A stretch of DNA of 64,000 nt, taken from Desulfocarbo indianensis. Lineage in GTDB: Bacteria > Desulfobacterota > Desulfarculia > Desulfarculales > Desulfarculaceae. The stretch is taken from NCBI GenBank assembly GCA_001184205.1, contig LBMP01000002.1:85444-149443 (forward strand). Reading direction: 5' to 3'. Positions 1 to 64,000 of this stretch are shown here, piece after piece (position 1 is the first letter of the stretch; every line of letters starts with the position of its first letter). The translations under genes were made by a program, and so were the position numbers. The notes beneath the pieces were generated by a model. That model ran no database searches. It had not been told where the DNA came from and saw only the letters and a list, made by a program, of their open reading frames with translations.

Positions 1-28
1 GCGGGGCCGGCGCTTGCGCCGGCCCCGC
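1..28. terminator. GC-rich hairpin at the window edge
   Basis: A perfect inverted repeat with 12-bp arms (1-12 and 17-28) and a 4-nt loop. It probably ends an upstream transcript lying outside the window. No T-run is visible on the plus side, so terminator activity is inferred. Confidence 0.4.
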
Positions 29-44
29 CCCCAGAGGTCCCCTC

Positions 45-1526
45 ATGATAATGCCCATGAAAAAACTGCATCGCTGGCTGGGCCTGGGGCTGGGCTGGCT
101 CATGTTCATTTGGTTCTTTTCCGGGGCGGTGATGATGTACGCGGCCATACCCCGCCACGGCAAGCTGAAACAGATCGAGGCGGCCGCGCCCCTGGACGGC
201 GGCCAGGTGCGCCTGGATTTCGCCCAGGCCTGGCGAGCATGCGGCCAAGTCGGGTATCCCGCTCGCGCCCACCTGGCGGACTTGGGCGGCCGGCCGGCCT
301 ATTGGTTTGGCCACGGCGAGGAGGGCTCGAGCCTGGTATGGGCCGACAGCGGCCAGGTCATCGAGGCGATCGATCCCGGCTTGGCCCGCCTGATCGCCCA
401 GGCGGCCGCTAAAACCGCCCGGCCCCCGCGCCTGCTGGAGATGGTCGCCAGGGACCAATGGACCGTGGGCACCGGCTCCCAAGGCAGCCAAGGGCCTTTT
501 TACAAATTCGCGCTGGACGATCCCCAGGACACGCGGCTCTACGTTTCCAGCCGCGGCGGTGAGGTTTGCCAAATCGCCACCGCCTCCCAGCGCGCCTGGG
601 CCTGGCTGGGCGCGGTGCCCCATTGGCTGTATTTCACCGTCCTGCGCAGCCACCTGGAAATCTGGCGCTGGACCATCATCGCGCTCGCGGCGGTCGGTTG
701 CCTGTTGTGCCTGAGCGGCCTGTGGCTGGGCGCGCGGTATTTCCGCTGGCGGGGTTGGGGTAAAGGCAAATACCGCCGGCGCAGCGCCTATGTGGGCTGG
801 CGAAAACGGCACCATTATCTGGGCCTGCTGTTCGGCCTGCCCGCCCTGGCCTGGACCTTTTCCGGCATGCTTTCCCTGAATCCCTTTCATTGGCATACGC
901 CCTCCCGGCCCACCCCCGCCATGCGCCAGGCCTTCAGCGGGGGGGATATTAGCCCCGCTTCCTGCCGCCTGGCCCCGGCCCAGGCTTTGGCAGCCCTGGC
1001 CAAGGAAATCCAGGTCAAGCGGCTGGAACTGATCAGCGTGGGCGGCAGGCTCTTTTATCTGGCCCAGGGCGGCGAAGGTTACAGCCGCCTGGTTCCCGCC
1101 TGGCGGGATTATGCTGAAACGCTACAGGAATTACCGCAAAGCGAAATGGTGGCCGCGGCGGGCCAGGTCATTGCCGGCGCCAGGATAATCGCCGTGGACC
1201 ATGCGGACCGCGACGATCTTTACTTCAGGCCCGAGTCGGGAAAAATACTTAAGCTCGTCTTCAACGACCCCCATGACACTTGGCTGTACCTTGACCAGCG
1301 CCGGGCGCGGATTCTGATGGTGTTGGACGGTTCCGGCCGCGCCAACCGCTGGCTCTATAGTTTTCTGCATTGTTTCGACTTGCCGTGGCTCCTGGAAAAC
1401 CGCTGGCTCAGAGACCCGCTGATGCTGGCGCTATTAACCGGGGGCGGCCTGCTCTGCCTGAGCGGCCCCTGGGCCTGGTGGCGGCGCAAAAAGCGGCCCC
1501 ACTCCGGCGGGCGCCTCCAGATATAG
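45..1526 (+). CDS. PepSY-associated membrane protein
   Basis: A 493-residue inner-membrane protein of the PepSY-TM type. It has hydrophobic segments near residues 11-32, 207-228, 256-278 and 457-479, separated by two large extracytoplasmic regions, which is the usual layout of this family. The N-terminal KKLHRWLGLGLGW and the HHYLGLLFGLP segment are typical of it. Family members are often linked to iron uptake or membrane electron transfer, but no specific substrate can be read here. AGAGG about 8 bases upstream supports the start, and two further in-frame ATGs lie within 12 bases. It converges on the next gene across a strong hairpin. Confidence 0.75.
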   Translation: MIMPMKKLHRWLGLGLGWLMFIWFFSGAVMMYAAIPRHGKLKQIEAAAPLDGGQVRLDFAQAWRACGQVGYPARAHLADLGGRPAYWFGHGEEGSSLVWADSGQVIEAIDPGLARLIAQAAAKTARPPRLLEMVARDQWTVGTGSQGSQGPFYKFALDDPQDTRLYVSSRGGEVCQIATASQRAWAWLGAVPHWLYFTVLRSHLEIWRWTIIALAAVGCLLCLSGLWLGARYFRWRGWGKGKYRRRSAYVGWRKRHHYLGLLFGLPALAWTFSGMLSLNPFHWHTPSRPTPAMRQAFSGGDISPASCRLAPAQALAALAKEIQVKRLELISVGGRLFYLAQGGEGYSRLVPAWRDYAETLQELPQSEMVAAAGQVIAGARIIAVDHADRDDLYFRPESGKILKLVFNDPHDTWLYLDQRRARILMVLDGSGRANRWLYSFLHCFDLPWLLENRWLRDPLMLALLTGGGLLCLSGPWAWWRRKKRPHSGGRLQI

Positions 1527-1532
1527 CGAAAA

Positions 1533-1562
1533 GGCGGCGGGCCTTTTTACGGGCCCGCCGCC
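1533..1562. terminator. bidirectional hairpin between convergent genes
   Basis: A perfect 11-bp stem (1533-1543 with 1552-1562) and an 8-nt loop containing TTTTT, lying between the convergent 3' ends of the PepSY gene and the 1570-2307 gene. TCGTTTTA follows on the plus side. Confidence 0.7.
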
Positions 1563-1569
1563 GGTCGTT

Positions 1570-2307
1570 TTATACCTTGGCTCCCTCTATCACGAAATGG
1601 CCAGCCTCGTCGGCCTTGCGGGGCTTGCCCAGGAGCTTTTCCTTGGCATTGGTCTCCGCGACCACCCGCACTCCTTTCCAGGACTGAAAACCGCCATCCA
1701 CCATGTAGGAGGCGTTGATTGGGGTGATGACTTCCAGGGCGACGCCCGCGGGCGGATCGGCCAGGAAGTCGAATTCCCAGATGCCGTCCAAGGGCGGCTG
1801 CACATAGATGCGCGGGGACAGAACGGGATTGAGCCAACCCGAGGTCCGGGCGGCGCCCACCGCGTTGATCAGGAGCTGGGGAGGATTGGTTTTGATGATG
1901 GCGATATCTACAAAGTCCACCGTGTACACGTGGCGGCATTTCTCGGCCAAGGTGTAGGCCATTTGCTCGGCGCCCTTTTCGCCCAGGACCTTGCTCAATT
2001 CCGGCATGGCCACCGCCAAATCAAAAGGCGACGGCACGCAAATGGAGTTTTGCTCGCCGAGGAGTATCCTCTTGCCGTTCAGCATCGGCCACCAATTGCC
2101 CCGCTCCACCCTGGTGTTGCGGCCTGATATCAGGACATAGGCGGTGGGGTGGGCGAACCTGGCCTCGGGCATCAAATCCACCCAGATGAGCATGGTGGCG
2201 TTGTCCAGGGCAAAGCAGCGCTCGCCAACGGAAACCGGCCCGTCGCAGAGCCTGTCGTCCTTGGTGAGCGGGTAGGGATAGATATAGATTTTTATCTTAT
2301 GCTCCAT
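1570..2307 (-). CDS. uncharacterised protein, 245 aa
   Basis: I do not recognise the family with confidence. The frame stays open further upstream, but the ATG at 2307 (MEHKIKIYIYPYP) is preceded by GGAGAAAGAACC, a good ribosome site, so I start it there. The product looks soluble and globular, with no signal peptide or transmembrane helix. It has an internal stretch NPVLSPRIYVQPPLDG followed by WEFDFLADPP that suggests a beta-rich fold. It is probably monocistronic, since its 3' end meets a strong hairpin and its 5' side is a gap of about 500 bases. Confidence 0.7.
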   Translation of the reverse strand: MEHKIKIYIYPYPLTKDDRLCDGPVSVGERCFALDNATMLIWVDLMPEARFAHPTAYVLISGRNTRVERGNWWPMLNGKRILLGEQNSICVPSPFDLAVAMPELSKVLGEKGAEQMAYTLAEKCRHVYTVDFVDIAIIKTNPPQLLINAVGAARTSGWLNPVLSPRIYVQPPLDGIWEFDFLADPPAGVALEVITPINASYMVDGGFQSWKGVRVVAETNAKEKLLGKPRKADEAGHFVIEGAKV

Positions 2308-2732
2308 GGTTCTTTCTCCATTCTCCATCGCGTGGCATTGGCGATTGCCCGGCCCATACCGACCGGGTATCCGGGAGGCGTTGGCCTCCCTGGGTGCCAC
2401 CGGCCTAGGGGGCGGGCGGTTCATGACCCGTCTGTTTCGTTGCAGGGATGCTGATCCAGGGCGCGAATCCCGGCGGCGTCCAGGCCGGACTGGGGCCTCG
2501 GCCGCCGGGTTTGCGATGGGGGGAGTTAATTGGAACAATTTAATAGGTTATTTAAAAATTTAGCCGCTAGCGGCATGGAGAGTCAAGCCCGGGCTCATCA
2601 AGGCCGGCCCCGCGAACCCAGAGGCGGCAGCGGCCCTGGGGCGGTCGCCCGGAGCGCCGCGCTTTTTGAAAAGCTGACTACGGAAGCCGCAAGGCATTTG
2701 AGGCCTGGCCCGTGGCCTTGGCTGCCAAGTAA
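2308..2732. other. intergenic region, no gene seen
   Basis: This stretch between the 5' end of the 245-aa gene and the oadB terminator carries no convincing ORF. It has an AT-rich patch near 2520-2562 and a 12-bp palindrome, GCCGCTAGCGGC, at 2563-2574. The promoter of the 245-aa gene should lie here, but no clear -35/-10 pair stands out. Confidence 0.4.
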
Positions 2733-2762
2733 ACCGCGGGAGCCCCTCAGGACTCCCGCGGT
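2733..2762 (-). terminator. terminator after oadB
   Basis: A 10-bp perfect stem (2733-2742 with 2753-2762) and a 10-nt loop, followed on the minus strand by TTTACTT. It lies about 57 bases beyond the oadB stop codon, so it probably ends the oadGB transcript. Confidence 0.6.
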
Positions 2763-2818
2763 CTGTTGAACCTGATTGGAGCCCTCCGTAAAAAGCCGGG
2801 AGGCTCCCGCCGGATAGG

Positions 2819-4012
2819 CTAGAAGTTGATGAACAAGCCCAGGAAGTAGCCGCCGGCCACGGCCGAGCCGATGACGCCGGCCACGTTGGGCCCCATGGCG
2901 TGCATCAAAAGGAAGTTGCGCTTGTTGTTCTTCTGCCCCATGTGGTGCACGATGCGGGCGCTCATGGGCACGGCCGAGACGCCGGCGGCCCCCAGCATGG
3001 GGTTGAAGGGCTCCTTGGAGAACTTGGACATGATCTTGCCGAAGAACACGCCGGCGCCGGTGCCCACGCAGAAGGCGGCCAGACCCAGGAACAGCACCAG
3101 AAGGGTGCGGGGGTCCATGACCTTCTCGGCGGGCATGGAGGCGCCAATGCCCAGCATCAGCAGGATGGTGATGATGTTGATCAGCTCGTTCTGGGCGGTC
3201 TGGGAAAGCCTTTCCACCACCCCGGCCTCGCGGAAGAGGTTGCCCAGGAGCAGGAAGCCCACCAGGGGCGCGCTCTTGGGGATCAAGAGGATGATGATCA
3301 GCATGGCCACGATGGGGAACAGGATGCGTTCGGCCTTGGAAACCGGGCGCAGCATGGGCTTCATGAACACCGAGCGTTCGGCCTTGCTGGTCAAGAAGTT
3401 GATGATGGGCGGCTGGATAATGGCCACCATGGCCATGTAGGAATAGGCCGCGGTGGCGGTGATGCCCATGATGTCCGGAGCCAAGAGGCCCGTGGTGTAA
3501 ATGGTGGTGGGACCGTCGGCCCCGCCGATGATGCCTATGGAACAGGCCTCCTTGATGCTGAATCCCCATTCCGGCACGAATATGCCCACGGCCAGGGCGC
3601 CCAGGAAGCTGGAATAGATGCCCACCTGGGCCGCCGCGCCCAAAAGGAAGGCCTTGGGGTTGGCTATCAAGGGGCTGAAATCGGTGAGCGCGCCGATGCC
3701 GAAGAAGATGAACTGGGGCAGGATGGTCCAGGTGTAGAGGCCGTACTTCAGGATAATGCCCAAAACGCCGGCCATGCCCGGGGCCATGCCCGGCTCCGGC
3801 TGGCTGGTGAGGCCGGTGAGGGGAAGGTTGGCCAGAATCATGCCCGCCCCGATGGGCAGGAGTTCATAGGGCTCCCACTCTTTTTTAATAGCCAGGGTTA
3901 TGAAGCCGAGGCCCACCAGGATCATGATTATGTGGGGCAAATCCAGGTTGCCGAAACCAACCTGCACTCCCAAGATCTTCATCACGCCTTCATGGGTTTC
4001 GAACCAGTTCAT
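2819..4012 (-). CDS. oadB: sodium-translocating decarboxylase, beta subunit
   Basis: A 397-residue polytopic membrane protein of the OadB/GcdB/MmdB family. This subunit decarboxylates the carboxybiotin carried by the soluble partner and couples that to sodium export. Many hydrophobic helices are present, together with the family stretches GIIGGADGPTTIYT near residue 160 and NPMLGAAGVSAVPMSAR near residue 340. The length matches short-form beta subunits. Its ATG overlaps the stop codon of the small gamma-like subunit as ATGA, implying translational coupling. No biotin carrier or carboxyltransferase gene lies nearby, so the substrate (oxaloacetate, methylmalonyl-CoA or glutaconyl-CoA) cannot be assigned. 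Confidence 0.92.
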   Translation of the reverse strand: MNWFETHEGVMKILGVQVGFGNLDLPHIIMILVGLGFITLAIKKEWEPYELLPIGAGMILANLPLTGLTSQPEPGMAPGMAGVLGIILKYGLYTWTILPQFIFFGIGALTDFSPLIANPKAFLLGAAAQVGIYSSFLGALAVGIFVPEWGFSIKEACSIGIIGGADGPTTIYTTGLLAPDIMGITATAAYSYMAMVAIIQPPIINFLTSKAERSVFMKPMLRPVSKAERILFPIVAMLIIILLIPKSAPLVGFLLLGNLFREAGVVERLSQTAQNELINIITILLMLGIGASMPAEKVMDPRTLLVLFLGLAAFCVGTGAGVFFGKIMSKFSKEPFNPMLGAAGVSAVPMSARIVHHMGQKNNKRNFLLMHAMGPNVAGVIGSAVAGGYFLGLFINF

Positions 4013-4176
4013 GACTTGGCCTCCCCAGACTGCGCCGCTTCTTTCTTCTTGGCGGAATTGGCGAAAATCTTACCCATCAGATGGGTGGTGATGGCCAAGA
4101 TAGACATGATGAAAAACACGGCAACAATACCTCCGGCAACGATGCTGAAGGCTTGTCCCCAATCGACGGGTTGCAT
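4009..4176 (-). CDS. OadG-like small subunit of the decarboxylase pump
   Basis: A 55-residue protein starting at ATG 4176, preceded by the strong site GGGAGG. It has one transmembrane helix (about residues 10-32, FSIVAGGIVAVFFIMSILAI) followed by a short charged C-terminal tail rich in Lys and Ala. That matches gamma/delta chains (OadG/MmdD type), which anchor and assemble the soluble carboxyltransferase on the beta subunit. Its stop overlaps the oadB start by ATGA. The assignment rests on size, topology and context more than on residue motifs. Confidence 0.8.
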   Translation of the reverse strand: MQPVDWGQAFSIVAGGIVAVFFIMSILAITTHLMGKIFANSAKKKEAAQSGEAKS

Positions 4177-4354
4177 TTTAATCCTCCCAATGTGAACAGA
4201 ATACCAGCTATATCACTCCCGTTTGCGCCTAGCGTTTGTTTCTATTTTGCACAAAGGACTAACCTTTGAGTGGTCGATTATATGAAGCCCACGACCTCGC
4301 TGTCAATAGCCCTAATTTGTTCAATAAATATAAATTAATAGAAATTAGTGGCTG

Positions 4355-5515
4355 TTAGGGGGCCATTTGGAGAGCCAAACTGTGATAAATCTGCGCTGCG
4401 GTCAATACTTGGCTGAAGGACACGGATTCCTCCGGTACGTGGGACATATCCAAACGCCCCGGCCCTAGAAGTATGGGCCGGACGCCAGCCGCCCAAAGCT
4501 GGTTGGCGTCGGAATGGCTGGGAAAAGCCTGGGGCTTCCAGGCCAGACCCTGGGCTTGGTAAATTTGCTTCAGGGCCTCCACCACCGGCCCGCGTTGGGG
4601 AAGCCTATAACCGTTTTGCACGGTGTGCAAGCGCAAACCCATGTCCAGGCCGGAGTGGTTGCCTTCCTGGGAGAGCACCACCTCTTCCACTTCCATGGTG
4701 AGTTCGCCCAGGGGCGTGCGCGAGGGCAGGTGGACGTCCACCCAGGCGTTGCAGCCTTCCGGCACCATGAAGCCCTCGGGCCAGCTATGGATGTCGCGGA
4801 TATTGTAGACCAATTCGGCGTGGTGGTCGTCCAGGTGGCCGCTGATGGCCATGAGCAGCCGCAGCACCTCGCGCACCGGGTTGTCCCAGGGGCTGGCCAG
4901 GGAGGCGTGCCGCCGGTGGCCCCTGGCGTAAAGCTCCATCTCCAAATAGCCGTGATGCTCCAGGCAGGGCTGCAAATCGGTGGGCTCGCCGATGATGGCC
5001 CAGGGAAAATGATAATCCTGGGCCAGGGCCTCGGCCCCGTCGCCGTCCTCCTCCTCGCCCACCACCAGGGCCAAGGCCACCGGCGGCATCTCCCGGCCGG
5101 ATTCGGCCAGGGCGGCGAAGGCCTCCATCATGGCCGCGCAGCCGCCTTTCATGTCCGCCGCGCCCAGCCCCTTCAGTTCGTCGCCTTCGTCCTCGTAGCC
5201 CAGGGTTTCCAGGTCGTAGGCGGTCACCGTGTCCAGATGCCCGATGAGCGCCAGCTTGGCCTCCTTGCCCTGGGGCGATATCACCAGGTTGTAACGGCGG
5301 TCATCCACCTCCTGACGATGGGCCTCCAAGCCGCGCCGTTTCAGCCAATTGCGGGCATACTCCAGCACGTCCTCCTCCTTGCCGGAGGGGCTGTATATCT
5401 CCACCAAACGCCGCAATAGCTTGCGCAGGCGCTGGGGCTGAATGGAAGCCTCGGGCGGGTCAGTCTTGGCTATGGGGGCCTCGGGCGGCGCTTTTTCCGT
5501 TGGTTTGTCGCTCAC
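4355..5515 (-). CDS. M20 family metallopeptidase/deacylase (ArgE/DapE/LysK-like)
   Basis: A 386-residue cytoplasmic zinc hydrolase. The metal-binding and catalytic motifs are GHLDTV (92-97), GAADMKGG (118-125), GEEEDGDG (153-160) and GEPTD (176-180). A late His in SHSDANQLW completes the set. The N-terminal ~25 residues are Pro/Ala/Lys-rich and probably disordered. Family members remove acyl or aminoacyl groups from amino acids; the combination of motifs is close to LysK/ArgE/DapE enzymes, but the substrate cannot be fixed. It overlaps the upstream GNAT gene by about 56 bases, so the two are likely one operon. Confidence 0.85.
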   Translation of the reverse strand: MSDKPTEKAPPEAPIAKTDPPEASIQPQRLRKLLRRLVEIYSPSGKEEDVLEYARNWLKRRGLEAHRQEVDDRRYNLVISPQGKEAKLALIGHLDTVTAYDLETLGYEDEGDELKGLGAADMKGGCAAMMEAFAALAESGREMPPVALALVVGEEEDGDGAEALAQDYHFPWAIIGEPTDLQPCLEHHGYLEMELYARGHRRHASLASPWDNPVREVLRLLMAISGHLDDHHAELVYNIRDIHSWPEGFMVPEGCNAWVDVHLPSRTPLGELTMEVEEVVLSQEGNHSGLDMGLRLHTVQNGYRLPQRGPVVEALKQIYQAQGLAWKPQAFPSHSDANQLWAAGVRPILLGPGRLDMSHVPEESVSFSQVLTAAQIYHSLALQMAP

Positions 5516-6044
5516 CGTTTTTCTTCTTCTGGGTCTCCAAGTTCAAAGAGAGATAAATATGCTCCTGGGGATTGGAAAAGTCCATATCCCGGAAGAAGCG
5601 CAAAGCCCCCAGATTGTCGGCCTCGGTGTCCACCAGGATTATCCGCACCCCTTTTTCGGCCATGCGGCTTTTCAACTGGTTGAACAGCCGGCTCCCCACG
5701 CCGAATCTCTGGTAGCCCGGCCGCACGCCCAGCCAGATCAGGTGGCCGTATTTCCAGGCCGAGCGGCTTTTTTCGATGGTGGTGCCCAGGGCGAAACCCA
5801 CCACCAGCCCCATGCTTTCGTCCTCGGCCACCAGGCAAAGCTCGGGGTCGGTCTGGAACAGCCCGGTTACTTCGTATTCATCCCAGGTGCGGTATAGGTT
5901 GGGCACCTCTTCGGCGGTGAACAGCTTTTCGCCCAAGTGAAACACGGCGGCCAGGTCGTCGATATCCATTTCGCGGAGATAGATGGCTGGCCGCCCGGTT
6001 CGCTGACCGGGCTCCTGTCGGTCCGGCTCGTCTTCGCGGGCCAT
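5460..6044 (-). CDS. GNAT family N-acetyltransferase
   Basis: A 194-residue acetyltransferase. The acetyl-CoA loop is GYQRFGVGSRLF (the Q/RxxGxG/A signature), preceded by HLIWLGVRP and followed by DTEADNLGALRFFRDMDF, all standard GNAT elements. The C-terminal ~30 residues are Lys/Asn-rich and run into the downstream M20 gene. I start it at ATG 6044; an alternative ATG at 6086 adds 14 residues. AGGAGG lies 15 bases before ATG 6044, which is rather far, so the start is uncertain. Pairing with an M20 deacylase suggests a matched acylation/deacylation pair acting on an amino acid or peptide. Confidence 0.8.
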   Translation of the reverse strand: MAREDEPDRQEPGQRTGRPAIYLREMDIDDLAAVFHLGEKLFTAEEVPNLYRTWDEYEVTGLFQTDPELCLVAEDESMGLVVGFALGTTIEKSRSAWKYGHLIWLGVRPGYQRFGVGSRLFNQLKSRMAEKGVRIILVDTEADNLGALRFFRDMDFSNPQEHIYLSLNLETQKKKNGERQTNGKSAARGPHSQD

Positions 6045-6231
6045 GATTGTGTTGTCTAGCCTCCTTGCGGTAATTGGTCCAAGCATCCCACACTTTGCCT
6101 GGGGGAATTATACCTCTCCCCGTGGGACGCGCCAGCAACCCACCGCCGGTAATACAGCGGAGAGCGGCCAGGGGGATTGCTTTATTCAGTATGGCAAAAA
6201 ACGGCGCGTTTTGCCCGCCCCGCTGCCCCCG

Positions 6232-6424
6232 CTATGCGGTGGCGGCGAAGGCTTGGTGAAACACCGCGACTCCTTGCGCCCGGTTGTCGCCAAAGGGCAG
6301 GGCGAGAACGTTCTCCTGGGGAACGCCCTCGTGGGCCACCTCCGGCAGGCTTCTGGAACCGAACCGCTCATAGTAAGCGGGGTCGCCCACCAGAACGCAG
6401 CCTTTGGCCCCCATGGCCGGGGGG
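6232..6424 (-). pseudogene. C-terminal remnant of a YhbS-like GNAT acetyltransferase
   Basis: The minus frame reads GAKGCVLVGDPAYYERFG, then LALPFGDN and VFHQAF before a stop. This is recognisably the last third of YhbS-type acetyltransferases. There is no N-terminal acetyl-CoA-binding part: the similarity begins just beyond the lepA stop codon at 6425. The fragment has no ribosome site of its own. It appears to be what remains after a deletion or insertion joined it to lepA. Confidence 0.65.
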
Positions 6425-8233
6425 TTAATTATCCGTGTCGCTCTGCAGCACCGCCAGGAAGGCCTTCTGGGGAATGGGCACGTCGCCCACCAGCTTCATG
6501 CGCTTCTTGCCGGCCTTCTGCTTTTCCAGGAGCTTGCGCTTGCGGCTCACGTCGCCGCCGTAGCATTTGGCGGTGACGTCCTTGCGGAAGGCGCCGATGT
6601 CGGCCCGGGCGATGATGGTGCCGCCGATGGCGCCCTGGATGGGCACCTTGAACTGCTGGCGGGGGATGGAGTCCTTGAGCTTGTTCACCGCGTGCAGGGC
6701 CCTGATGCGGGCGCGCTCGCGGTGCACCAGGCTGGCCAGGGCGTCCACCTTTTCCTTGTTAACCAGGATATCCAGCTTCACCAGGTCGGTGCGGCGGTAG
6801 TCGATCAGCTCGTAATCAAACGAACCATAGCCCTGGGTCACGGTTTTCAGCTTGTCGTAGAAATCGTAGATAACCTCGGCCAGGGGCAGCTCGATGGAAA
6901 GCTCCACCCGGCCGGGGGTGGGGTAGTGGAAATTGGTGTTTTCGCCCCGCCGCTCCAGGCAAAGCTCCATCACCGCGCCGATGTAGCGCTCGGGCATGAA
7001 GATGGTGGCCTTGATGAAGGGCTCCTCGCAATAATCAATGGTGGAGGGGTCCGGATATACGGCCGGGTTCTCCACCTCCAGCATCTCGCCGGTGGAGAGA
7101 TAGACCTTGTAGCGCACGCTGGGCACGGTGAGGATGAGGGAGAGCCCGAACTCGCGCTCCAGCCGCTCCTGCACCACCTCCAGGTGCAAGAGCCCCAAAA
7201 ATCCGCAGCGGAAGCCGAAGCCCAGGGCCTGGGAGGAATCCTTTTGATAAACCAAGGCCGCGTCGTTGAGTTTCAGCTTTTCTATGGCGTCGGCCAGATC
7301 GGGATAGTCGTCGGTGGCCACCGGGTAGATGGAGCTGAACACCACCGGCTTCATTTCCTTGAAGCCGGGCAGGGGCTTTTCCGCCGGGCGCTCGGCGTTG
7401 GTGATGGTGTCGCCCACGTTGGTGTCGGCAACGGTCTTGATGCCGGCGATGACGTAGCCCACCTGGCCGGCCTTGAGTTCCTTGGCCGGCACCCGCCCCG
7501 CCCCGAAGATGCCCACTTCCTCTACTTTATAGGTGCCGCCGCCGTGCATGAAGCGGATGGTCTCGCCGGGCTTTAAAGCGCCTTCCTTCACCCGGATGAA
7601 GACCAGGGTGCCCCGGTAGGGGTCGTACTGGGCGTCGAAGATGAGCGCCTGCAAGGGCGCGGCCGCCTCCCCGGTGGGCGGCGGCAAATGCTGGACAATG
7701 GCCTCCAGCACGGCCGGGATGTTCACCCCGTCCTTGGCGCTGATGGCCACCGCCTCATCCCCGTCCAGGCCCAGGTCCTCGCTGATCTGCTCGCGGGTGC
7801 TTTCCACGTCCGCGGAGGGAAGGTCTATCTTGTTGATCACCGGCACGATGGTCAGGTCCAGCTCCATGGCCAGGTACATGTTGGCCAGGGTCTGGGCTTC
7901 CACCCCCTGGGAGGCGTCCACCACCAAAAGCGCGCCCTCGCAGGACATGAGCGCCCGGCTCACTTCATAAGTGAAATCCACGTGGCCGGGGGTGTCGATC
8001 AGGTTCAGCTCGTATATTTGTCCGTCGGCGGCCTTGTAAGGCAGGGTGATGGCCTGGCTCTTGATGGTGATGCCGCGTTCCTGCTCCAGATAGAGGTTGT
8101 CCAGGTATTGGTTATGGAAATCGCGCTCGCCCACCACTCCGCAATGCTGGATCAACCGGTCGGCCAGGGTCGATTTGCCGTGGTCGATATGGGCGATGAT
8201 ACTGAAATTTCTGGTGTGGGCCTTGTCCGCCAC
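6425..8233 (-). CDS. lepA: elongation factor 4 (back-translocase GTPase)
   Basis: A 602-residue ribosomal GTPase that back-translocates stalled ribosomes. The G1 motif AHIDHGKST is near residue 12, followed by DTPGHVDF (G3) and NKIDLPSAD (G4). The C-terminal LepA-specific region contains the YGGDVSRKRKLLEKQK stretch. The frame is open to 8287, but the GTG at 8233 has AGGAG nine bases upstream and gives the standard start (VADKAHTRNFSII). Length is normal for LepA. No linked lepB is visible; its 3' end abuts an acetyltransferase relic. Confidence 0.97.
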   Translation of the reverse strand: MADKAHTRNFSIIAHIDHGKSTLADRLIQHCGVVGERDFHNQYLDNLYLEQERGITIKSQAITLPYKAADGQIYELNLIDTPGHVDFTYEVSRALMSCEGALLVVDASQGVEAQTLANMYLAMELDLTIVPVINKIDLPSADVESTREQISEDLGLDGDEAVAISAKDGVNIPAVLEAIVQHLPPPTGEAAAPLQALIFDAQYDPYRGTLVFIRVKEGALKPGETIRFMHGGGTYKVEEVGIFGAGRVPAKELKAGQVGYVIAGIKTVADTNVGDTITNAERPAEKPLPGFKEMKPVVFSSIYPVATDDYPDLADAIEKLKLNDAALVYQKDSSQALGFGFRCGFLGLLHLEVVQERLEREFGLSLILTVPSVRYKVYLSTGEMLEVENPAVYPDPSTIDYCEEPFIKATIFMPERYIGAVMELCLERRGENTNFHYPTPGRVELSIELPLAEVIYDFYDKLKTVTQGYGSFDYELIDYRRTDLVKLDILVNKEKVDALASLVHRERARIRALHAVNKLKDSIPRQQFKVPIQGAIGGTIIARADIGAFRKDVTAKCYGGDVSRKRKLLEKQKAGKKRMKLVGDVPIPQKAFLAVLQSDTDN

Positions 8234-8414
8234 CGTGCCTTGCTCCTGTTTCACGCTTGTGTGCAGAAGATAACCGGCGGGTGCCATTAAGTCAATCGCC
8301 GCGCTGGGCGGTTTCCCAAAGCCTGGCCGCCCCGGCCCTTTGTTGACCCTCCTCCACCCGCGTGCTAAATTTGAGTTCTCCCGCTAATTACCTGAAGCAA
8401 AGAGAAAAAACGCC

Positions 8415-8777
8415 GTGCATGAGCTGTCCATCGCCCAGTCGCTTTTAGACATCGTCGTGCAGGAAGCGGCGCGGCACGGCGTGGAGCGCGTCGTCCGGGT
8501 GGGGATCAGGCTGGGCGCTTATTCGGCGGTGGTGCCTTCGGCGCTCACCTTCAGCTTCGATCTTATCAAGGAAAACACCGTGGCCCAAGAGGCGGAGCTG
8601 GCCATCGAGGAAGTGCCCCTGGCCGGCCGCTGCCAGGATTGCGGCCAGGTGTTGGAAAACATGGAGAGCCCCATAGTGGATTGCCCCGCTTGCGGCTCCA
8701 AGAAAATAGAGCTCACCCAGGGCCGGGAATTGACCATAGCCTTCATCGAAACCGATGAGGAAGAGGGCGCGGGCTAG
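8415..8777 (+). CDS. hypA: hydrogenase nickel incorporation protein HypA
   Basis: A 120-residue nickel metallochaperone for [NiFe]-hydrogenase. Nickel is bound by the N-terminal MHE motif, which here is translated from a GTG start (GTG CAT GAG). A zinc site is formed by C73-x2-C76 and C90-x2-C93. It is the first of a plus-strand maturation series hypA, hypB, hypF, hypD. The gap to hypB is 236 bases and holds a short tandem repeat, so hypB may have its own signals. Confidence 0.95.
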   Translation: MHELSIAQSLLDIVVQEAARHGVERVVRVGIRLGAYSAVVPSALTFSFDLIKENTVAQEAELAIEEVPLAGRCQDCGQVLENMESPIVDCPACGSKKIELTQGRELTIAFIETDEEEGAG

Positions 8778-8828
8778 TTCTTTTTTAATCCCGTATTTTT
8801 ATGCGCGTTTGTTAGACTTTCTTTCTAT

Positions 8829-8852
8829 GGCCCATGAATCGGCCCATGAATC
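8829..8852. repeat. two tandem copies of a 12-bp unit
   Basis: GGCCCATGAATC occurs twice head to tail (8829-8840, 8841-8852), followed by a further GGCC, in the gap between hypA and hypB. No function can be assigned. Confidence 0.6.
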
Positions 8853-9013
8853 GGCCTTGATGCTTAACCGAGCGGCGTCTTTCGCCGGTGATTAGCAAAG
8901 CGGGAGCGCCGCGGGCCCGGCGCCAGGCGGCGCGGCTTCCCGTGGATTTGGGGTGAAAACCTGATCGTGAAGGGGTCATTAAAAGCCCAATCTGAACCAG
9001 AAGGTTTACGCAT

Positions 9014-9664
9014 ATGCCAGAGATTGAAGTCAGCCGGCCCATCTTGGAGGCCAACCAGCGGATAGCCCAGGGCAACCGGCGGAAATTCCAGGAAGCGGGG
9101 GTAAAGGTCCTCAATCTTATTTCCAGTCCCGGCGCGGGCAAGACCACTCTTTTGGAGCAGACCTTGAGCCGGGTGGCTGCTGAATTGGCCGTGGGCGTGG
9201 TGGAAGGCGACATCCAAACCACCGAGGACGCCCAACGGGTGGCGGCCTGCGGGGTGAGGGCGGTGCAGATCGAGACCAAGGGCGCTTGCCATTTGGACGG
9301 CCAGATGATCAGCCAGGTGCTGGCCGCCTTTGAGCTGGACAAGCTGGACCTGCTCATCGTGGAAAACGTGGGCAACCTGGTCTGTCCGGTGGAGTTCGAC
9401 CTGGGCGAGGACATGAAGGTGGCGGTGCTTTCGGTGACCGAGGGCGACGACAAGCCCAGCAAGTATCCCCAGCTTTTTCAGGAAGCCGGGGTGCTCATCG
9501 TCAACAAGATAGACTTGCTGCCCTACATTGATTGCGATCTGGAGCGCATCCACCAGACCTGCCGCCGGCTCAATCCGTCGCAAAAAATCTTCGACCTTTC
9601 CTGCCGCAGCGGCGAGGGTCTGGAGGATTGGGTTGCATGGCTGAAGGCGTGGACAAGGAGCTGA
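9014..9664 (+). CDS. hypB: hydrogenase nickel incorporation GTPase HypB
   Basis: A 216-residue GTPase that works with HypA in loading nickel into the hydrogenase large subunit. The P-loop SSPGAGKTT lies near residues 37-45. The metal-site motif GACHLDG has Cys91 and His92, and NKID is near residue 165. It lacks the N-terminal CxxCGC motif and the His-rich extension found in some HypB proteins, so it is the minimal form without nickel storage. Its 3' end overlaps the start of hypF by 28 bases. Confidence 0.95.
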   Translation: MPEIEVSRPILEANQRIAQGNRRKFQEAGVKVLNLISSPGAGKTTLLEQTLSRVAAELAVGVVEGDIQTTEDAQRVAACGVRAVQIETKGACHLDGQMISQVLAAFELDKLDLLIVENVGNLVCPVEFDLGEDMKVAVLSVTEGDDKPSKYPQLFQEAGVLIVNKIDLLPYIDCDLERIHQTCRRLNPSQKIFDLSCRSGEGLEDWVAWLKAWTRS

Positions 9665-12033
9665 ATCCGGCCGCCGGCGCGGGCCTGATGCGGGTGCGCG
9701 GCCAGGTGGAGGGCGTGGTGCAGGGGGTGGGCTTCCGCCCCTTTGTCTACGGCCTGGCCCAGGATTTGGGTCTCACCGGCACGGTGATAAACACCGCGGC
9801 CGGGGTGGAGCTGGAGGTGCAGGGGGGCGGCCGCGAAGTCGCCGAGTTCTTCCGCCGCCTGGTGTCGGAAGCGCCGCCCCTGGCCAGTGTGGATTCGCTG
9901 AGCTGGGACGACGTGCAGCCCATGGCGGACGAGCAGGGGTTCCGCATATTGCAATCCCGCGCCGGCACCCGCCGCGCCCTCATCTCGCCGGACGCGGCGG
10001 TGTGCGAGGCCTGCCTGGCCGAGATGCGCGACCCGGCCGACCGCCGCTACCGCTATCCCTTCATCAACTGCACCCATTGCGGCCCGCGCTACACCATCAT
10101 CCAGGACCTGCCCTATGACCGGCCCTTCACCACCATGAAGGCCTTCAAAATGTGCCCCGCCTGCCAGGCGGAATACGACGACCCCGGCGACCGCCGTTTT
10201 CACGCCCAGCCCAACGCCTGCCCCCGATGCGGCCCCCGGCTGTGGCTGGCCGACGCCGAGGGCGAGGAAATTCCCTGCGCCGATCCCATCCAGGCGGCGG
10301 CAGAGGCCCTGCGCCAGGGCCAGGTGCTGGCCATCAAGGGCCTGGGAGGCTTTCACCTGGCCGCGGACGCCTTTAACGAAGACGCGGTGGCGGTCCTGCG
10401 CGCCCGCAAGCACCGCGAGGAAAAGCCCCTGGCGCTCATGGTCGCCAATCTGGAGACGGCCGGGGAGTTGGCGGCCTTGGATGCCTTGAGCCGAGAGGCC
10501 CTCGCCAGCCGGGAGCGCCCCATCGTGCTCTGTCCCCAAGAGGCCGCCAGCGGCGTGGCCCCCTCGGTGAATCCGCGCAACCGCCTGCTGGGCCTGATGC
10601 TGCCCTATACCCCTTTGCATCATCTGCTCATGGACGAGGGTTTTAAGGCCCTGGTCATGACCTCGGGCAACGTGAGCGAGGAGCCCATCTGCCTGGCCAA
10701 CCAGGAGGCCTTGGCCTGCCTGGGCCGGGCCGCCCCCCGGGGGGCCATCGCCGACAAGTTCCTGCTGCACGACCGCGACATCCATCTGCGCTCGGACGAT
10801 TCCGTGGTGCGGGTGACGGCGGGACGCCTGCGCCATGTGCGGCGCTCGCGCGGTTTCGTGCCGGCGCCGATCAACCTGGCGCCCGGCCTCGTCCCGGCGG
10901 GCTGCCCGCCGGTGTTGGCTGCCGGCGCCCACCTGAAAAACACCCTTTGCCTGCTGCGCGGCAGCAAGGCTTTCGTTAGCCAGCACGTGGGCGATCTGGA
11001 AAACCTGGAGACCCTGCAATTCTTCGAGATGACCGCCGAACACCTGGAGCGCATCCTGGAGGCTTCCCCCGGCGTGATCGCCTGCGACCTGCACCCTGAT
11101 TACCTCTCCACCCGCTGGGCCCAGGAGGCCGCCGCAGAGCGGGGCCTGCCCCTGGTGCGGGTGCAGCACCACCACGCCCACGCGGTGGCGGTGATGGCCG
11201 AGCACGGGCTATCGGGCCCGGTGCTGGGCTTAAGCCTGGACGGCACCGGCTACGGCCCGGACGGCACGGTGTGGGGCGGCGAAATGCTGGCCGCCGAGCA
11301 CCACGCCTACCGGCGGCTGGGATTCCTGCGGCGGTTTGCCCTGCCCGGCGGCGAGGCGGCGGTTAAAGAGCCCTGGCGGCTGGCCTTGGGCGTCCTGGAT
11401 GATCTGTACGGCGAGGGCGCGGCAAAACTGGGCCTGGAGGTGGTGGGCCGCTTCGGCCGGCATTTGCCGCTCATCCGCCAGATGAAGTCGGGCGGGCTCA
11501 ATTCGCCGCTCACCTCCAGCCTGGGCCGGCTATTCGACGCGGCGGCGGCCTTGAGCGGCCTGCGTTTCGAGGTGGCCTACGAGGGCCAGGCCGCCATCGA
11601 GTTCGAGCAATGCCTGGCAGCGCCGGCCAAGGCCGGCTATGATTTCGCCGTGATCGAGGAAGAGGGCCTCATGGTGCTGGATTGGCGGGAGGCCATGCGC
11701 CAGCTGATAAGCGAAACCCTGGCGGGCTCAAGCCAGCCGAAGGTCGCCGCCAGGTTCCACGCCGGGCTCATAAGCGGCCTGGCCCGTTGGGCCGCGGAGG
11801 GGGCGCGGCGGGCGGGTCTGGAGCGGGTCTGCCTGGGCGGCGGCTGTCTCTTGAACGCGGCCATATTGGAAGGCTTGCCGCCGCTTCTGGAAGCGGCCGG
11901 CTTGGCCGTGTTCACGCCGGAGGCCCTGCCCGCCGGCGACGGCGGCCTTTGCCTGGGCCAGGCCCTGGCCGCGGCCTGGGCCTGGCAGCGGGGTCTGCCG
12001 GACGGCCAGACCGCGCTGGGCCCCCAGGACTAA
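9637..12033 (+). CDS. hypF: carbamoyltransferase HypF
   Basis: A 798-residue enzyme that makes the thiocyanate on HypE from carbamoyl phosphate, the source of the cyanide ligands of [NiFe]-hydrogenase. Domains in order are acylphosphatase (about 18-105, with VQGVGFRPFVYGLA), paired zinc fingers (about 123-205, with CEACLAEM, CTHCGP, CPACQAEY and CPRCGP), a YrdC-like domain, and a Kae1-like domain with the HHHAHA metal motif near residue 509. Start ATG 9637 has GGAGG upstream and lies inside hypB, indicating coupling. A longer frame from 9532 is unlikely. Confidence 0.95.
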   Translation: MAEGVDKELNPAAGAGLMRVRGQVEGVVQGVGFRPFVYGLAQDLGLTGTVINTAAGVELEVQGGGREVAEFFRRLVSEAPPLASVDSLSWDDVQPMADEQGFRILQSRAGTRRALISPDAAVCEACLAEMRDPADRRYRYPFINCTHCGPRYTIIQDLPYDRPFTTMKAFKMCPACQAEYDDPGDRRFHAQPNACPRCGPRLWLADAEGEEIPCADPIQAAAEALRQGQVLAIKGLGGFHLAADAFNEDAVAVLRARKHREEKPLALMVANLETAGELAALDALSREALASRERPIVLCPQEAASGVAPSVNPRNRLLGLMLPYTPLHHLLMDEGFKALVMTSGNVSEEPICLANQEALACLGRAAPRGAIADKFLLHDRDIHLRSDDSVVRVTAGRLRHVRRSRGFVPAPINLAPGLVPAGCPPVLAAGAHLKNTLCLLRGSKAFVSQHVGDLENLETLQFFEMTAEHLERILEASPGVIACDLHPDYLSTRWAQEAAAERGLPLVRVQHHHAHAVAVMAEHGLSGPVLGLSLDGTGYGPDGTVWGGEMLAAEHHAYRRLGFLRRFALPGGEAAVKEPWRLALGVLDDLYGEGAAKLGLEVVGRFGRHLPLIRQMKSGGLNSPLTSSLGRLFDAAAALSGLRFEVAYEGQAAIEFEQCLAAPAKAGYDFAVIEEEGLMVLDWREAMRQLISETLAGSSQPKVAARFHAGLISGLARWAAEGARRAGLERVCLGGGCLLNAAILEGLPPLLEAAGLAVFTPEALPAGDGGLCLGQALAAAWAWQRGLPDGQTALGPQD

Positions 12034-12045
12034 GGAGCTTTCACC

Positions 12046-13131
12046 TTGAAGCACGCCGACGAGTTTCGCGACCCCCAATTGACCAGAAACCTGGCCAGGG
12101 CCATCACCGCCGCCAGCCGTAAGCCGGTGCGCTTCATGGAGCTGTGCGGCACCCACACCATGGCCATCGCCCGCCACGGCCTGCTGGAGATGCTGCCGCC
12201 CACGGTGGAGCTGGTTTCCGGGCCGGGCTGCCCGGTCTGCGTCACCGCCACCGAGGAGATAGACCGCGCCGTGAAATTGGCCCGGCAACCCGGCGTGGTG
12301 GTGGCCACTTTCGGCGATCTGCTGCGGGTGCCGGGCAGCCAAAGCTCTCTGGCCAGGGAGCGCGCCGCCGGAGCCAAGGTGGAAATCGTGTATTCCCCCT
12401 TGGACGCCCTGGAGCTGGCCAAAAGGCAGACGGCCAGCCAGGTGGTGTTCCTGGGCATCGGCTTCGAGACCACCGCGCCCACGGTGGCCGCCGCCATGGC
12501 CATGGCCAAAAACCAGGGCCTGCTAAATTTCAGCGTGCTGGCCGCCCACAAGCTGCTGCCCCCGGCCATGGAAGCCCTGCTAACCGGCCCTTCCCTGGGC
12601 TTGCACGGCTTCATCTGTCCCGGCCACGTGACCACCGTCATCGGCACCGCGGCCTACGAGGAGGTGGTGGCCCGCCACGGGCTGCCCTGCGTGGTGGCCG
12701 GTTTCGAGCCGGCCGACATCCTGGCCACATTGCTTATGCTGGTCAAGCAGGCGGAAGCCGGGCAGGCCAGGGTGGAGATCCAGTATCGCCGGGCGGTTTC
12801 GCCCCAGGGCAATCCCCAGGCCAGGGAGATGATGAACCAGGTTTTCCAGCCGGTGGACGCGGCCTGGCGCGGCCTGGGCGTGATTCCGCAAAGCGGCCTG
12901 GAGCCGGGCCCGGACTACCGGGAGTTGGACGCGCGGCGGCGTTTCGATCTGGAAGTGCCGCCGGCCCATGACCCGCCCGCCTGCCGCTGCGGCGACGTGC
13001 TCCGGGGCCTGTGCCGGCCGCCGGACTGCAAGCTGTTCGCCGCGGTCTGCACCCCCACCCAGCCGGTGGGGCCCTGCATGGTTTCCCAAGAGGGCACCTG
13101 CGCGGCCTGGTTCAAATATAGGCGGGCCTGA
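12046..13131 (+). CDS. hypD: hydrogenase maturation protein HypD
   Basis: A 361-residue iron-sulfur scaffold protein on which the Fe(CN)2CO unit is assembled. It shows the motifs ELCGTHTMAI, GPGCPVC (cluster/active Cys), GFETTAPT, CPGHV and a Cys-rich C-terminus (ACRCGDVLRG and CMVSQEGTCAAW). The start is TTG at 12046 with AAGGAG nine bases upstream. It begins 12 bases after hypF. No hypC gene lies before or after it, although HypC normally partners HypD. Confidence 0.95.
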   Translation: MKHADEFRDPQLTRNLARAITAASRKPVRFMELCGTHTMAIARHGLLEMLPPTVELVSGPGCPVCVTATEEIDRAVKLARQPGVVVATFGDLLRVPGSQSSLARERAAGAKVEIVYSPLDALELAKRQTASQVVFLGIGFETTAPTVAAAMAMAKNQGLLNFSVLAAHKLLPPAMEALLTGPSLGLHGFICPGHVTTVIGTAAYEEVVARHGLPCVVAGFEPADILATLLMLVKQAEAGQARVEIQYRRAVSPQGNPQAREMMNQVFQPVDAAWRGLGVIPQSGLEPGPDYRELDARRRFDLEVPPAHDPPACRCGDVLRGLCRPPDCKLFAAVCTPTQPVGPCMVSQEGTCAAWFKYRRA

Positions 13132-13209
13132 AGGGGCGCTAGCCTCCAGGCTCCGCCGCCGCGCTTTAGCCGGCCGTTCCACGGGATTACGAAGCCCGCT
13201 GGTTTTTTC

Positions 13210-13239
13210 TTGACGTATTGCAAACGTTTGCAGTATATA
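13210..13239 (+). promoter_or_regulatory. sigma-70-type promoter of the lacI-type gene
   Basis: TTGACG (13210-13215) and TATATA (13234-13239) are spaced 18 bases apart. The spacer holds the operator at 13219-13232. A transcript would start near 13246, just before the GTG at 13269. Confidence 0.65.
13219..13232. promoter_or_regulatory. LacI-family operator 1 (autoregulatory)
   Basis: TGCAAACGTTTGCA is a perfect 14-bp palindrome with the central CG typical of LacI/PurR-family operators. It sits exactly between the -35 and -10 of the regulator's own promoter. The same core recurs at 14348-14359. Confidence 0.8.
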
Positions 13240-13268
13240 GGTCGCTAACACCAGCAAAGCAGGCGATA

Positions 13269-14294
13269 GTGGCGCCCACCATCAAGGAAATAGCCAAGCG
13301 GGCCGGAGTTTCCTACTCCACGGTTTCCCGGGCCCTCAACCAGAAAAAAGGGGTGCGCCCCGAGATCCGGGAGCTGGTGGGCAGGATCGCCCGCGAACTG
13401 GACTACGTGCCCCATGCCTCGGCCAGGGCGCTGGTGCAAAACCGGGTGGGGGTGATCGGGGTGGTGATTCCCCGCACCAGCGAGTTCGCTTTTCAGAATC
13501 CCTATTTCTCGCATATGCTGCTGGGTTTGAGCGCCGTGGCCAGCCGGCATGACTACAATCTCATGCTCACCATCAACGAAAAGAAAAGCTACGTCTCGCT
13601 TTATCACCGCCATCTGGTGGACGGCATCGTGGTCGTGGCCAACCGCATCGACGATGAGCGCATCTTCGAGCTGGTGGAAAAGAAGGTGCCGGCCGTGGCC
13701 GTGCCGGGCTTCCCCGCCGGCGAATCGCCGGGCATGGCCAGCGTGAACTCGGAAAACGTGCAATGCGTGCGCCGCGCGGTCAATTACCTGATAAGCCTGG
13801 GGCATCGCGACATAGCCTTCATCCTGGGCCAGAGCAATTCCAAATACACCATCGAGCGGTCCCAGGCCTTCAAGCAAGCCTTCCGGGATAATGATTTACC
13901 CTGGAAGGACTATTATCTGGTGGAAAGCGATTTTTCCAAAAGGGACGGCTACCGGCTGATGGGGCAGCTCTTGGACCTGCCCGACCCGCCCAGCGCCGTG
14001 ATCTGCATCAACGATTCGGTGACGCCGGGCGCCCTGCACCAGATAAACAGCCGCAAATTGAAAATCCCGCACGATATCTCGGTGCTGGCCATCGGCTGTT
14101 CGGACAATCTGGAGCTTTTCCAGCCGCCCTTGACCACCATCAAGGTGCCGGTGATCCAGGTGGGCCGCGCCGCGGCGGAGCTGGTCATTCAGTTGATCGA
14201 GACCGGCGATTGCCTGCAAAAGGATATCGTGATCCCCGCGGATCTGGTCATCAGGGAATCCACCGGCGTTTGCCAAACCGGGAGCCGGCAATGA
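13269..14294 (+). CDS. LacI-family transcriptional regulator
   Basis: A 341-residue repressor-type protein. The N-terminal helix-turn-helix is PTIKEIAKRAGVSYSTVSRAL, with hinge helix ARALVQNRVGVIG, followed by a periplasmic-binding-protein-like sensor domain. I start it at GTG 13269; the open frame from TTG 13218 would place the start inside the operator. A strong terminator follows the stop, so the gene is monocistronic. Matching palindromes in its own promoter and just upstream of the thiolase gene imply it represses itself and the thiolase. The effector cannot be read. It sits between hypD and hypE, separating the hyp genes. Confidence 0.9.
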   Translation: MAPTIKEIAKRAGVSYSTVSRALNQKKGVRPEIRELVGRIARELDYVPHASARALVQNRVGVIGVVIPRTSEFAFQNPYFSHMLLGLSAVASRHDYNLMLTINEKKSYVSLYHRHLVDGIVVVANRIDDERIFELVEKKVPAVAVPGFPAGESPGMASVNSENVQCVRRAVNYLISLGHRDIAFILGQSNSKYTIERSQAFKQAFRDNDLPWKDYYLVESDFSKRDGYRLMGQLLDLPDPPSAVICINDSVTPGALHQINSRKLKIPHDISVLAIGCSDNLELFQPPLTTIKVPVIQVGRAAAELVIQLIETGDCLQKDIVIPADLVIRESTGVCQTGSRQ

Positions 14295-14337
14295 TATCCC
14301 GCCGCGCGCCCGGCGAGAGGACGGCGGATATTTTTTT
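14294..14337 (+). terminator. terminator of the lacI-type gene
   Basis: The stem ATATCC(C)GCCG pairs with CGGCGGATAT, with one bulged base, across 14294-14331. It is followed directly by a run of seven T. It starts at the stop codon of the regulator. Confidence 0.8.
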
Positions 14338-14347
14338 ATCGCCATGC

Positions 14348-14359
14348 GCAAACGTTTGC
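14348..14359. promoter_or_regulatory. LacI-family operator 2, upstream of the thiolase
   Basis: GCAAACGTTTGC is a perfect 12-bp palindrome with the same core as operator 1. It lies 183 bases before the thiolase ATG and just after the regulator's terminator, so it most likely controls thiolase transcription. No clear -35/-10 pair is visible around it. Confidence 0.7.
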
Positions 14360-14417
14360 AGTTAGGCCATGGTTTGACTACCGCCCGGCCGGCGAGGAAG
14401 GATCAGGAAACGCGACC

Positions 14418-14534
14418 ATGTCTTGCGGCATCCCCCCTGACAAGGTGCCAGGCACCGCGGCCCAGGTCGGAGCCGTCACCAACCAAAGCCCGAACCCCAA
14501 CCTGCCCCAGCAGCCGGAGGAGCAACAGGCATGA
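14418..14534 (+). CDS. possible 38-aa leader peptide
   Basis: A short frame starts at ATG 14418 (MSCGIPPDKVPGT) and ends with a TGA that overlaps the thiolase ATG as ATGA. The product is rich in Pro, Gln and Asn. The overlap would allow translational coupling. The ribosome site is weak (AGGAAACGCGACC). It has no recognisable family and could be chance. Confidence 0.25.
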   Translation: MSCGIPPDKVPGTAAQVGAVTNQSPNPNLPQQPEEQQA

Positions 14535-15796
14535 GCGGCGAAGTGGTGATAACCAGCGCGGTGCGCACCCCCATCGGCAAATACTGCGGAAGCCTGCGCG
14601 AGGTTCCGGCCCACGAGTTGGGGGCCCTGGTCCTCAAGGAGGCGGCGCGGCGCTCCGGCCTGGAGCCCGGCCTCATCGAAGACGTGGTCATGGGGCAGTC
14701 CTACCAGAACGGCGAAAGCGTGAACCTCGCCAGGATGTCGCTTTTGGCCGCGGGCTGGCCGGTGGAGATACCCGGCGTCACCCTGGACCGCCGCTGCCTT
14801 TCCGGCCTGGACGCGGTGTGTTTCGCGGCCATGGAGATCATGAGCGGCTGCGCCGAGGTGGTGGCGGCCGGCGGGGTGGAGAGCATGAGCCGCGCCGAGC
14901 TGTACGTACCCGGCGAGTTCGTGAAATGGGGGCTGGGCGGGCTTTCCGATCCCAAATGGGGCTTCATGCCCAAGGGGCACGGCGCGCTGCCCATGTGGGG
15001 CATCCCCTTTTTCGACCGCATCCAGCGGGCCAGGGTGATGTCGCAGCCCGTTGACCGCTTCGGCGAGCTCAATTCCATGATGACCTGGGCCGAGGCCGCC
15101 GCCCGCGAGGAAGGCATCAGCCGGGAGGCGGCCGATTGCTGGGCGCTGCGCAGCCATGAACGGGCCGTGGCCGCTACCCGCGAGGGCAGGTTCGCCGAGG
15201 AAACCGTGGCCGTGAGCCTGCCGCCCAAAAAAGGCGAGGCCGGGCTCTTCGCCCAGGACGAGACGCCCCGCGCCGACGTGAGCCTGGCGAGGCTGGCCAA
15301 GTTGCCCGCGGTCTATGCCGGCGGCATCTGCACGGCGGGCAACTCCTCCACCGAGAACGACGGCGCCGCGGCGGTGGTGCTCATGTCAACGGAAAAGGCC
15401 GCCCGGCTGGGCCTGGAGCCCCTGGGCCGATTGCTGGGCTTCGCGGTGGCCGCGGCCGATCCCCGCCTCACCTATCCCGCGGTGCCGGCGGCGGTGAACA
15501 AGGCCCTGGCCAGGGCCGGCCTGACCCTGGCCGACATGGACCTCATAGAGGTGCAGGAGGCCTTCGCCGCCCAGCTTCTGGCCGACGCCAAACTCATGGG
15601 CCTGGGACAGGAGCGGATGGAGGAAAAGCTCAACGTGAACGGCTCCGGCATTTCCCTGGGCCATCCCATCGCCGCCACCGGGGTCATGCGGCTCACCACC
15701 CTGCTGCACGAGATGCGGAGGCGGGGCAGCCGCTACGGCCTGGAGGCCATCTGCGGCGGCGGCGGCCAGGGCATCGCGGCGGTGGTGGCCCGCTAA
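14531..15796 (+). CDS. acetyl-CoA acetyltransferase (thiolase)
   Basis: A 421-residue thiolase that condenses or cleaves acyl-CoA and acetyl-CoA. The nucleophilic Cys89 is in DRRCLSGLDAV. The substrate-binding NGSGISLGHPIAATG with its catalytic His is near residue 370-380, and the second Cys is in CGGGGQG near residue 407. The full set of catalytic residues is present. Chain specificity cannot be told apart (acetoacetyl-CoA thiolase or beta-ketoadipyl/3-ketoacyl type). A LacI-type operator lies upstream, an uncommon control for a lone thiolase. A terminator follows. Confidence 0.92.
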   Translation: MSGEVVITSAVRTPIGKYCGSLREVPAHELGALVLKEAARRSGLEPGLIEDVVMGQSYQNGESVNLARMSLLAAGWPVEIPGVTLDRRCLSGLDAVCFAAMEIMSGCAEVVAAGGVESMSRAELYVPGEFVKWGLGGLSDPKWGFMPKGHGALPMWGIPFFDRIQRARVMSQPVDRFGELNSMMTWAEAAAREEGISREAADCWALRSHERAVAATREGRFAEETVAVSLPPKKGEAGLFAQDETPRADVSLARLAKLPAVYAGGICTAGNSSTENDGAAAVVLMSTEKAARLGLEPLGRLLGFAVAAADPRLTYPAVPAAVNKALARAGLTLADMDLIEVQEAFAAQLLADAKLMGLGQERMEEKLNVNGSGISLGHPIAATGVMRLTTLLHEMRRRGSRYGLEAICGGGGQGIAAVVAR

Positions 15797-15845
15797 GGCA
15801 AGGCGCTGCTTCACGCTCTTTGCCTGGCCAAGCTATTGGCCGGGC

Positions 15846-15886
15846 AACCCGGCGGTCGTTCACTCTCCGGCCGCCGGGTTTCTGTT
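15846..15886 (+). terminator. terminator after the thiolase
   Basis: A 10-bp perfect stem AACCCGGCGG / CCGCCGGGTT (15846-15855, 15871-15880), followed by TCTGTT. It separates the thiolase from hypE, so hypE needs its own promoter in the following 200 bases. Confidence 0.65.
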
Positions 15887-16080
15887 CCCCTCCGCCGGCC
15901 GGGCAAAGCGCTTTCCCGCCGGGGCGGCGCTCCCTCTGGTTTTACTTCGCTTCCGCTTCATGGTATGCAGATAGGCAGGCCGGCGGGCCCTCCACTTTTT
16001 TGCATATGGATGACAGGAAACGCGCCGCCTTGGGGGGGGCGCGGGCCGGGCCCTTGTAAGGCCGGGCGGAGAACAGAAGC

Positions 16081-17088
16081 ATGAACGAGACCATTCTGCT
16101 GGATCACGGGGCCGGAGGCCGGGCCAGCCACGAGCTGGTGCAGCGGGTCTTCGCCCGCCACTTCAGCAACCCCGCCCTGGACAGCCTGGACGACGCGGCG
16201 GTGGTGGAAGCGCCGGCCGGCCGTTTGGCCATCAGCACCGATACCTTCGTGGTGGACCCCATCGTGTTTCCGGGGGGCAACATCGGCTCCTTGGCGGTGC
16301 ACGGCACGGTGAACGACCTTTGCTGCCGGGGCGCGCGCCCCCTTTGGCTCACCGCCGGTTTCGTTCTGGAAGAGGGCCTGCCCCTGGCCCTTTTGGAGGA
16401 GGTGGTGGCGGCCATGGCCGAGGCCGCCTCCGCGGCGGGGGTGGCCATCGTGGCCGGCGACACCAAGGTGGTGGGCCGGGGCCAGGCCGACAAGGTTTTC
16501 ATCAACACCGCCGGGGTGGGGGTCATAGCGCCGGGGGTGGAGATAGGCGGGCACATGGCCCGGCCCGGCGACGCGGTGCTGGTATCCGGCTCCATGGGCG
16601 ACCACGGCGTAACCATCCTGGCCCAGCGCGCCGGCTTGGGCCTGAACGCGCCGCTGGTCAGCGATTCGGCCGCGCTGCACGGCATGGCCGCCGGCCTCAT
16701 CGCGGCCTGTCCCGGCCTGCACGTGTTGCGCGATCCCACCAGGGGCGGCCTGGCCACCACCTTGAACGAGATAGCCGCCTCCAGCGGGGTCGCCCTGGAA
16801 TTGGACGAGGGGACCATTCCGGTGGACGCGGCGGTGAACGGGGTTTGCGAGCTGCTGGGCCTGGACCCCCTGTATCTGGCCAACGAGGGCAAGCTCATCG
16901 CCATCGTGGCGGAAGACCAAGCGCCGGCCGCGCTGGAGGCCATGCGCTCCCATGCCAAGGGCGGCCGGGCCGCCGTAATCGGCCGGGTGCTGGAAGCGCC
17001 GGCGGGCCGGGTCTGGCTGAACACCGCGGTGGGGGGCCGCCGCCTGTTGGACATGCTCTCCGGCGAACCCCTGCCCAGGATTTGCTAG
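16081..17088 (+). CDS. hypE: hydrogenase maturation protein HypE
   Basis: A 335-residue AIR-synthase-like ATPase that carries the carbamoyl group from HypF on its C-terminal cysteine and dehydrates it to thiocyanate. The N-terminal LLDHGAGGRASHEL and the DPTRGGLATTLNEIA segment are diagnostic. The protein ends PRIC, with the essential terminal Cys as the last residue. GGAG lies nine bases before the ATG. It is separated from hypABFD by the regulator and thiolase genes. Confidence 0.95.
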   Translation: MNETILLDHGAGGRASHELVQRVFARHFSNPALDSLDDAAVVEAPAGRLAISTDTFVVDPIVFPGGNIGSLAVHGTVNDLCCRGARPLWLTAGFVLEEGLPLALLEEVVAAMAEAASAAGVAIVAGDTKVVGRGQADKVFINTAGVGVIAPGVEIGGHMARPGDAVLVSGSMGDHGVTILAQRAGLGLNAPLVSDSAALHGMAAGLIAACPGLHVLRDPTRGGLATTLNEIAASSGVALELDEGTIPVDAAVNGVCELLGLDPLYLANEGKLIAIVAEDQAPAALEAMRSHAKGGRAAVIGRVLEAPAGRVWLNTAVGGRRLLDMLSGEPLPRIC

Positions 17089-17187
17089 ACGCCGGCAAAA
17101 AGCTAGGCGCCCGGCCTTGCGGGGCCGAGCGCCGTGGCGGGCTCAAGCGGGCGGCCCATTCGCCAAGCCGCCCATGGCTTGCAGGGC

Positions 17188-17679
17188 CTACACCGTGCCG
17201 GGCAGGCGGCAATGCTCGGGGCCCCGCACGGAGATCACCGGGCAGGGGGCGTGGCGGAAAACTTTTTCAGCGGTGGAGCCGAACAAGGCGCCGGCCAGGT
17301 TGCTGCGCCCCTTGGTGCCCATTACCAGCATATCCGCCTCTTCCTGCTTGATGGCTTTCACGATCTGCTCCCAGGGCAGGCCCTCGCGGAACACCAGTCG
17401 GCAGGGCACGCCGGCGGCCCTGGAAAGATATTCCTTTTCGAATTCCGCCTTACGGTCCGCTATGGCGGTTTCTACATATTTTTCCCTGGAGACGCCGAAT
17501 CCCTGGGCGCTCAAGCGCTCGATTTGCTCCAAGCCGCGGCTGTTGATCACGCTTAAAAGGATCAATTCAGCGCCCAAGGACTTGGCCAGGGTAAGCGCGT
17601 GCAGGAAGGTGGTCTCGGAGTAGGACGAAAGGTCCAGAGAGGCGATGATTTTCTTGATGTCGGCTCGGCACTCTTGCAT
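17188..17679 (-). CDS. universal stress protein, UspA family
   Basis: A 163-residue single-domain Usp. The ATP-binding signature is VMGTKGRSNLAGALFGSTA (G-x2-G-x9-G-S/T), followed by VFRHAPCPVISV, so it is the nucleotide-binding type. ATG 17679 (MQECRADIKK) has AGGAG six bases upstream and is preferred over the in-frame start at 17709. It lies downstream of a Cys-rich minus-strand gene but has its own promoter-like region. Confidence 0.9.
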   Translation of the reverse strand: MQECRADIKKIIASLDLSSYSETTFLHALTLAKSLGAELILLSVINSRGLEQIERLSAQGFGVSREKYVETAIADRKAEFEKEYLSRAAGVPCRLVFREGLPWEQIVKAIKQEEADMLVMGTKGRSNLAGALFGSTAEKVFRHAPCPVISVRGPEHCRLPGTV

Positions 17680-17725
17680 GGCGTCTCCTTGTTTTTGGCA
17701 AAGGATCATTTATTTTAATTAATAA

Positions 17726-17753
17726 TTTAGCGCTAAAACCAAAAACTTGCCAA
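17726..17753 (-). promoter_or_regulatory. promoter of the uspA-like gene with overlapping palindrome
   Basis: On the minus strand, TTGGCA (from 17753) is followed after 17 bases by CTAAAT. A 12-bp palindrome, TTTAGCGCTAAA (17726-17737), overlaps the -10 region and may be an operator. It is not an FNR-type site. Confidence 0.45.
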
Positions 17754-17756
17754 TCG

Positions 17757-18539
17757 TTAAGCGGTCAGGGCCCGCCAGGCCGCCAATTCGGCCGAACGGG
17801 CCCGCCGGCGGCCGCCAAGGGCCAGCCAGAAGCGGGCTTCCCACTCGCCGCACAGTTCGCGCAAGGGCGGCCCCTGCTCCAGGGGGGGCGACGGCCCCAT
17901 TTGCCTGGCGAGCTTGCCGGTTTCCGCGGCCAGCAGCTCCAGCAAGTCGGAACGGCGCAACAGCTTTGCTCCATCGCGTTTCACCAGCCGGCCCAGGAGC
18001 CAGCCGTGGGCCGAATCCAGTTCATGCAGCCAGGGCCAGGAGGCCAATTCATCCCTGGCGGTCAAGCCCAAACCTGCCGCGGCGGCGGCCACTGGCGGGC
18101 CGAAAGCCAGGAGCCGCCTGACCGGGTTTTGGGCGCTGGAGGAAAACTGGAAGGGGTCCAGGCCCTGGCAGAGCTTCATCAGGGCAGCCCCTTCGGCGGG
18201 CGGCAGGGCGGCGTAGGCGCGGGACTCCGGGCAGGATTCCCGCTCGCACTTGTCGCGGTAGCCGGTCGGGCCGCGCAGGTCGCGGCCCTGGTTGGCGGCG
18301 GGATGCAGGAGGCAGCCCACCCGGCGGCCGGCTTTATCCAGGAAGCCCAGGCCGGGACAGAAAAAGCCGGTCTGGGGCTTGGCCGGCAAGCGGCCCGCCA
18401 AAAAATCGGCCCGGTTTTCCGCGAACATGCGCCGCCAGGAGCCCCGGTCCGCCAGGTGTTCATAACCGGCCGGCCGGATGGGCGGGCAGCAGGCGAAGCA
18501 GGAAAAGCCGGCCTGGGGCATGCACAGGGAATCGTTCAT
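17757..18539 (-). CDS. Cys-rich uncharacterised protein
   Basis: A 260-residue soluble protein that I do not recognise. Cysteines cluster at the N-terminus (SLCMPQAGFSCFACCPP), then FFCPGLGF, GCLLHP, DKCERESCPE and KLCQG, suggesting a metal or iron-sulfur site. The Cys-poor C-terminal half is helical. ATG 18539 (MNDSLCMPQAG) is chosen because the Cys motif begins there and a -10-like TATACT lies seven bases before it on the minus strand. The longer frame to 18785 runs through the divergent gene. The uspA-like gene follows 77 bases downstream. Confidence 0.7.
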   Translation of the reverse strand: MNDSLCMPQAGFSCFACCPPIRPAGYEHLADRGSWRRMFAENRADFLAGRLPAKPQTGFFCPGLGFLDKAGRRVGCLLHPAANQGRDLRGPTGYRDKCERESCPESRAYAALPPAEGAALMKLCQGLDPFQFSSSAQNPVRRLLAFGPPVAAAAAGLGLTARDELASWPWLHELDSAHGWLLGRLVKRDGAKLLRRSDLLELLAAETGKLARQMGPSPPLEQGPPLRELCGEWEARFWLALGGRRRARSAELAAWRALTA

Positions 18540-18547
18540 GGCCCCAG

Positions 18548-18575
18548 TATATAGGCGGCCCGCGCCAAGGCAAGC
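18548..18575 (-). promoter_or_regulatory. minus-strand promoter placing the start at the ATG
   Basis: On the minus strand TTGCCT is followed after 16 bases by TATACT. The ATG at 18539 comes six bases after the -10 box. This geometry predicts a leaderless or nearly leaderless transcript. Confidence 0.4.
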
Positions 18576-18597
18576 CTTGGATTTCATTGACCCGCGC

Positions 18598-18626
18598 TTG
18601 GCCAATGGGCCCGAGCCGTATATAAT
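18598..18626 (+). promoter_or_regulatory. plus-strand promoter upstream of the 67-aa ORF
   Basis: TTGGCC (18598-18603), a 17-base spacer and TATAAT (18621-18626). The predicted +1 is at or near 18633, the A of the ATG of the small ORF. Confidence 0.6.
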
Positions 18627-18632
18627 GCTGGC

Positions 18633-18836
18633 ATGTCTGGCAATGATTCCTTCCAAACCCTGCGAACCGGCGAACGGCCGCCCTGCCTGCGGGCGGGCTA
18701 CCGCATTTGCCGGGGCTGCTCGGGCTGGCGGGCCATGCTCAGGGCCTGCCGTCCCGGCGGAGCCTGGCAGGGCTCGGTGATCCATTGCCCCTGCACCGGC
18801 CTCACCTTGCGTTCCCGCCTGGCCGCCGGCTCGTGA
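18633..18836 (+). CDS. small Cys-rich protein, 67 aa
   Basis: A 67-residue ORF with six cysteines (PPCLRAG, ICRGCSG, RACRPGG, HCPCTG), resembling a small metal-binding protein of no family I know. Support comes from context. A good promoter places transcription start at its ATG, and its TGA overlaps the GTG of the DUF3047 gene as GTGA, the usual sign of coupling. No ribosome site precedes it, which fits a leaderless start. It might instead be a non-coding leader. Confidence 0.5.
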   Translation: MSGNDSFQTLRTGERPPCLRAGYRICRGCSGWRAMLRACRPGGAWQGSVIHCPCTGLTLRSRLAAGS

Positions 18837-19483
18837 AAAAGTTATTAGCGCCGCGTCTTCTGATCGTCCTCTGCCTGCTGGGGCTGGCGGTTCCCGCCGG
18901 GGCCGAGACTTTGCAACTGGGCGATTTCAGCGCCGGCGATCTGGCAGGTTGGGAAGAGAAATCCTTTGCCGGCCACACCAGCTATGAGCTGGTGAGCGAC
19001 CAGGGCCGGCGGGTGTTGAGGGCGCAAAGCCGCCAGGCCGCCTCCGGGCTGTTCAAGGAGGTGGAAATAGACCTGAAGAAGTATCAGGTCTTGCGCTGGT
19101 CCTGGAAAGTGGAGGGAGTGCTGGCCAAGGGCGACGCCCGCGCCAAGGGCGGCGACGATTACCCGGCCAGGGTCTACGTGGTTTTCCCGGCCTTTCTCTT
19201 CTGGAACACCCGCGGCATCAATTACATCTGGGCCAACAAGCTGCCCCAGGGCCAGGCGGTGCCCAACGCCTTTGCCAGCCAGGTGATAATGCTGGCGGTG
19301 GAGTCGGGCCCGGCCAAGGCCGGCCAATGGGTCAGCGAGGAACGCAACGTGTATCAGGACTTCAAGCGTCTCTTCGGCCAGGAGCCGCCCAGCCTGGGGG
19401 CGGTGGCCATCATGACCGACACCGACAACACCGGCGGACAAGCCACCGCCTATTACGGCGATATCACCCTCAGCGAACCCTGA
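18833..19483 (+). CDS. DUF3047 family secreted protein
   Basis: A 216-residue protein with a signal peptide (MKKLLAPRLLIVLCLLGLAVPAGAE; cleavage expected after the AGA). The mature part matches DUF3047, with RWSWKVEGVL, GDDYPARVYVVFP, INYIWAN and a C-terminal MTDTDNTGGQATAYYGDI. The family is periplasmic and of unknown biochemical role, with a likely beta-jelly-roll fold. It starts with GTG at 18833, overlapping the preceding small ORF. The last 42 bases reappear at 20563-20604. Confidence 0.8.
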   Translation: MKKLLAPRLLIVLCLLGLAVPAGAETLQLGDFSAGDLAGWEEKSFAGHTSYELVSDQGRRVLRAQSRQAASGLFKEVEIDLKKYQVLRWSWKVEGVLAKGDARAKGGDDYPARVYVVFPAFLFWNTRGINYIWANKLPQGQAVPNAFASQVIMLAVESGPAKAGQWVSEERNVYQDFKRLFGQEPPSLGAVAIMTDTDNTGGQATAYYGDITLSEP

Positions 19484-19489
19484 GCGCGG
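19448..19489. repeat. 42-bp repeat, copy 1 (3' end of the DUF3047 gene)
   Basis: These 42 bases encode the last residues AYYGDITLSEP plus the stop of the DUF3047 protein. They match 20563-20604 in the same orientation with two mismatches. Confidence 0.85.
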
Positions 19490-19520
19490 ACGCGCCCCCT
19501 TCGGGCGGCCCCCCCCGTGT

Positions 19521-19562
19521 CCCCACCAGCCCCCTCGGCCCCACCAGCCCCCTCGACCCCGG
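19521..19562. repeat. C-rich direct repeat
   Basis: CCCCACCAGCCCCCTCG occurs twice almost back to back in the C-rich gap after the DUF3047 gene. Function unknown. Confidence 0.5.
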
Positions 19563-19629
19563 CCCTCCGCCTGGGCTTCCGGCGCGCGTCATCCCTTGCC
19601 CGCGGTCGGGGAGCGTGTCCGGCCCAGCC

Positions 19630-20343
19630 CTACGCCGGGGCTTGGCGCGCGGGCTCCGGCCTTTGAAAATCCCTGGCCAGTAGGGTGAACAAAACGATGT
19701 AAGGCACGTAGGCGGTCATTTGCAGGGAAGCCGCGTGCAGATGGATGACCTGCCCCACCCCGGGGGCGGCGTAGATCAGAATCAAGGTGACTGACGTAGG
19801 GAGATGCCCCAGGGGGAAAAAGCCGGACCCCAAGGCCATCCACCGCATGAGGTTGGGCTTGGCCGCGGTGTTGAAGCGCGAGGCCAGGTATAAAAGCCCG
19901 CAAGCCAGCCAGGAGGCGGCCAGCATTACATAGAGCACCGCTTGGGCGTGCGCGCCGCCGGGCTGGGCAAAGTAGGTCGTGTATATGGTCATCAGGGCCA
20001 GAGCCATACCCAGGGCCTGCATGAGCACCCCGCCGGCCAGGATCACCCATCTCAAGCCCGTGGTTTTGGCGGGATTGGAGTGCGGCCCGCCTTTTTTCAG
20101 CACCAGCGCGGCCACGGCCGCGGCAAGGGCGAGCATGGCCACCACCGCCGGCGGCCAGACGTCGCTGCCGGAGCCCTTGATCAAGACCCCCTGGGGCAGG
20201 GCGTATTCGATTATCAAAGTCACCCCGAGGCCGTAGAGGAAAAACACCAGGTTGAACACGAAGACCGGCCAGCGCATGGTGTTCTTCTTGATGCAAAACA
20301 CGAAAAAGGCCACGAAGATAAGAGACAGGACCAGGCTGGTCAT
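19630..20343 (-). CDS. uncharacterised integral membrane protein
   Basis: A 237-residue protein with about seven hydrophobic helices (for example LVLSLIFVAFFVFCI at 4-18, and segments near 25-45, 68-82, 96-118, 130-150, 168-188 and 205-225). The N-terminus has no cleavable signal. I recognise no transporter or enzyme motif. Neighbouring genes give no clear functional hint. The start is the ATG at 20343; no strong ribosome site is evident. Confidence 0.65.
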   Translation of the reverse strand: MTSLVLSLIFVAFFVFCIKKNTMRWPVFVFNLVFFLYGLGVTLIIEYALPQGVLIKGSGSDVWPPAVVAMLALAAAVAALVLKKGGPHSNPAKTTGLRWVILAGGVLMQALGMALALMTIYTTYFAQPGGAHAQAVLYVMLAASWLACGLLYLASRFNTAAKPNLMRWMALGSGFFPLGHLPTSVTLILIYAAPGVGQVIHLHAASLQMTAYVPYIVLFTLLARDFQRPEPARQAPA

Positions 20344-20562
20344 CGGCTAGCTCCCCCCTGTGCAACCGCTCGGTCTCCGGGCCGGCGGCCGGTCCAGCGC
20401 CCAGCGGTATGCTATCCATGAGTATAGTAAACGCACCCATTATAGCCACCCGCGCCGCGGGGGTCAACCAAATTGGGAACACGGCTCGCGGGAATTACCG
20501 GCCGGCCCTTCAAATCGCAGGCTTGGCTGAAACCTCGCTTGGCGGCCCGCTGGAAGACCAGC

Positions 20563-20604
20563 GCCTATTACGGCGATATCGCCCTCAGCGAGCCCTGAGC
20601 GCGG
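20563..20604. repeat. 42-bp repeat, copy 2 (relic of a DUF3047 3' end)
   Basis: This copy reads SAYYGDIALSEP then TGA on the plus strand, preceded by sequence unrelated to DUF3047. It overlaps the antisense 3' end of the solute-binding protein gene, whose last codons and stop (20585-20587) lie inside the repeat. Confidence 0.85.
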
Positions 20605-21418
20605 CCAAATCCTCGTGGGGCAGCAGCTTCATCCAATCCGGGTTCTTGAACCACTTGTTCTGCATGGCCTCCAGCCGCCCGCTTCCCTGCAGGAGCAGGA
20701 TGAAGTTTTGCACCAGATTGTGCAGCAGCGGGTCCTCCGGGCTCATCGCGATGCCCAAGGGCTCGAAGGTAAAGGGCTTTTCCGTGGCCACGACGCCCCG
20801 GTCCCTGTGGCGGAAACTGGCCACCGCGCAGAAGGGGAAATCGGCCACCACCGCCTGCACCTGCCTGGCCAAGAGCAGCTTAAGCGCGGCTTCCTGGTTG
20901 GCGGCCACCACGTGCTCGGCCTTGGGCAGTAAATCCTTGAGCACCATCTCGCTGGTGGTGTCCTTGGCCGCGGCCACCTTGATCCCCGGTTTGTTCAGGG
21001 AAGCCGGCCCTTTGAGCTTTAAGGCCAACTCCCGGCTGGTGAGCACGCTTTGGCCGGCCAGCAAGTGGGGGCCGGCGAACATGAATTTGGCGTTGCGTTT
21101 GGGCGTGATGGTGATGCCAGAGATGGCCAAATCCACCTCGCCCTGGGCCAAGGCGGACAGAAGCTCCACAAAGGGTATGGCCTTGATCTCGAGCTTGACC
21201 CCAAGCGCAGCGGCCAGGTAGCGGGCCAAGTCCATTTCATAGCCGATGATGGTGCCGTCGGCGGCCTTGGCCGTGAGGGGCGGGTAGGTGGGGTCGGTGC
21301 CCACCACCAAAACCCCGCGCTCCTGGATGCGATCCAGCGTGGGCCCGCACCAGGCCGGAAGAGCCAACCCCAGGAGCAAAGCCGTCATCGCCAACCAGAG
21401 GCCCAGACGCTTTATCAT
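20585..21418 (-). CDS. ABC transporter substrate-binding protein, family 3
   Basis: A 277-residue periplasmic binding protein with a signal peptide (MIKRLGLWLAMTALLLGLALPAWC, ending in a possible AWC lipobox-like end). The mature part has the family 3 signatures GVLVVGTDPTYPPL, GYEMDLARYLAAAL and GEVDLAISGITITPKR, typical of polar amino acid receptors. ATG 21418 has GGGAGG six bases upstream. No permease or ATPase gene is adjacent, so it is an orphan receptor. Its C-terminal codons lie in a 42-bp segment duplicated from the neighbouring DUF3047 gene. Confidence 0.85.
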   Translation of the reverse strand: MIKRLGLWLAMTALLLGLALPAWCGPTLDRIQERGVLVVGTDPTYPPLTAKAADGTIIGYEMDLARYLAAALGVKLEIKAIPFVELLSALAQGEVDLAISGITITPKRNAKFMFAGPHLLAGQSVLTSRELALKLKGPASLNKPGIKVAAAKDTTSEMVLKDLLPKAEHVVAANQEAALKLLLARQVQAVVADFPFCAVASFRHRDRGVVATEKPFTFEPLGIAMSPEDPLLHNLVQNFILLLQGSGRLEAMQNKWFKNPDWMKLLPHEDLAALRAR

Positions 21419-21587
21419 GTTTTTCCTCCCGCTTATGGAAAGGTTCATTATGCAGTCCCGCCCGCGGGCGGGGCAAGCGGAGAAGGCCCGGGGGCGCTAA
21501 TGAAAAACCGGCTCCCTCTATGGCCCGGGGGGGGTGGCCAGGAAGGGGGCGCTTTGATAAAATTCCACCAATCACGGGAGGATAAGC

Positions 21588-23984
21588 TTGCCCGCCGCAA
21601 AAAAGCAGAGCCCGAAAAACAGGGACGCCAAACCCAAGGCCAAGAAAAAGAGCTGGCTGCGCCGGCTGCTCTTGTGGAGCGCCCTTTCCATGCTGTTCCT
21701 GGGCGCCCTGGCCGTGGGCGTCGCCCTGGGCGGCTGGTTCTGGATCAGCCAGGATCTGCCCAAGATAGACCGCCTGGCCGACTACGCGCCGCCGGCGGTG
21801 ACCCAGGTCTTCGCCTCCGACGGCTCCCTCATGGCCGAATATTCGCGGCAGCGCCGCTACGTCATCCCCTTGGACCAGCTTCCGCCCCAGGTGGTCATGG
21901 CCTTTGTCTCGGCCGAGGACGGCGAGTTCTTCCGCCATAAGGGCGTGGATTTGGCCGGCATCATCCGCGCCATGATCAAAAACCTGCGGGCGGGCCGGGT
22001 GGTGCAGGGCGGCAGCACCATAACCCAGCAGGTGGCCAAGGCCCTTTTGCTCTCCCCCCAGCGCACCTATATCCGCAAGATCAAGGAGTGGATACTGGCC
22101 TACCGCATGGAGAGCTATCTCAGCAAGGAAGAGATACTCTTTTTATATCTGAACCAGATTTACCTGGGGCACGGCGCCTACGGCATCCAAGCCGCGTCCC
22201 AGACTTATTTCGGCAAGTCGGCCAAGGAACTGAGCGTGGCGGAGGCGGCGCTGCTGGCCGGCTTGGTGCAGGCGCCCAGCCGCTACAGCCCCCTGCGCCA
22301 TCCCCGCCGGGCCCGCACCCGCCAGGTGTACGTGCTGGGCCGCATGGTGGCCGACGGGCACATCAGCCAGGCCCAGGCCGACCAGGCCCTGAACCAGCAG
22401 ATGGACATCCGCCTGCATAGGCCGGAGACGGTGGAAGCCGATTATTACAGCGAATACGTGCGCCAGTGGCTGGAGGACCGCTACGGCCCCACCATGCTTT
22501 ACGAAGGCGGCCTCACGGTCAAGACCGCCTGCGATCCCCGGCTCACCAGCGCCGGCTACGCGGCCATAGATCAGGGCCTGGCCGAGCTGGCCAAGCGTCA
22601 CGGCTTCAAGGGGCCGCTCTCCAAGGTGCCGCCCGCCCAGCTCAGCTCCATCGCCGAGCGGCCGGTGAGCGAGGTGGGCCTGGAAAAGGGCCAGGTGATG
22701 GAGGCGGTGGTGGTGGGCCGCGCCGCCGACACCTCGCCGCTGGTGCGCATGGGCGCCGGCCGGGGGGTGATCCCCGCCGCCGGCCTGGAATGGCTGCGCA
22801 GCCGTTACGGCAACAAGCCGGTGCTCAAGCCCGGCGACGTGGTGCTGATCAAGCTGATCGAATACCGCCCCGGCTCCAAGACCTGGCAGGCGGAGCTGCG
22901 GCAGGAGCCCCAGGCCCAGGCCGCCCTGATGTGCCTGGAGGCGGAAAACGGACGGGTGCGGGTGCTCATCGGCGGGCGCGATTTCGGCAAGAGCCAATAC
23001 AACCGGGCCATCCAGGCCCACCGCCAGCCGGGCTCGGCCTTCAAGCCTTTCATTTATTCCGCCGCCCTGGACAATCCGGTGCACGCCTTCAGCCCGGTAA
23101 GCGTGATTCTGGACGCCCCGGTGGTTTACGACGACCCCAGCCGGCCCAGCGACAAATGGAAGCCCAAGAACTATGAAAACGAATTTTACGGCCCCACCAC
23201 GCTCCGCGAGGCCCTGGAGCATTCGCGCAACGTGGTCACGGTCAAGATCCTGGCGGATTTGGGCCTGGACTACACCATAAGCTACGCCCGGCGCTTCGGG
23301 ATTCAAAGCGAGCTGACGCCCACCCTCTCCCTGGCCCTGGGCACCAGCGGGCTGAGCCTTTTCGAACTCACCAGGGCTTATTCGGTTTTCGTCAACGAGG
23401 GAAGGCTGGTGGACCCGGTTCTGGTGGAGGAGGTGCGCGACCGCGAGGGAAAGGTCATCTTCCAGGCCCGGCCGCAAGTCCAGCCGGCCATCAGCGCCCA
23501 GACCGCTTTTATCATGACCCATCTCCTGCGCGGCGTGGTGGAAAACGGCACCGGCCGCAGGATGAAGGCCCTGAACCGGCCCGTGGCCGGCAAGACCGGC
23601 ACCACTAACGATTTGCGGGACGCCTGGTTCATTGGCTTCACCCCCCGGCTGGTGTGCGGGGTGTGGGTGGGCAAGGACGACAACGAGCCCCTGGGGCGCA
23701 AGGAAACCGGGGCGCGGGCCGCGGGGCCCATCTGGCTGGAATTCATGCAGGAGGCCCTGAAAAAAGACCCGCCGCTGGATTTCCCGGTGCCGCCGGGGGT
23801 GGTCTTCGCGCGCGTGAATCCCAAGACCGGCCAGCCCATGCCGGCCGGGGTGGAGGGCGGCTTCTTCGAGGCCTTCCGGGAAGGGCAGGAGCCCCTGCCC
23901 CCGGTGGCGGGCGCTCCCCAGCCCCAGCCCCGCGCGGCGGAAGATTTCCTGCAAGCCGAGACCTTCGCCCCCAGCCGGCCCTGA
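21588..23984 (+). CDS. class A penicillin-binding protein (PBP1A type)
   Basis: A 798-residue bifunctional peptidoglycan synthase. It has a basic N-terminal tail, one membrane helix (about 31-53), and then a GT51 glycosyltransferase domain with EDGEFFRHKG, GGSTITQQVAKAL and LNQIYLGHGAYGIQ. The transpeptidase domain follows with SAFK (in PGSAFKPF), SRN and KTGT. All catalytic motifs are intact. The start is TTG at 21588 with GGGAGG six bases upstream. The C-terminal ~40 residues are Pro-rich. A bidirectional terminator follows. Confidence 0.95.
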   Translation: MPAAKKQSPKNRDAKPKAKKKSWLRRLLLWSALSMLFLGALAVGVALGGWFWISQDLPKIDRLADYAPPAVTQVFASDGSLMAEYSRQRRYVIPLDQLPPQVVMAFVSAEDGEFFRHKGVDLAGIIRAMIKNLRAGRVVQGGSTITQQVAKALLLSPQRTYIRKIKEWILAYRMESYLSKEEILFLYLNQIYLGHGAYGIQAASQTYFGKSAKELSVAEAALLAGLVQAPSRYSPLRHPRRARTRQVYVLGRMVADGHISQAQADQALNQQMDIRLHRPETVEADYYSEYVRQWLEDRYGPTMLYEGGLTVKTACDPRLTSAGYAAIDQGLAELAKRHGFKGPLSKVPPAQLSSIAERPVSEVGLEKGQVMEAVVVGRAADTSPLVRMGAGRGVIPAAGLEWLRSRYGNKPVLKPGDVVLIKLIEYRPGSKTWQAELRQEPQAQAALMCLEAENGRVRVLIGGRDFGKSQYNRAIQAHRQPGSAFKPFIYSAALDNPVHAFSPVSVILDAPVVYDDPSRPSDKWKPKNYENEFYGPTTLREALEHSRNVVTVKILADLGLDYTISYARRFGIQSELTPTLSLALGTSGLSLFELTRAYSVFVNEGRLVDPVLVEEVRDREGKVIFQARPQVQPAISAQTAFIMTHLLRGVVENGTGRRMKALNRPVAGKTGTTNDLRDAWFIGFTPRLVCGVWVGKDDNEPLGRKETGARAAGPIWLEFMQEALKKDPPLDFPVPPGVVFARVNPKTGQPMPAGVEGGFFEAFREGQEPLPPVAGAPQPQPRAAEDFLQAETFAPSRP

Positions 23985-24053
23985 CCCCCCCGGCCGTTGC
24001 GGCGGCCAAAGGCCCTCGTCGTTTGGATGGCCTGGCTCCCGCGCCAGCACAAA

Positions 24054-24085
24054 AAACCCGCCCTCCCCCAAGGGAGCGCGGGTTT
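24054..24085. terminator. bidirectional terminator
   Basis: The stem AAACCCGC...GCGGGTTT has an inner CTCCC/GGGAG stem. A T-run lies on the minus side (six A at 24051-24056) and TTT on the plus side. It sits between the convergent PBP and CBS-ACT genes. Confidence 0.8.
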
Positions 24086-24106
24086 CATATTATGAAAGCG
24101 CCGAGC

Positions 24107-24775
24107 TTAAATGTCGCTCAGCTCGTCGTACCCCACGTGGTCCAAGGTGAATTCGCCTTCCAGCTCCTTTTCCAGGCCGGCCAGCTTGTCCTGGGGCATG
24201 TCGGCGATGCGTATGGCCACCTTGCGGGTGCCTTCCTCGCACATGTCGTAGGAGGTGAGGATGCTCACCATGCGGCCGCCGTGCTTGCGGATGACGTCGG
24301 CCACCTCCTTGATGGAGCCGGGCCGGTCTTCCAGCACAAAGGAGAACACCGTGCCGCCGCGGTAGATGCCGGTGATGCTGGTCAGCACCCGGAAGACGTC
24401 GCCCTCGGACAGGATGCCCACCACCTTGCCGTCGTCCAGCACGGGCAAACCGGTCACCTTGTTCTCCAGCATGATCACCGCGGCTTTTTCCACGGTGTCC
24501 ATGGGCTTGATGCCGAAGACCTTGCGGCTCATGATGTCTTTCACCTTGAGCTCGCTCAGCAGATAATAAAGCTCGTGCACGTCAAGCGTGGTGGCTTTGG
24601 AAGGGCTGGCCTCTTTAAGGTCGCGGTCGCTGACGATGCCGATCAGTTTGCCCGAGTTGTCCAGCACGGGCAGCCGGCGGATGTTGTTTTCCTTCATCAG
24701 CTGCGAAGCCTTCATCACCGAAGTGTCGGGCCCCACGGTTATGGGGTCTGCTGTCATCCAGTCCTTCACGAGCAT
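24107..24775 (-). CDS. CBS-pair and ACT domain protein (AcuB-like)
   Basis: A 222-residue cytoplasmic sensor-type protein. Two CBS domains (about 1-60 and 75-132) start with VKDWMTADPITVGPDTS and VKDIMSRKVFGIKPMDT. A C-terminal ACT domain (about 140-215) has VLEDRPGSIKEVADVIRKHGG. CBS pairs bind adenine nucleotides and ACT domains bind amino acids, so a ligand-responsive regulator is expected, similar to AcuB proteins. GGGAGG eight bases before the ATG supports the start. The effector target is unknown. Confidence 0.88.
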   Translation of the reverse strand: MLVKDWMTADPITVGPDTSVMKASQLMKENNIRRLPVLDNSGKLIGIVSDRDLKEASPSKATTLDVHELYYLLSELKVKDIMSRKVFGIKPMDTVEKAAVIMLENKVTGLPVLDDGKVVGILSEGDVFRVLTSITGIYRGGTVFSFVLEDRPGSIKEVADVIRKHGGRMVSILTSYDMCEEGTRKVAIRIADMPQDKLAGLEKELEGEFTLDHVGYDELSDI

Positions 24776-24908
24776 TAGAGAAACCTCCCGTGCAAAGAGG
24801 GCGGCCTTGGCGCGGACCGCCCGTCCCGTGGTCGCGAAAATGGCAAAAACTTGAGCTTAAGTACTCATAAGAGTACAATCCAGCGACATTTGTTTGTCAA
24901 GGAATTTC

Positions 24909-26867
24909 ATGGTGATTATGCAAGGCCCCATCCCGCCCGCGGAAAGCTCCGGCGACCAATCCGCCAAAGACGCCATGGAGGTTTGGCTGGGCCGGCGGAG
25001 CCCCCTGGCGGAGTGCCTGCCGGGCTTTGAGCCCCGGCCGGGCCAGTTGGACATGGCCCGGGCCGTGGCCCGCGCCTTGGGGCGGGGGGTGCCCCTGATC
25101 GTGGAGGCCGGCACCGGCACCGGCAAAACCCTGGCCTATCTGGTGCCCGCGCTGCTGTCGGGCCTGAAGGTGGTGATCTCCACCGGCACCCGCACCCTGC
25201 AGGACCAGATCAACCACAAGGAGCTTCCCCTCTTGGCCAGGGCCATGGCCCCCGGCCTGCGTTGGGCCGTTCTGAAGGGCCGCGCCAATTACCTGTGCCG
25301 CCGCCGCTACGAGTCCTTCGCCAGCCAGCCGGATTTGAGCCTGCCGGGGGCGGACGCGGGCCTGGCCATGTTAAGGCGCTGGGCCAGGGAAACCAAAAGC
25401 GGCGATCTGGATCAGGTGCGCGGCCAGGGGCTGGGCAACGCCCTAGCCGCCGAGGTCACCGCCTCCAGCGAGCAGTGCCTGGGCGGCCGCTGCCCCCGCC
25501 GCGAGGATTGTTTTCTCATGGAGGCGCGCCGCCAGGCGGCCGAGGCCGATTTGGTGGTGGTGAACCACCATCTTTTTCTGGCCGATTTGGCGCTCAAGGC
25601 CGGCGGCCACGGCGAGGCCCTGCCCCGCTACCAGGCGGTGGTGTTCGACGAGGCCCATCTCCTGGCCGACGTGGCCACCCAGGTTTTCGGGGTGAGCGTA
25701 TCCCAGGCCAGGCTGAACACCCTGTTGCGCGATATCAACCGGGAAGCCCCCGGCGACAAGGAGCGGAAACAGGCCCTGGCCGCGGTGGAAGCCGCCGCCG
25801 CCAGGATCTTCGCCAAGCTCAGGCGCATGACCGGCCCGGCGGCCAGCCTGGGGCTGGAGCCCGGCCATCTGGATATGCTCTCCGCTCCGGGAAAGCAGCT
25901 GGCCAACGCCCTGGACGCCCTGGCCGCCGGCCTGGACGGCGACGAGGCGGAGGAAGCCCTGGCCGGCCGCGCCGCCGGCATCGCCCAGGACCTCGCCGCC
26001 GTGGCCCAGCCCGTGGCCGGCCGCACCGTGGCCTGGGCCCAGATAGGGCGGGGCGGCGCCAGCCTGCATCTCTCGCCGGTGGAGGTGGGGCCCCATCTGC
26101 AAGCGGCGCTTTATCAGGACATCTCGCGCCTGGTGTTCACCAGCGCCACCCTGGCCGCCGCCGGCGACCTGGACCCCGTGCGCCTGCGCCTGGGCCTGGA
26201 TTCCGACACCGTGAAGCTGGTGGTGGCCTCGCCTTTCGATCCCGCCCGGCAGGCCCTGCTCTACGTGCCGCAGAGCATGCCCGCGCCCGGCCATCGCGAT
26301 TTTCCCAAGGCCGTGGCCGCGGAAGTGGAGGAATTGCTCAAGCTCAGCCAAGGGCGGGCCTTCGTGCTTTTCACCACCCACCGCAACCTGGAGACCGTGA
26401 GCGGGCTGCTGCGCCAGCGCCTGCCCTATACCTGCCTGGTGCAGGGCGAGGCCCCGCGCATGAAGCTCCTGGAGCGCTTCAAGGCCGAAAGCCCCAGCGT
26501 GCTTTTCGCCACGGCCAGCTTTTGGCAGGGGGTGGACGTGCCCGGCCAGGAACTGAGCGCGGTGATCGTGGACAAGCTGCCTTTCGCGCCGCCGGACGAT
26601 CCCCTGGTGGCGGCCCGGGTGAAGCGTCTGGAAGAGGAGGGCCTGAACGGCTTCGCCCACCTCATGCTGCCCGAGGCGGTGCTGAGCCTCAAGCAGGGCC
26701 TGGGCCGCCTGCTGAGAACGCCCAGCGACAGGGGGCTCTTGGCCGTGCTGGACACCCGCCTGGTCACCAAGGGCTATGGCAAGGTTTTTCAGAAAGCCCT
26801 GCACCCCACGCCGCTGACCCGTAATAAAGATGACGTGCGGGAGTTCTTCAAGCCGGAGGCCGCTTAG
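24909..26867 (+). CDS. DinG/Rad3-type ATP-dependent DNA helicase
   Basis: A 652-residue superfamily 2 helicase of the iron-sulfur XPD/DinG class. Walker A is EAGTGTGKT. The DEAH box is VVFDEAHLL. The cluster cysteines are in NYLCRRRY and in EQCLGGRCPRREDC, giving four Cys. Motif VI is QGLGRLLRT. Such enzymes unwind 5'-to-3' at damaged or structured DNA. ATG 24909 is preferred over TTG 24894, with AAGGA six bases upstream. Divergent from the CBS-ACT gene. Confidence 0.92.
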   Translation: MVIMQGPIPPAESSGDQSAKDAMEVWLGRRSPLAECLPGFEPRPGQLDMARAVARALGRGVPLIVEAGTGTGKTLAYLVPALLSGLKVVISTGTRTLQDQINHKELPLLARAMAPGLRWAVLKGRANYLCRRRYESFASQPDLSLPGADAGLAMLRRWARETKSGDLDQVRGQGLGNALAAEVTASSEQCLGGRCPRREDCFLMEARRQAAEADLVVVNHHLFLADLALKAGGHGEALPRYQAVVFDEAHLLADVATQVFGVSVSQARLNTLLRDINREAPGDKERKQALAAVEAAAARIFAKLRRMTGPAASLGLEPGHLDMLSAPGKQLANALDALAAGLDGDEAEEALAGRAAGIAQDLAAVAQPVAGRTVAWAQIGRGGASLHLSPVEVGPHLQAALYQDISRLVFTSATLAAAGDLDPVRLRLGLDSDTVKLVVASPFDPARQALLYVPQSMPAPGHRDFPKAVAAEVEELLKLSQGRAFVLFTTHRNLETVSGLLRQRLPYTCLVQGEAPRMKLLERFKAESPSVLFATASFWQGVDVPGQELSAVIVDKLPFAPPDDPLVAARVKRLEEEGLNGFAHLMLPEAVLSLKQGLGRLLRTPSDRGLLAVLDTRLVTKGYGKVFQKALHPTPLTRNKDDVREFFKPEAA

Positions 26868-26983
26868 ACGGGCAGAGAGCATTAAAGCACGCGCGGCTCT
26901 GGCTTGGACAAGCCGGCGAGCCGGGGGGGTGCCGCATAGGCGATCAGACTATCCAAGAGGCAGTTTGGTGCAATCGGTTTTGT

Positions 26984-27796
26984 CTAGATGCCGCCGCTTT
27001 TTTCCATCATCTGGCTCAGGAAACCCAGCACCAGTCCCGCGCCCGCCAGCAGGGCGATTATGGAGGCAATGGCCAATAAGAGGATCAACACGAGCAGGTA
27101 GGCCCACACCACCCGCCACCCGCTGACGCCATGGGCGCCGGCCAGGCCGCCTATGTAGATCACCAGGGTCCAAACGTTTCCCACCACCATGCCGACGAAC
27201 GGCGCCAGGAAAAAAATGGCAGGCGCGTAAGCATAGCCCACGACCCGCATGGTGGCGGTGAACCCGCGCTTGGCGCCGCCCACCATCAGGAGCCCCAGGT
27301 GGGTGAAGGCCGCGCTCACATATACGCTGGCCAGCACTATGAGCGGCGCGAGGATCAGCCCCCACATGGCCGGCAGGGCGACCCATTCCGGCTTGTCCAG
27401 GACCTGGGACCAAAGCGCCTGCAAGGCGTTGCCCAGGGTGCCCATGATGAGGGCGTAGGCCAGAGCCCAGGCCTGGCCCGGCCGGGCCGGGCCGCGGAAG
27501 CTCTTCACCGGGTGCAAAAGCACCTGCCAGGTGGTGCGCCACAAGTTTTTCAGGAGTGGGCCCTCGCCCTCCCAGGCCAGAGTGAAGGCCTCCGGCTCTG
27601 GCCCCCCGGCGGCAACGGCCGTGGGGGCATCGCCGCCTAGGCCCGTTTCCGGGGAGGGCGGCAGGGTGAAGGCCGCCTGGGCGGCTGGTCGCTCCCAGGC
27701 CTGGTCGCGCGGATTTTCGCCGCACACCGGGCACTCGGCTTGGCCTTCTTCCTGACCGGCCAGCGCGGCTCCGCAATAAGGGCATTTGCCGTTCAT
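26984..27796 (-). CDS. zinc-ribbon and YIP1 domain membrane protein (second paralog)
   Basis: A 270-residue protein with an N-terminal zinc ribbon (CPYCGAAL, then CPVCGENP) and a Pro/Ala-rich linker. A YIP1-type membrane domain with about five helices occupies residues 115-262. The segment WQVLLHPVKSFRG before the first helix is shared with the next gene upstream. The function of bacterial YIP1 proteins is unknown. It is the last gene of a three-gene minus-strand operon and a paralog of its neighbour. Confidence 0.8.
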   Translation of the reverse strand: MNGKCPYCGAALAGQEEGQAECPVCGENPRDQAWERPAAQAAFTLPPSPETGLGGDAPTAVAAGGPEPEAFTLAWEGEGPLLKNLWRTTWQVLLHPVKSFRGPARPGQAWALAYALIMGTLGNALQALWSQVLDKPEWVALPAMWGLILAPLIVLASVYVSAAFTHLGLLMVGGAKRGFTATMRVVGYAYAPAIFFLAPFVGMVVGNVWTLVIYIGGLAGAHGVSGWRVVWAYLLVLILLLAIASIIALLAGAGLVLGFLSQMMEKSGGI

Positions 27797-27856
27797 GAAT
27801 CACACCGAGGTGAAAGCGTGGTCATAATTCCATTCAATCGAGAAACCCCTGGGTCG

Positions 27857-28699
27857 CTATTGCATCTCGCCGGTTCCCGTGATCATTCCCGGCAGGATTG
27901 CCCCCAAACCCACCATTACGGCAAACAACACTGCTATGGCCAGCAGTAAGGCGAAGGCCAACAGCATCGACGCCACCACCCGCCATTTGGTGGTGGCGTG
28001 GGCCGCGGCCAAGCCGCCCACCTGCACCACCAGGCCCCAGATGGCCGAGGCGAACATGCCCAGCACCGGCACGGCCTGCATTATCTGGGCGGCTTGTGAA
28101 TAGCCGATCACCCTGAAAGTGGCGGGGAATCCTCCCCGGTCCGCGCGCACCAACATGAGGAATAAATGCGTGATGCAGGCGCCGACAAACGTGCCTATGA
28201 CAATGCCGAGCGGTACCAGGAAAACAGCCGCCACCAGGGGAACAACCATTGCCTCTTCATCGCCTAGCAAATCCACCCAAATGACGCTGAGGAGGTTGCC
28301 AGCGGTGCCGACGATGACCGCTAGGCCAAGGGAATATTTTTTCTGCATGCGGCCCGGCGCGGAAAAGGTCAGCACCGGGTGCAGCAGCACCTGCCAAATG
28401 GTTTTCCAGAGCTTCTCCAGCCAAAACCCGCCCTCCAATTCCCAGGCCGGGGTATGGGCGGTGGGCCCGCTCACGGGGTCCGCCGGCTGATCGGTCCTGG
28501 CTTCCCCGCCGGCGCTTTGGCCGGCCTGGCGGGGCTCTTCGCCCTGGGCGGTCAAAGGCGGCGCTTGCGCGGTGCGCTCTGCCGGCTCATGGGCCTGATA
28601 TATTTCCTGCCCGCAGGTGGGGCAAAGATGCGGCGCTTCTCCGGTTCCCCCGGCACCCTCTGGCAAAGCGGTTCCGCAGAAGGGGCAAGTCAGGCCCAT
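27857..28699 (-). CDS. zinc-ribbon and YIP1 domain membrane protein (first paralog)
   Basis: A 280-residue paralog of the 26984-27796 product with the same order: zinc ribbon (CPFCGTAL, CPTCGQEI), a low-complexity linker of about 70 residues, then five membrane helices. It shares WQVLLHPVLTFS before the first helix and the late GGLAAAHATTKWRVV. Its ATG overlaps the stop of the preceding small gene by one base (TGATG), so the two are coupled. Confidence 0.8.
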   Translation of the reverse strand: MGLTCPFCGTALPEGAGGTGEAPHLCPTCGQEIYQAHEPAERTAQAPPLTAQGEEPRQAGQSAGGEARTDQPADPVSGPTAHTPAWELEGGFWLEKLWKTIWQVLLHPVLTFSAPGRMQKKYSLGLAVIVGTAGNLLSVIWVDLLGDEEAMVVPLVAAVFLVPLGIVIGTFVGACITHLFLMLVRADRGGFPATFRVIGYSQAAQIMQAVPVLGMFASAIWGLVVQVGGLAAAHATTKWRVVASMLLAFALLLAIAVLFAVMVGLGAILPGMITGTGEMQ

Positions 28700-28959
28700 C
28701 AGCGCTCCTTTCGCCGGTTATGAGCTTTCAACAATGACCAGCGCTTGAAAAAGCCGGCCGCGCCGCCGACGGATTCCTCTTCGCGGCGGGCTTTCTCGAT
28801 CACCAGAGCATCCTTGCCTTGCCGGCTGGCCACGGCCTGGCGCAGGCACTCGATGCGTTCGCCGCAGGGCCAGCAATCCGGCGAAACTTCCCTGTGGCCA
28901 TCCGGGCCCACGGGAAAAACCCGCTCGATCTCGCCAAAACAATCAGGAAGAGCCGCCAT
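28699..28959 (-). CDS. small Cys-containing protein, 86 aa
   Basis: An 86-residue protein, first in the YIP1 operon. Its N-terminal half has PDCFGEIERVFPVGPDG and PDCWPCGERIECLRQA, a four-Cys arrangement that may bind metal. The rest is charged and helical (KARREEESVGG, KRWSLLKAHNRRKER). No transmembrane helix. GGGAG lies ten bases before the ATG. The family is unknown to me. Coupling to the YIP1 gene suggests a common process. Confidence 0.65.
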   Translation of the reverse strand: MAALPDCFGEIERVFPVGPDGHREVSPDCWPCGERIECLRQAVASRQGKDALVIEKARREEESVGGAAGFFKRWSLLKAHNRRKER

Positions 28960-29096
28960 GCAATCAAATCTCCCGCCGGCCGAGGTTTAACGCCCACCCA
29001 GAATATTCCGCCTTGCCCATGGGGTCAACCCCGCTGGCTTGCCCCGCGGGCAACCAATACTTAAGTTTAAGGCGAACAAGGCAAGAGGAGAATCTT

Positions 29097-29354
29097 ATGC
29101 CCAGGATACCCGCAATTTGCGACAAATGCGAAACGGTTTACCTTTCCAAGGTGGAAGTCAAGGATTGCACCTGCCATATCCAAGGCCACGTGGAGGGGCC
29201 TTGCGTTTGCGGCGGAAAGATACGCATATTGGACGGCACCTACAGCCACTTGGGAGGGCCGCTGAACTATTGCCGGGCCAGCGGGGAAAACCAGACGAAA
29301 TTCAATCATATGTGCCAATTATGCGGGGTGGAGTTGTATCAGCCGAGCGCCTGA
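29097..29354 (+). CDS. small zinc-ribbon-like protein, 85 aa
   Basis: An 85-residue Cys-rich protein: ICDKCETVY, CTCHIQGH, CVCGGKIRI, YCRASGE and CQLCGVELY. The ten cysteines suggest two metal-binding knuckles. The start at ATG 29097 is supported by GAGGAG six bases upstream; the open frame from 29013 is not. No family assigned. Nearest neighbour is the convergent ANTAR gene. Confidence 0.7.
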   Translation: MPRIPAICDKCETVYLSKVEVKDCTCHIQGHVEGPCVCGGKIRILDGTYSHLGGPLNYCRASGENQTKFNHMCQLCGVELYQPSA

Positions 29355-29387
29355 GGCGAGTGGTCCGGCTTTATTCCGCAACAGACG

Positions 29388-29409
29388 CCCGGCCTGGGTT
29401 CAGGCCGGG
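29388..29409. terminator. hairpin between convergent genes
   Basis: A 9-bp perfect stem CCCGGCCTG/CAGGCCGGG with loop GGTT, spanning the 3' end of the ANTAR gene and lying after the zinc-ribbon gene. There is no long T-run. Confidence 0.5.
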
Positions 29410-29996
29410 AAATCGTCTTCCGTGAAGACCTCGTAACCCGCGATCAATTGCTGAGCCACCTTGGCCAGCTTCTGATTGGTGTTGCGGCTGTAACGCTGCA
29501 GGCGGCGCATGGCCTCGACTTCGGTGTAGCCTTGATGTTCCATTAGCAGGTTCTTGGCCTTTTCCACCACCAGGCGGTCCGATAGCTCCTGGCAATATCG
29601 CTCCAGTTCCCCGCGCAGTTGGTGAAAGCGGCGATGATGAGCCCAGGCCATCGCGATGGCCGCGCCCAGAGCGGGGGCGGGCTGGCCGGGGATCAACAGT
29701 CCCAAGGGGTTGGTGCGGCGCAATGCCTCGCCCAGGAGCGGACTTTCCTTGGCGCCCGCCAGAAGCACCCCCACGCTCTCGGAGGCCAGCTCTCCCGCCA
29801 GGGCGTTCATTTCCGTCTCGGAGAAATTGGAGACGTCCCATATCACCAGACCGTGGGGGCCGAAGGCCACCTGGGGCAGGGGAGATGCCTCCCGGGTCAT
29901 CAGTCTCTGGCCGCCGCCCTGTCCCAGAGCCTGGCCCAGCCCAGGGTTCAGCGTCGAATCTTCTTTTTGCAGCAAGATCAGGGTGCCATCCGCCAC
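29400..29996 (-). CDS. ANTAR domain RNA-binding antiterminator-type protein
   Basis: A 198-residue protein. The C-terminal ANTAR domain (about 135-190) is ELSDRLVVEKAKNLLMEHQG followed by EAMRRLQRYSRNTNQKLAKVAQ. It binds RNA hairpins to prevent termination. The N-terminal part looks like a degenerate receiver domain (LVIWDVSNFSETEMNALA, with no obvious phospho-acceptor pocket). The start is GTG 29996 with AAGGAGG seven bases upstream. Its RNA target is not identified here. Confidence 0.85.
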   Translation of the reverse strand: MADGTLILLQKEDSTLNPGLGQALGQGGGQRLMTREASPLPQVAFGPHGLVIWDVSNFSETEMNALAGELASESVGVLLAGAKESPLLGEALRRTNPLGLLIPGQPAPALGAAIAMAWAHHRRFHQLRGELERYCQELSDRLVVEKAKNLLMEHQGYTEVEAMRRLQRYSRNTNQKLAKVAQQLIAGYEVFTEDDFPA

Positions 29997-30196
29997 GGCT
30001 CCACCTCCTTCCGCGGTGATCAGCCTGGCAAAAAGCGCTCCAGGTGAATTCTGGGCGGAAAATACGAGTGGTCGTGCCTAGTTGTCGCGGACGCCCCCCG
30101 GGGGGGTCAGGGGCGAGAGCTACCGTAACCTTATGTTGTCACGCCAGCTGTTTCGGTTGGGCTTATTATAGGAACCTTTTGCAGGAAGTGTCCAGG

Positions 30197-31222
30197 TTAA
30201 TGTCGGCGCTCCAGGACATAGGCCGCCAGGGCCAAAAGGGTTTCCATCTCCGAGCCGGGCCGCGCCGGGCTTGCCAAGCGGGTCAACGCCGCCTGCGCCA
30301 GGGCGGCGTAGCGGCGAGCGGCCTGGTAGGTGGCATCCACGCCGTCATGGGCGGTGATGAGGGCCTTGGCCTCTTCCACCTGGGACGCGTCCTGGCGGCC
30401 CAGGCGGGCCAGCTCCAATAAACGCGCCCGCGCCTCGGCCGGAGCGGTATCGCGCACGTGAATGAAGGGCAGGGTTATCTTGCCTTCGGCCAGATCATGG
30501 CCCACGGGCTTGCCGAATTCGTGGGCCGTGCCCACGTAATCCAGGGCGTCGTCCACCATCTGAAAAGCCAGGCCCAAATTGAGGCCGTAATCATAGAGCG
30601 CTTCCACTTGGGCGTCCGTGGCCCCGGCGTAGATGGCGCCCATCTGGCAGGCCGCCGCTATGAGCACCGCGGTCTTGGCCTTTATCACCCCCAGATAGCC
30701 CTCGGCGGATAATTCCAGGTCGTCGGTATGGAGCAATTCCAGGACCTGGCCCTCGCCCATGATGGTGGTGCAGTCGCTGAGAGCGGTGACGAAACGGATG
30801 TCCGGCACCTCCACGGCCAGGGAATAGCTTTTGGAAAAAAGGAAATCGCCCACCAGGATCACCGAGTCGTTGCCATACTCCACCCTGGCCGCGGGACGGC
30901 CCCGCCGGAGCCCGGCCTCGTCCACCACGTCGTCATGCAAGAGGGTGGCGGCGTGGAGGTATTCGAAAATAGCGGCCAGGCGGGGATCGCCTTCGCGGCC
31001 CAAAGCCGCGGCGGCCAGCAAGAAAAGCACCGGCCGCAGCCGTTTGCCGCCGCTGAAAATGATATAGGAGCTCACCTTCTCGATATAGGGCACGTGGCTG
31101 GTCAGGTTGGCGGTGAGCGCTTCGTCGGCGATGGCGATCAGAGGATAAATTCTGGCCTTGAGCTCGTCGCTGGCCAGGGGGCTGAGCAGGTCCTTTGGAA
31201 AAGCGGCGGGATCTGGGGCCAA
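30197..31222 (-). CDS. polyprenyl diphosphate synthase
   Basis: A 341-residue trans-isoprenyl diphosphate synthase that elongates allylic diphosphates for quinone or lipid carriers. The first Asp-rich motif is LLHDDVVDEA (about 95-103), followed by RRGRPAA. The second is FQMVDDALDY near residue 220. SGGKRLRP near residue 58 binds isopentenyl diphosphate. The chain length is probably long (octaprenyl type). The start is TTG 31222 with AAGGAGG eight bases upstream. Confidence 0.92.
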   Translation of the reverse strand: MAPDPAAFPKDLLSPLASDELKARIYPLIAIADEALTANLTSHVPYIEKVSSYIIFSGGKRLRPVLFLLAAAALGREGDPRLAAIFEYLHAATLLHDDVVDEAGLRRGRPAARVEYGNDSVILVGDFLFSKSYSLAVEVPDIRFVTALSDCTTIMGEGQVLELLHTDDLELSAEGYLGVIKAKTAVLIAAACQMGAIYAGATDAQVEALYDYGLNLGLAFQMVDDALDYVGTAHEFGKPVGHDLAEGKITLPFIHVRDTAPAEARARLLELARLGRQDASQVEEAKALITAHDGVDATYQAARRYAALAQAALTRLASPARPGSEMETLLALAAYVLERRH

Positions 31223-31392
31223 GGCGATGCCCTCCTTGAAAAATTAAGGCTGGGCCAGGATTTACTAGATGCGGCCCAGCTTGTCAACCGGAGAGCTATT
31301 TATGGCCCAACGCCGGCGCCGTCCTTGGCCGCCGGCGGGAGTCATCGGCCATGTTGCATGAGGCGGCGTCTCCCTGCGCCGCGAAGCTTCGG

Positions 31393-31680
31393 CTAGTTGG
31401 GGTGCGCCAAGGCCAAGGTGGTGAATATCAGCGGATAACTCTCCACCTTCTGGCGCTTGAGATAAAGATTGAGAGCGGCCATGCCGATGCGGGGCATGCT
31501 GGGCCGCAAATCCCGCTCCACACCCAGGGGAAGGTCTTCGATCTGCGCGTCGCCGCGCTCGGCGGCCAGACGAGCCTCCAGGATGGCGGCTAAGAGCGAG
31601 GCGCGGGGCCGCAGGAAATCCGCCGCTTGGGGCGGCGTGCTGGCGCTGATCGGCTCGCTGAGCAAGGTGAGTGGCGACAT
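31393..31680 (-). CDS. uncharacterised protein, 95 aa
   Basis: A 95-residue protein with no known family. ATG 31680 (MSPLTLLSEPISA) follows AGGAGG by five bases, so translation is well supported. The sequence has helical stretches (ASLLAAILEARLAAERG) and no membrane segment or Cys motif. It lies alone between the polyprenyl synthase gene and the tRNA. Confidence 0.6.
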   Translation of the reverse strand: MSPLTLLSEPISASTPPQAADFLRPRASLLAAILEARLAAERGDAQIEDLPLGVERDLRPSMPRIGMAALNLYLKRQKVESYPLIFTTLALAHPN

Positions 31681-31872
31681 TTCTTCCTCCTGCTGGTTGG
31701 TGGCCATGGTTTCTGCAAAAGGGATGCCGCATGGAGCCGGTCTGGTTTTTTCTTTGTTTGCCGCATGTTATGCACGCAAGCCACCGCGAACCGGAGGAAA
31801 GGGGAAAAATATGCCCCGGCGGGTATTGCCGCGCGGAAGTTCATTGACTAATCTTCTTGATGCCAAAGATGC

Positions 31873-31878
31873 TAGAAT
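31873..31878 (+). promoter_or_regulatory. -10 box of the tRNA-Leu gene
   Basis: TAGAAT lies 16 bases before the tRNA. A TTGACT occurs too far upstream (23-base spacing), so the -35 is not settled. Confidence 0.35.
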
Positions 31879-31893
31879 CAGCGCCGTGAAAAC

Positions 31894-31980
31894 GCCTGGG
31901 TGGTGGAACTGGTAGACACAGGGGACTTAAAATCCCCAGCCTGTAAAGGCGTGCGGGTTCGACTCCCGCCCCGGGCACCA
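31894..31980 (+). tRNA. tRNA-Leu (anticodon UAA)
   Basis: An 87-nt class II tRNA with a complete cloverleaf. Acceptor GCCTGGG (31894-31900) pairs with CCCGGGC. The anticodon stem GGGGA/TCCCC encloses loop CTTAAAA with TAA at 31928-31930. A variable arm is present, the T arm is GCGGG-TTCGACT-CCCGC, and CCA is encoded. Its 3' part, from the anticodon loop on, is repeated at 61547-61601, so this gene is the integration site of the island. The acceptor 3' strand differs from the displaced copy, meaning the present 3' end was supplied by the island. Confidence 0.97.
31926..31962. repeat. island left attachment site (attL) in the tRNA
   Basis: 37 bases from the anticodon loop to the T loop are identical to 61547-61583. 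Similarity continues to the CCA end with three mismatches. The integrase gene starts its 3' end 16 bases beyond the tRNA. Confidence 0.9.
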
Positions 31981-31995
31981 AATAAAACCAAGGGG

Positions 31996-33099
31996 TTAGC
32001 CTTCATGGCTGGCCCCTTCGTTTTGTGCCAACATCAAGTTGTGTGCCTTTTTTGTGCCTGCCGCTTCGGCTGGTGTGCCCGGCGAATCGCCTAAGTATCG
32101 CTCAACGCTAAGCGCGGCCTGCTCCAAGTCCCTTAGGTTCACGATGTCGTATCTGTCAAAAACCGATCTGGTCTTGTGGCCGCTGATTGCCATGGCTACC
32201 CGCTCCGGCACCCCGGCCCTGACCATGTTGCGAACCGCGGTCCGACGCAGGTCATGAAACAGCTTGCCTTGGATACCCGCCTCTTTGCATGCCCGCCTCC
32301 ACACCACACGGAAGTCTTTAATCGGGTTACCGTTACGGTGGAACACATAGAGACAGCCTAACTGCCGGTTGCGGAACTGCTCCTTGAAGACATCCACAAG
32401 CTCTCTGTCCAGGAAGATGGTGCGGCCCTCGTCGTTCTTGGTGGTCCCCGCTTCCAGCCTCACTACCGCACGATTGAGGTCAACCTGATTCCAGGTTAGG
32501 CCGGTGATCTCACCGACTCGCCAGCCGGTCTTGTAGGCAAAGGTCACCATCCCCTTCAGGTATGGCGGAAGGGCTTCGCGCAAGGCCAGGAACTCGTCAT
32601 GCTCGAAGAACCCCTGCCGGACGTTGCGCTCGGCCAATAGGGGCACGTACGGCGTCCCGCTTACCTTGGGCGGAGTGCAGCGGCTGGCTAGGTTGAAGGC
32701 CCTCTTGAGAGCTGCCAATTCCCTATTGATGGTGCCGTTAGCCGCTCCCTGGTCCATGCGGTGGGATATGTATTGCTTGACCCTGGTAGTGGTGATCTTG
32801 CTTGCTGGGCAGTTGCCGAAAAATGGCAGGAGGTGCAGCCTCACAATGCGTTCGGCCTTGGCCAGCGTTTTCTTGGCATTGAGCTTGTAGTCCAAAATAT
32901 AGTCTTGAGCGAGCTCGGCGAATCCGATCTTGTCATAATAGATTTCCGGCTTTTTGCCTCTGGCGACCTCCCCCTCTCTGAGCTTCAGTAGCTTAACTGC
33001 AACAGCTTTTTTCGGGCTGCCTGTTGATTCTCGGAATTTCTGGCCGCCTACATAATATTGAATCGAATAATTATTTCCACGTTTAGTAATAGTGCCCAT
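31996..33099 (-). CDS. tyrosine recombinase (island integrase)
   Basis: A 367-residue phage-type integrase. It has an N-terminal arm-binding region (TKRGNNYSIQYYVGGQKFRES), a SAM-like core-binding domain (about 60-165) and a catalytic domain. Catalytic residues are visible: Arg in TGWRVGEITGL, HDLRRTA, the His in SGHKTRSVFDRY and the nucleophile Tyr in that last motif. Its 3' end lies next to the tRNA-Leu, the classic arrangement. The ~35 C-terminal residues after the Tyr are variable. Confidence 0.95.
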   Translation of the reverse strand: MGTITKRGNNYSIQYYVGGQKFRESTGSPKKAVAVKLLKLREGEVARGKKPEIYYDKIGFAELAQDYILDYKLNAKKTLAKAERIVRLHLLPFFGNCPASKITTTRVKQYISHRMDQGAANGTINRELAALKRAFNLASRCTPPKVSGTPYVPLLAERNVRQGFFEHDEFLALREALPPYLKGMVTFAYKTGWRVGEITGLTWNQVDLNRAVVRLEAGTTKNDEGRTIFLDRELVDVFKEQFRNRQLGCLYVFHRNGNPIKDFRVVWRRACKEAGIQGKLFHDLRRTAVRNMVRAGVPERVAMAISGHKTRSVFDRYDIVNLRDLEQAALSVERYLGDSPGTPAEAAGTKKAHNLMLAQNEGASHEG

Positions 33100-33289
33100 G
33101 GCGATTACCTCGGCAGGTCTTACACTTCCACCGCCGCCTCACCACCTCGGAAGGTCGCATAACCCTCGGAGGGCTTCCAGGAGCGCCGATCATTGCCAGC
33201 GCGGGCAACCGGCGGGCCGGGGAGCAAGCGCCGCTCTGAGAGGCCCTGAGCGTCTCGGCGTGAAAACCAGCCATTTATGGGGATGCCCT

Positions 33290-33541
33290 TCACTTCTCTT
33301 GCTTCTCGCCGCTGACGGCCTCGAAGCCGCTCTTTATGATCTGCCCGCCGTAGGGCTTGCCTACCAGCACCCCGATGGCGATGCAGGCCAGGGCCACCAG
33401 GGTAGGACCATGGTTCGTGCCGTCCGGCAGAGCCAGGGCTTTCCTGACATCCGCATAAATAGCCTCGAACTCGTACTGTTGCTCGCGGCATATGGCCTCG
33501 AATTTCTTCAGAAGCTCCTCGGCGTTGGGTTCTTGTGACAT
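33290..33541 (-). CDS. small single-pass membrane protein (paralog A)
   Basis: An 83-residue protein. The N-terminal half is helical and charged (EELLKKFEAICREQQYEFEAIY). It is followed by VRKALALPDG and a membrane helix (PTLVALACIAIGVLVG), then QIIKSGFEAV. ATG 33541 follows AAGGAG by six bases. It is clearly related to the 43542-43820 product, sharing VRKALAL and CIAIG. Role unknown; it lies in the integrase operon. Confidence 0.7.
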   Translation of the reverse strand: MSQEPNAEELLKKFEAICREQQYEFEAIYADVRKALALPDGTNHGPTLVALACIAIGVLVGKPYGGQIIKSGFEAVSGEKQEK

Positions 33542-33569
33542 TGTTTGCTCCTTGTGCTGGTGTAGGCCG

Positions 33570-33971
33570 CTACCACCCGCCCTCATTGTTGGCGGACTTC
33601 AGCCACGCCCTACGCATGGCCTCGACCTCATCCGGGACCGGGATACGGGGCGCATGAAAGGACCTGGGCGGGACCGTGGCCATGGCCCGGTCGAACATGC
33701 GCTTCATGGACAGCAACTCGCTGTTGACTTGATCGTTATCAGCCCCTTGTCGGAAGCGGTGGAGGACATATCCGCGTATCACTTCGCAGGAGATATCCAG
33801 CACCGGCATGCCGTTGAAGTACGGCTCCAGGTGCTCACCGGCTTCCTGGTCTGTGAGAAAAACTTCGGCCAGTTCCTCGAAGCCAGGCTGAACAATCCCG
33901 ACCTGGGAGCATGAAGCATGTAACAGGCTTTCATGGGATTGGTCCTGTTGCTGTTTGAGCTTTGAGCCCAT
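33570..33971 (-). CDS. stand-alone integrase core-binding-like protein
   Basis: A 133-residue protein whose central part (HLEPYFNGMPVLDISCEVIRGYV, then NDQVNSELLSMKRMFDRAM) resembles the SAM-like core-binding domain of tyrosine integrases. No catalytic domain follows. It may be a DNA-binding accessory or a decayed integrase. The start (ATG 33971 or TTG 33989) is unsure because ribosome sites are weak. Confidence 0.55.
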   Translation of the reverse strand: MGSKLKQQQDQSHESLLHASCSQVGIVQPGFEELAEVFLTDQEAGEHLEPYFNGMPVLDISCEVIRGYVLHRFRQGADNDQVNSELLSMKRMFDRAMATVPPRSFHAPRIPVPDEVEAMRRAWLKSANNEGGW

Positions 33972-34147
33972 TCGTCTGATCCGTCTCAATTGTCCGAATT
34001 GGTATAAACGGTTAACTATTTGAAATTAATCATAATTTATTATAAAAAATCCAAGCGCATTAGAAAAGGTTAAAATTTCCAAAGACTTATATTGTTGGCC
34101 CGCGCCCCGGCCGCAGGGACCGGAAGCGCGGGCTCGTCCTCGAGCTA

Positions 34148-34399
34148 TCAGGGTTCAGCCGTGCTACCCTCGCTCTTTTCCTCCATGTACCGGGCAATGG
34201 CCGCAAGGGCTTCTTGCAAAGCCTCGTTGTGGGAAATGTCGAACCTGACGCCCTTTTTAGTGGCAACCGGGTCCTCATCCCGGTCAACAAACCACTGGCG
34301 GATATCAATCTGGGTGAAGTCGTCTTCTTCAATCAAGCTGACTCTTACGTCAAAAGCTTGGTTCTTCTTGAAGCTCCCGAAGAATTTCTGGTTTTCCAC
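34148..34399 (-). CDS. PC4-like (p15) ssDNA-binding family protein
   Basis: An 83-residue protein. The pattern FDVRVSLIEEDDFTQIDIRQWFVD followed after a short gap by TKKGVRFDI matches PC4-like domains, four beta strands and a helix that bind single-stranded DNA. The start is GTG 34399, with GGGAGG eight bases upstream. It lies in the left-arm operon with the excisionase-like gene. The family call is from pattern only. Confidence 0.55.
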   Translation of the reverse strand: MENQKFFGSFKKNQAFDVRVSLIEEDDFTQIDIRQWFVDRDEDPVATKKGVRFDISHNEALQEALAAIARYMEEKSEGSTAEP

Positions 34400-34415
34400 G
34401 ATTAATCCCTCCCTT

Positions 34416-34640
34416 TCAGCAGGTAATGATCTTGTTGTTCTGGATCAGCTTCTCCAGATCACGGACATCAAGCATCTGCTTGCGGCAGCCCGGGAAGCGT
34501 ATGAACGGCACATCGCCGGCCCATATGCGGTCCCGCATGGTCCAGATGGATATGCCCAGGTACTCGGCCGCTTCCCTTACTCCGAGCAGCCTCTTGCCCC
34601 GCGCGTTGTCTCCCGCGTCTTTCTTCTTTGTGTTAGGCAT
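34416..34640 (-). CDS. excisionase-family helix-turn-helix protein
   Basis: A 74-residue protein with a MerR-like winged helix: LLGVREAAEYLGISIWTMRD, then VPFIRFPGCRKQMLDVRDLEKLI. Such proteins are recombination directionality factors or small regulators. The start at ATG 34640 has GGAGG four bases upstream. Its place between integrase-side genes and the helicase fits an excisionase of this island. Confidence 0.8.
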   Translation of the reverse strand: MPNTKKKDAGDNARGKRLLGVREAAEYLGISIWTMRDRIWAGDVPFIRFPGCRKQMLDVRDLEKLIQNNKIITC

Positions 34641-34676
34641 GTCGCCTCCGGTGCGATTAGGTTTAGTAGGCAAAAA

Positions 34677-34720
34677 GCCGCCGCAACCCGTTTAAATTTT
34701 TTAAAACGGGTCGCGACGGC
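34677..34720 (-). terminator. terminator of the helicase operon
   Basis: A long imperfect stem (GCCGCCGCAACCCGTTT with AAACGGGTCGCGACGGC) followed on the minus strand by CTTTTTG. It lies just after the helicase stop codon. A related hairpin stands at 41325-41367 in the opposite orientation. Confidence 0.8.
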
Positions 34721-34733
34721 CTTGGGTTGTTGG

Positions 34734-36536
34734 TTACCAGTATCTCTGTACGGTCCTGAGGCCTCGCCCGATCTTCTCGGCGGCCTGGCGTTGGGTCAGC
34801 CCCATGCGCTTGGCCTTCTGGACCAACTCTTGGGTCTTAAGCCTCTGAGCCTCCTTTCTGGTCTTGACCTCGAAATGGGCCCTGGCCTCCCCGAGGCTGA
34901 GGAAGACATGCTCCTCGGGTACTTCGGGGATCACATCACACTGGAAGGTGATCACCTCCCGTGGCTTGGTGTAGGGTCTCACCCTGCCCACGGCCTGCAT
35001 GACTACGTTAAGCTCCTGCTCCCGCAAGGCCATGGGCGCAAGCTCGTTGACGTTGGTGTAGCGGTCCTTGTAGTTGGCCGCGCGGGCGACCCTGCGCTTG
35101 GGGTTGCCCTCGAAGCCGATTTCAATTGGTATCTCCTGGTCGGAGGCCAAGCAGTCTTGCAGGATGTTGTTCACGGCGTCCTGGTCGACGTAGTAGCCGG
35201 TCAGGCAGTAGGCGCAGTGGAATTCCTGGAACAGGTTGATCCCGATGATTCCGTAGTTGAGCAAGGGAATGACCTTGGGATCGTCCAGGTCCACCTCGCG
35301 CCAGTCTTCGGCGACCACCTTCACGCCTGGCAGGCCGAGCCTGGCCAGCGCCTGTTCCATGCCCTCGGCGCAGCGGTTGACGAACACCTTCTTGCAGATC
35401 AATAGGACACGTTTGCCCTCGGCCAGCCTTCTGGCGGTCAGCGCTGCGAAGAAGTCCAGGATTTGGGGGGCATGTTTCCAGAAGTGCCTTCGCGTCCCGA
35501 TGTAGCTGTTGATGTTGTACCAACTGGTATCGGGGTGGGTGAAGGCATAACCCTCAAAGGGATTTGCCACCTCCATACCCAGCCGGTACGCCAGGAACTC
35601 GGGCACGATGGTTCCGCTGTAGATCATCATGTCCACCCCGAGGTCGGGTGAGATCGGGAAAATCACCGCCCCACTGCCGGTCTTCTCCCGCCTCTTGAAG
35701 TCAGAGTGGCAAAACAGGTCCAGCTCGCTCTCTATATTGCTGAACTTGCGCCCGAACTGCTTGTAGCCCAGCTCTTGAAGCTTGAAGGACTGCTTCAAGC
35801 TCAGCTTCCTGAATGACCATGTCGGCCTCCTTAGGTCTGAGGTGTTTGCCAGCATAAGGAGCTTCAGATTGTGGACGTTGCCCCCTAAAGCCGGATTCTG
35901 CGGTCGCAGGAAGTCAAGAACTTGGCGATAGCGTTCAAGCTCCTCATGCTCGATGATGATTTTGCGGTTCTTGGTCACGAAGCTGGCCTCGTCCATGAGT
36001 ACAAGGACGTTTTGAGCTCCGGCCCAACCCTTGAGCCTGGCTATAAACCGCGCGTCCAGCTCCAAATGCTTCTGGTTGGCGAATATGACCTTGGCTCCCT
36101 GTAGGGCCTTGCCGTATTGCCTCAGCCAGAAGCAGGTCCGTTTGTTCTTGCACTGGGTGCAGAGGTCCCGCCTGGCCAGCGCGCCAAGCCCTCTAACCTC
36201 CAGAACCGCCCACTGCTTGTTCAGTTGCGGACCGCATAGTTCTGATGGCCTGGGTTTTAGGTCCACAACCGTGATGTCCGGTGGTGGGTGTCGTACCCAG
36301 CGCCTTTCCCGCTGGACCTCCCTCTGAGGCAGGAGGACCACCACCAGGTCAAAGCGGCCGGATTGCACGGCAGCCTCTATGGCGTTGTCCAGGTTGCAAG
36401 ACTTACCTACCCCGACCGCCCAGTTGATGAGGACCGGGGCCTTGTAATCCAGTACAAGGTTCAGGGTCCTTACCCCGTCCCACCATTTTCTGAAGGCCCG
36501 GAGGGCGTCCGGGCCTTCAATCAAATGGTTATTCAT
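34734..36536 (-). CDS. helicase-like ATPase with C-terminal helix-turn-helix
   Basis: A 600-residue protein. Walker A is GVGKS (42-46), Walker B is LMDEAS (about 180-185) and a motif VI-like QAVGRVRPY lies near residue 525. Four cysteines (101, 126, 129, 135; CTQCKNKRTC) between Walker A and B recall the iron-sulfur site of XPD/DinG helicases. The last ~25 residues, GLTQRQAAEKIGRGLRTVQR, form a helix-turn-helix. It is probably the island's replication or initiation helicase. ATG 36536 overlaps the stop of the upstream gene. I do not know a named family. Confidence 0.65.
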   Translation of the reverse strand: MNNHLIEGPDALRAFRKWWDGVRTLNLVLDYKAPVLINWAVGVGKSCNLDNAIEAAVQSGRFDLVVVLLPQREVQRERRWVRHPPPDITVVDLKPRPSELCGPQLNKQWAVLEVRGLGALARRDLCTQCKNKRTCFWLRQYGKALQGAKVIFANQKHLELDARFIARLKGWAGAQNVLVLMDEASFVTKNRKIIIEHEELERYRQVLDFLRPQNPALGGNVHNLKLLMLANTSDLRRPTWSFRKLSLKQSFKLQELGYKQFGRKFSNIESELDLFCHSDFKRREKTGSGAVIFPISPDLGVDMMIYSGTIVPEFLAYRLGMEVANPFEGYAFTHPDTSWYNINSYIGTRRHFWKHAPQILDFFAALTARRLAEGKRVLLICKKVFVNRCAEGMEQALARLGLPGVKVVAEDWREVDLDDPKVIPLLNYGIIGINLFQEFHCAYCLTGYYVDQDAVNNILQDCLASDQEIPIEIGFEGNPKRRVARAANYKDRYTNVNELAPMALREQELNVVMQAVGRVRPYTKPREVITFQCDVIPEVPEEHVFLSLGEARAHFEVKTRKEAQRLKTQELVQKAKRMGLTQRQAAEKIGRGLRTVQRYW

Positions 36537-37134
36537 TCCCCAGCTCAAGGAGCATGGCGATTTCGGGGACGTTCATCAGTTGCTCGTTATCCATCTGTGG
36601 ATAGATGGAGGCGAGGTCAAGGCCGCGCTCCCGTTCAGCCTTGAAGTGGTCAATAACCTGCTGGTCGGGCCTCATGGACGACGGCATTTTCTTTTCCATG
36701 ATCGCGAAGTTGAAGTTGACCTGCCGCATCAACAAGAGGACCATCTCCGCTGGGTCGTTCCCAAGGATTTCCAATATCTGCGCCAGGGCAGAGCCGGGGT
36801 CGCGCTGGTCGTCCACGGCCAGGAGTTCAACCCTTATGGTCAATGGGTTGTAGACCGGGAAAACCACCTTGGTCCACCTGCCGTACTGCGCGGCGCACAA
36901 GATGCACCCGGTGCCGCTGCACCGCAAAAACCCGCGATACTGGGCTGACTTAAGATGATGGACCGGTACGCTTACCGCCCGGTAATCGAACATCACCAAG
37001 GGAACGGGATTACTTCCCACCTTGGCTAAGGGCAGTGGCGCGTTGCCTTCTCCGCCGGCATCCTGGGCCTGGTCAAGCTCCCGGCGCATGTCCAGAAGAT
37101 TGACCTCATGGGGATTGTGGTTTTGGTTGTTCAT
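36529..37134 (-). CDS. phage-like protein with Cys motif, 201 aa
   Basis: A 201-residue soluble protein. A central RCSGTGCILC followed by GRWTKVVFPVYN suggests a metal-bound, OB-like or gp32-like single-strand DNA-binding core. The C-terminal third is acidic and helical. GGAGG lies eight bases before the ATG, and the stop overlaps the start of the helicase. Close coupling to a helicase supports a role in DNA replication or repair. No family is firmly recognised. Confidence 0.6.
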   Translation of the reverse strand: MNNQNHNPHEVNLLDMRRELDQAQDAGGEGNAPLPLAKVGSNPVPLVMFDYRAVSVPVHHLKSAQYRGFLRCSGTGCILCAAQYGRWTKVVFPVYNPLTIRVELLAVDDQRDPGSALAQILEILGNDPAEMVLLLMRQVNFNFAIMEKKMPSSMRPDQQVIDHFKAERERGLDLASIYPQMDNEQLMNVPEIAMLLELGNE

Positions 37135-37206
37135 GCTTTACCTCCGTTAAAAGATAGGTACACACGGCACCGCCGCGCCGACCATGGCGCGCCAGCGCCA
37201 ACAAAA

Positions 37207-37241
37207 AAGCCGATCAAGGAGCGTTTGCTCCCGATCGGCTT
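37207..37241 (-). terminator. terminator after the 135-aa gene
   Basis: AAGCCGATC pairs with GATCGGCTT, with an inner GGAGC/GCTCC stem. On the minus strand it ends in a run of T (AAAAAA at 37203-37208). It isolates the 37269-37676 gene from the downstream operon. Confidence 0.85.
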
Positions 37242-37268
37242 CAACCCTGAGTTGTGGTTATTTGGTTG

Positions 37269-37676
37269 TTACGCGGCGTTCTGGAAGACCGGGGCCTTGG
37301 TCTCGGCGCGCCGTCCAGCCTGCATGCGCCTGGGCATGAGGTCGTTTTGAACAATGCTGTAATAGATATTCTCAGCAGCTTCCCGGTCGAACTTGTTCGG
37401 TGCTTCGCGCATATACCTCTTTAGATGGTCAACGAACTTGAGCAGAGGCACGTCGCTGATGGTGCGGGCTCCCATGAAATCAAGGCCCCAAGTCCGAAAA
37501 ACCTCTAACAACTGCCAGGGAATGATGGCGTTGTCCCGCCAGTCGTAAGCCTGTTTCTTGCTAATGCTCCATAAGAGGTCCTTTTCATCCCTGTCCATGT
37601 CACGGCGTATAAATTGACCCATTCCGTTGGTAGATTGACTGCTCATGATTGCCTCTGTTATTATTAAAGCACTCAT
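37269..37676 (-). CDS. uncharacterised island protein, 135 aa
   Basis: A 135-residue protein with no recognised family. ATG 37676 follows AGGAGG by seven bases. It is charged and helical (DRDEKDLLWSISKKQAYDW; FVDHLKRYMREAPNKFD). It has its own terminator and faces the large regulatory gap 37677-38228. A regulatory or plasmid-maintenance role is possible but only inferred from position. Confidence 0.6.
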   Translation of the reverse strand: MSALIITEAIMSSQSTNGMGQFIRRDMDRDEKDLLWSISKKQAYDWRDNAIIPWQLLEVFRTWGLDFMGARTISDVPLLKFVDHLKRYMREAPNKFDREAAENIYYSIVQNDLMPRRMQAGRRAETKAPVFQNAA

Positions 37677-38228
37677 CGCTACTCCTCCTGACAACTTGAT
37701 TTGTGATCGCTGGGCGTCTACTTTTCTGCCCTTTCGACCCTACAGGCGTGTCTCGCGGCGTGTATGGTGACACCGAATGTCGCTCCGAGGAGGAGTCCAT
37801 TTCATTTTTAAGCCTGCTTACAGTAAGTTGCGCTGATACTAAGTTTTTTTATTTTTTTTCGCGATAGTATTTCAACCTCTGGATTTGACACCCAGAAGTC
37901 CATTACAATAGAATCTCATTATTGGTTGGGAAGAGCTACTTGAGGGGGACAAACCAAATAATCATACATTAGATGATATCTGTGCCATGGCTGCACCTGA
38001 TTAGGGCGAGGTGTGAATATTTTGGGATGTGGTTATCTTCAAGACTAGTGTCAGAAGCTGTGAGTTTGGGGAGGATGAATAATTATGCAAGTATGGTTGA
38101 TTTTTGGACTTTAGCGATCAGGTCTTTGTAGTGCGCAATGCGCACCAGAAGACTATCAAGAAAAATGGTGCGCGGTGCGCACCCTAGTGTACTGATTAAG
38201 ATTCGGAAAAACGTTAACGAGTTCAGAA
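37677..38228. promoter_or_regulatory. 552-bp divergent regulatory gap
   Basis: This gap lies between the 135-aa gene and the AT-rich gene. GC content falls sharply across it. It holds the twin palindromes at 38131-38182. No gene is seen; a 9-codon frame at 38085 (MQVWLIFGL) is probably chance. Confidence 0.5.
38131..38182. promoter_or_regulatory. twin palindromic operators GTGCGC-N3-GCGCAC
   Basis: GTGCGCAATGCGCAC (38131-38145) and GTGCGCGGTGCGCAC (38168-38182) share 6-bp arms and differ only in the 3-bp centre. Their centres are 37 bases apart, about 3.5 helical turns. They lie 47-98 bases before the AT-rich gene's ATG. Confidence 0.75.
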
Positions 38229-39221
38229 ATGAACGATACTAATTCTAAAAAACAAGAAGAACGACGAATTTTTGATTTAGTTTACGGCGACAAATCATTT
38301 TATGAAGTAAAATATTTCGAGTCCCCAGACTTTCTTGTACGTTATTTTTCAAATACACCCTATTTTGGCGTCGAAATAACCGAATATTATTTAACTGAAA
38401 CAAACGCAAGATTAGACAATATCGCGGATTATTCAGATCAATTACTTGATGGTAATGATTATAAACATAAAGATGACAGAAAGGTTTTAAGCGTTACAAA
38501 TATTGATATCGTTAATGAAGACGGTAGCGTTCAATTTAAAAATGTTCCAGCCATAGCTCAAGAATTACCATCACTCAATAAATGTGCATACGATATTTCA
38601 GAAAGGATAATGTCTAAAGCGAAACTAATAAACAGCTCTAAACAATATGTTTCACATATAAACTTAATAATAAAAGACAATTCTGATCTGCTGAGATTAA
38701 TCAATAAACGGGATTTTTACAGTATCTATTTCATTCAAGAATTAAGAACGGCAATATCGACAGTGCCATTTCGTGAAATATTTTTTGTAACCATTCTTCA
38801 AAATGAACATGTATACATTCCCCTTAAAATGATGCACCTTTTGGCAGAAGCTTACTTATTCAATGGGGCAATTGTTCAAAACGATTATGATAGAAAAATT
38901 CCTAACGGCGACGATTATGTTGAATTGTTCGGAGATTACTTAAACAGCCAAACTACGAATAAAGTACTTATTCATCGTGATGCTGATGATACAGAAGTTA
39001 TATTTGGCGATTCTGGTATTATAATCAACAATGATGGATCAGTTATTGTAAGAATGCATTCAGATTATGCCATCAGTCCTTGCGCAGTAAAGCCAAACAA
39101 TAAATTTCAATCGATATTAGGCGATAACTTTTCAGAAGTAATGAGAAAGCACCGTATGACGAATATTTTTTCAACAGACGCTGTGTTTCCAGTTAAACAG
39201 CAACCTACCCAACCAGGCTAA
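38229..39221 (+). CDS. AT-rich orphan gene, 330 aa, possible nuclease-like fold
   Basis: A 330-residue protein from a strongly AT-rich gene, unlike all flanking DNA. I do not recognise a family. The N-terminus, KYFESPDFLVRYF then YFGVEITEYYLTE, resembles the PD...ExT spacing of PD-(D/E)XK-like nucleases, but this is only a pattern. Later stretches are mixed alpha/beta. No membrane or signal segment. ATG 38229 lies 47 bases after twin operators; its ribosome site is weak. It probably arrived by transfer and may be defence cargo. Confidence 0.6.
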   Translation: MNDTNSKKQEERRIFDLVYGDKSFYEVKYFESPDFLVRYFSNTPYFGVEITEYYLTETNARLDNIADYSDQLLDGNDYKHKDDRKVLSVTNIDIVNEDGSVQFKNVPAIAQELPSLNKCAYDISERIMSKAKLINSSKQYVSHINLIIKDNSDLLRLINKRDFYSIYFIQELRTAISTVPFREIFFVTILQNEHVYIPLKMMHLLAEAYLFNGAIVQNDYDRKIPNGDDYVELFGDYLNSQTTNKVLIHRDADDTEVIFGDSGIIINNDGSVIVRMHSDYAISPCAVKPNNKFQSILGDNFSEVMRKHRMTNIFSTDAVFPVKQQPTQPG

Positions 39222-39372
39222 TTCAGCCGATGCAAAAAAAAAAAACTACGCGGCTGACTAGCAATGTTCAACGCATGCATTATTATCCTAACCTTAACCT
39301 TTAACATCAGACAAAAACTTAAAACTTCTTAATGTAATCTACAGTCCGTATCTTCACCCAAATATTACCATT

Positions 39373-41088
39373 CTACCCCAGGTCAACATGCCATTGAACC
39401 GGTGGCTTAGGTTCGTAATAGAATTTGAATTTGTGCCGCTTGATGTACTTACGTAAGTGATTACTTAAAACTTTGTGGCATTTATCAAGTTTTTTGTAGG
39501 CTCGCGAGCGGTTTTGAGTTATAGAACTTGCGCCTGTATTGTCACCACCTGTATGTTTTGGCACTGGTTTTTGCTTGCCATTCTTACCTCGCTTCCACCG
39601 TACATTTTCATTCAAATAGTCTTCTATGTCATCGCGCTCTTTTACTAGTCTACTAATATCGCTTTCCGGGTTGTCACTTCGTAGCTTTTCTATTTCCCGT
39701 TCAAGTTCAATTTGCCTGGTATAATTTTGTTGAATAGCTTTTGGATCAATGGCTTCCATGCTTGTCTCATGAGTATAATCGGATTTAGTACCACATAGAG
39801 ACAATAAATCTCCAGTGTCAACTCCATGCGGTTGACGTATTATAATGTGCGCTATGTCGCAGAGCCCAACCGTTTTGGCTATTGTCACCTCCTTGCCTTT
39901 ATACTTAATAAAATATAGATTATTTCGTTGCACAAATCTATTTGGTATTTCGACATTAGTGCGGCTAGGTTTTGCCGCTAAGCGCTCCTTGGTTGATTTC
40001 AGATGATTCTTAAGAGCCAAAGATAAGTTATTACCTTTTAGACGTATCATCAATTCATCGTTTCCCACAACAATCAAATCGAGGTCGTCCAGGCGATCAG
40101 AAGCTTTAACTAAGCCTTCACATATGGCATCAAGCTTCTGTCCTATTGTGAAAGGATCATCATCGCACATTGCTGCGAAAGGTGTTGTATTAAAATTCTG
40201 ATATCCTTTTCGATCTTCTCTAAATGATGATCCAAAATATGTCTTAGTTTCATGATAAAAATCGGTTTGGGATTCAGTTAGGTAATGACACGCTACCTCA
40301 AGCATGCCGCTCAATCCACCGGGGTCACATATGTGCTTCCGCCCACCTGGTCTGGCATTTGGGATGCGCCCTTTGCCAGATAGCATATTGTCGGTAAGGA
40401 TTAGCGTTTCCATGTCATGCTCTTGGATCAGATCAAATATTTCTTGAAAATCATTATTCTCATGATCATCAAGTGGCCCTGCTTTTAAAATCGTCAATAA
40501 CCGATGAAGGATGGTCATCTTTAAGTCAAATAGTTCAGGGCGCAATTTATTAATGTACTGGGCCTGCTCCTTATCAAGGATATCAAAGGCTGGAGCTTCT
40601 TCATAAGAGCATTGGACTTTATTTCCATTAGAGTCCAATGTCGCCCATGAAAAAGATAGTACTCCTAGCCTTTCCCGGTCTTGTGTAAATGATTCGTAGA
40701 GCTTAGTCGGGTACAGATTGCCCAATCTTTTTTCTAGCCATGGAAACTTTTGCTGTAAAACTTTATTGCGATATCCGGTGTCGATGAGATGCTCTTTGTT
40801 CTCCTCTTGGTTTTTGATGAATGCCTCAGTAAGTTGGATAAGTTCTTCCCTGGTATATACGGGAAGATCATTCCACATCAGGCGGTAAAGCCACATCAAT
40901 CTGTTACTTAGAACATCGGGAGGATCAGCTTCGAATAGGTCAAGAGCTTTCGGCCCCATGTCCGTCAAGGCATCTTCCAATAGCGGCCAGTAGCGTGCCC
41001 TTCTTCTGACTTCAAGGCTGATACGCCGCCAACCTTCTATGGGATTCCAATTCTCAGTAATGCGGGTTTGCTCCAAAATATTGACCAC
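39373..41088 (-). CDS. AT-rich orphan gene, 571 aa, possible winged helix at C-terminus
   Basis: A 571-residue protein of unknown family encoded by AT-rich DNA. The start shown is GTG 41088, which lacks a ribosome site. The frame continues upstream without a start to a TAA at 41155-41157, and in the same frame ATG 41190 would begin MSKKSDFYPQT just before it. The middle contains FFxxDDDPFTIGQKL-like acidic stretches. The part around residues 395-430 (YFIKYKGKEVTIAKTVGLCDIA) looks like a winged-helix module. The C-terminus is Lys/Arg-rich. It converges with the 330-aa gene. Confidence 0.55.
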   Translation of the reverse strand: MVNILEQTRITENWNPIEGWRRISLEVRRRARYWPLLEDALTDMGPKALDLFEADPPDVLSNRLMWLYRLMWNDLPVYTREELIQLTEAFIKNQEENKEHLIDTGYRNKVLQQKFPWLEKRLGNLYPTKLYESFTQDRERLGVLSFSWATLDSNGNKVQCSYEEAPAFDILDKEQAQYINKLRPELFDLKMTILHRLLTILKAGPLDDHENNDFQEIFDLIQEHDMETLILTDNMLSGKGRIPNARPGGRKHICDPGGLSGMLEVACHYLTESQTDFYHETKTYFGSSFREDRKGYQNFNTTPFAAMCDDDPFTIGQKLDAICEGLVKASDRLDDLDLIVVGNDELMIRLKGNNLSLALKNHLKSTKERLAAKPSRTNVEIPNRFVQRNNLYFIKYKGKEVTIAKTVGLCDIAHIIIRQPHGVDTGDLLSLCGTKSDYTHETSMEAIDPKAIQQNYTRQIELEREIEKLRSDNPESDISRLVKERDDIEDYLNENVRWKRGKNGKQKPVPKHTGGDNTGASSITQNRSRAYKKLDKCHKVLSNHLRKYIKRHKFKFYYEPKPPVQWHVDLG

Positions 41089-41324
41089 GCGGGCTCGGTC
41101 AACTTGATATGTATCTGAAAGCCTTTTAGCATCAGCCTCTATTTCTTGCGTAACTTACGTTTGGGGATAGAAGTCCGACTTTTTACTCATGGAATTGCCC
41201 CCATAGGTCAAGATAGGTTCATCATTTCGCCATGAGTATGTCATCTAACCATTCTAGGGGTCAAGAATATCTCACTAAAACAAGTAGGTGATACAGAGGA
41301 GCGCCTTAGAGGAGAACCCGCCGT
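41089..41324 (-). other. 5' region of the 571-aa gene with in-frame stop
   Basis: On the minus strand ATG 41190, preceded by GGGGG, opens a frame that hits TAA (41155-41157) at codon 12 and then continues open to the annotated gene. The codons between TAA and GTG 41088 (QEIEADAKRLSDTYQVDRAR) look like genuine coding sequence. Confidence 0.5.
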
Positions 41325-41373
41325 ATCCCGTTTTAAAAAACCCAAAACGGGACGCGGCGGCTTTTTCTGCTGT
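41325..41373 (+). terminator. orphan terminator related to the helicase terminator
   Basis: CCGCCGTATCCCGTTTT pairs with AAAACGGGACGCGGCGG and is followed by CTTTTTC on the plus strand. It resembles the minus-strand form of 34677-34720 almost base for base in CCCGTTTTAAAAAA and GCGGCGGCTTTTT. No plus-strand gene ends nearby. Confidence 0.65.
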
Positions 41374-41518
41374 AGGTGGCACGCAAGGAGGAACAAGCCG
41401 AACCTGTGCAGGCTCATGCGTCCTCGCGCCCGCCCCCCTTTCCCCGGCCGGAGCAAGATCGGCGCTCCTCGGGTGTCTGAGGGCCTTGCAGAATCGTGAT
41501 GTTTGGTTGGGCGGGACC

Positions 41519-42196
41519 TTATCGGGTGAGAATACGGTGAATCTGAACCGGACGCCACTGCAAGCCGTCCTTGGTGGGGATGCCTTCGGAGTTGAGCCGG
41601 TCGGCTATGGACTGCAAGGTCATGCCCTTCAGGCCGTTCCTGCGCCTACGCCGCATAGCCCGAATCCGGCGGATGACAGCCTGTTCGTCTTCAGTGTCGC
41701 CGTAGGGCCTGCGTCCTTCGCATCGACCGTTTAGCTGCCGGGTCTTGTCACGGCCCTTCTTGAGCCTACGGACCAACTGGTTTTTCTCCAGTTCAGCAAA
41801 GACGCCCTGGACCTGAACAAGGGCTTTCTTCAGTGGATCAGCTTGGACGGCAGCGGTGATGTCCTCTTGTGTCCTTGCAGAGATCAAACTGACACCCTTG
41901 CTGGCCAAGTAGACAAGCAGGGCCTCTTGAATCCTGAGTTCCCTGGCAAGTCGGTCCATGCTCTCGACTATGATGGTGCGGACGCCGTTGCCGAGAACAG
42001 CCGTCATCATCTCTTGGAAGGCTGGACGTTCGGTTTCATCAGCGGTGCCCGAGACGCCTTGTTCCTTGAAGATTTCGACGACCTCAATCCCGGCCTCCTT
42101 GGCATAGGCTTGGATGGTGTCAAGTTGCCGATCAAAGCCGTGACCCTGGACCTGGCCGACCGTGCTGACTCGAAGGTAAGCGAAGGCTTGTGACAT
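41519..42196 (-). CDS. serine recombinase (resolvase/invertase family)
   Basis: A 225-residue site-specific recombinase. The catalytic Ser is in AYLRVSTVGQ near residue 11. SMDRLAREL and the long E helix (ALVQVQGVFAELEKNQLVRR) follow. The C-terminal helix-turn-helix includes LKGMTLQSIADRLNSEGIPT. Length and layout match small resolvases rather than large serine integrases. It may resolve cointegrates or invert a segment within the island; no crossover site was identified. Confidence 0.9.
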   Translation of the reverse strand: MSQAFAYLRVSTVGQVQGHGFDRQLDTIQAYAKEAGIEVVEIFKEQGVSGTADETERPAFQEMMTAVLGNGVRTIIVESMDRLARELRIQEALLVYLASKGVSLISARTQEDITAAVQADPLKKALVQVQGVFAELEKNQLVRRLKKGRDKTRQLNGRCEGRRPYGDTEDEQAVIRRIRAMRRRRRNGLKGMTLQSIADRLNSEGIPTKDGLQWRPVQIHRILTR

Positions 42197-42555
42197 AGTT
42201 TATCTCTTTGAAATAACTCGCCTTTAAAAAAAGTATACCCTGTCCCAGCGCAGTCGGAAAGCTGAAAAGTTTTCGTTAACTTCAGAAAAAGAAAAATATT
42301 TCAACTAGATAGCTTCCTACGGCCTCCTAGATGAGCCCATTTCTCTAGTGCCCGCATAGAACTTGTATTTTTAGGGTTAAGCGTCTAGCAGCCGGGCTTT
42401 AATCGACAAAGGGGCTCCTCGCCCCAAGATGCCAAATCAGCCAGCAATGCGCTGTTATTAGCCTGTTTGGCTGAACATGGTTCGATTTAGGCCGCACTAT
42501 CGGCCTGGGGACAACATCGGCTAATGGCGGTTGATTAGAGGAAAAGGAGGTGGGC
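42197..42555. other. intergenic gap upstream of the base-modification-like gene
   Basis: A divergent gap of about 360 bases with an AT-rich part near 42197-42310. It should hold promoters for both flanking genes. No firm -35/-10 pair and no small gene were found. Confidence 0.4.
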
Positions 42556-43515
42556 TTGTCGGACGAAATTTTGCGGCTCTATTGGGGTTGGGCCACAGAG
42601 AGACAGAACATCTTTTACGCCAGGCTGGCCGGGCGGCCTGAGCCCTACACGGATGACCCGATCCTGCGGGAGTTCAAATTCACCAATGCCTATCGCGCAT
42701 CGGATCGGGTTAGCCAATATCTGATACGCAATGTGATCTATCCCCAGGATGGAATAGAGTACACGCCTGAAGACATGGTGTTCCGCATCTTGCTGTTCAA
42801 GCGGTTCAATCTGATAAGCACCTGGCAGTGGATGGAGAAGCACTTCTTCCCGATCACGCTGGAGGGTTTCGACTTGGACCGTTATGTTCAGGTTTTCGAC
42901 CAGTTGCGACAGCAAGAAAGGCCGATCTACAACACTTGTTACAATGCGGGCCGAGTGCAGGGACCGTACCCGGACAAGCACGGCAATCACCTGTTGGCCT
43001 TGAAGCAGGCTGAGCAATCCGGTTTATTCCAGCGCATACTTGAGGCACCAAGTCTACGGCGGGTTGCCATGCTCATACAGGATATGCCCGGCGTGGGCTC
43101 TTGGCTGGCCTATCAGTTCGCCATTGACCTGAACTACTCGCCTTACATCAACTTCAGTGAGAACGACTACGTGGTATGCGGGCCTGGTGCCAAGAGCGGC
43201 ATCACCAAATGCTATGGTGACATACCCTCCAGCGGCTATGAGGACGCAGTCCGGCATATGGTTGACTCTCAAGACTGGCTGCCCGCCCAATACGGGTATG
43301 ACTTCAAGGACCTGTTCGGCAGGCCGCTTCGCCTGATCGACTGCCAAAACATATTCTGCGAACTAGCCAAATATACAAGGATTTCTCACCCCCATCTGAG
43401 CGACAAACGCAAGACCGTCCGGTTCCACTTCGCCTATGACCCTGGCAAACCCAAAATCGAGCCGTTCTATCCGCCCAAGTGGGGCCTGGATACGTCCAAT
43501 CTGCCCCCGGCGTAG
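42556..43515 (+). CDS. putative thymine base-modification enzyme (aGPT-Pplase / 5-hmdU kinase helical domain family)
   Basis: A 319-residue protein. The N-terminal part (RQNIFYARLAGRPEPYTDD, then FKFTNAYRASDRVSQYLIRN) closely resembles the alpha-glutamyl/putrescinyl thymine pyrophosphorylase and HMUDK helical-domain family. That family was first described from phages with hypermodified thymine. A DNA-glycosylase-like helix-hairpin-helix follows as QDMPGVGSWLAYQFAIDL near residues 177-194. The start is TTG 42556, five bases after AGGAGG; a GTG at 42550 would lie in the ribosome site. Substrate and activity are inferred only; the partner enzymes usual in phages are absent. Confidence 0.65.
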   Translation: MSDEILRLYWGWATERQNIFYARLAGRPEPYTDDPILREFKFTNAYRASDRVSQYLIRNVIYPQDGIEYTPEDMVFRILLFKRFNLISTWQWMEKHFFPITLEGFDLDRYVQVFDQLRQQERPIYNTCYNAGRVQGPYPDKHGNHLLALKQAEQSGLFQRILEAPSLRRVAMLIQDMPGVGSWLAYQFAIDLNYSPYINFSENDYVVCGPGAKSGITKCYGDIPSSGYEDAVRHMVDSQDWLPAQYGYDFKDLFGRPLRLIDCQNIFCELAKYTRISHPHLSDKRKTVRFHFAYDPGKPKIEPFYPPKWGLDTSNLPPA

Positions 43516-43541
43516 CCATTTGCCTGAAAGGAGTATCATCG

Positions 43542-43820
43542 ATGCCGCTTAAGCCGCAGTCTCTTGAGGAGTTTTTCGAGCAGCAGGAGAGCTTGACCAG
43601 GGAACAGTCCTTCGAGCCTGGTGAGATTCACCGATATGTCCGCAAGGCGCTCGCTTTGGTGAACGGCAACGCTGCCCCCTTGGTTTTGGCCTTGGTCTGT
43701 ATCGCCATAGGTATGATGGTGGGAGAGCAAACGGGCCGGGCTATCATCCAGGATGGGTACCGGGCAGCAAGGGCGAGGCGTAAGGAGGCGGGAAGGAAAG
43801 AAATCGTCAATAAAGAGTAG
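43542..43820 (+). CDS. small single-pass membrane protein (paralog B)
   Basis: A 92-residue protein related to the 33290-33541 product. It has a helical N-terminus (SLEEFFEQQESLTREQ), the shared VRKALALVNGN, and a membrane helix (APLVLALVCIAIGMMVGE) with a Lys/Arg-rich tail. AAGGAG lies nine bases before ATG 43542. It follows the base-modification-like gene by 26 bases and probably shares its transcript. Confidence 0.7.
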   Translation: MPLKPQSLEEFFEQQESLTREQSFEPGEIHRYVRKALALVNGNAAPLVLALVCIAIGMMVGEQTGRAIIQDGYRAARARRKEAGRKEIVNKE

Positions 43821-44366
43821 CCGACAAGCGAATCGTATTACATTGCGGAATAAATGTGGACAGGTTTTACAAGTTGTCCTCTCGTGCGATTTCGGAGGTA
43901 GCCTCCATTTAGGTGTCCTGATTCACAAACCGGCCTGGCCCTAAGATATGGTCTGCACGATTTGGCCTGTCCAGTGCGCAGCTTTTCCCTGTAACCACAA
44001 TCTTGACATATCCACCACAAAAGGGAGTCGCGTGAAGTAGTTTCATGGCTGGCAGGGGAATGTACGTTACATTCCCGACCTTGCGAGGAGTATATTCTCC
44101 CCAGGGTTGAACAGCCAAGAGCTGACTTGGACTTCTACACGTGAAAATCTGTAATCGTAAATAGCGACAAAAATAAATACTAGTTGACACCGAGAAATTA
44201 AGAGGTATCCTTAATGTCAACCCGGCCACAACGCTTTTTACTGCCGCTAATCTTTCCTGGCATATCACCAGGCCATTTCAGCAAAGTTTTGGCTTTCTGG
44301 TTAAAGTCCTTTCGCCGATGTTGGCGGAAGCGGGTTGCACAATTTTCTTTTGTTAGGAGTTTTTAG
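43821..44366. other. 546-bp gap before the RRM gene
   Basis: Overlapping minus-strand frames here (43838-44020, 43909-44268) have no ribosome sites and no family resemblance, so I leave them out. An inverted repeat with outer arms GTTGAC and GTCAAC lies at 44174-44222, with a TTGACA that could serve as a -35. The 5' leader of the RRM gene is likely here. Confidence 0.4.
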
Positions 44367-44636
44367 ATGGGAAAGAACCTTTACGTGGGCAATTTGTCCT
44401 TTGACACTTCAGAAGAGGGCCTGCGTGGTCAGTTCGAGCAGTATGGCACCGTGACTTCGGCCAAGATCATCACAGACCGCGAAACCGGCCGCTCCCGTGG
44501 TTTCGGCTTCGTGGAGATGGACACTGCGGGTGGCGAAGCCTCCATCCAGGCCTTGAACGGCAAAAACATAGACGGTAGGGATTTGAAGGTTAACGAGGCC
44601 AAGCCCCGCGAACCCCGCGATAACAACCGCTGGTAA
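44367..44636 (+). CDS. RRM-domain RNA-binding protein
   Basis: An 89-residue single RNA-recognition-motif protein. RNP2 is NLYVGNL (4-10) and RNP1 is RGFGFVEM (about 44-51), with aromatic residues in the expected positions. Bacterial proteins of this type (Rbp family) are often cold- or stress-induced RNA chaperones. AGGAG lies seven bases before the ATG. The C-terminal tail is basic and Arg/Asn-rich. A strong terminator follows, so it is monocistronic. Confidence 0.93.
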   Translation: MGKNLYVGNLSFDTSEEGLRGQFEQYGTVTSAKIITDRETGRSRGFGFVEMDTAGGEASIQALNGKNIDGRDLKVNEAKPREPRDNNRW

Positions 44637-44674
44637 GTAGCCGCGCCCTAAGCGGCATTACATAGTTTGTACAA

Positions 44675-44717
44675 GAAATCCCGCCCCGCTGAAAAGCGCG
44701 GCGGGATTTCTTTTTTT
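44675..44717 (+). terminator. terminator of the RRM gene
   Basis: GAAATCCCGCC pairs with GGCGGGATTTC (44675-44685, 44700-44710), followed by seven T. It lies 38 bases after the stop. Confidence 0.9.
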
Positions 44718-44880
44718 AGGCAAGGTTTTTTGTCAGAACTCCGCCCGATTTTCGGGATCCACCTCTTATATAGAATATCTGTAAGAGTGAATGGGTCCTC
44801 CCCCTCAAGGCTTAAACATGCTTGGCACGATCCAAAATATTGCCTTGTCCTAAAACTGCAACACCAGGCGATCCTGCCTT

Positions 44881-46560
44881 CTAGGCTTTTAACCCAGTTG
44901 TTGACTTGTTCCGTTGGGTCGGCTGTTGCCCGGCGAGGCCGTATTGCTTGAGCTTGCGGTAAAGCGTGGCCGTGCCTATTCCGAGCTGCTCGGCGGAGCG
45001 TGTCTGGTTTCCTCCGTTCAGTTCCAGCACCGCGAGGATATATTCCTTTTCCACATCTTTTAGCGGCTGGACCTTTCCCCCAGCAACAACCACGGGTTTG
45101 GGGAACGCCCGGCGAATCTCCTCGGGCAAGTCTTCGAAGTCCACGCGATTGCCGCGCGCCAGCGCTACGGCACGCTCCATGGCGTTTTCCAACTCGCGCA
45201 CGTTGCCTGGCCACTCATAGCGTAGAAGCTGATCAACGGTGCTGGGGGCGAGGCCTACGATTTTACGCCCCATGCGAACCGCCGCCTCTGCGAGTAGCAC
45301 CCGGGCGAGCGGCAAGATGTCGTCTCTGCGGTCTCGGAGCGGCGGCACGGGCAACTCGACTACCTTGAGCCGGTAATAGAGGTCCTGCCGGAAAACGCCG
45401 TCCGCAACCCCGTGGGACAGGTCGCGGTTGGTGGCGGCCAGGACCCGGACATCCACCGGCCGGCTCTTGCTTTCTCCGACCCGCCGAATCTCCCTCTCCT
45501 GCAGAACCCGCAGGAGTTTGACCTGCATGCCTGGAGATATCTCACCGATTTCGTCCAGCAGCAGGGTTCCGTGGTTGGCCGTTTCGAACAGGCCTTGCCG
45601 GTCAGAGGCCGCGTCGGTGAAAGCGCCGCGTTTGTGCCCGAAAAGCTCGCTCTCAAAGAGCGTCTCGGTGATGGCGCCGCAGTTCACAGCAATGAACGGT
45701 CCAGCGGCGCGGGTTGACTCGTCGTGGATGAGGCGCGCGATCCTTTCCTTTCCCACCCCGCTTTCGCCGGTAATGAGTACCGTGGCGTCAACTTTGGCCA
45801 CCCTTTGCGCCAATTCCACAACCCGCCGCATCTTGGGGCTCTTGGCAATGATTCCCAGAGGTTCATCCAGGTCGCGTATCAAGCTCACCAGCACTTTATG
45901 GTGTGCCCGAAGCTTTTTCTCCGCAGCCTTCAGCGTCTCGGTGACCCTGCTCAGCGAGACATCAAGGCACTCTTTGAGGCGTCCCGAGTCGAAGAATGCC
46001 AGATCCTCGGCGCGTTCCTGGCCCCATTCCTCTCGGGTGCGTCCCAGGAAGTGGCACCCCGCGTGGCCCTCGCCGAGGCAGCGATCTTCGAGCACATAGA
46101 TTTCCTTGCCGGTGGTTCGGCTGATGTAGCCACTCATGAGGCCGCAAATGGTCCAGCAAACAGGCGAGTCGGAGCGTCCGAAATGCAAGAGATGCTGCTC
46201 TGCCTCGTAGGATGCAAGCACCATGGATCCCTTCTTGCTAAGCGGATCCTCACTTCCCGGTTGGACGCGAAAAAGTCCTCCCAGGGTGTGTATTCGGGGG
46301 CCGGCGCGTCGCCATTCATCATCATTGGCCCACACAAATTCCTTTTTCATGGCCTCTGCCATGCGCCACCCGTGGGCGAAGCCGAACTGGGTCAGGACAG
46401 CCCGGGCTGCGGTTAAGCCGAAATTGGCAACCAGGTATTGACGCAAAATCCCCATGGCCACTGCGTCGAGCAAAAGTGCACGCTGCCCCGCAAAACGGAT
46501 CAAGCCCCCCTCCGGGTCCAGTTCCAGGATTTCCTTGTGGTGCAGATCTTCCACGCGCAT
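44881..46560 (-). CDS. sigma-54-dependent activator with XylR-N and V4R sensor domains
   Basis: A 559-residue enhancer-binding protein. The N-terminal XylR-N/V4R sensor (about 20-190) has HFGRSDSPVCWTICGLMSGY and EDRCLGEGHAGCHFLGR, a hydrocarbon- or ligand-binding fold. A coiled linker leads to the AAA+ domain (about 240-475) with GESGVGKE and ELFGHKRGAFTDA. The last replaces the usual GAFTGA loop by GAFTDA. A Fis-type helix-turn-helix ends it (GGNQTRSAEQLGIGTATLYRKL). It faces the -24/-12 promoter at 46851-46866, its likely target. Confidence 0.93.
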   Translation of the reverse strand: MRVEDLHHKEILELDPEGGLIRFAGQRALLLDAVAMGILRQYLVANFGLTAARAVLTQFGFAHGWRMAEAMKKEFVWANDDEWRRAGPRIHTLGGLFRVQPGSEDPLSKKGSMVLASYEAEQHLLHFGRSDSPVCWTICGLMSGYISRTTGKEIYVLEDRCLGEGHAGCHFLGRTREEWGQERAEDLAFFDSGRLKECLDVSLSRVTETLKAAEKKLRAHHKVLVSLIRDLDEPLGIIAKSPKMRRVVELAQRVAKVDATVLITGESGVGKERIARLIHDESTRAAGPFIAVNCGAITETLFESELFGHKRGAFTDAASDRQGLFETANHGTLLLDEIGEISPGMQVKLLRVLQEREIRRVGESKSRPVDVRVLAATNRDLSHGVADGVFRQDLYYRLKVVELPVPPLRDRRDDILPLARVLLAEAAVRMGRKIVGLAPSTVDQLLRYEWPGNVRELENAMERAVALARGNRVDFEDLPEEIRRAFPKPVVVAGGKVQPLKDVEKEYILAVLELNGGNQTRSAEQLGIGTATLYRKLKQYGLAGQQPTQRNKSTTGLKA

Positions 46561-46570
46561 CGCAAACCTC

Positions 46571-46603
46571 CATCATATTGAATAAGTATACGTCATTATG
46601 ATG
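46571..46603. promoter_or_regulatory. inverted repeat, candidate activator site
   Basis: CATCATA (46571-46577) and TATGATG (46597-46603) form a spaced inverted repeat between the activator gene and the sigma-54 promoter, about 250 bases upstream of it. That is a usual distance for an enhancer-binding site, but the link is inferred. Confidence 0.4.
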
Positions 46604-46850
46604 GTCGCCGATAGTCCCCAGAGCATTAACGCAGTTTATTCAGGCGCTTCCCTTGGTTGGCAGGCAAAAGCAGGGTTCGCCCGACCTTTGGCATCGATTT
46701 TTGAAAATTCCTGTGACGCACACGTCCACGACGGGCATGCCGATTAAGTCGATCAAATTGATGGCCATGTAGTCTGTTTTGAATGAATCCACAAGCGGGC
46801 ACGGTCTTGTCTATCTGTATAACTATCTAATAAATAAGTGTTTATAGCGT

Positions 46851-46866
46851 TGGACCTCAAATTGCA
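46851..46866 (+). promoter_or_regulatory. sigma-54 (-24/-12) promoter
   Basis: TGGACCTCAAATTGCA carries GG and GC exactly ten bases apart with a perfect TTGCA -12 element. It stands about 100 bases before the 46966 gene and 290 bases from the divergent activator gene. Transcription would begin near 46877. Confidence 0.65.
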
Positions 46867-46965
46867 TCAATGAGGGTAGGGGTCCCATGAAGTCAGGGAA
46901 GTGAAATTGCAACCCTACGGCTTCCGGAAATCGAAAACTTGACCAGAAAAAAAGGAGAACAAGGC

Positions 46966-47229
46966 ATGAGAAACGAAGCAGCACCTACAGAGGTCGGCAA
47001 TCAATATGCGGCGGCGCATGCAATGCATTACAAGACCAAGGACCTTGATGAAGCTCTAGGTCTTTACGAGGGTGTCATGGCCGCCTACCCGGACTCGCCT
47101 GAGGCAGAGTATTCCAGAAGCCAAATCCAAAACATCGCCAAAAGCGTGGTTCCCAAGGAGGAACTTGTGGCCGCTCAAGTGACGGTGGCGCGTGAGCACC
47201 TAAAATTCGAGGGCCCGCCTGAGGCCTAG
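46966..47229 (+). CDS. small TPR-like protein, 87 aa
   Basis: An 87-residue protein starting at ATG 46966 after AAGGAG. It holds one tetratricopeptide-like unit (AAAHAMHYKTKDLDEALGLYEGVMAAYPDSPEAEYSRSQIQ is the region, residues 15-56). The middle fits the TPR pattern of Ala, Leu, Tyr and Pro. It is the first gene after the sigma-54 promoter, probably a chaperone-like adaptor of the stress cluster. Confidence 0.65.
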   Translation: MRNEAAPTEVGNQYAAAHAMHYKTKDLDEALGLYEGVMAAYPDSPEAEYSRSQIQNIAKSVVPKEELVAAQVTVAREHLKFEGPPEA

Positions 47230-47424
47230 CCAGGGCAACGCAACCCGAGTCCGAACCGCCCGGCTAAGGACAGCCAACTGAGGATGCCTCGCCGGCATGA
47301 ACGCTTGGCGGAAAACGGGTTTTGCTGGCTGAGACTTAGGATTTTGTACACCCTGCGGCAAAACCGGGGCGAGAACCACAAAACAGGCCCCTTTGCCGCG
47401 CAAATTAGGGTTATAGGCGAAAAA

Positions 47425-48525
47425 ATGATAAAAAGCGTAGTGCTTCCCCAAACCTTTCTTGCCCGGGACCAATCCGGAGTCCTGGCTGCTTGCTTTGATG
47501 AAGTCTTCCTGCTCAGGCCTCCCGATATCAGCCAAGCCCAAATGGATATCGAGGACGGGCGGCCGGGGGTGTTCAAAACCTTGGAGGCCTCCCCAAACAG
47601 TGAAGATATCGGTTTCGATCCCGTCCGGCTTAAGCATTTGATGCATCAATGGGAAAGTTGGATCGCCAGTCACCGCGACAGCGGCGCCCTGGGAACCTTG
47701 AAGGCCGGAACCAAGCCGCCGCAGCCGGATATGGAAACCAGCAGATCAATCAAACGCCAGATTACTGGCGGCGCGCAGCCTGAGAAGCGGCCGGAAAACC
47801 AGCCTCCGGCTTCTTCGGCGCTGGTGCTGAAACTGGCCCATCTCTTGGAACAACAAATGGGGGAGATGCGTTCGCTGGCCATTGGCATTGATTCCCAGCA
47901 GGAACATATGTCGGAGTTGTTGGGCATGAACCAGGATGAAGACCCCCCGGCCGAATTTCAGAAGTTAGCGCCCGGCCTCCTGGGTTCGCTGAGCCTGGAG
48001 ATGGAAGATGAATCCCTGGCCGCTTACCGGCTGCAGGCCTGGGCCTGTCTGGCTCCCTTTGAAGAAATAAAGCACCTTGCGCCCCTGACCTTTAGCCCCC
48101 AAGCGGCCTCGCTGCTTTTGGAAAGTGCCAATTTCATCCTGGGCGGCAAGCCGGTCCGCTCGTCCGCCGGAGCGCAAAGCCTGGTTTGGCCTCCAGTCTC
48201 CTTGTCAATGGCCGGCACCAGTTTGGCCCGGGAAGCGCTGCGGTTGCGGCTTCCTTCCCAAGAGGAGTCCGCGGGGTTCAAGCAGGCCTTGGGCAAGATT
48301 TTATATGCCCTTGGCCAAGCCCCCCTGTCCTCCGATCTTCTGAAGTCCCTGCGGGAAATAGGCGGCGATTGGCTGGAGTCCGGCGGCCCTCATAAGCCGG
48401 GCGGCCGCCTGAGCCTAATGGTATTCCCCGGCTACGGCTTGGAAGGCCTATTGGGGCTGATGAAAGGCCAAAGCATGGAACCGGAAACACCCGGTTCCAA
48501 CTGCCTGCTTTTAGTGATTTGGTGA
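47425..48525 (+). CDS. uncharacterised protein, 366 aa
   Basis: A protein of unknown family. The frame is open from 47284, but ATG 47425 (MIKSVVLPQTFLARD) fits better because AGGCGAA lies just upstream. A central helical and acidic region (about 130-210) is rich in Glu, Gln and Met. The C-terminal part has several Leu-rich stretches (LREIGGDWLESGGPH; LMVFPGYGLEGLLGL). No transmembrane helix is certain. It follows the TPR-like gene by about 195 bases. Confidence 0.55.
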   Translation: MIKSVVLPQTFLARDQSGVLAACFDEVFLLRPPDISQAQMDIEDGRPGVFKTLEASPNSEDIGFDPVRLKHLMHQWESWIASHRDSGALGTLKAGTKPPQPDMETSRSIKRQITGGAQPEKRPENQPPASSALVLKLAHLLEQQMGEMRSLAIGIDSQQEHMSELLGMNQDEDPPAEFQKLAPGLLGSLSLEMEDESLAAYRLQAWACLAPFEEIKHLAPLTFSPQAASLLLESANFILGGKPVRSSAGAQSLVWPPVSLSMAGTSLAREALRLRLPSQEESAGFKQALGKILYALGQAPLSSDLLKSLREIGGDWLESGGPHKPGGRLSLMVFPGYGLEGLLGLMKGQSMEPETPGSNCLLLVIW

Positions 48526-48538
48526 GATTGACGGGCTG

Positions 48539-49273
48539 ATGATAACTCTGCGCAGAAACAACGAACGCCGCCATGTGCAACGAGGCAAGCAGGACACCTG
48601 GCTGACGTTCTATTCCAATGGGCATGCAGACCCTGTTGGCGATAGCTTTGGGAAGCTGGCGGCTTTCAATGAAATACTGCTGCAGCCAAGAGAGATGGCT
48701 CCGCAGGTTACAGGCACGGGAGCGGAAATAGTCACCTATGTTTACAGGGGAGTTCTTGCGCAAGAGGACTCAAATGGCAACTCGGGCGTGGTTCACTCAG
48801 GCGAGTTTCAATACATGACCATTGGCCGTGGAATCCGCCACAAGGAAACGAATCCCTCACCCACCGACCGTGCGCACGTTTTCCGGATTTCCCTGCGCCC
48901 CGCTGAGGCAGGGCTCGATTCCGCTCATGAGCAGATGCGCTTTCCAGTGGCGCTTCGCCACAACTTGCTGTGCGTAATCGCGTCTCGAGACGGGCGCAAG
49001 AATTCGTTGAAGATTCTTCAAGACGCTCTCATCTACTCGAGCATACTCGACCCCGGGCACCATCTTATGCACGAGCTTTTGCCCGGACGGAGCGCCTGGC
49101 TCCATGTCATCAGCGGCGAAACGGCTTTGCAAGAGATCATCCTGACCCAGGGCGATGGGGTGGGTGTCACGATCGAGCCCTCGGTTTCCGTGACGGCGCA
49201 AGAGAGCAGCGAGATACTGCTTGTCGATTTGGGCCCGACACCGAGGCCATTCGCGGGCCGGGTCAGGCAATGA
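48539..49273 (+). CDS. pirin-like bicupin protein
   Basis: A 244-residue member of the pirin/YhhW bicupin family. It contains EIVTYVYRGVLAQEDSNGNSGV, SGEFQYMTIGRGIRHKE and the second cupin near SSILDPGHHLMHELLPG. The metal-binding His pair usually found as PHPHRG before EIVTYV is replaced by Ala-Pro-Gln-Val-Thr-Gly. At least two metal ligands are therefore missing, so the enzyme activity (quercetinase-like) may be lost. It starts 13 bases after the previous stop and is likely in the same operon. Confidence 0.8.
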   Translation: MITLRRNNERRHVQRGKQDTWLTFYSNGHADPVGDSFGKLAAFNEILLQPREMAPQVTGTGAEIVTYVYRGVLAQEDSNGNSGVVHSGEFQYMTIGRGIRHKETNPSPTDRAHVFRISLRPAEAGLDSAHEQMRFPVALRHNLLCVIASRDGRKNSLKILQDALIYSSILDPGHHLMHELLPGRSAWLHVISGETALQEIILTQGDGVGVTIEPSVSVTAQESSEILLVDLGPTPRPFAGRVRQ

Positions 49274-49359
49274 TAGGCCAAACCAAAAGTACCGCGCATG
49301 CACCTGAAAGCGCGCCTGGGCAACGAACCGGATCAACCACGCAAAAGGGAGAAGGTATC

Positions 49360-49674
49360 ATGGCAAAACTGCATGGCATCGTGACCGTACTGCTGTTTGT
49401 CGGGCTGATGAGCACATTCCTGGGGTGCGCAGCCACCCAAACCAGCGAAAGCACCGGCCAGTATGTCGATGACTCCGCCATCACAACCAAGGTAAAGGCC
49501 GCCATCTTTGACGACGCGAACCTCAAGACGTTGCAAATCAGCGTCGAGACTTACAAGGGAGAGGTCCAGCTAAGCGGGTTTGTCGATTCAGCGCAGAATG
49601 TCAGAAGGGCTGGCGAGGTCGCCCGCGGGGTTAAGGGCGTCGTGGCGGTGAGAAATAATTTGATCGTGAAATAG
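49360..49674 (+). CDS. BON-domain lipoprotein (OsmY-like)
   Basis: A 104-residue lipoprotein. The signal peptide (HGIVTVLLFVGLMSTFLGC) ends in a lipobox with Cys23. A single BON domain follows (DSAITTKVKAAIFDDANLK, VQLSGFVDSAQNVRRAGEVA, VAVRNNLIVK). BON proteins bind phospholipid and are induced by osmotic or envelope stress. GGGAGAAGG lies before ATG 49360. A longer frame from 48970 lies inside the pirin gene and is not real. Confidence 0.9.
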   Translation: MAKLHGIVTVLLFVGLMSTFLGCAATQTSESTGQYVDDSAITTKVKAAIFDDANLKTLQISVETYKGEVQLSGFVDSAQNVRRAGEVARGVKGVVAVRNNLIVK

Positions 49675-49758
49675 CCGCCCGAACCCGGTGATTCTAGGGC
49701 CATCTACCGCAGGTTTTGCGATTTTACCCCCCTAGTTCGGCAGAACGGAGAGATGAAA

Positions 49759-49914
49759 ATGTTGGGAATAATTCTGGTTATTGTGTTGATCCTTTTTCTG
49801 GTGGGCACGCTCCCTTCATGGCCCCACAGCAGAAGTTGGGGATACTATCCAAGCACTGGCTTGGGCGTGCTCCTTGTGATCGTGATCGTGCTCCTTTTGA
49901 TGGGCCGTATCTGA
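49759..49914 (+). CDS. DUF3309 small membrane protein
   Basis: A 51-residue protein: MLGIILVIVLILFLVG, then LPSWPHSRSWGYYPS, then a second helix GLGVLLVIVIVLLLMGRI. This two-helix hairpin with the WPxSxxWGY loop is diagnostic of DUF3309. GGAG lies eight bases before ATG 49759; an ATG at 49753 adds two residues. Commonly found in stress gene sets, function unknown. Confidence 0.88.
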   Translation: MLGIILVIVLILFLVGTLPSWPHSRSWGYYPSTGLGVLLVIVIVLLLMGRI

Positions 49915-49995
49915 TCATAATTAAGGTCATGGCAAAACAATGCGCGGCACCCCTGCGCGCAAAGGGATTTCGAGGTTAACTCAAAGGAGAATATC

Positions 49996-50175
49996 ATGAA
50001 AGACAGCACGAAAGACCAAACGCAAGGCGCGTTTCACAAGGTAGTGGGCAAGATCAAGGCACTCGCCGGCAAGGTCGGCTTGAATTCCGAACTGGAAGGC
50101 AAAGGCAAGGACGAAATGAGGGCCGGCAAGGTGCAGCAAAAGGTCGGAGAGGTCGAGAAGGTTGTGGGAAAGTAG
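49996..50175 (+). CDS. CsbD-family stress protein
   Basis: A 59-residue hydrophilic protein with the CsbD pattern: TQGAFHKVVGKIKALAGK, then LEGKGKDEMRAGKVQQKVG. CsbD proteins are general-stress proteins of unknown biochemistry, possibly disordered helical chaperones. AAAGGAG lies eight bases before ATG 49996. Confidence 0.9.
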   Translation: MKDSTKDQTQGAFHKVVGKIKALAGKVGLNSELEGKGKDEMRAGKVQQKVGEVEKVVGK

Positions 50176-50380
50176 CGCTGTTTGCCATGCGTTCACAAGC
50201 CTGCGAATCCGTTTCCAAAGGTGCGGCAAACCGTGACGCCATTGTGCCAGGAGGCATGGGGTTGCTGCTACTTCGCTTGCCACATGGGGTGCTGATATCC
50301 AGCGTAACCTTCTCGGCGGTGCACAGCATGATTCGTGACGATTTGATCCTTCGGAAGAAGGTTTTAAAAGAGGTATTAAA

Positions 50381-51883
50381 ATGAGAGCACTTCTAATCTA
50401 TCCTCAGAGCCCGGACACCTTCTGGAGCTTCAAGTACGCTCTGAAGTTCATCGCCAAGAAGGCTCTGCACCCGCCGCTGGGGCTGGTGACTGTGGCGGCA
50501 ATGCTTCCGGAGGCCTGGGAAATAAAGCTGGTTGACGAGAACGTTGAGCCCCTGAAGGACAAGCACCTGGAGTGGGCCGACTACGTCTTTATCAGCGCCA
50601 TGGCCATCCAAAGGAAATCGGTAGAGCGGGTTTTGGCCCGCTGCCGCGAAAAGGGGGTCAAGGTGGTGGCCGGCGGCCCCCTGTTCACCGCCAACCACCA
50701 AGATTTCGAGGGGATCGACCACTTTGTATTGGGCGAGGCCGAGGTCACCTTGCCCGGTTTCCTGCGGGACTTGGAGGCCGGCCAGGCCCGGGCCGTCTAC
50801 ACCACAGACCAGTTCCCCGCCCTGGGGGACACTCCCTTGCCCATGTGGAATCTGCTAAAGCTCAGGCGCTACGCTTCCATGAGCCTGCAATACTCCCGGG
50901 GTTGCCCCTTTAACTGCGAGTTCTGCGACATAACCTCGCTCTTCGGGCGCAAGGTGCGCACCAAATCCACCGCGCAGGTTTTGACCGAACTGGATAGCCT
51001 CTTTGCAGCGGGCTGGCGGGGGCCCCTGTTTATTGTTGACGACAACTTCATCGGCAACAAGGTCAAGCTTAAAAGGAAGGTATTGCCCGCTATCATAGCC
51101 TGGATGCGCCTGCATAAGCACCCCTTCAGCCTGTCCACCGAGGCCTCCATCGACCTGAGCGACGACCCGGAGCTGATGAGGATGATGGTGCAGGCAGGAT
51201 TCGAAGGGGTGTTCGTGGGCATAGAGACCCCCAATGAGGACAGTCTGGCGGAGTGCAGCAAGCTGCAGAACCGGGGCCGCGATCTGGTAGCCTGCGTTAG
51301 AAAAATCCAGAGCTTCGGTTTGGAGGTGCGCGGCGGATTCATCGTGGGCTTTGACCACGACTCCCCCTCGGTGTTCGGCAAGCAGATCGAGCTGATCCAA
51401 AACAGCCGGATCGTCACGGCCATGGTGGGGCTCTTGAATGCCCCCCGGGGCAGCCGGCTCTATCGGCGGATAGCCCAGGAGGGCCGCCTACTGGCCGAAG
51501 TTACCGGCGATAACACCGATCTTTCCACCAACATAGAGCCCAAGATGGGCATGGATGCCCTATTCCGGGGCTACGAGCAGGTAATCAGCGGCATCTACTC
51601 CCCAAGGCCCTACTACGAGCGGGTGCGCGCCTATTTGCGGGAGTACCACCCTTTGCAAAAGAAAGGGTTGCACTTTCACGCCAGATACCTGCGTCTGCAC
51701 TTTGGTTATGCCTTCGCCTTTCCCAAGACCATGCTCGTATTGGGCGTCAAGGACCGGGCCCGTTTTCAATATTGGAAGCTGCTCTTCTGGTCCCTGTTCC
51801 GGCGGCCCCAGCTCTTCCCCATGGCCATGACCTTTGCGGTTTATGGTTTCCACTTCCGCAAGGTCTTCCAGGCGAGCCTATAG
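50381..51883 (+). CDS. B12-binding domain radical SAM protein
   Basis: A 500-residue enzyme. An N-terminal cobalamin-binding Rossmann domain (about 1-150) with LLIYPQSPDTFW and ADYVFISAMAIQ precedes the radical SAM domain. Its cluster motif is CPFNCEFCD (CxxxCxxC). A C-terminal DUF4070-like helical region follows. Family members methylate or otherwise modify unactivated carbons in lipids (for example hopanoids), so a membrane-lipid role fits the neighbourhood. GAGG lies seven bases upstream of the ATG. Confidence 0.9.
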   Translation: MRALLIYPQSPDTFWSFKYALKFIAKKALHPPLGLVTVAAMLPEAWEIKLVDENVEPLKDKHLEWADYVFISAMAIQRKSVERVLARCREKGVKVVAGGPLFTANHQDFEGIDHFVLGEAEVTLPGFLRDLEAGQARAVYTTDQFPALGDTPLPMWNLLKLRRYASMSLQYSRGCPFNCEFCDITSLFGRKVRTKSTAQVLTELDSLFAAGWRGPLFIVDDNFIGNKVKLKRKVLPAIIAWMRLHKHPFSLSTEASIDLSDDPELMRMMVQAGFEGVFVGIETPNEDSLAECSKLQNRGRDLVACVRKIQSFGLEVRGGFIVGFDHDSPSVFGKQIELIQNSRIVTAMVGLLNAPRGSRLYRRIAQEGRLLAEVTGDNTDLSTNIEPKMGMDALFRGYEQVISGIYSPRPYYERVRAYLREYHPLQKKGLHFHARYLRLHFGYAFAFPKTMLVLGVKDRARFQYWKLLFWSLFRRPQLFPMAMTFAVYGFHFRKVFQASL

Positions 51884-52084
51884 CCAGTGGCGCTTGTCGG
51901 GGGAACCAGGGTGACCAAGACCGTTTGACGGCAGGGATTTTGAGACCGGTTAGCTGCTTTAGCCATGGAGCGACCCGGCGCACCGGAGGCCTTAAACGGC
52001 TCGACAATAAGAAACGCGGCATTGGCCGCATGGTTGGCTTCAACCGATCTCGTTCTGCGAGAACCCAAGTAGGGAGGTCCGAAA

Positions 52085-52303
52085 ATGCTCAAGCTGGCCA
52101 TTATTTTCCTGGTAATTGCTTCGGTGTCCGGCGTTTTCGCTTTCACCGGCATCGCCGCGGCCGTACCGGGGATTGCAGAAATCCTCTTCTTGGCGTTCCT
52201 AGCGCTATTTCTCATTGCCCTGGCGGGATGGCTGCTGTTCCGGCGCAGGGCGCAGAGCCGCTTACTGGGAAACCGAGTCGCACCAAGACTGCGTCCTCTT
52301 TAA
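52085..52303 (+). CDS. DUF1328 (UPF0391) small membrane protein
   Basis: A 72-residue protein: MLKLAIIFLVIASVSGVFAFTG, then AAAVPGIAEILFLAFLALFLIAL. This matches DUF1328 with its two helices and GFxG turn. The C-terminal 20 residues are Arg-rich. GGGAGG lies before the ATG. It is a usual member of general stress gene clusters. Confidence 0.88.
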   Translation: MLKLAIIFLVIASVSGVFAFTGIAAAVPGIAEILFLAFLALFLIALAGWLLFRRRAQSRLLGNRVAPRLRPL

Positions 52304-52320
52304 TCAAGGAGATGATCACC

Positions 52321-52608
52321 ATGGACCCAAGACAAGCATATGAGCAAAAAGCTCGGGCCGAATTGGACCTTTTGGGGGCCGGGCTGGACGGGCTGCAGGC
52401 CAGAGCGCCAAAAGCCAAGGCCGGGGCAGGGATCAACCAACAACAACCGATGGCCGAACTCAAGGCCAAACGAGAGGCTGCCCAAAATTATCTGGCGCGG
52501 TTGAATCGAGCCGACAAGTTCGCCTGGGGAGAACTCCAGGTTGAAGCCGATCAAGCAGTCAGTGAACTGCGATCGGCTCTGGACCAGGCCGCGTCGCACT
52601 TGAAATAG
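52321..52608 (+). CDS. coiled-coil protein, sll1863-like
   Basis: A 95-residue soluble helical protein. It has the spaced pattern ELKAKREAAQNYLARL, then ADKFAWGELQVEADQAVSELRSAL, seen in sll1863-type stress proteins (coiled coil with repeated W/E/L positions). AAGGAG lies nine bases before ATG 52321. It follows the DUF1328 gene by 17 bases. Confidence 0.7.
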   Translation: MDPRQAYEQKARAELDLLGAGLDGLQARAPKAKAGAGINQQQPMAELKAKREAAQNYLARLNRADKFAWGELQVEADQAVSELRSALDQAASHLK

Positions 52609-52638
52609 TCCGACTCGCGAGTCGGAGGAGGTGGGATC

Positions 52639-53079
52639 ATGAAAAGGACATTGGCGGTTTTGTTCGTCCTGGCCGCCCTGGGGGCCTTGGCCCTAGCGGG
52701 ATGCGGGGACAATGGGGAGAAGAAGGTCACCGCCGAGCAAGTGAAGAAAGAGTCCAAGGAAGCAGTGGACACGGCGGTTGTTTACACCAAGCAAACACAA
52801 GAGGAGTTGATGGCCAAGGCCAGGGCCCAGTACCAAGAGTTGGAGAAGGAGACTTCACAACTTATGGACAAGGCCAAGGAGAAGGCCGCCGCTGGCCAGG
52901 ACAAGGCCAAAGAGGTCTTGGCCGACCTTGAAGCCAAGCAGGCCACGGTGCGGGAGAAACTGGAGGCCGTGCAAACGTCCAGCGGCAAGGCTTGGGAAAA
53001 GGCCAAGGTCGAGCTGGAGGAGGCCATACAGAATCTGAAGGAGGCCTACCAAAAGGCCAGGGCCGAATTGGCCGGTTGA
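52639..53079 (+). CDS. coiled-coil lipoprotein
   Basis: A 146-residue lipoprotein. The signal peptide (LAVLFVLAALGALALAGC) ends in a lipobox with Cys21. The remainder is a long, highly charged coiled coil (for example EQVKKESKEAVDTAVVYTKQ, LMDKAKEKAAAGQDKAKEV). It is probably anchored to the outer membrane and spans the periplasm, like Lpp-type or LEA-type stress proteins. GGAGG lies before the ATG. Confidence 0.8.
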   Translation: MKRTLAVLFVLAALGALALAGCGDNGEKKVTAEQVKKESKEAVDTAVVYTKQTQEELMAKARAQYQELEKETSQLMDKAKEKAAAGQDKAKEVLADLEAKQATVREKLEAVQTSSGKAWEKAKVELEEAIQNLKEAYQKARAELAG

Positions 53080-53101
53080 TTCTACCGCTAGCATAGGAGG
53101 T

Positions 53102-53124
53102 GGGCGCCGCCTCTGGCGGCGCCC
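53102..53124 (+). terminator. hairpin after the coiled-coil lipoprotein gene
   Basis: A perfect 10-bp stem GGGCGCCGCC/GGCGGCGCCC with loop TCT. No T-run follows. It lies 23 bases after the stop and may end the stress operon or protect its 3' end. Confidence 0.55.
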
Positions 53125-53365
53125 GACCGCATTTGCCCGAATTGCGGATAAGGAGGGCAAGTATGAATTCGCTGTCCCAAAATCATCGCAGGGGGATGCG
53201 ACGATATGTAATCAACCCATCAACAACAACCCACGGCTGCACAGTGAACCGTGTGCAGAGTTGAGGTCGCGTCTGGATACTGGCGTTTGATTTGTTGTCA
53301 GGCATGAAAAACAGACTGTATTCCCCCTATATTTCCAAGAGGGTCATTTCTCAGAAGCGCAAACC

Positions 53366-53908
53366 ATGGCAACCGGCAACCATATAATCACACACAAGAA
53401 CCACACATGGAGCCGGTTTGGTCTTGTATTAAGCATGTTGCTTGTACTTTTTGCCCTCACGGGGTGGTTGGTTATCGGCAATTGTGAGATGTGGTTTGCC
53501 GACTACCGTCAAACAGAGCCACGTCCCGCCACCATCAAAATGGTCGCGCTAAGGATAGACAGCAATATCATGCGCGCCCAGGCCATCATGGAGAATCTCG
53601 TGTATTCCGACGGGCCCTTGGAACTGGCCAACGACGTTAAGGGCCTGGACCAGTTGGTGGAAGTTATCTACAAGGATTTCCAAGCGATGGGTGAGCAGTT
53701 TCCTGGCGACAACTCTCAATACCAAAAGGCCTTGGCCTCTTTTAGCGAATGGAAAAGCGTTAGGGATGAGGCAATCGGGCTCACCGCCGCCGGCCCCTCC
53801 CTACGGGCCAAGGAAATGGTGCGAGGCAAGAGCGCGGCCCATGTCCAGGAGATCAGAGCCGCCCTGATGGCGCTGAATCGCTTTTCTGAAAAAAGAGCGC
53901 TGGATTGA
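53366..53908 (+). CDS. four-helix-bundle sensor-like membrane protein
   Basis: A 180-residue protein with one membrane helix (FGLVLSMLLVLFALTGWLVIG, about 19-39) and a mostly helical extracytoplasmic part. Its features (TIKMVALRIDSNIMRAQAIMENLV, SEWKSVRDEAIGL) recall the ligand-binding 4HB_MCP domain. No HAMP, kinase or methyl-accepting region follows, so it cannot signal in the usual way alone. ATG 53366. No strong ribosome site is visible. Confidence 0.6.
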   Translation: MATGNHIITHKNHTWSRFGLVLSMLLVLFALTGWLVIGNCEMWFADYRQTEPRPATIKMVALRIDSNIMRAQAIMENLVYSDGPLELANDVKGLDQLVEVIYKDFQAMGEQFPGDNSQYQKALASFSEWKSVRDEAIGLTAAGPSLRAKEMVRGKSAAHVQEIRAALMALNRFSEKRALD

Positions 53909-54100
53909 TTTCTGTTGGGGGTGCCCATCCATGAAGGAAAACGGTAAATGCCTTTTCGCTTGATCAATCAGCCGTGTGTTCTGCTCAGCGTTTACCACAG
54001 CCGGCGTTGGTGGGTGTATGTGGCGCCGTGATTTACCTCAAAGAGGTGAATCATGGGATTTGCCGCATAATTCAAGACCAAAAGTATAAAGGCGGCGTTT

Positions 54101-56413
54101 ATGACGGCTGTTATTAAGTATTATGAGGGAATTGACTCGATTGCCGTAATCGGCAACTACCTGCCCCGCCAATGCGGCATCGCGACCTTCACCACGGATC
54201 TGGTTGAAGGCTTATCAGCGGAAGCCCCCGAAATCTTCTGTTGGGCGGCGGCCATGAATGATAAGCCGGAAGGATATCCATATCCTGAAAAAGTGCGCTT
54301 TGAGATCAACCAGAACAAGTTGGCCGACTATGGCATCGCATCTCAATTCATCAATATCAGCCAGACGGATATTGTCTGCTTGCAGCACGAATACGGCCTT
54401 TTCGGAGGTCCGGCCGGCAGCCACCTTTTAAAATTATTAGGTGATCTGCGCATGCCGCTGGTGACCACTTTGCACACGGTTCTGAAAGATCCCGAGCCGG
54501 AATATCACAGCGTCATGTGCAAGCTCGCCGAGCTGTCCGACAAACTGGTGGTGATGAGCCACAAGGCTGTGGGTTTCCTTAAAGACATTTATGCGGTGCC
54601 CGAGGAGAAAATAGTCTTTATCCATCACGGCATTCCGGATACGCCGTTTATTGATTCAAGTTTCAACAAAGACAAGTTCGGTGTGGAAGGCAAAAAGGTG
54701 CTGCTTACCTTCGGCTTGCTTTCCTCAAACAAGGGAATTGAAGATGTGCTTCAAGCGCTTCCGGCGGTTATAAAAAAACACCCTGACTTGGTCTATATTA
54801 TTCTGGGCGCAACCCATCCTCATGTATTGAAGAGGCAGGGGGATGCATACCGTATCATGCTGCAACAGCTCGTGCGCCAACTGAATATCGGCGAGCATGT
54901 CATTTTTCAAAACCGCTTTGTCGAGTTGAGAGAGTTGTGCGAGTTTCTCGGCATCGCCGACATCTACGTAACCCCTTATCGCGATGAAGCGCAGATTACC
55001 TCCGGCACCCTTGCCTATGCCATGGGCACAGGCAAAGCCATCATTTCGACACCTTATTGGTACGCCACGGAAATGCTTGCCCAAGATCGAGGCCGGCTCG
55101 TACCTTTTCGCGATCCGGATGCCATGGCAAAACAAATTACCGCACTTTTGGACAATGACGGCGAACGCAACGCCATGCGCAAGAAAGCCTATAAGTTCAG
55201 CCGTAAAGCGGTTTGGAAGGAAGTATCCCGAAAATATTTGCAGGTTTTTAGTGAAGTGCGGCAAAACCGCACCCTGAACCCGCGTCCCCGCCATTCCTAT
55301 ATTGAAAGCATCAAGGCCATCACGAATTTCGATCTACCGGAGATCAAACTCGATCACCTGAAAACCTTAACCGATGATACCGGCATCATACAACATGCCA
55401 ACTTCACCATTCCCAATCGCACCCATGGGTACTGCACCGATGACAATGCCAGAGCGCTGCTGGTTGCCGCCATGGGTCAAAGATATATGCCCACGAGCGG
55501 CTTGGGATTCGATTATCTCAGCGGTCATTATCTCGGGTTTCTTCAGTATGCCTTTAACGAGGAGACCGGACGCTTTCGCAATTTCATGACTTATTCGCGG
55601 CAGTGGATGGAGGAGATCGGGTCCGAGGATTCGCATGGCCGAGCGCTTTGGTGCCTTGGAAAAGCGGTGGTGTTTTTTGATGATCCCGGGCACCTCGCAA
55701 TGAGCACAACCCTTTTCAAAAAGGCATTGAGAGCTGTGGATAATTTTCGATCGCCTCGCGCCATCGCTTTTTGTCTGGTGGGTATTAATGCCTACCTGCA
55801 TGAATTTTCCGGCGACAGAGAGGTTAGCAAGATGCGGGATCTACTTGCCGGCCGGCTTTTCAATCAGTTTAAAAAGAATGAAACGAGCGATTGGCCCTGG
55901 CTCGAGAACGCTTTGAACTATGCTAACGGAAAATTGCCCCATGCCCTGCTGCTGTCCGGCCACGGCATGCAACGCAGCGATATGATCGAAATGGGGCTCG
56001 ACTCCCTCAAGTGGCTGCTTGGCATGCAAACCGAAGACAACCACTTCGTACCCATCGGCAGCAACGGTTGGTATGAAAAAAGCGGAACCAAGGCACGGTT
56101 CGACCAACAGCCCGTCGAAGCCCAAGCCATGGTTGGAGCCTGTGTCGAGGCTTTCAATATTACCCGTGACCACGCATGGTTTGAGAATGCGGTAATGTGC
56201 CTTAATTGGTATCTTGGGCACAACGACCTGAACATGCCGCTCTATGATCCCAAGACCGGCGGCTGCCGGGACGGGTTGATGGCCGACGGCATCAACCAGA
56301 ATCAAGGCGCCGAATCGACCCTTGCCTGGCTGCTCTCGCTGCTCACCATGCAAAAGCTATATGCCGATGAGATTTTAACGCAGTCATCGTCCCAAGCTGC
56401 CGGTTCGGCTTAA
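54101..56413 (+). CDS. glycosyltransferase family 4 with C-terminal helical toroid
   Basis: A 770-residue protein. The N-terminal ~400 residues are a GT-B glycosyltransferase: LPRQCGIATFTTDLVEGL, HHGIPD and the nucleotide-sugar region IADIYVTPYRDEAQITSGTLAYAMG. The rest is rich in Trp, His and Gly (DDNARALL, WPWLENALNYANGKLPHALL) and resembles the alpha/alpha toroid of mannan-related enzymes. It opens the GT-GT-GH130-GH130 operon. It starts at ATG 54101; the ribosome site is weak. Confidence 0.85.
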   Translation: MTAVIKYYEGIDSIAVIGNYLPRQCGIATFTTDLVEGLSAEAPEIFCWAAAMNDKPEGYPYPEKVRFEINQNKLADYGIASQFINISQTDIVCLQHEYGLFGGPAGSHLLKLLGDLRMPLVTTLHTVLKDPEPEYHSVMCKLAELSDKLVVMSHKAVGFLKDIYAVPEEKIVFIHHGIPDTPFIDSSFNKDKFGVEGKKVLLTFGLLSSNKGIEDVLQALPAVIKKHPDLVYIILGATHPHVLKRQGDAYRIMLQQLVRQLNIGEHVIFQNRFVELRELCEFLGIADIYVTPYRDEAQITSGTLAYAMGTGKAIISTPYWYATEMLAQDRGRLVPFRDPDAMAKQITALLDNDGERNAMRKKAYKFSRKAVWKEVSRKYLQVFSEVRQNRTLNPRPRHSYIESIKAITNFDLPEIKLDHLKTLTDDTGIIQHANFTIPNRTHGYCTDDNARALLVAAMGQRYMPTSGLGFDYLSGHYLGFLQYAFNEETGRFRNFMTYSRQWMEEIGSEDSHGRALWCLGKAVVFFDDPGHLAMSTTLFKKALRAVDNFRSPRAIAFCLVGINAYLHEFSGDREVSKMRDLLAGRLFNQFKKNETSDWPWLENALNYANGKLPHALLLSGHGMQRSDMIEMGLDSLKWLLGMQTEDNHFVPIGSNGWYEKSGTKARFDQQPVEAQAMVGACVEAFNITRDHAWFENAVMCLNWYLGHNDLNMPLYDPKTGGCRDGLMADGINQNQGAESTLAWLLSLLTMQKLYADEILTQSSSQAAGSA

Positions 56414-56423
56414 AGGATTGCCC

Positions 56424-57443
56424 ATGCGCATTGCCATGCTTTCGTCCATCGCCTGGCGCACGCCACCACGGCATTATGGGCCTTGGGAAAACGTGGCCTC
56501 TCTTTTAACAGAGGGGTTGGTGTCGTGCGGTGTGGATGTAACCTTGTTTGCAACCGCGGATTCGCAAACCAGCGGTACCCTGCATGCGATTTGTCCGACG
56601 GGCTATGAGGAAGATTCTTCCTTGATACCAAAAGTATGGGAGTGCCTTCACATTTCAGAACTCTTCGACCATGCCGGCGAGTTTGACATTATCCACAACA
56701 ATTTTGATTTTCTGCCCCTGACCTATACCGGCCTGACCACCACACCGGTGGTGACCACCATTCACGGTTTCTCATCGCCCGGGATTCTTCCCGTATATAA
56801 GAAATACAACAATAAAGTCTTCTATGTTTCCATCAGCGATGCCGACCGGTCGCCGGACCTGGATTATATTAAAACCATCCATCATGGCCTTGATATCCAG
56901 CAGTTTGATTTTCAGCCTGACCCGGATGATTACTTGCTCTTCTTCGGGCGCATTCACCATGACAAGGGTGCCCGGCAAGCCATTGAAATCGCCAGGGCCT
57001 GCAAGAAGAAGTTGATTTTGGCCGGCATCATCCAGGACCGGGCTTACTATGACCAATATGTAGCCCCTCACCTTGACAACGGCCAGGTGGTTTATGTGGG
57101 CAGCGTCGGACCAGTTGAGCGCAACCGGATGCTGGGCAACGCCTGTGCGCTATTGCACCCAATACAGTTTGACGAGCCTTTCGGCCTGTCGGTTATCGAA
57201 TCCATGGCCTGCGGCACGCCCGTGGTCGCCTTTGATCGCGGCAGCATGCCTGAACTCATCGAAAACGGTAAAAGTGGCTTTTTGGTCGAAAACCTGGACC
57301 AAGCCATTGAGGCGGTTGCCCGTATCAATGAGATTGACCGCGCATATTGCCGCCGCCATGTTGAACGGCATTTCACCGCCGGGCGCATGATCAAGGAATA
57401 TATACAAGTATATGAAACGATTCTTGGCTCTGAGATACTTTAG
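56424..57443 (+). CDS. glycosyltransferase family 4
   Basis: A 339-residue GT4 enzyme: MRIAMLSSIAWRTPPRHYGPW at the N-terminus, then FFGRIHHDKGARQAIEIA, and the nucleotide-sugar motif PFGLSVIESMACGTPVVAF. The signature EPFGLSVIE has the EX7E-type glutamates. The start is ATG 56424 with AAGGA six bases upstream. It follows the first glycosyltransferase by 10 bases. Confidence 0.92.
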   Translation: MRIAMLSSIAWRTPPRHYGPWENVASLLTEGLVSCGVDVTLFATADSQTSGTLHAICPTGYEEDSSLIPKVWECLHISELFDHAGEFDIIHNNFDFLPLTYTGLTTTPVVTTIHGFSSPGILPVYKKYNNKVFYVSISDADRSPDLDYIKTIHHGLDIQQFDFQPDPDDYLLFFGRIHHDKGARQAIEIARACKKKLILAGIIQDRAYYDQYVAPHLDNGQVVYVGSVGPVERNRMLGNACALLHPIQFDEPFGLSVIESMACGTPVVAFDRGSMPELIENGKSGFLVENLDQAIEAVARINEIDRAYCRRHVERHFTAGRMIKEYIQVYETILGSEIL

Positions 57444-57510
57444 AATGGCCTCGAAAAATTCGGAAAAAGACAGCAGCCGGAATGGGCGCAAAAGGTTTTA
57501 AAAAACCGTT

Positions 57511-58452
57511 ATGAAATCTCACAATCCAATAATCGCGCGTTTTAATAAAAACCCTATACTGACAAGAAATGATGTGCCGTATCCGGTGGCTACGGTTCAC
57601 AATGCGGGGGTTGTGAAGCACAACGATCGTTACATCATGCTCTTCAGGTCGCATCTGCTAAACGGGCGCTCCATCATCGGCAGGGCGGACAGCGAGGATG
57701 GTTTTTCATTTGCGGTTCATCCCAAACCTTTTCTTATACCTTCAACAGACACGGTTTTTGCCGAGTATGAAGAGTTCGGAGTCGAAGACCTTAGGATTTG
57801 CCCTGTAGAGGGAGATTACCTGCTGACCTATAGCGCCTATTCCCGTCACGGCGTGCGGATCGCCCTGGCGCGCACCAGGGATTTTGAAAAAGTGGAGCGC
57901 GTCGCGCTGATCACTCAGGCCGATCTCCGCAACGTAGTTGTTTTTCCTGAAAAATTTGGCGGCCGCTATGTGCGTTTGGACCGGCCGCATTCCGAAATAT
58001 CGCCCTGGTCGATCTGGATTTCATATTCCCCCGACCTAGTCCACTGGGGGGATTCCCGGGTGATTATGAAGCCGGTTGCCTATCATTGGGATGAAATGAA
58101 AATCGGGCCCGGCGCGCCGCCATTTAAAACCGATAAGGGCTGGCTTCATCTTTACCATGGCGCCTTTAAGACCATGGCTGGAGCGGTATATCGGCTCGGA
58201 GCGGCCCTGCATGACCTTGATGATCCGGCAAACATTATCGGCGTTTCCGACCAATGGATATTGCAGCCCGAGGATCCTTGGGAGGTAAATGGTTACGTGC
58301 CCAATGTTGTATTCACCTGCGGCGCCGTTCCCGAAGACGACGGCACCGTAAAAATATACTGGGGCGGCTCGGATACGGTAATGTGCGTCGGCACGGCCGT
58401 CATTGATGACTTGGTGTCACTCTGCCTCTCCGTTGCCCGGCCGCCTATGTAG
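57511..58452 (+). CDS. GH130 glycoside phosphorylase (mannosyl type)
   Basis: A 313-residue five-bladed beta-propeller enzyme. FGVEDLRICP near residue 90 carries the catalytic Asp, and KIGPGAPPF with the YHG-type WLHLYHGA binds phosphate and sugar. GH130 enzymes reversibly phosphorolyse beta-mannosides to mannose-1-phosphate. Length matches the short (GH130_1/2) forms. It is the third gene of the operon. Confidence 0.88.
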   Translation: MKSHNPIIARFNKNPILTRNDVPYPVATVHNAGVVKHNDRYIMLFRSHLLNGRSIIGRADSEDGFSFAVHPKPFLIPSTDTVFAEYEEFGVEDLRICPVEGDYLLTYSAYSRHGVRIALARTRDFEKVERVALITQADLRNVVVFPEKFGGRYVRLDRPHSEISPWSIWISYSPDLVHWGDSRVIMKPVAYHWDEMKIGPGAPPFKTDKGWLHLYHGAFKTMAGAVYRLGAALHDLDDPANIIGVSDQWILQPEDPWEVNGYVPNVVFTCGAVPEDDGTVKIYWGGSDTVMCVGTAVIDDLVSLCLSVARPPM

Positions 58453-58581
58453 ATGCTCATGGCCGGATAATCGCATACCGGGAAATCAATTTCCAGGTTA
58501 GGCGGAAATTGATTTCTAACAGGATGAAAAAACAGACGATGCAGCGTGTTAATAATCAATCGACACCAAGGACAAAATAAT

Positions 58582-60060
58582 ATGGCCGCAAAAAAGTATC
58601 CAGAGCTAAAAGTAAAAAGGAAAAAGAAAAAAATTTCGGGAGACGCTTCACGCGTAATAACCCGCTCTAATATTCCCAGTAACACGCAGCGCATAACCAA
58701 AATCATTGGGCGCATAGCAGACCTGCCCGACACGGCGGCCGAAGATCTTCTCACCCAGATAATGCTCGATTTTTCCGAGCGCCACAAAGACATCGGGCGC
58801 GTTTTTGAAAATCATCTTAATGAGGTGAGAGACTATGTCCCTCTGGATGCCGTGCTAAGCGAGACGAAAATGGCTCTCATCGGGGCCTATTTCACGATGG
58901 AGTACTCCATTGAGTCGACTGCCCTTTTTAACCCTTCCATCGTCCTTCACCCTGACCAGAGCGATCTGGAAAAAGGCAGCTTGCGCTTTATCATGAGCTT
59001 GCGGGCAATCGGCGAAGGTCATATTTCCTCCATTGTTTTCCGCAGCGGCATCCTTTGCCGGGATAATACGTTTATCTTCGACCCGGTCAGCGATTATGTC
59101 GAAAAGGCGGACATCCACTTGGACCAGGTTTACGACCGGCATCTCTTCCATCTGAAGCTCAACGAGATGGATGCCTGCGATGAGGTGACAACTCATCTTC
59201 TGGGTCAGCTGCCAGCAAAATTCACCTATTATGAACTAAAAGAAAAAATTGAAGCGCTTCGTTCAAAAACCGTTTTTCCCCAGCAGCGCCAGAACAGAAC
59301 CTTCGAGACCATATTCTGGCTTGCCAACTCCAATTATGAGGTTAATTTCCGGCCCGATCACCGAATATCCGAACGGGTTATCTTTCCTGTTTCGAAAAAC
59401 GAAATCAAAGGAATTGAAGACGCCCGGTTCGTACAATTTTTTGATAACAACGGGGAGGTCACCTATTATGCAACCTATACGGCATATAACGGTTTCGCAA
59501 TCCTCCCGCAATTGATTGAAACAAAGGATTTTGTCAAATTTAAGGTTATTACGCTCAACGGCAAAGCAGTAAAAAACAAGGGCATGGCTCTTTTCCCGCG
59601 AAAAATCGGCGAGCGTTATGCCATGCTCTCGCGCCAGGACGGCGAAAATAACCACATCATGTTCTCGGACAATATCCATTTCTGGCAAGAGTCCCAAATC
59701 ATCCAGGAACCTAAATATCCTTGGGAATTCATCCAGATCGGCAACTGCGGATCACCCCTTGAAGCCGATGAAGGCTGGATTGTGCTCACACACGGCGTCG
59801 GGCCCATGCGTCAATATTGCATCGGCGCCATGCTGCTTGATCTTGAAAATCCGGCAAAAGTCATTGCCCGCCTTGAAGAGCCGTTGCTTGCACCGCTTGA
59901 GGAAGAGCGCGAGGGGTATGTCCCCAATGTCGTTTATACCTGCGGTGCGATCTTTCATAACAGCGACCTGGTCATTCCCTATGGCATGTCTGATATCAAT
60001 TCCGGTATCGCAACCGTTGCTGTCAAGGATTTGCTTAACCATATGCGCGCAGTGGTTTAG
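58582..60060 (+). CDS. GH130 glycoside phosphorylase, long form
   Basis: A 492-residue GH130 relative with a Lys-rich N-terminus of about 25 residues and an extra helical segment of about 180 residues before the propeller. GIEDARFVQFF carries the catalytic Asp, QIGNCGSPL stands where the short enzyme has KIGPGAPP, and GWIVLTHGVG matches the phosphate motif. ATG 58582 with AAGGA nine bases upstream. It may act on a different linkage from its neighbour. Confidence 0.85.
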   Translation: MAAKKYPELKVKRKKKKISGDASRVITRSNIPSNTQRITKIIGRIADLPDTAAEDLLTQIMLDFSERHKDIGRVFENHLNEVRDYVPLDAVLSETKMALIGAYFTMEYSIESTALFNPSIVLHPDQSDLEKGSLRFIMSLRAIGEGHISSIVFRSGILCRDNTFIFDPVSDYVEKADIHLDQVYDRHLFHLKLNEMDACDEVTTHLLGQLPAKFTYYELKEKIEALRSKTVFPQQRQNRTFETIFWLANSNYEVNFRPDHRISERVIFPVSKNEIKGIEDARFVQFFDNNGEVTYYATYTAYNGFAILPQLIETKDFVKFKVITLNGKAVKNKGMALFPRKIGERYAMLSRQDGENNHIMFSDNIHFWQESQIIQEPKYPWEFIQIGNCGSPLEADEGWIVLTHGVGPMRQYCIGAMLLDLENPAKVIARLEEPLLAPLEEEREGYVPNVVYTCGAIFHNSDLVIPYGMSDINSGIATVAVKDLLNHMRAVV

Positions 60061-60147
60061 TGATCTTCAGATTCGGATACCCTGGATGGGTTAGTTTGTT
60101 ATTTATCTTGTCATAGACTCTGCATAAGGAGGTCAAAATGGCTGCTA

Positions 60148-60333
60148 TTGACAGAGAGAACATCAGAGGCGCGCATTTTGATGCTGGAAGCTCGTTCATC
60201 ATGGCGTGAGCCGCGAATACATCACCGATTGATGCGTTCAACCAGTTTTGAGGAAGATGAACTCATTCTAGAAGATGATGTTGTGGGCAACGAAAAGGTG
60301 CACTTCTGCGACCGCTGCAGGAAGCAACTTTAG
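60148..60333 (+). CDS. possible small protein, frame uncertain
   Basis: A 61-residue frame with TTG start ends FEEDELILEDDVVGN and CDRCRKQL, a plausible metal-binding tail. A strong ribosome site, AAGGAGG, precedes ATG 60138 in a different frame, which stops after 23 codons. One base of frameshift would join ATG 60138 to this frame. It is either a damaged gene or not translated. Confidence 0.3.
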   Translation: MTERTSEARILMLEARSSWREPRIHHRLMRSTSFEEDELILEDDVVGNEKVHFCDRCRKQL

Positions 60334-60353
60334 CTGTCACATCAACAACAAAA

Positions 60354-60384
60354 CGCCTTCGACCGGCTCGGTCAGGGGTTTTTC
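60354..60384 (+). terminator. terminator of the glycan operon
   Basis: A GACC/GGTC-centred hairpin with imperfect outer pairs, followed by TTTTT. It closes the plus-strand right arm before the convergent 60436-60882 gene. Confidence 0.6.
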
Positions 60385-60435
60385 TACTTTGTACCACCAA
60401 TGAGATCGGATGCCGAAGGCTCGCCACAAGCCTAC

Positions 60436-60882
60436 TCAGTCTTCAGGTTCCCTCACCAACGCCTCGTTATACGGGAACCCCTCCACAATCCACTCCGCCA
60501 GGATGCGCTTTCGGACCTCGGAGCTATCGTCCCGGACATCCTCGGTATATCTGAACCATTCCTCTACGGGGACAGAGACGCGGGTCCGGGTGTCCATCCG
60601 CTTGTTGCCGTACTTGTCCTCCATCTCGCCATTGTAGGTGAAGATCACGGTGTGGAGGGCGCGCAGGTCCGGATTTTCTTCGACCACCTTCATGGCGGCC
60701 ACCAGGTGCCGGGCTATCTGCCAGGACAAGATGTAGGTGGAATCGTAATCGTTAAGGTGCTTTTCGACGTAGGCTACGTCATCGTAAACCTTGAAGTCAT
60801 CCTGACTTACGTTCTCGCCCCCTGCGTGCAAGATCAGCCCCGCCAGCAGTAAGATTATCCCGATGCCTATGGCATATCGCAT
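60436..60882 (-). CDS. uncharacterised membrane-anchored protein, 148 aa
   Basis: A 148-residue protein with one N-terminal membrane helix (YAIGIGIILLLAGLILHAGG) and a soluble domain (DDFKVYDDVAYVEKHLND; VIFTYNGEMEDKYGN). Family unknown. The start at ATG 60882 (MRYAIG) is more natural than 60894. It lies divergently from the xre-type gene in the right end of the island. Confidence 0.6.
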   Translation of the reverse strand: MRYAIGIGIILLLAGLILHAGGENVSQDDFKVYDDVAYVEKHLNDYDSTYILSWQIARHLVAAMKVVEENPDLRALHTVIFTYNGEMEDKYGNKRMDTRTRVSVPVEEWFRYTEDVRDDSSEVRKRILAEWIVEGFPYNEALVREPED

Positions 60883-60928
60883 ATAACCATCCACCTTTCT
60901 GGATACCTATGCTTCCTCTTTTTGTTGC

Positions 60929-60963
60929 TATAATGAGTAGTAAAGTACCTGTTTGCAAGCAAA
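60929..60963. promoter_or_regulatory. promoter-operator region of the xre-type gene
   Basis: TATAAT (60929-60934) is followed by the palindrome TTTGC-AA-GCAAA (60952-60963), a likely operator for the adjacent XRE regulator. No -35 stands out. Confidence 0.35.
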
Positions 60964-61031
60964 AAATAAGCACTGTAGCTGGTTCTGGGAGACGGACATG
61001 GGAATTATAGTTCCTCATAAAAGGAACCATC

Positions 61032-61361
61032 ATGTCAGGAATGGCGGGCCGACTGGGCCACAACATACGCGCCCTGCGCGATTCCCTTGGCTTGACCCAA
61101 GAGCAGCTAGCCGAAGGTGCCGATATCTCCCTCAAGCACTTGGGCGAGATAGAACGAGGACGCGGCAACCCTACCCTGGTCACGCTCACGGCCTTGGCCA
61201 AGGCCCTCCATGTTACGCTGGCCGAACTCATGAGTCTTGGCGATGAGCGGCAACCGCTGGACACTTCCGCGATAGAGATTCGTGCTCTGGTTGAAAAACA
61301 GGACAAGGCAACTCGGCTGCGCATGCTCAGGGTGCTCAAAGCCATGCTTGCCGAGGAGTGA
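61032..61361 (+). CDS. XRE-family transcriptional regulator
   Basis: A 109-residue protein with a Cro/C1-type helix-turn-helix (LGHNIRALRDSLGLTQEQLA, then ISLKHLGEIERGRGNPTLVTL) and a helical C-terminal extension. Such proteins often repress mobile-element genes. AAAGGA lies six bases before ATG 61032. It is the last gene before the right attachment site. Confidence 0.9.
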   Translation: MSGMAGRLGHNIRALRDSLGLTQEQLAEGADISLKHLGEIERGRGNPTLVTLTALAKALHVTLAELMSLGDERQPLDTSAIEIRALVEKQDKATRLRMLRVLKAMLAEE

Positions 61362-61546
61362 GCCGGGCCGGGCCGAAAGCGGCCCCGTGCGCGCGTGAAG
61401 CCCGGCCCCAGCAGGAGTGTGCCCGTTTTTGTGCCCGGACCGGGAAAGACCAGCCCCGAGGAGCCCGTGCCAGCCAAGGGCGTAAAGAGGCGGAAAAACA
61501 AATAAAGGCAGGCCGTTAAGAGGTTTAAAGCAGAAGCGGCCCGTGT

Positions 61547-61601
61547 CTTAAAATCCCCAGCCTGTAAAGGCGTGCGGGTTCGAGTCCCGCCCTAGGCACC
61601 A
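61547..61601. repeat. island right attachment site (attR), displaced tRNA-Leu 3' end
   Basis: 55 bases from the anticodon loop to CCA match the tRNA-Leu gene, with 37 identical bases then three mismatches. The upstream half of the tRNA is missing, so it is not a gene. Island length between the repeats is 29,621 bases. Confidence 0.92.
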
Positions 61602-61930
61602 GTTAATTGGTTGAGTGAAAGTCTCACACACGAATCTTGCCACAAGACGGTTTTTCGTTCTTTTGGTAGCACCCTGTGCCGGATAAATTGGTTAAGGCAG
61701 GTGATGTGAGATAATGAGTTGTTGGCTTAATTAGAGATTGATCGCCCTGAATCTGCCCTTTTTGTACGAGACAAAGGTAAATCAGAACTTCGAGCCGGCT
61801 CCATCATATCCCACAAGACCGACGTAATATTAAAAAGTATTCACACCCTACTTTTGCTCTGTCTCTCCGGCTTTGGACCGCTTAATGACAAAATTCTCTC
61901 CCCTTGAGAAGGCCGCTGCGCCAGAAGCCT
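61602..61930. other. intergenic gap after the island
   Basis: Chromosomal DNA between attR and the outer membrane factor gene. No gene or clear promoter is seen. The 61848-62090 frame overlaps the next gene's 3' end and is not supported. Confidence 0.4.
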
Positions 61931-63415
61931 CTAGTTTCGCGCAATGCCGTTTGCGGGCAAGGGATCGGATTGCTTCATCGGTTCGCCGCCCAGGGCCTGG
62001 TACAGGACCAGGTAGTTGACCAGGCGGTTGAGGCGGTTTTGCAAGAGGGAGGCCTCGGCCTCCTGCCGGGTCGCCTGGGCGTCCAGCCATACCTGCATGG
62101 ATTCGGCGCCGGCGCGGTAACGCGTCTCATAGGTGCCTTCGACTTGCTCGGCGAGGGTCAGCGCCTCCTGGAGCTTGACCCCCTGGGACGCATAATGTTG
62201 CCGCGAGGACAGGGCGTCCTCCACTTCTTTCAAGGCCGCGTACAGGGTCTGCCGGAACTCGACCACCGCTTGTTCGTACTGGGCCTGGGCCAGTTCATTG
62301 CTGAGCTGCATCTCGTTCCATTGCAGGAAGGGGAAGCTCAGGCCGGCCAAGAGGCTGGCCACCGGGTTTTTGACCACTTCCAACAGGGCGGAGCTGGCGG
62401 AGCCCAAGGTGCCGGTGAGGGATAGGGTCGGGTAGTAGCTGGTGCGGGTGGCGTCCACGTTGGCCAGCGTCTTGCGCAGCCTGCTTTCCGCGGCCCGCAA
62501 GTCCGGCCGGCGGGACAATACCTCCGCGGGCAGCCCTGCCGCCACCGTGGGCTGCGGCCCGCGCGGCAACCGTTGGGGATCGGCGACCGCTCCCTGGGGC
62601 GGCCCGTCAAACAGGATGGCCAGCGCGGTGCGCTTGGCCGCCAGTTGGCGCTGCAACTCCTCCTGGTTGGCCTGCAAGCTGGCCAGGGAGCGCCGCGCTT
62701 CCATCTCCGCCAGGGACGAGTCGGCTCCGGCGCGGTGGCGGACCTGGGCCAGCTCCAGGGATTTGCCGGCCCGGTCGATGTTTTTCCGGCCCAGGGCGAT
62801 GCTTTCGTTCAGGTAGGCGGTTTGAAAATACAGCTCCGCCGTGGTCTCGAGCAGGGTGAGGGCGGCGCTACGGAGATCATCCTCGGTGGCGGCGGCCTCC
62901 CATGCGGCCATGTCGCGCTGACTGGTCAGCTTGCCCCAAAGGTCCACCTCGTAGCTGAGCGATCCGCTGGCTCCATGGGAGGTGCTGTTCTGCCCATTGT
63001 TCAGGTTGCTGGCGTACTCGCCGCTGAGATTGGCGCTGGCCGTGGGATAGAGGGCGTCCGCCTTCAGGCCGGCCTCCAGGCGGGCCTGGCGCACCTTCAG
63101 GGCCGCCACGGCCAGGTCGTTGTTGCGCTGTAGGGCCAGCACCAAGAGGCGGCCCAGTTCGGGATCATTGAAGCCCAGGGCGCGGGTGGCCAGGGAGTCC
63201 GGGGCGAGGCCCGCCAGGGCCGCGCGGTTTTTGTCCTCGGCCTCGGCTTGCTTGTCCTTTGCCTTGGCCCGCTCCCCGCTGGCGCCCTGCCAGGCGGCGG
63301 GAAGGTTGAGCTCCGGCCGTTGATAGGGTGTGCTTTGGCAGGCGCCGCCTGCCATCAGCAGCAGCGCCAAGCCCAGCAAGGCCAGCCAATGCAATATGCG
63401 TGGTTTGGTTCTCAT
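61931..63415 (-). CDS. outer membrane efflux lipoprotein (NodT/TolC-like)
   Basis: A 494-residue outer membrane factor. The signal peptide ([16 protein letters not shown]) ends in a lipobox Cys near residue 26. Repeated helical motifs follow: [39 protein letters not shown] and [13 protein letters not shown], typical of NodT RND-type channels. A low-complexity Lys/Glu/Ala stretch follows the lipobox. Its ATG overlaps the macB stop as ATGA, giving a tripartite pump context. Confidence 0.92.
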
Positions 63416-64000
63416 TCTCTTGCCAAGGCCTCCACCGGGTCCAACTGCGCCGCGTTCTTAGCCGGCAGGTAACCGAAAACCACTCCCACCATGGTGGCGC
63501 AGGCAAAGGCCGCCAGGATGGAAGAGGTGGAATAAATCATGCGGAAATGATCGCTTATCCAGGAAAACGCCACGCCCACCAACAGGGCCAGGACGATGCC
63601 CATGACCCCGCCGCAGAGGCACACCAGCACCGCCTCCACCAGGAACTGGCGCATGATGTCGCCCCGGCGGGCGCCCACCGCCATGCGCACCCCTATCTCC
63701 CTGGTGCGCTCGGTCACCGAGACCAGCATGATGTTCATCACCCCGATGCCGCCCACCACCAGTGAGATCAGGGCGATGGCGGATATGAGCAGGCGCATGG
63801 TGGCGGTGGTCTGCTCTATGGTCTGGCGAATGGCGTCGGTGTTGAGGGTGAAGAAGTCCTTGAGCCCGTGCCGCCGGGTCAGGAGCCTGATGATGCCCTG
63901 CTCGGCCGCGCCGGTGTCCACCTGGTCGTTTACCCGCACGTTGATGGAGCTCAGGTAGGACTGGCCGATGACCCGCCACATGGCGGTGGTGTAGGGCACC
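63412..64000 (-). CDS. MacB-type ABC transporter permease, 3' part
   Basis: The last ~195 residues of a MacB/LolE-type permease; the gene runs off the window at its 5' side. The C-terminal helices include [30 protein letters not shown] with the conserved [14 protein letters not shown], and [19 protein letters not shown] at the end. Translationally coupled to the outer membrane factor. The ATPase domain lies outside the window. Confidence 0.9.

What the first reader, a model, noticed from the sequence alone, without database searches (positions are those of the whole stretch)
42556..43820. Thymine base-modification-like gene in a cellular island with a small membrane partner
The 319-aa product resembles the aGPT-Pplase/5-hmdU DNA kinase helical family known from phages with hypermodified thymine, but here it has no modification partners nearby. 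It is co-directional with a single-pass membrane protein and divergent from a serine recombinase. It may act in defence, in anti-defence or as a DNA glycosylase.
Basis: partly seen in the sequence, partly recalled or inferred. Interest (0 to 1): 0.68.

Follow-up and report, generated by a model that had tools for sequence, protein, structure and literature searches.

The report
Lone thymine-modification-family gene on island
A bacterial mobile island carries, twice in the same genome, a lone member of the protein family that phages use to decorate the DNA letter T, without any of the partner genes that normally go with it, so it is a real but modest new example of a family increasingly linked to antiphage defence.

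Summary
ORF 42556-43515 (319 aa) is a full-length, high-confidence PF18723 HMUDK_hel protein (E 5.5e-91), followed by a 92-aa single-span membrane protein and divergent from a serine recombinase. It lies on a tRNA-Leu integrative element (attL/attR 31926/61547, 29.6 kb). The recombinase/HMUDK/TM module occurs a second time in the genome, and both copies are under purifying selection (dN/dS 0.14). The predicted fold is all-helical and most resembles the HhH glycosylase superfamily: DUF2419, the phage 5-PmdU glycinyltransferase PUGT, and HhH-GPD DNA glycosylases. The protein lacks the P-loop kinase of true 5-hmdU DNA kinases, and no kinase, thymidylate synthase, MazG_C or other partner is nearby. 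The membrane gene is not a conserved partner: it was found only in this genome, and two of its four copies sit beside integrases. Elsewhere the family sits in a widespread cellular cassette (ACP, HTH, ImmA, TS-like, HMUDK with or without kinase, MazG_C/TS/radical SAM) in at least 9 phyla. A 5-hmdU-kinase domain is experimentally implicated in E. coli defence (PMC13092281). Best reading: an orphan, mobile HMUDK_hel that recognises or flips 5-substituted uracils and acts in antiphage conflict. The reaction is unproven. New member of a known kind.

The parts
42556..43515 (+). stand-alone HMUDK_hel (PF18723) gene, 319 aa, TTG start
   Evidence: Pfam E 5.5e-91; AF2 pLDDT 80, pTM 0.81
43084..43098 (+). 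helix-hairpin-helix motif MPGVG (residues 177-181)
   Evidence: alignment; same register as LPGVG of the host's own EndoIII-type protein
43159..43161 (+). E202, 44 of 48 family members; lies 21 residues after the hairpin Gly, where HhH-GPD enzymes have the catalytic Asp (+20 in two host proteins)
   Evidence: register argument, inferred
43339..43380 (+). DCQN-FCE-KY-R motif (residues 262-275); C268, E269 and K272 invariant in 48 of 48
43542..43820 (+). 92-aa single-span membrane protein, element-specific
41519..42196 (-). short serine recombinase, only two copies in the genome, both beside HMUDK_hel
42197..42543 (.). intergenic region between divergent genes, 89% identical in the two copies
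41379..43759 (.). duplicated module (recombinase, HMUDK_hel, TM), 87% nt identical to the G000:C1 copy (L023 8655-11034)
31894..31980 (+). tRNA-Leu(UAA), integration target
31926..31985 (+). attL direct repeat
61547..61606 (+). attR direct repeat, 92% identical
31996..33099 (-). tyrosine integrase of the island
   Evidence: Phage_integrase 6.2e-24
33290..33586 (-). paralogue of the TM protein beside the integrase (43% identical)
34416..34673 (-). excisionase-like HTH protein of the element
   Evidence: HTH_17 / Tn916-Xis, weak

Best explanation
The gene encodes a functional, kinase-free HMUDK_hel protein carried as cargo of a tRNA-Leu integrative element. Its all-helical HhH-glycosylase-like domain most likely binds DNA, flips out a 5-substituted uracil (5-hydroxymethyl- or 5-phosphomethyl-dU type, as found in thymine-hypermodified phages) and recognises or processes it, to the cost of an invading phage. 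It works either with a nucleotide kinase supplied in trans or by its own base chemistry at conserved residues (D191, E202, the DCQN-FCE-K motif). The serine recombinase and the small membrane protein are most likely mobility and element genes, not partners in chemistry. Shown: family, fold class (moderately), conservation of the motif residues, mobility, second copy, purifying selection, lack of partners nearby. Inferred: substrate, reaction, antiphage role.
For: PF18723 full-length. Twelve residues universal in 48 diverse members, phage PaMx11 gp50 included, are all kept. Model pLDDT 80, pTM 0.81; nearest solved folds DUF2419 queuosine salvage enzyme Z 10.9, phage 5-PmdU glycinyltransferase PUGT Z 10.2, HhH-GPD DNA glycosylases Z 8-10; nearest viral models are 5-hmdU DNA kinase helical domains. 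In PaMx11 a P-loop kinase (gp49) and the helical domain (gp50) are separate neighbouring genes beside PUGT and TS, so the helical domain can be a separate chain. Two copies in the genome at dN/dS 0.14, no stops. Sporadic distribution, 3 of 297 phylum genomes, and presence on plasmids and phages fit a mobile conflict gene. Cellular relatives sit with CapH/CapP-like HTH-ImmA, ThsB-TIR/Nmad2 and viperin-like radical SAM genes, and a 5-hmdU kinase domain and a thymidylate synthase were newly validated in E. coli defence systems (PMC13092281).
Against: No kinase, TS, MazG_C or other partner in the island, and none of TS-like270, PF18722 or PF18748 found in the genome (these searches had no positive control). 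No recognised defence genes were seen among the island genes scanned. The fold match is at Z of about 10, below the level at which helical folds are unambiguous, and Foldseek alone gives E of 0.4 or worse. No activity is known for a lone HMUDK_hel.
Confidence: 0.4

Rival explanations
1. It is a counter-defence or DNA-protection gene of the mobile element or an associated phage: it helps mark or shield element DNA, as HMUDK_hel does in phages with hypermodified thymine.
For: 416 phage records carry the family; the gene is in a mobile element next to a recombinase.
Against: No enzyme that would make 5hmdU or decorate it is in the element or was found in the genome, so there would be nothing to act on in element DNA.
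Confidence: 0.15
2. It is an HhH-type DNA glycosylase that excises hypermodified thymine from phage DNA, a Brig-like effector on a different fold.
For: HhH glycosylase-superfamily fold; MPGVG hairpin, and E202 at the +21 register of the catalytic Asp; glycosylase defence against modified thymine is known in principle (Brig2, cited in PMC13160076).
Against: E instead of D at that position; no PF00730 match, and no profile match to the host's EndoIII-type enzymes; E202 is lost in several phage members; the family is normally kinase-linked.
Confidence: 0.2
3. It is an orphan left over from a cellular cassette, carried along with the recombinase and drifting or repurposed without catalytic role.
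For: All cassette partners are missing; long branch in the tree; a few nearly invariant positions changed (A128C, F183W).
Against: dN/dS 0.14 between copies, no stops, motif residues intact.
Confidence: 0.15
4. HMUDK_hel and the small membrane protein form a dedicated two-gene system (sensor or effector with membrane pore or tether).
For: Same order in both copies; TM gene conserved, dN/dS 0.145.
Against: TM homologues essentially only in this genome; two of four copies lie beside integrases without HMUDK; absent from about 50 other HMUDK loci.
Confidence: 0.1

Closest known systems
HMUDK_hel, PF18723 (5-hmdU DNA kinase helical domain; aGPT-Pplase clade 1 in phage annotations)
   Same: full-length match with all universal residues
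   Different: no P-loop kinase fused or adjacent, unlike the kinase-helical fusions (about 570 aa) or PaMx11 gp49-gp50
Cellular ACP/HTH/ImmA/TS-like/HMUDK cassette (found here in 24 loci; a 5-hmdU kinase domain and a TS were validated in E. coli defence, PMC13092281)
   Same: same HMUDK_hel domain, 38-44% identity
   Different: window locus has none of the other genes and forms its own branch with its sister copy
PUGT, phage PaMx11 5-PmdU glycinyltransferase (ADDT, PF18724)
   Same: similar predicted fold, Z 10.2 over 219 residues
   Different: different Pfam family and no sequence-profile match
DUF2419 queuosine salvage enzyme
   Same: similar predicted fold, Z 10.9 over 220 residues
   Different: 10% identity; substrate and genomic setting differ
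Brig1-type antiphage DNA glycosylases (PMC11078745)
   Same: possible shared logic: acting on modified phage bases
   Different: Brig1 matches uracil-DNA glycosylases; the window model is all-helical with an HhH hairpin

Membership tests
HMUDK_hel PF18723 | profile match above gathering score over the whole model | tested here: met
   305.3 bits against 25, positions 2-280 of 281
HMUDK_hel PF18723 | residues universal in diverse members (R16, F42, N44, R47, D50, D191, G209, G211, G215, C268, E269, K272) | tested here: met
   all present, 48-sequence alignment
bifunctional 5-hmdU DNA kinase | P-loop kinase domain fused or encoded next door | tested here: not met
   no GxxxxGK[ST] in the protein; no kinase gene in the neighbourhood
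bifunctional 5-hmdU DNA kinase | kinase subunit elsewhere in the genome (PF18748) | tested here: inconclusive
   no hit, but no control genome rang either
phage thymine hypermodification pathway | TS-type hydroxymethylase, kinase, ADDT or PLP enzymes nearby | tested here: not met
   none in the island genes scanned by Pfam and by cluster comparison
cellular HTH/ImmA/TS-like/HMUDK cassette | HTH and ImmA and TS-like gene beside HMUDK_hel | tested here: not met
   none within 6 kb of either copy; TS-like270 not found in the genome (no positive control)
HhH-GPD DNA glycosylase superfamily | HhH-GPD fold | tested here: inconclusive
   Z 8-10 to many members, below the helical-fold caution level of about 13
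HhH-GPD DNA glycosylase superfamily | PF00730 sequence match | tested here: not met
   no Pfam hit; profile comparison with two host HhH-GPD loci gives nothing
HhH-GPD DNA glycosylase superfamily | catalytic Asp about 20 residues after the hairpin | tested here: inconclusive
   Glu (E202) at +21, conserved 44 of 48; D to E may or may not be active
HhH-GPD DNA glycosylase superfamily | base excision activity | not testable with these tools
   needs biochemistry
Brig1-type defence glycosylase | uracil-DNA-glycosylase fold | tested here: inconclusive
   model has 13 helices and no strand, and UDG chains are not among the listed PDB matches; absence from a list is no proof

The most novel reading that the evidence does not exclude
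A lone, kinase-free HMUDK_hel protein is itself a base-acting antiphage enzyme (glycosylase or base transferase) that attacks hypermodified thymine: phage base-decoration machinery turned into a single-gene defence effector carried on an integrative element.
Probability: 0.15. Interest if true: 0.7.

Novelty: new member of a known kind. Interest (0 to 1): 0.38.

Why it matters
The helical domain of 5-hmdU DNA kinases has, to my knowledge, no assigned activity of its own. A kinase-free copy kept under purifying selection in two islands of one genome, with no modification partners nearby, is a clean test of what that domain does alone. The survey also shows that the same domain sits in a cross-phylum cassette with CapH/CapP-like regulators and Thoeris-type TIR/Nmad2 genes, linking phage thymine hypermodification enzymes to bacterial immunity.

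Tried and rejected
Membrane partner as conserved pair: rejected (no hits in plasmids or phages; 1 weak hit in 297 genomes). PADLOC and NCBIfam gave no family for the HMUDK protein. Sequence search of solved structures found no relative (the aquaporin and gp120 rows are chance). Brig1 as family: its paper describes a match to uracil-DNA glycosylases. Stand-alone HMUDK_hel served by MazG_C as kinase source: 11 of 19 stand-alone against 2 of 10 fused loci, Fisher p 0.11, not significant. The first synonymous-divergence test had misaligned frames for HMUDK and integrase and was redone with protein-guided alignment. No Rfam element other than the tRNA. Promoter and terminator scans were no better than shuffles. 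Papers on PUGT, and the 2015 nucleotide-conflict survey, were not held.

Full report
OBSERVATION. The ORF, its coordinates and its neighbours are as described. The best start is TTG 42556 behind AAGGAGG, giving 319 aa. PF18723 (HMUDK_hel) matches over its whole length at 5.5e-91. The phage family phrog_2396 also matches, at 1e-53. Two further genes were checked: the 92-aa protein at 43542-43820, with one hydrophobic span, and the divergent serine recombinase at 41519-42196.

ISLAND. The gene lies in an integrative element: tRNA-Leu(UAA) 31894-31980, tyrosine integrase 31996-33099, excisionase-like HTH 34416-34673, and a 60-bp direct repeat at 31926 and 61547. G+C falls from about 0.65 left of the element to 0.36-0.58 across 33-60 kb. 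The 41379-43759 module (recombinase, HMUDK_hel, TM) and the integrase end (31924-33904) recur in a second element on contig C1 at 86-87% nt identity (L023). Synonymous divergence of HMUDK_hel (0.47) is higher than that of recombinase (0.32, z 2.9) and integrase (0.30, z 3.7), while about 200 bp at the start of the TM gene are identical. This looks like allelic mosaicism. dN/dS is 0.14 for HMUDK_hel, so both copies look functional.

THE MEMBRANE GENE. Four clear homologues exist, all in this genome; two follow HMUDK_hel and two sit by the integrases. None was found in plasmids, in phages or in the other HMUDK loci, and only one weak hit came from 297 genomes of the phylum. It belongs to the element, not to a conserved HMUDK pair.

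FOLD. AlphaFold2 with 15 sequences gives pLDDT 80 and pTM 0.81, all helical. Structural neighbours are DUF2419 (Z 10.9), phage PUGT (Z 10.2) and HhH-GPD DNA glycosylases (Z 8-10). Foldseek alone gives only weak scores, for OGG1-type chains; in the viral library it returns 5-hmdU DNA kinase helical domains. An HhH hairpin MPGVG is present. E202 falls at +21, against +20 for the catalytic Asp of the host's own two HhH-GPD proteins. This is a register argument, since no coordinates could be compared.

FAMILY CONTEXT. HMUDK_hel occurs in 416 phage and 21 plasmid records, but in only 3 of 297 genomes drawn from the window's phylum. Fused P-loop (Thymidylate_kin) versions of about 570 aa and stand-alone versions both exist. 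In PaMx11 a P-loop kinase gp49 and helical gp50 are separate genes near PUGT gp46 and TS gp51. Cellular relatives mostly sit in a cassette of ACP, HTH, ImmA, a remote TS homologue (hhalign 97%), HMUDK, then MazG_C, TS, radical SAM or dCTP deaminase (24 loci from Elusimicrobiota, Verrucomicrobiota, Planctomycetota, Acidobacteriota, Nitrospinota, Pseudomonadota, Cyanobacteriota, Actinomycetota and Archaea among others). The HTH and ImmA score against CapH and CapP models, and radical SAM against viperins. The window locus has none of these, and the TS-like gene was not found in the genome (no positive control). In the tree the two copies of this genome form a long branch of their own.

LITERATURE. 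DefensePredictor (PMC13092281) reports validated E. coli systems that contain a 5-hydroxymethyluracil kinase domain and a thymidylate synthase, newly implicated in defence, and lists aGPT-Pplase and MazG-C among predicted, untested defence domains. Whether its tested system is the cassette seen here could not be checked. Brig1 is matched to uracil-DNA glycosylases (PMC11078745); Brig2, against modified-thymine phages, is cited in PMC13160076.

MECHANISM AND VERDICT. Shown: family, fold class (moderate), intact motif residues, mobility, selection, absence of nearby partners. Inferred: a base-flipping, 5-substituted-uracil-recognising protein acting against phages, with a kinase in trans or by its own chemistry (0.4). 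The glycosylase reading (0.2), element protection (0.15), orphan without activity (0.15) and a two-gene TM system (0.1) remain. Statements on phage pathway chemistry beyond the tool results rest on general knowledge of 5-hmdU DNA kinases. Overall it is a new member of a known kind, of modest interest alone.

Noticed in passing
L010 3722-4879; L019 4856-5984; L026 3527-4660; L032 1650-2794: A Thoeris ThsB-type TIR gene followed by an Nmad2 (PF18753) gene sits beside or near HMUDK_hel in four unrelated genomes (Acidobacteriaceae, Parabacteroides, Gloeothece, Sinorhizobium); a possible nucleotide-modification-linked Thoeris variant.
   Followed up: partly
L003-L038 (24 loci): Cross-phylum cassette ACP, HTH, ImmA, remote thymidylate synthase homologue (about 270 aa, no Pfam hit), HMUDK_hel, then MazG_C, TS, radical SAM or dCTP deaminase.
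   Followed up: partly
L022 5974-10661; L029 5974-11221: HMUDK_hel directly between a DnaQ-type exonuclease gene and dnaE on two sphingomonad plasmids.
   Followed up: no
window 41379-43759 against L023 8655-11034: HMUDK_hel is more divergent at synonymous sites than the flanking recombinase, while about 200 bp at the start of the TM gene are identical: allele mosaicism inside the module.
   Followed up: yes
L043 5456-7969: 837-aa viral protein with HMUDK_hel at the C-terminal end, beside TS and DnaE-like genes; N-terminal part not examined.
   Followed up: no
window 54101-60060: Two group-1 glycosyltransferases and two GH130 mannooligosaccharide phosphorylases in the right half of the island, an unusual sugar-metabolism cargo.
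   Followed up: no
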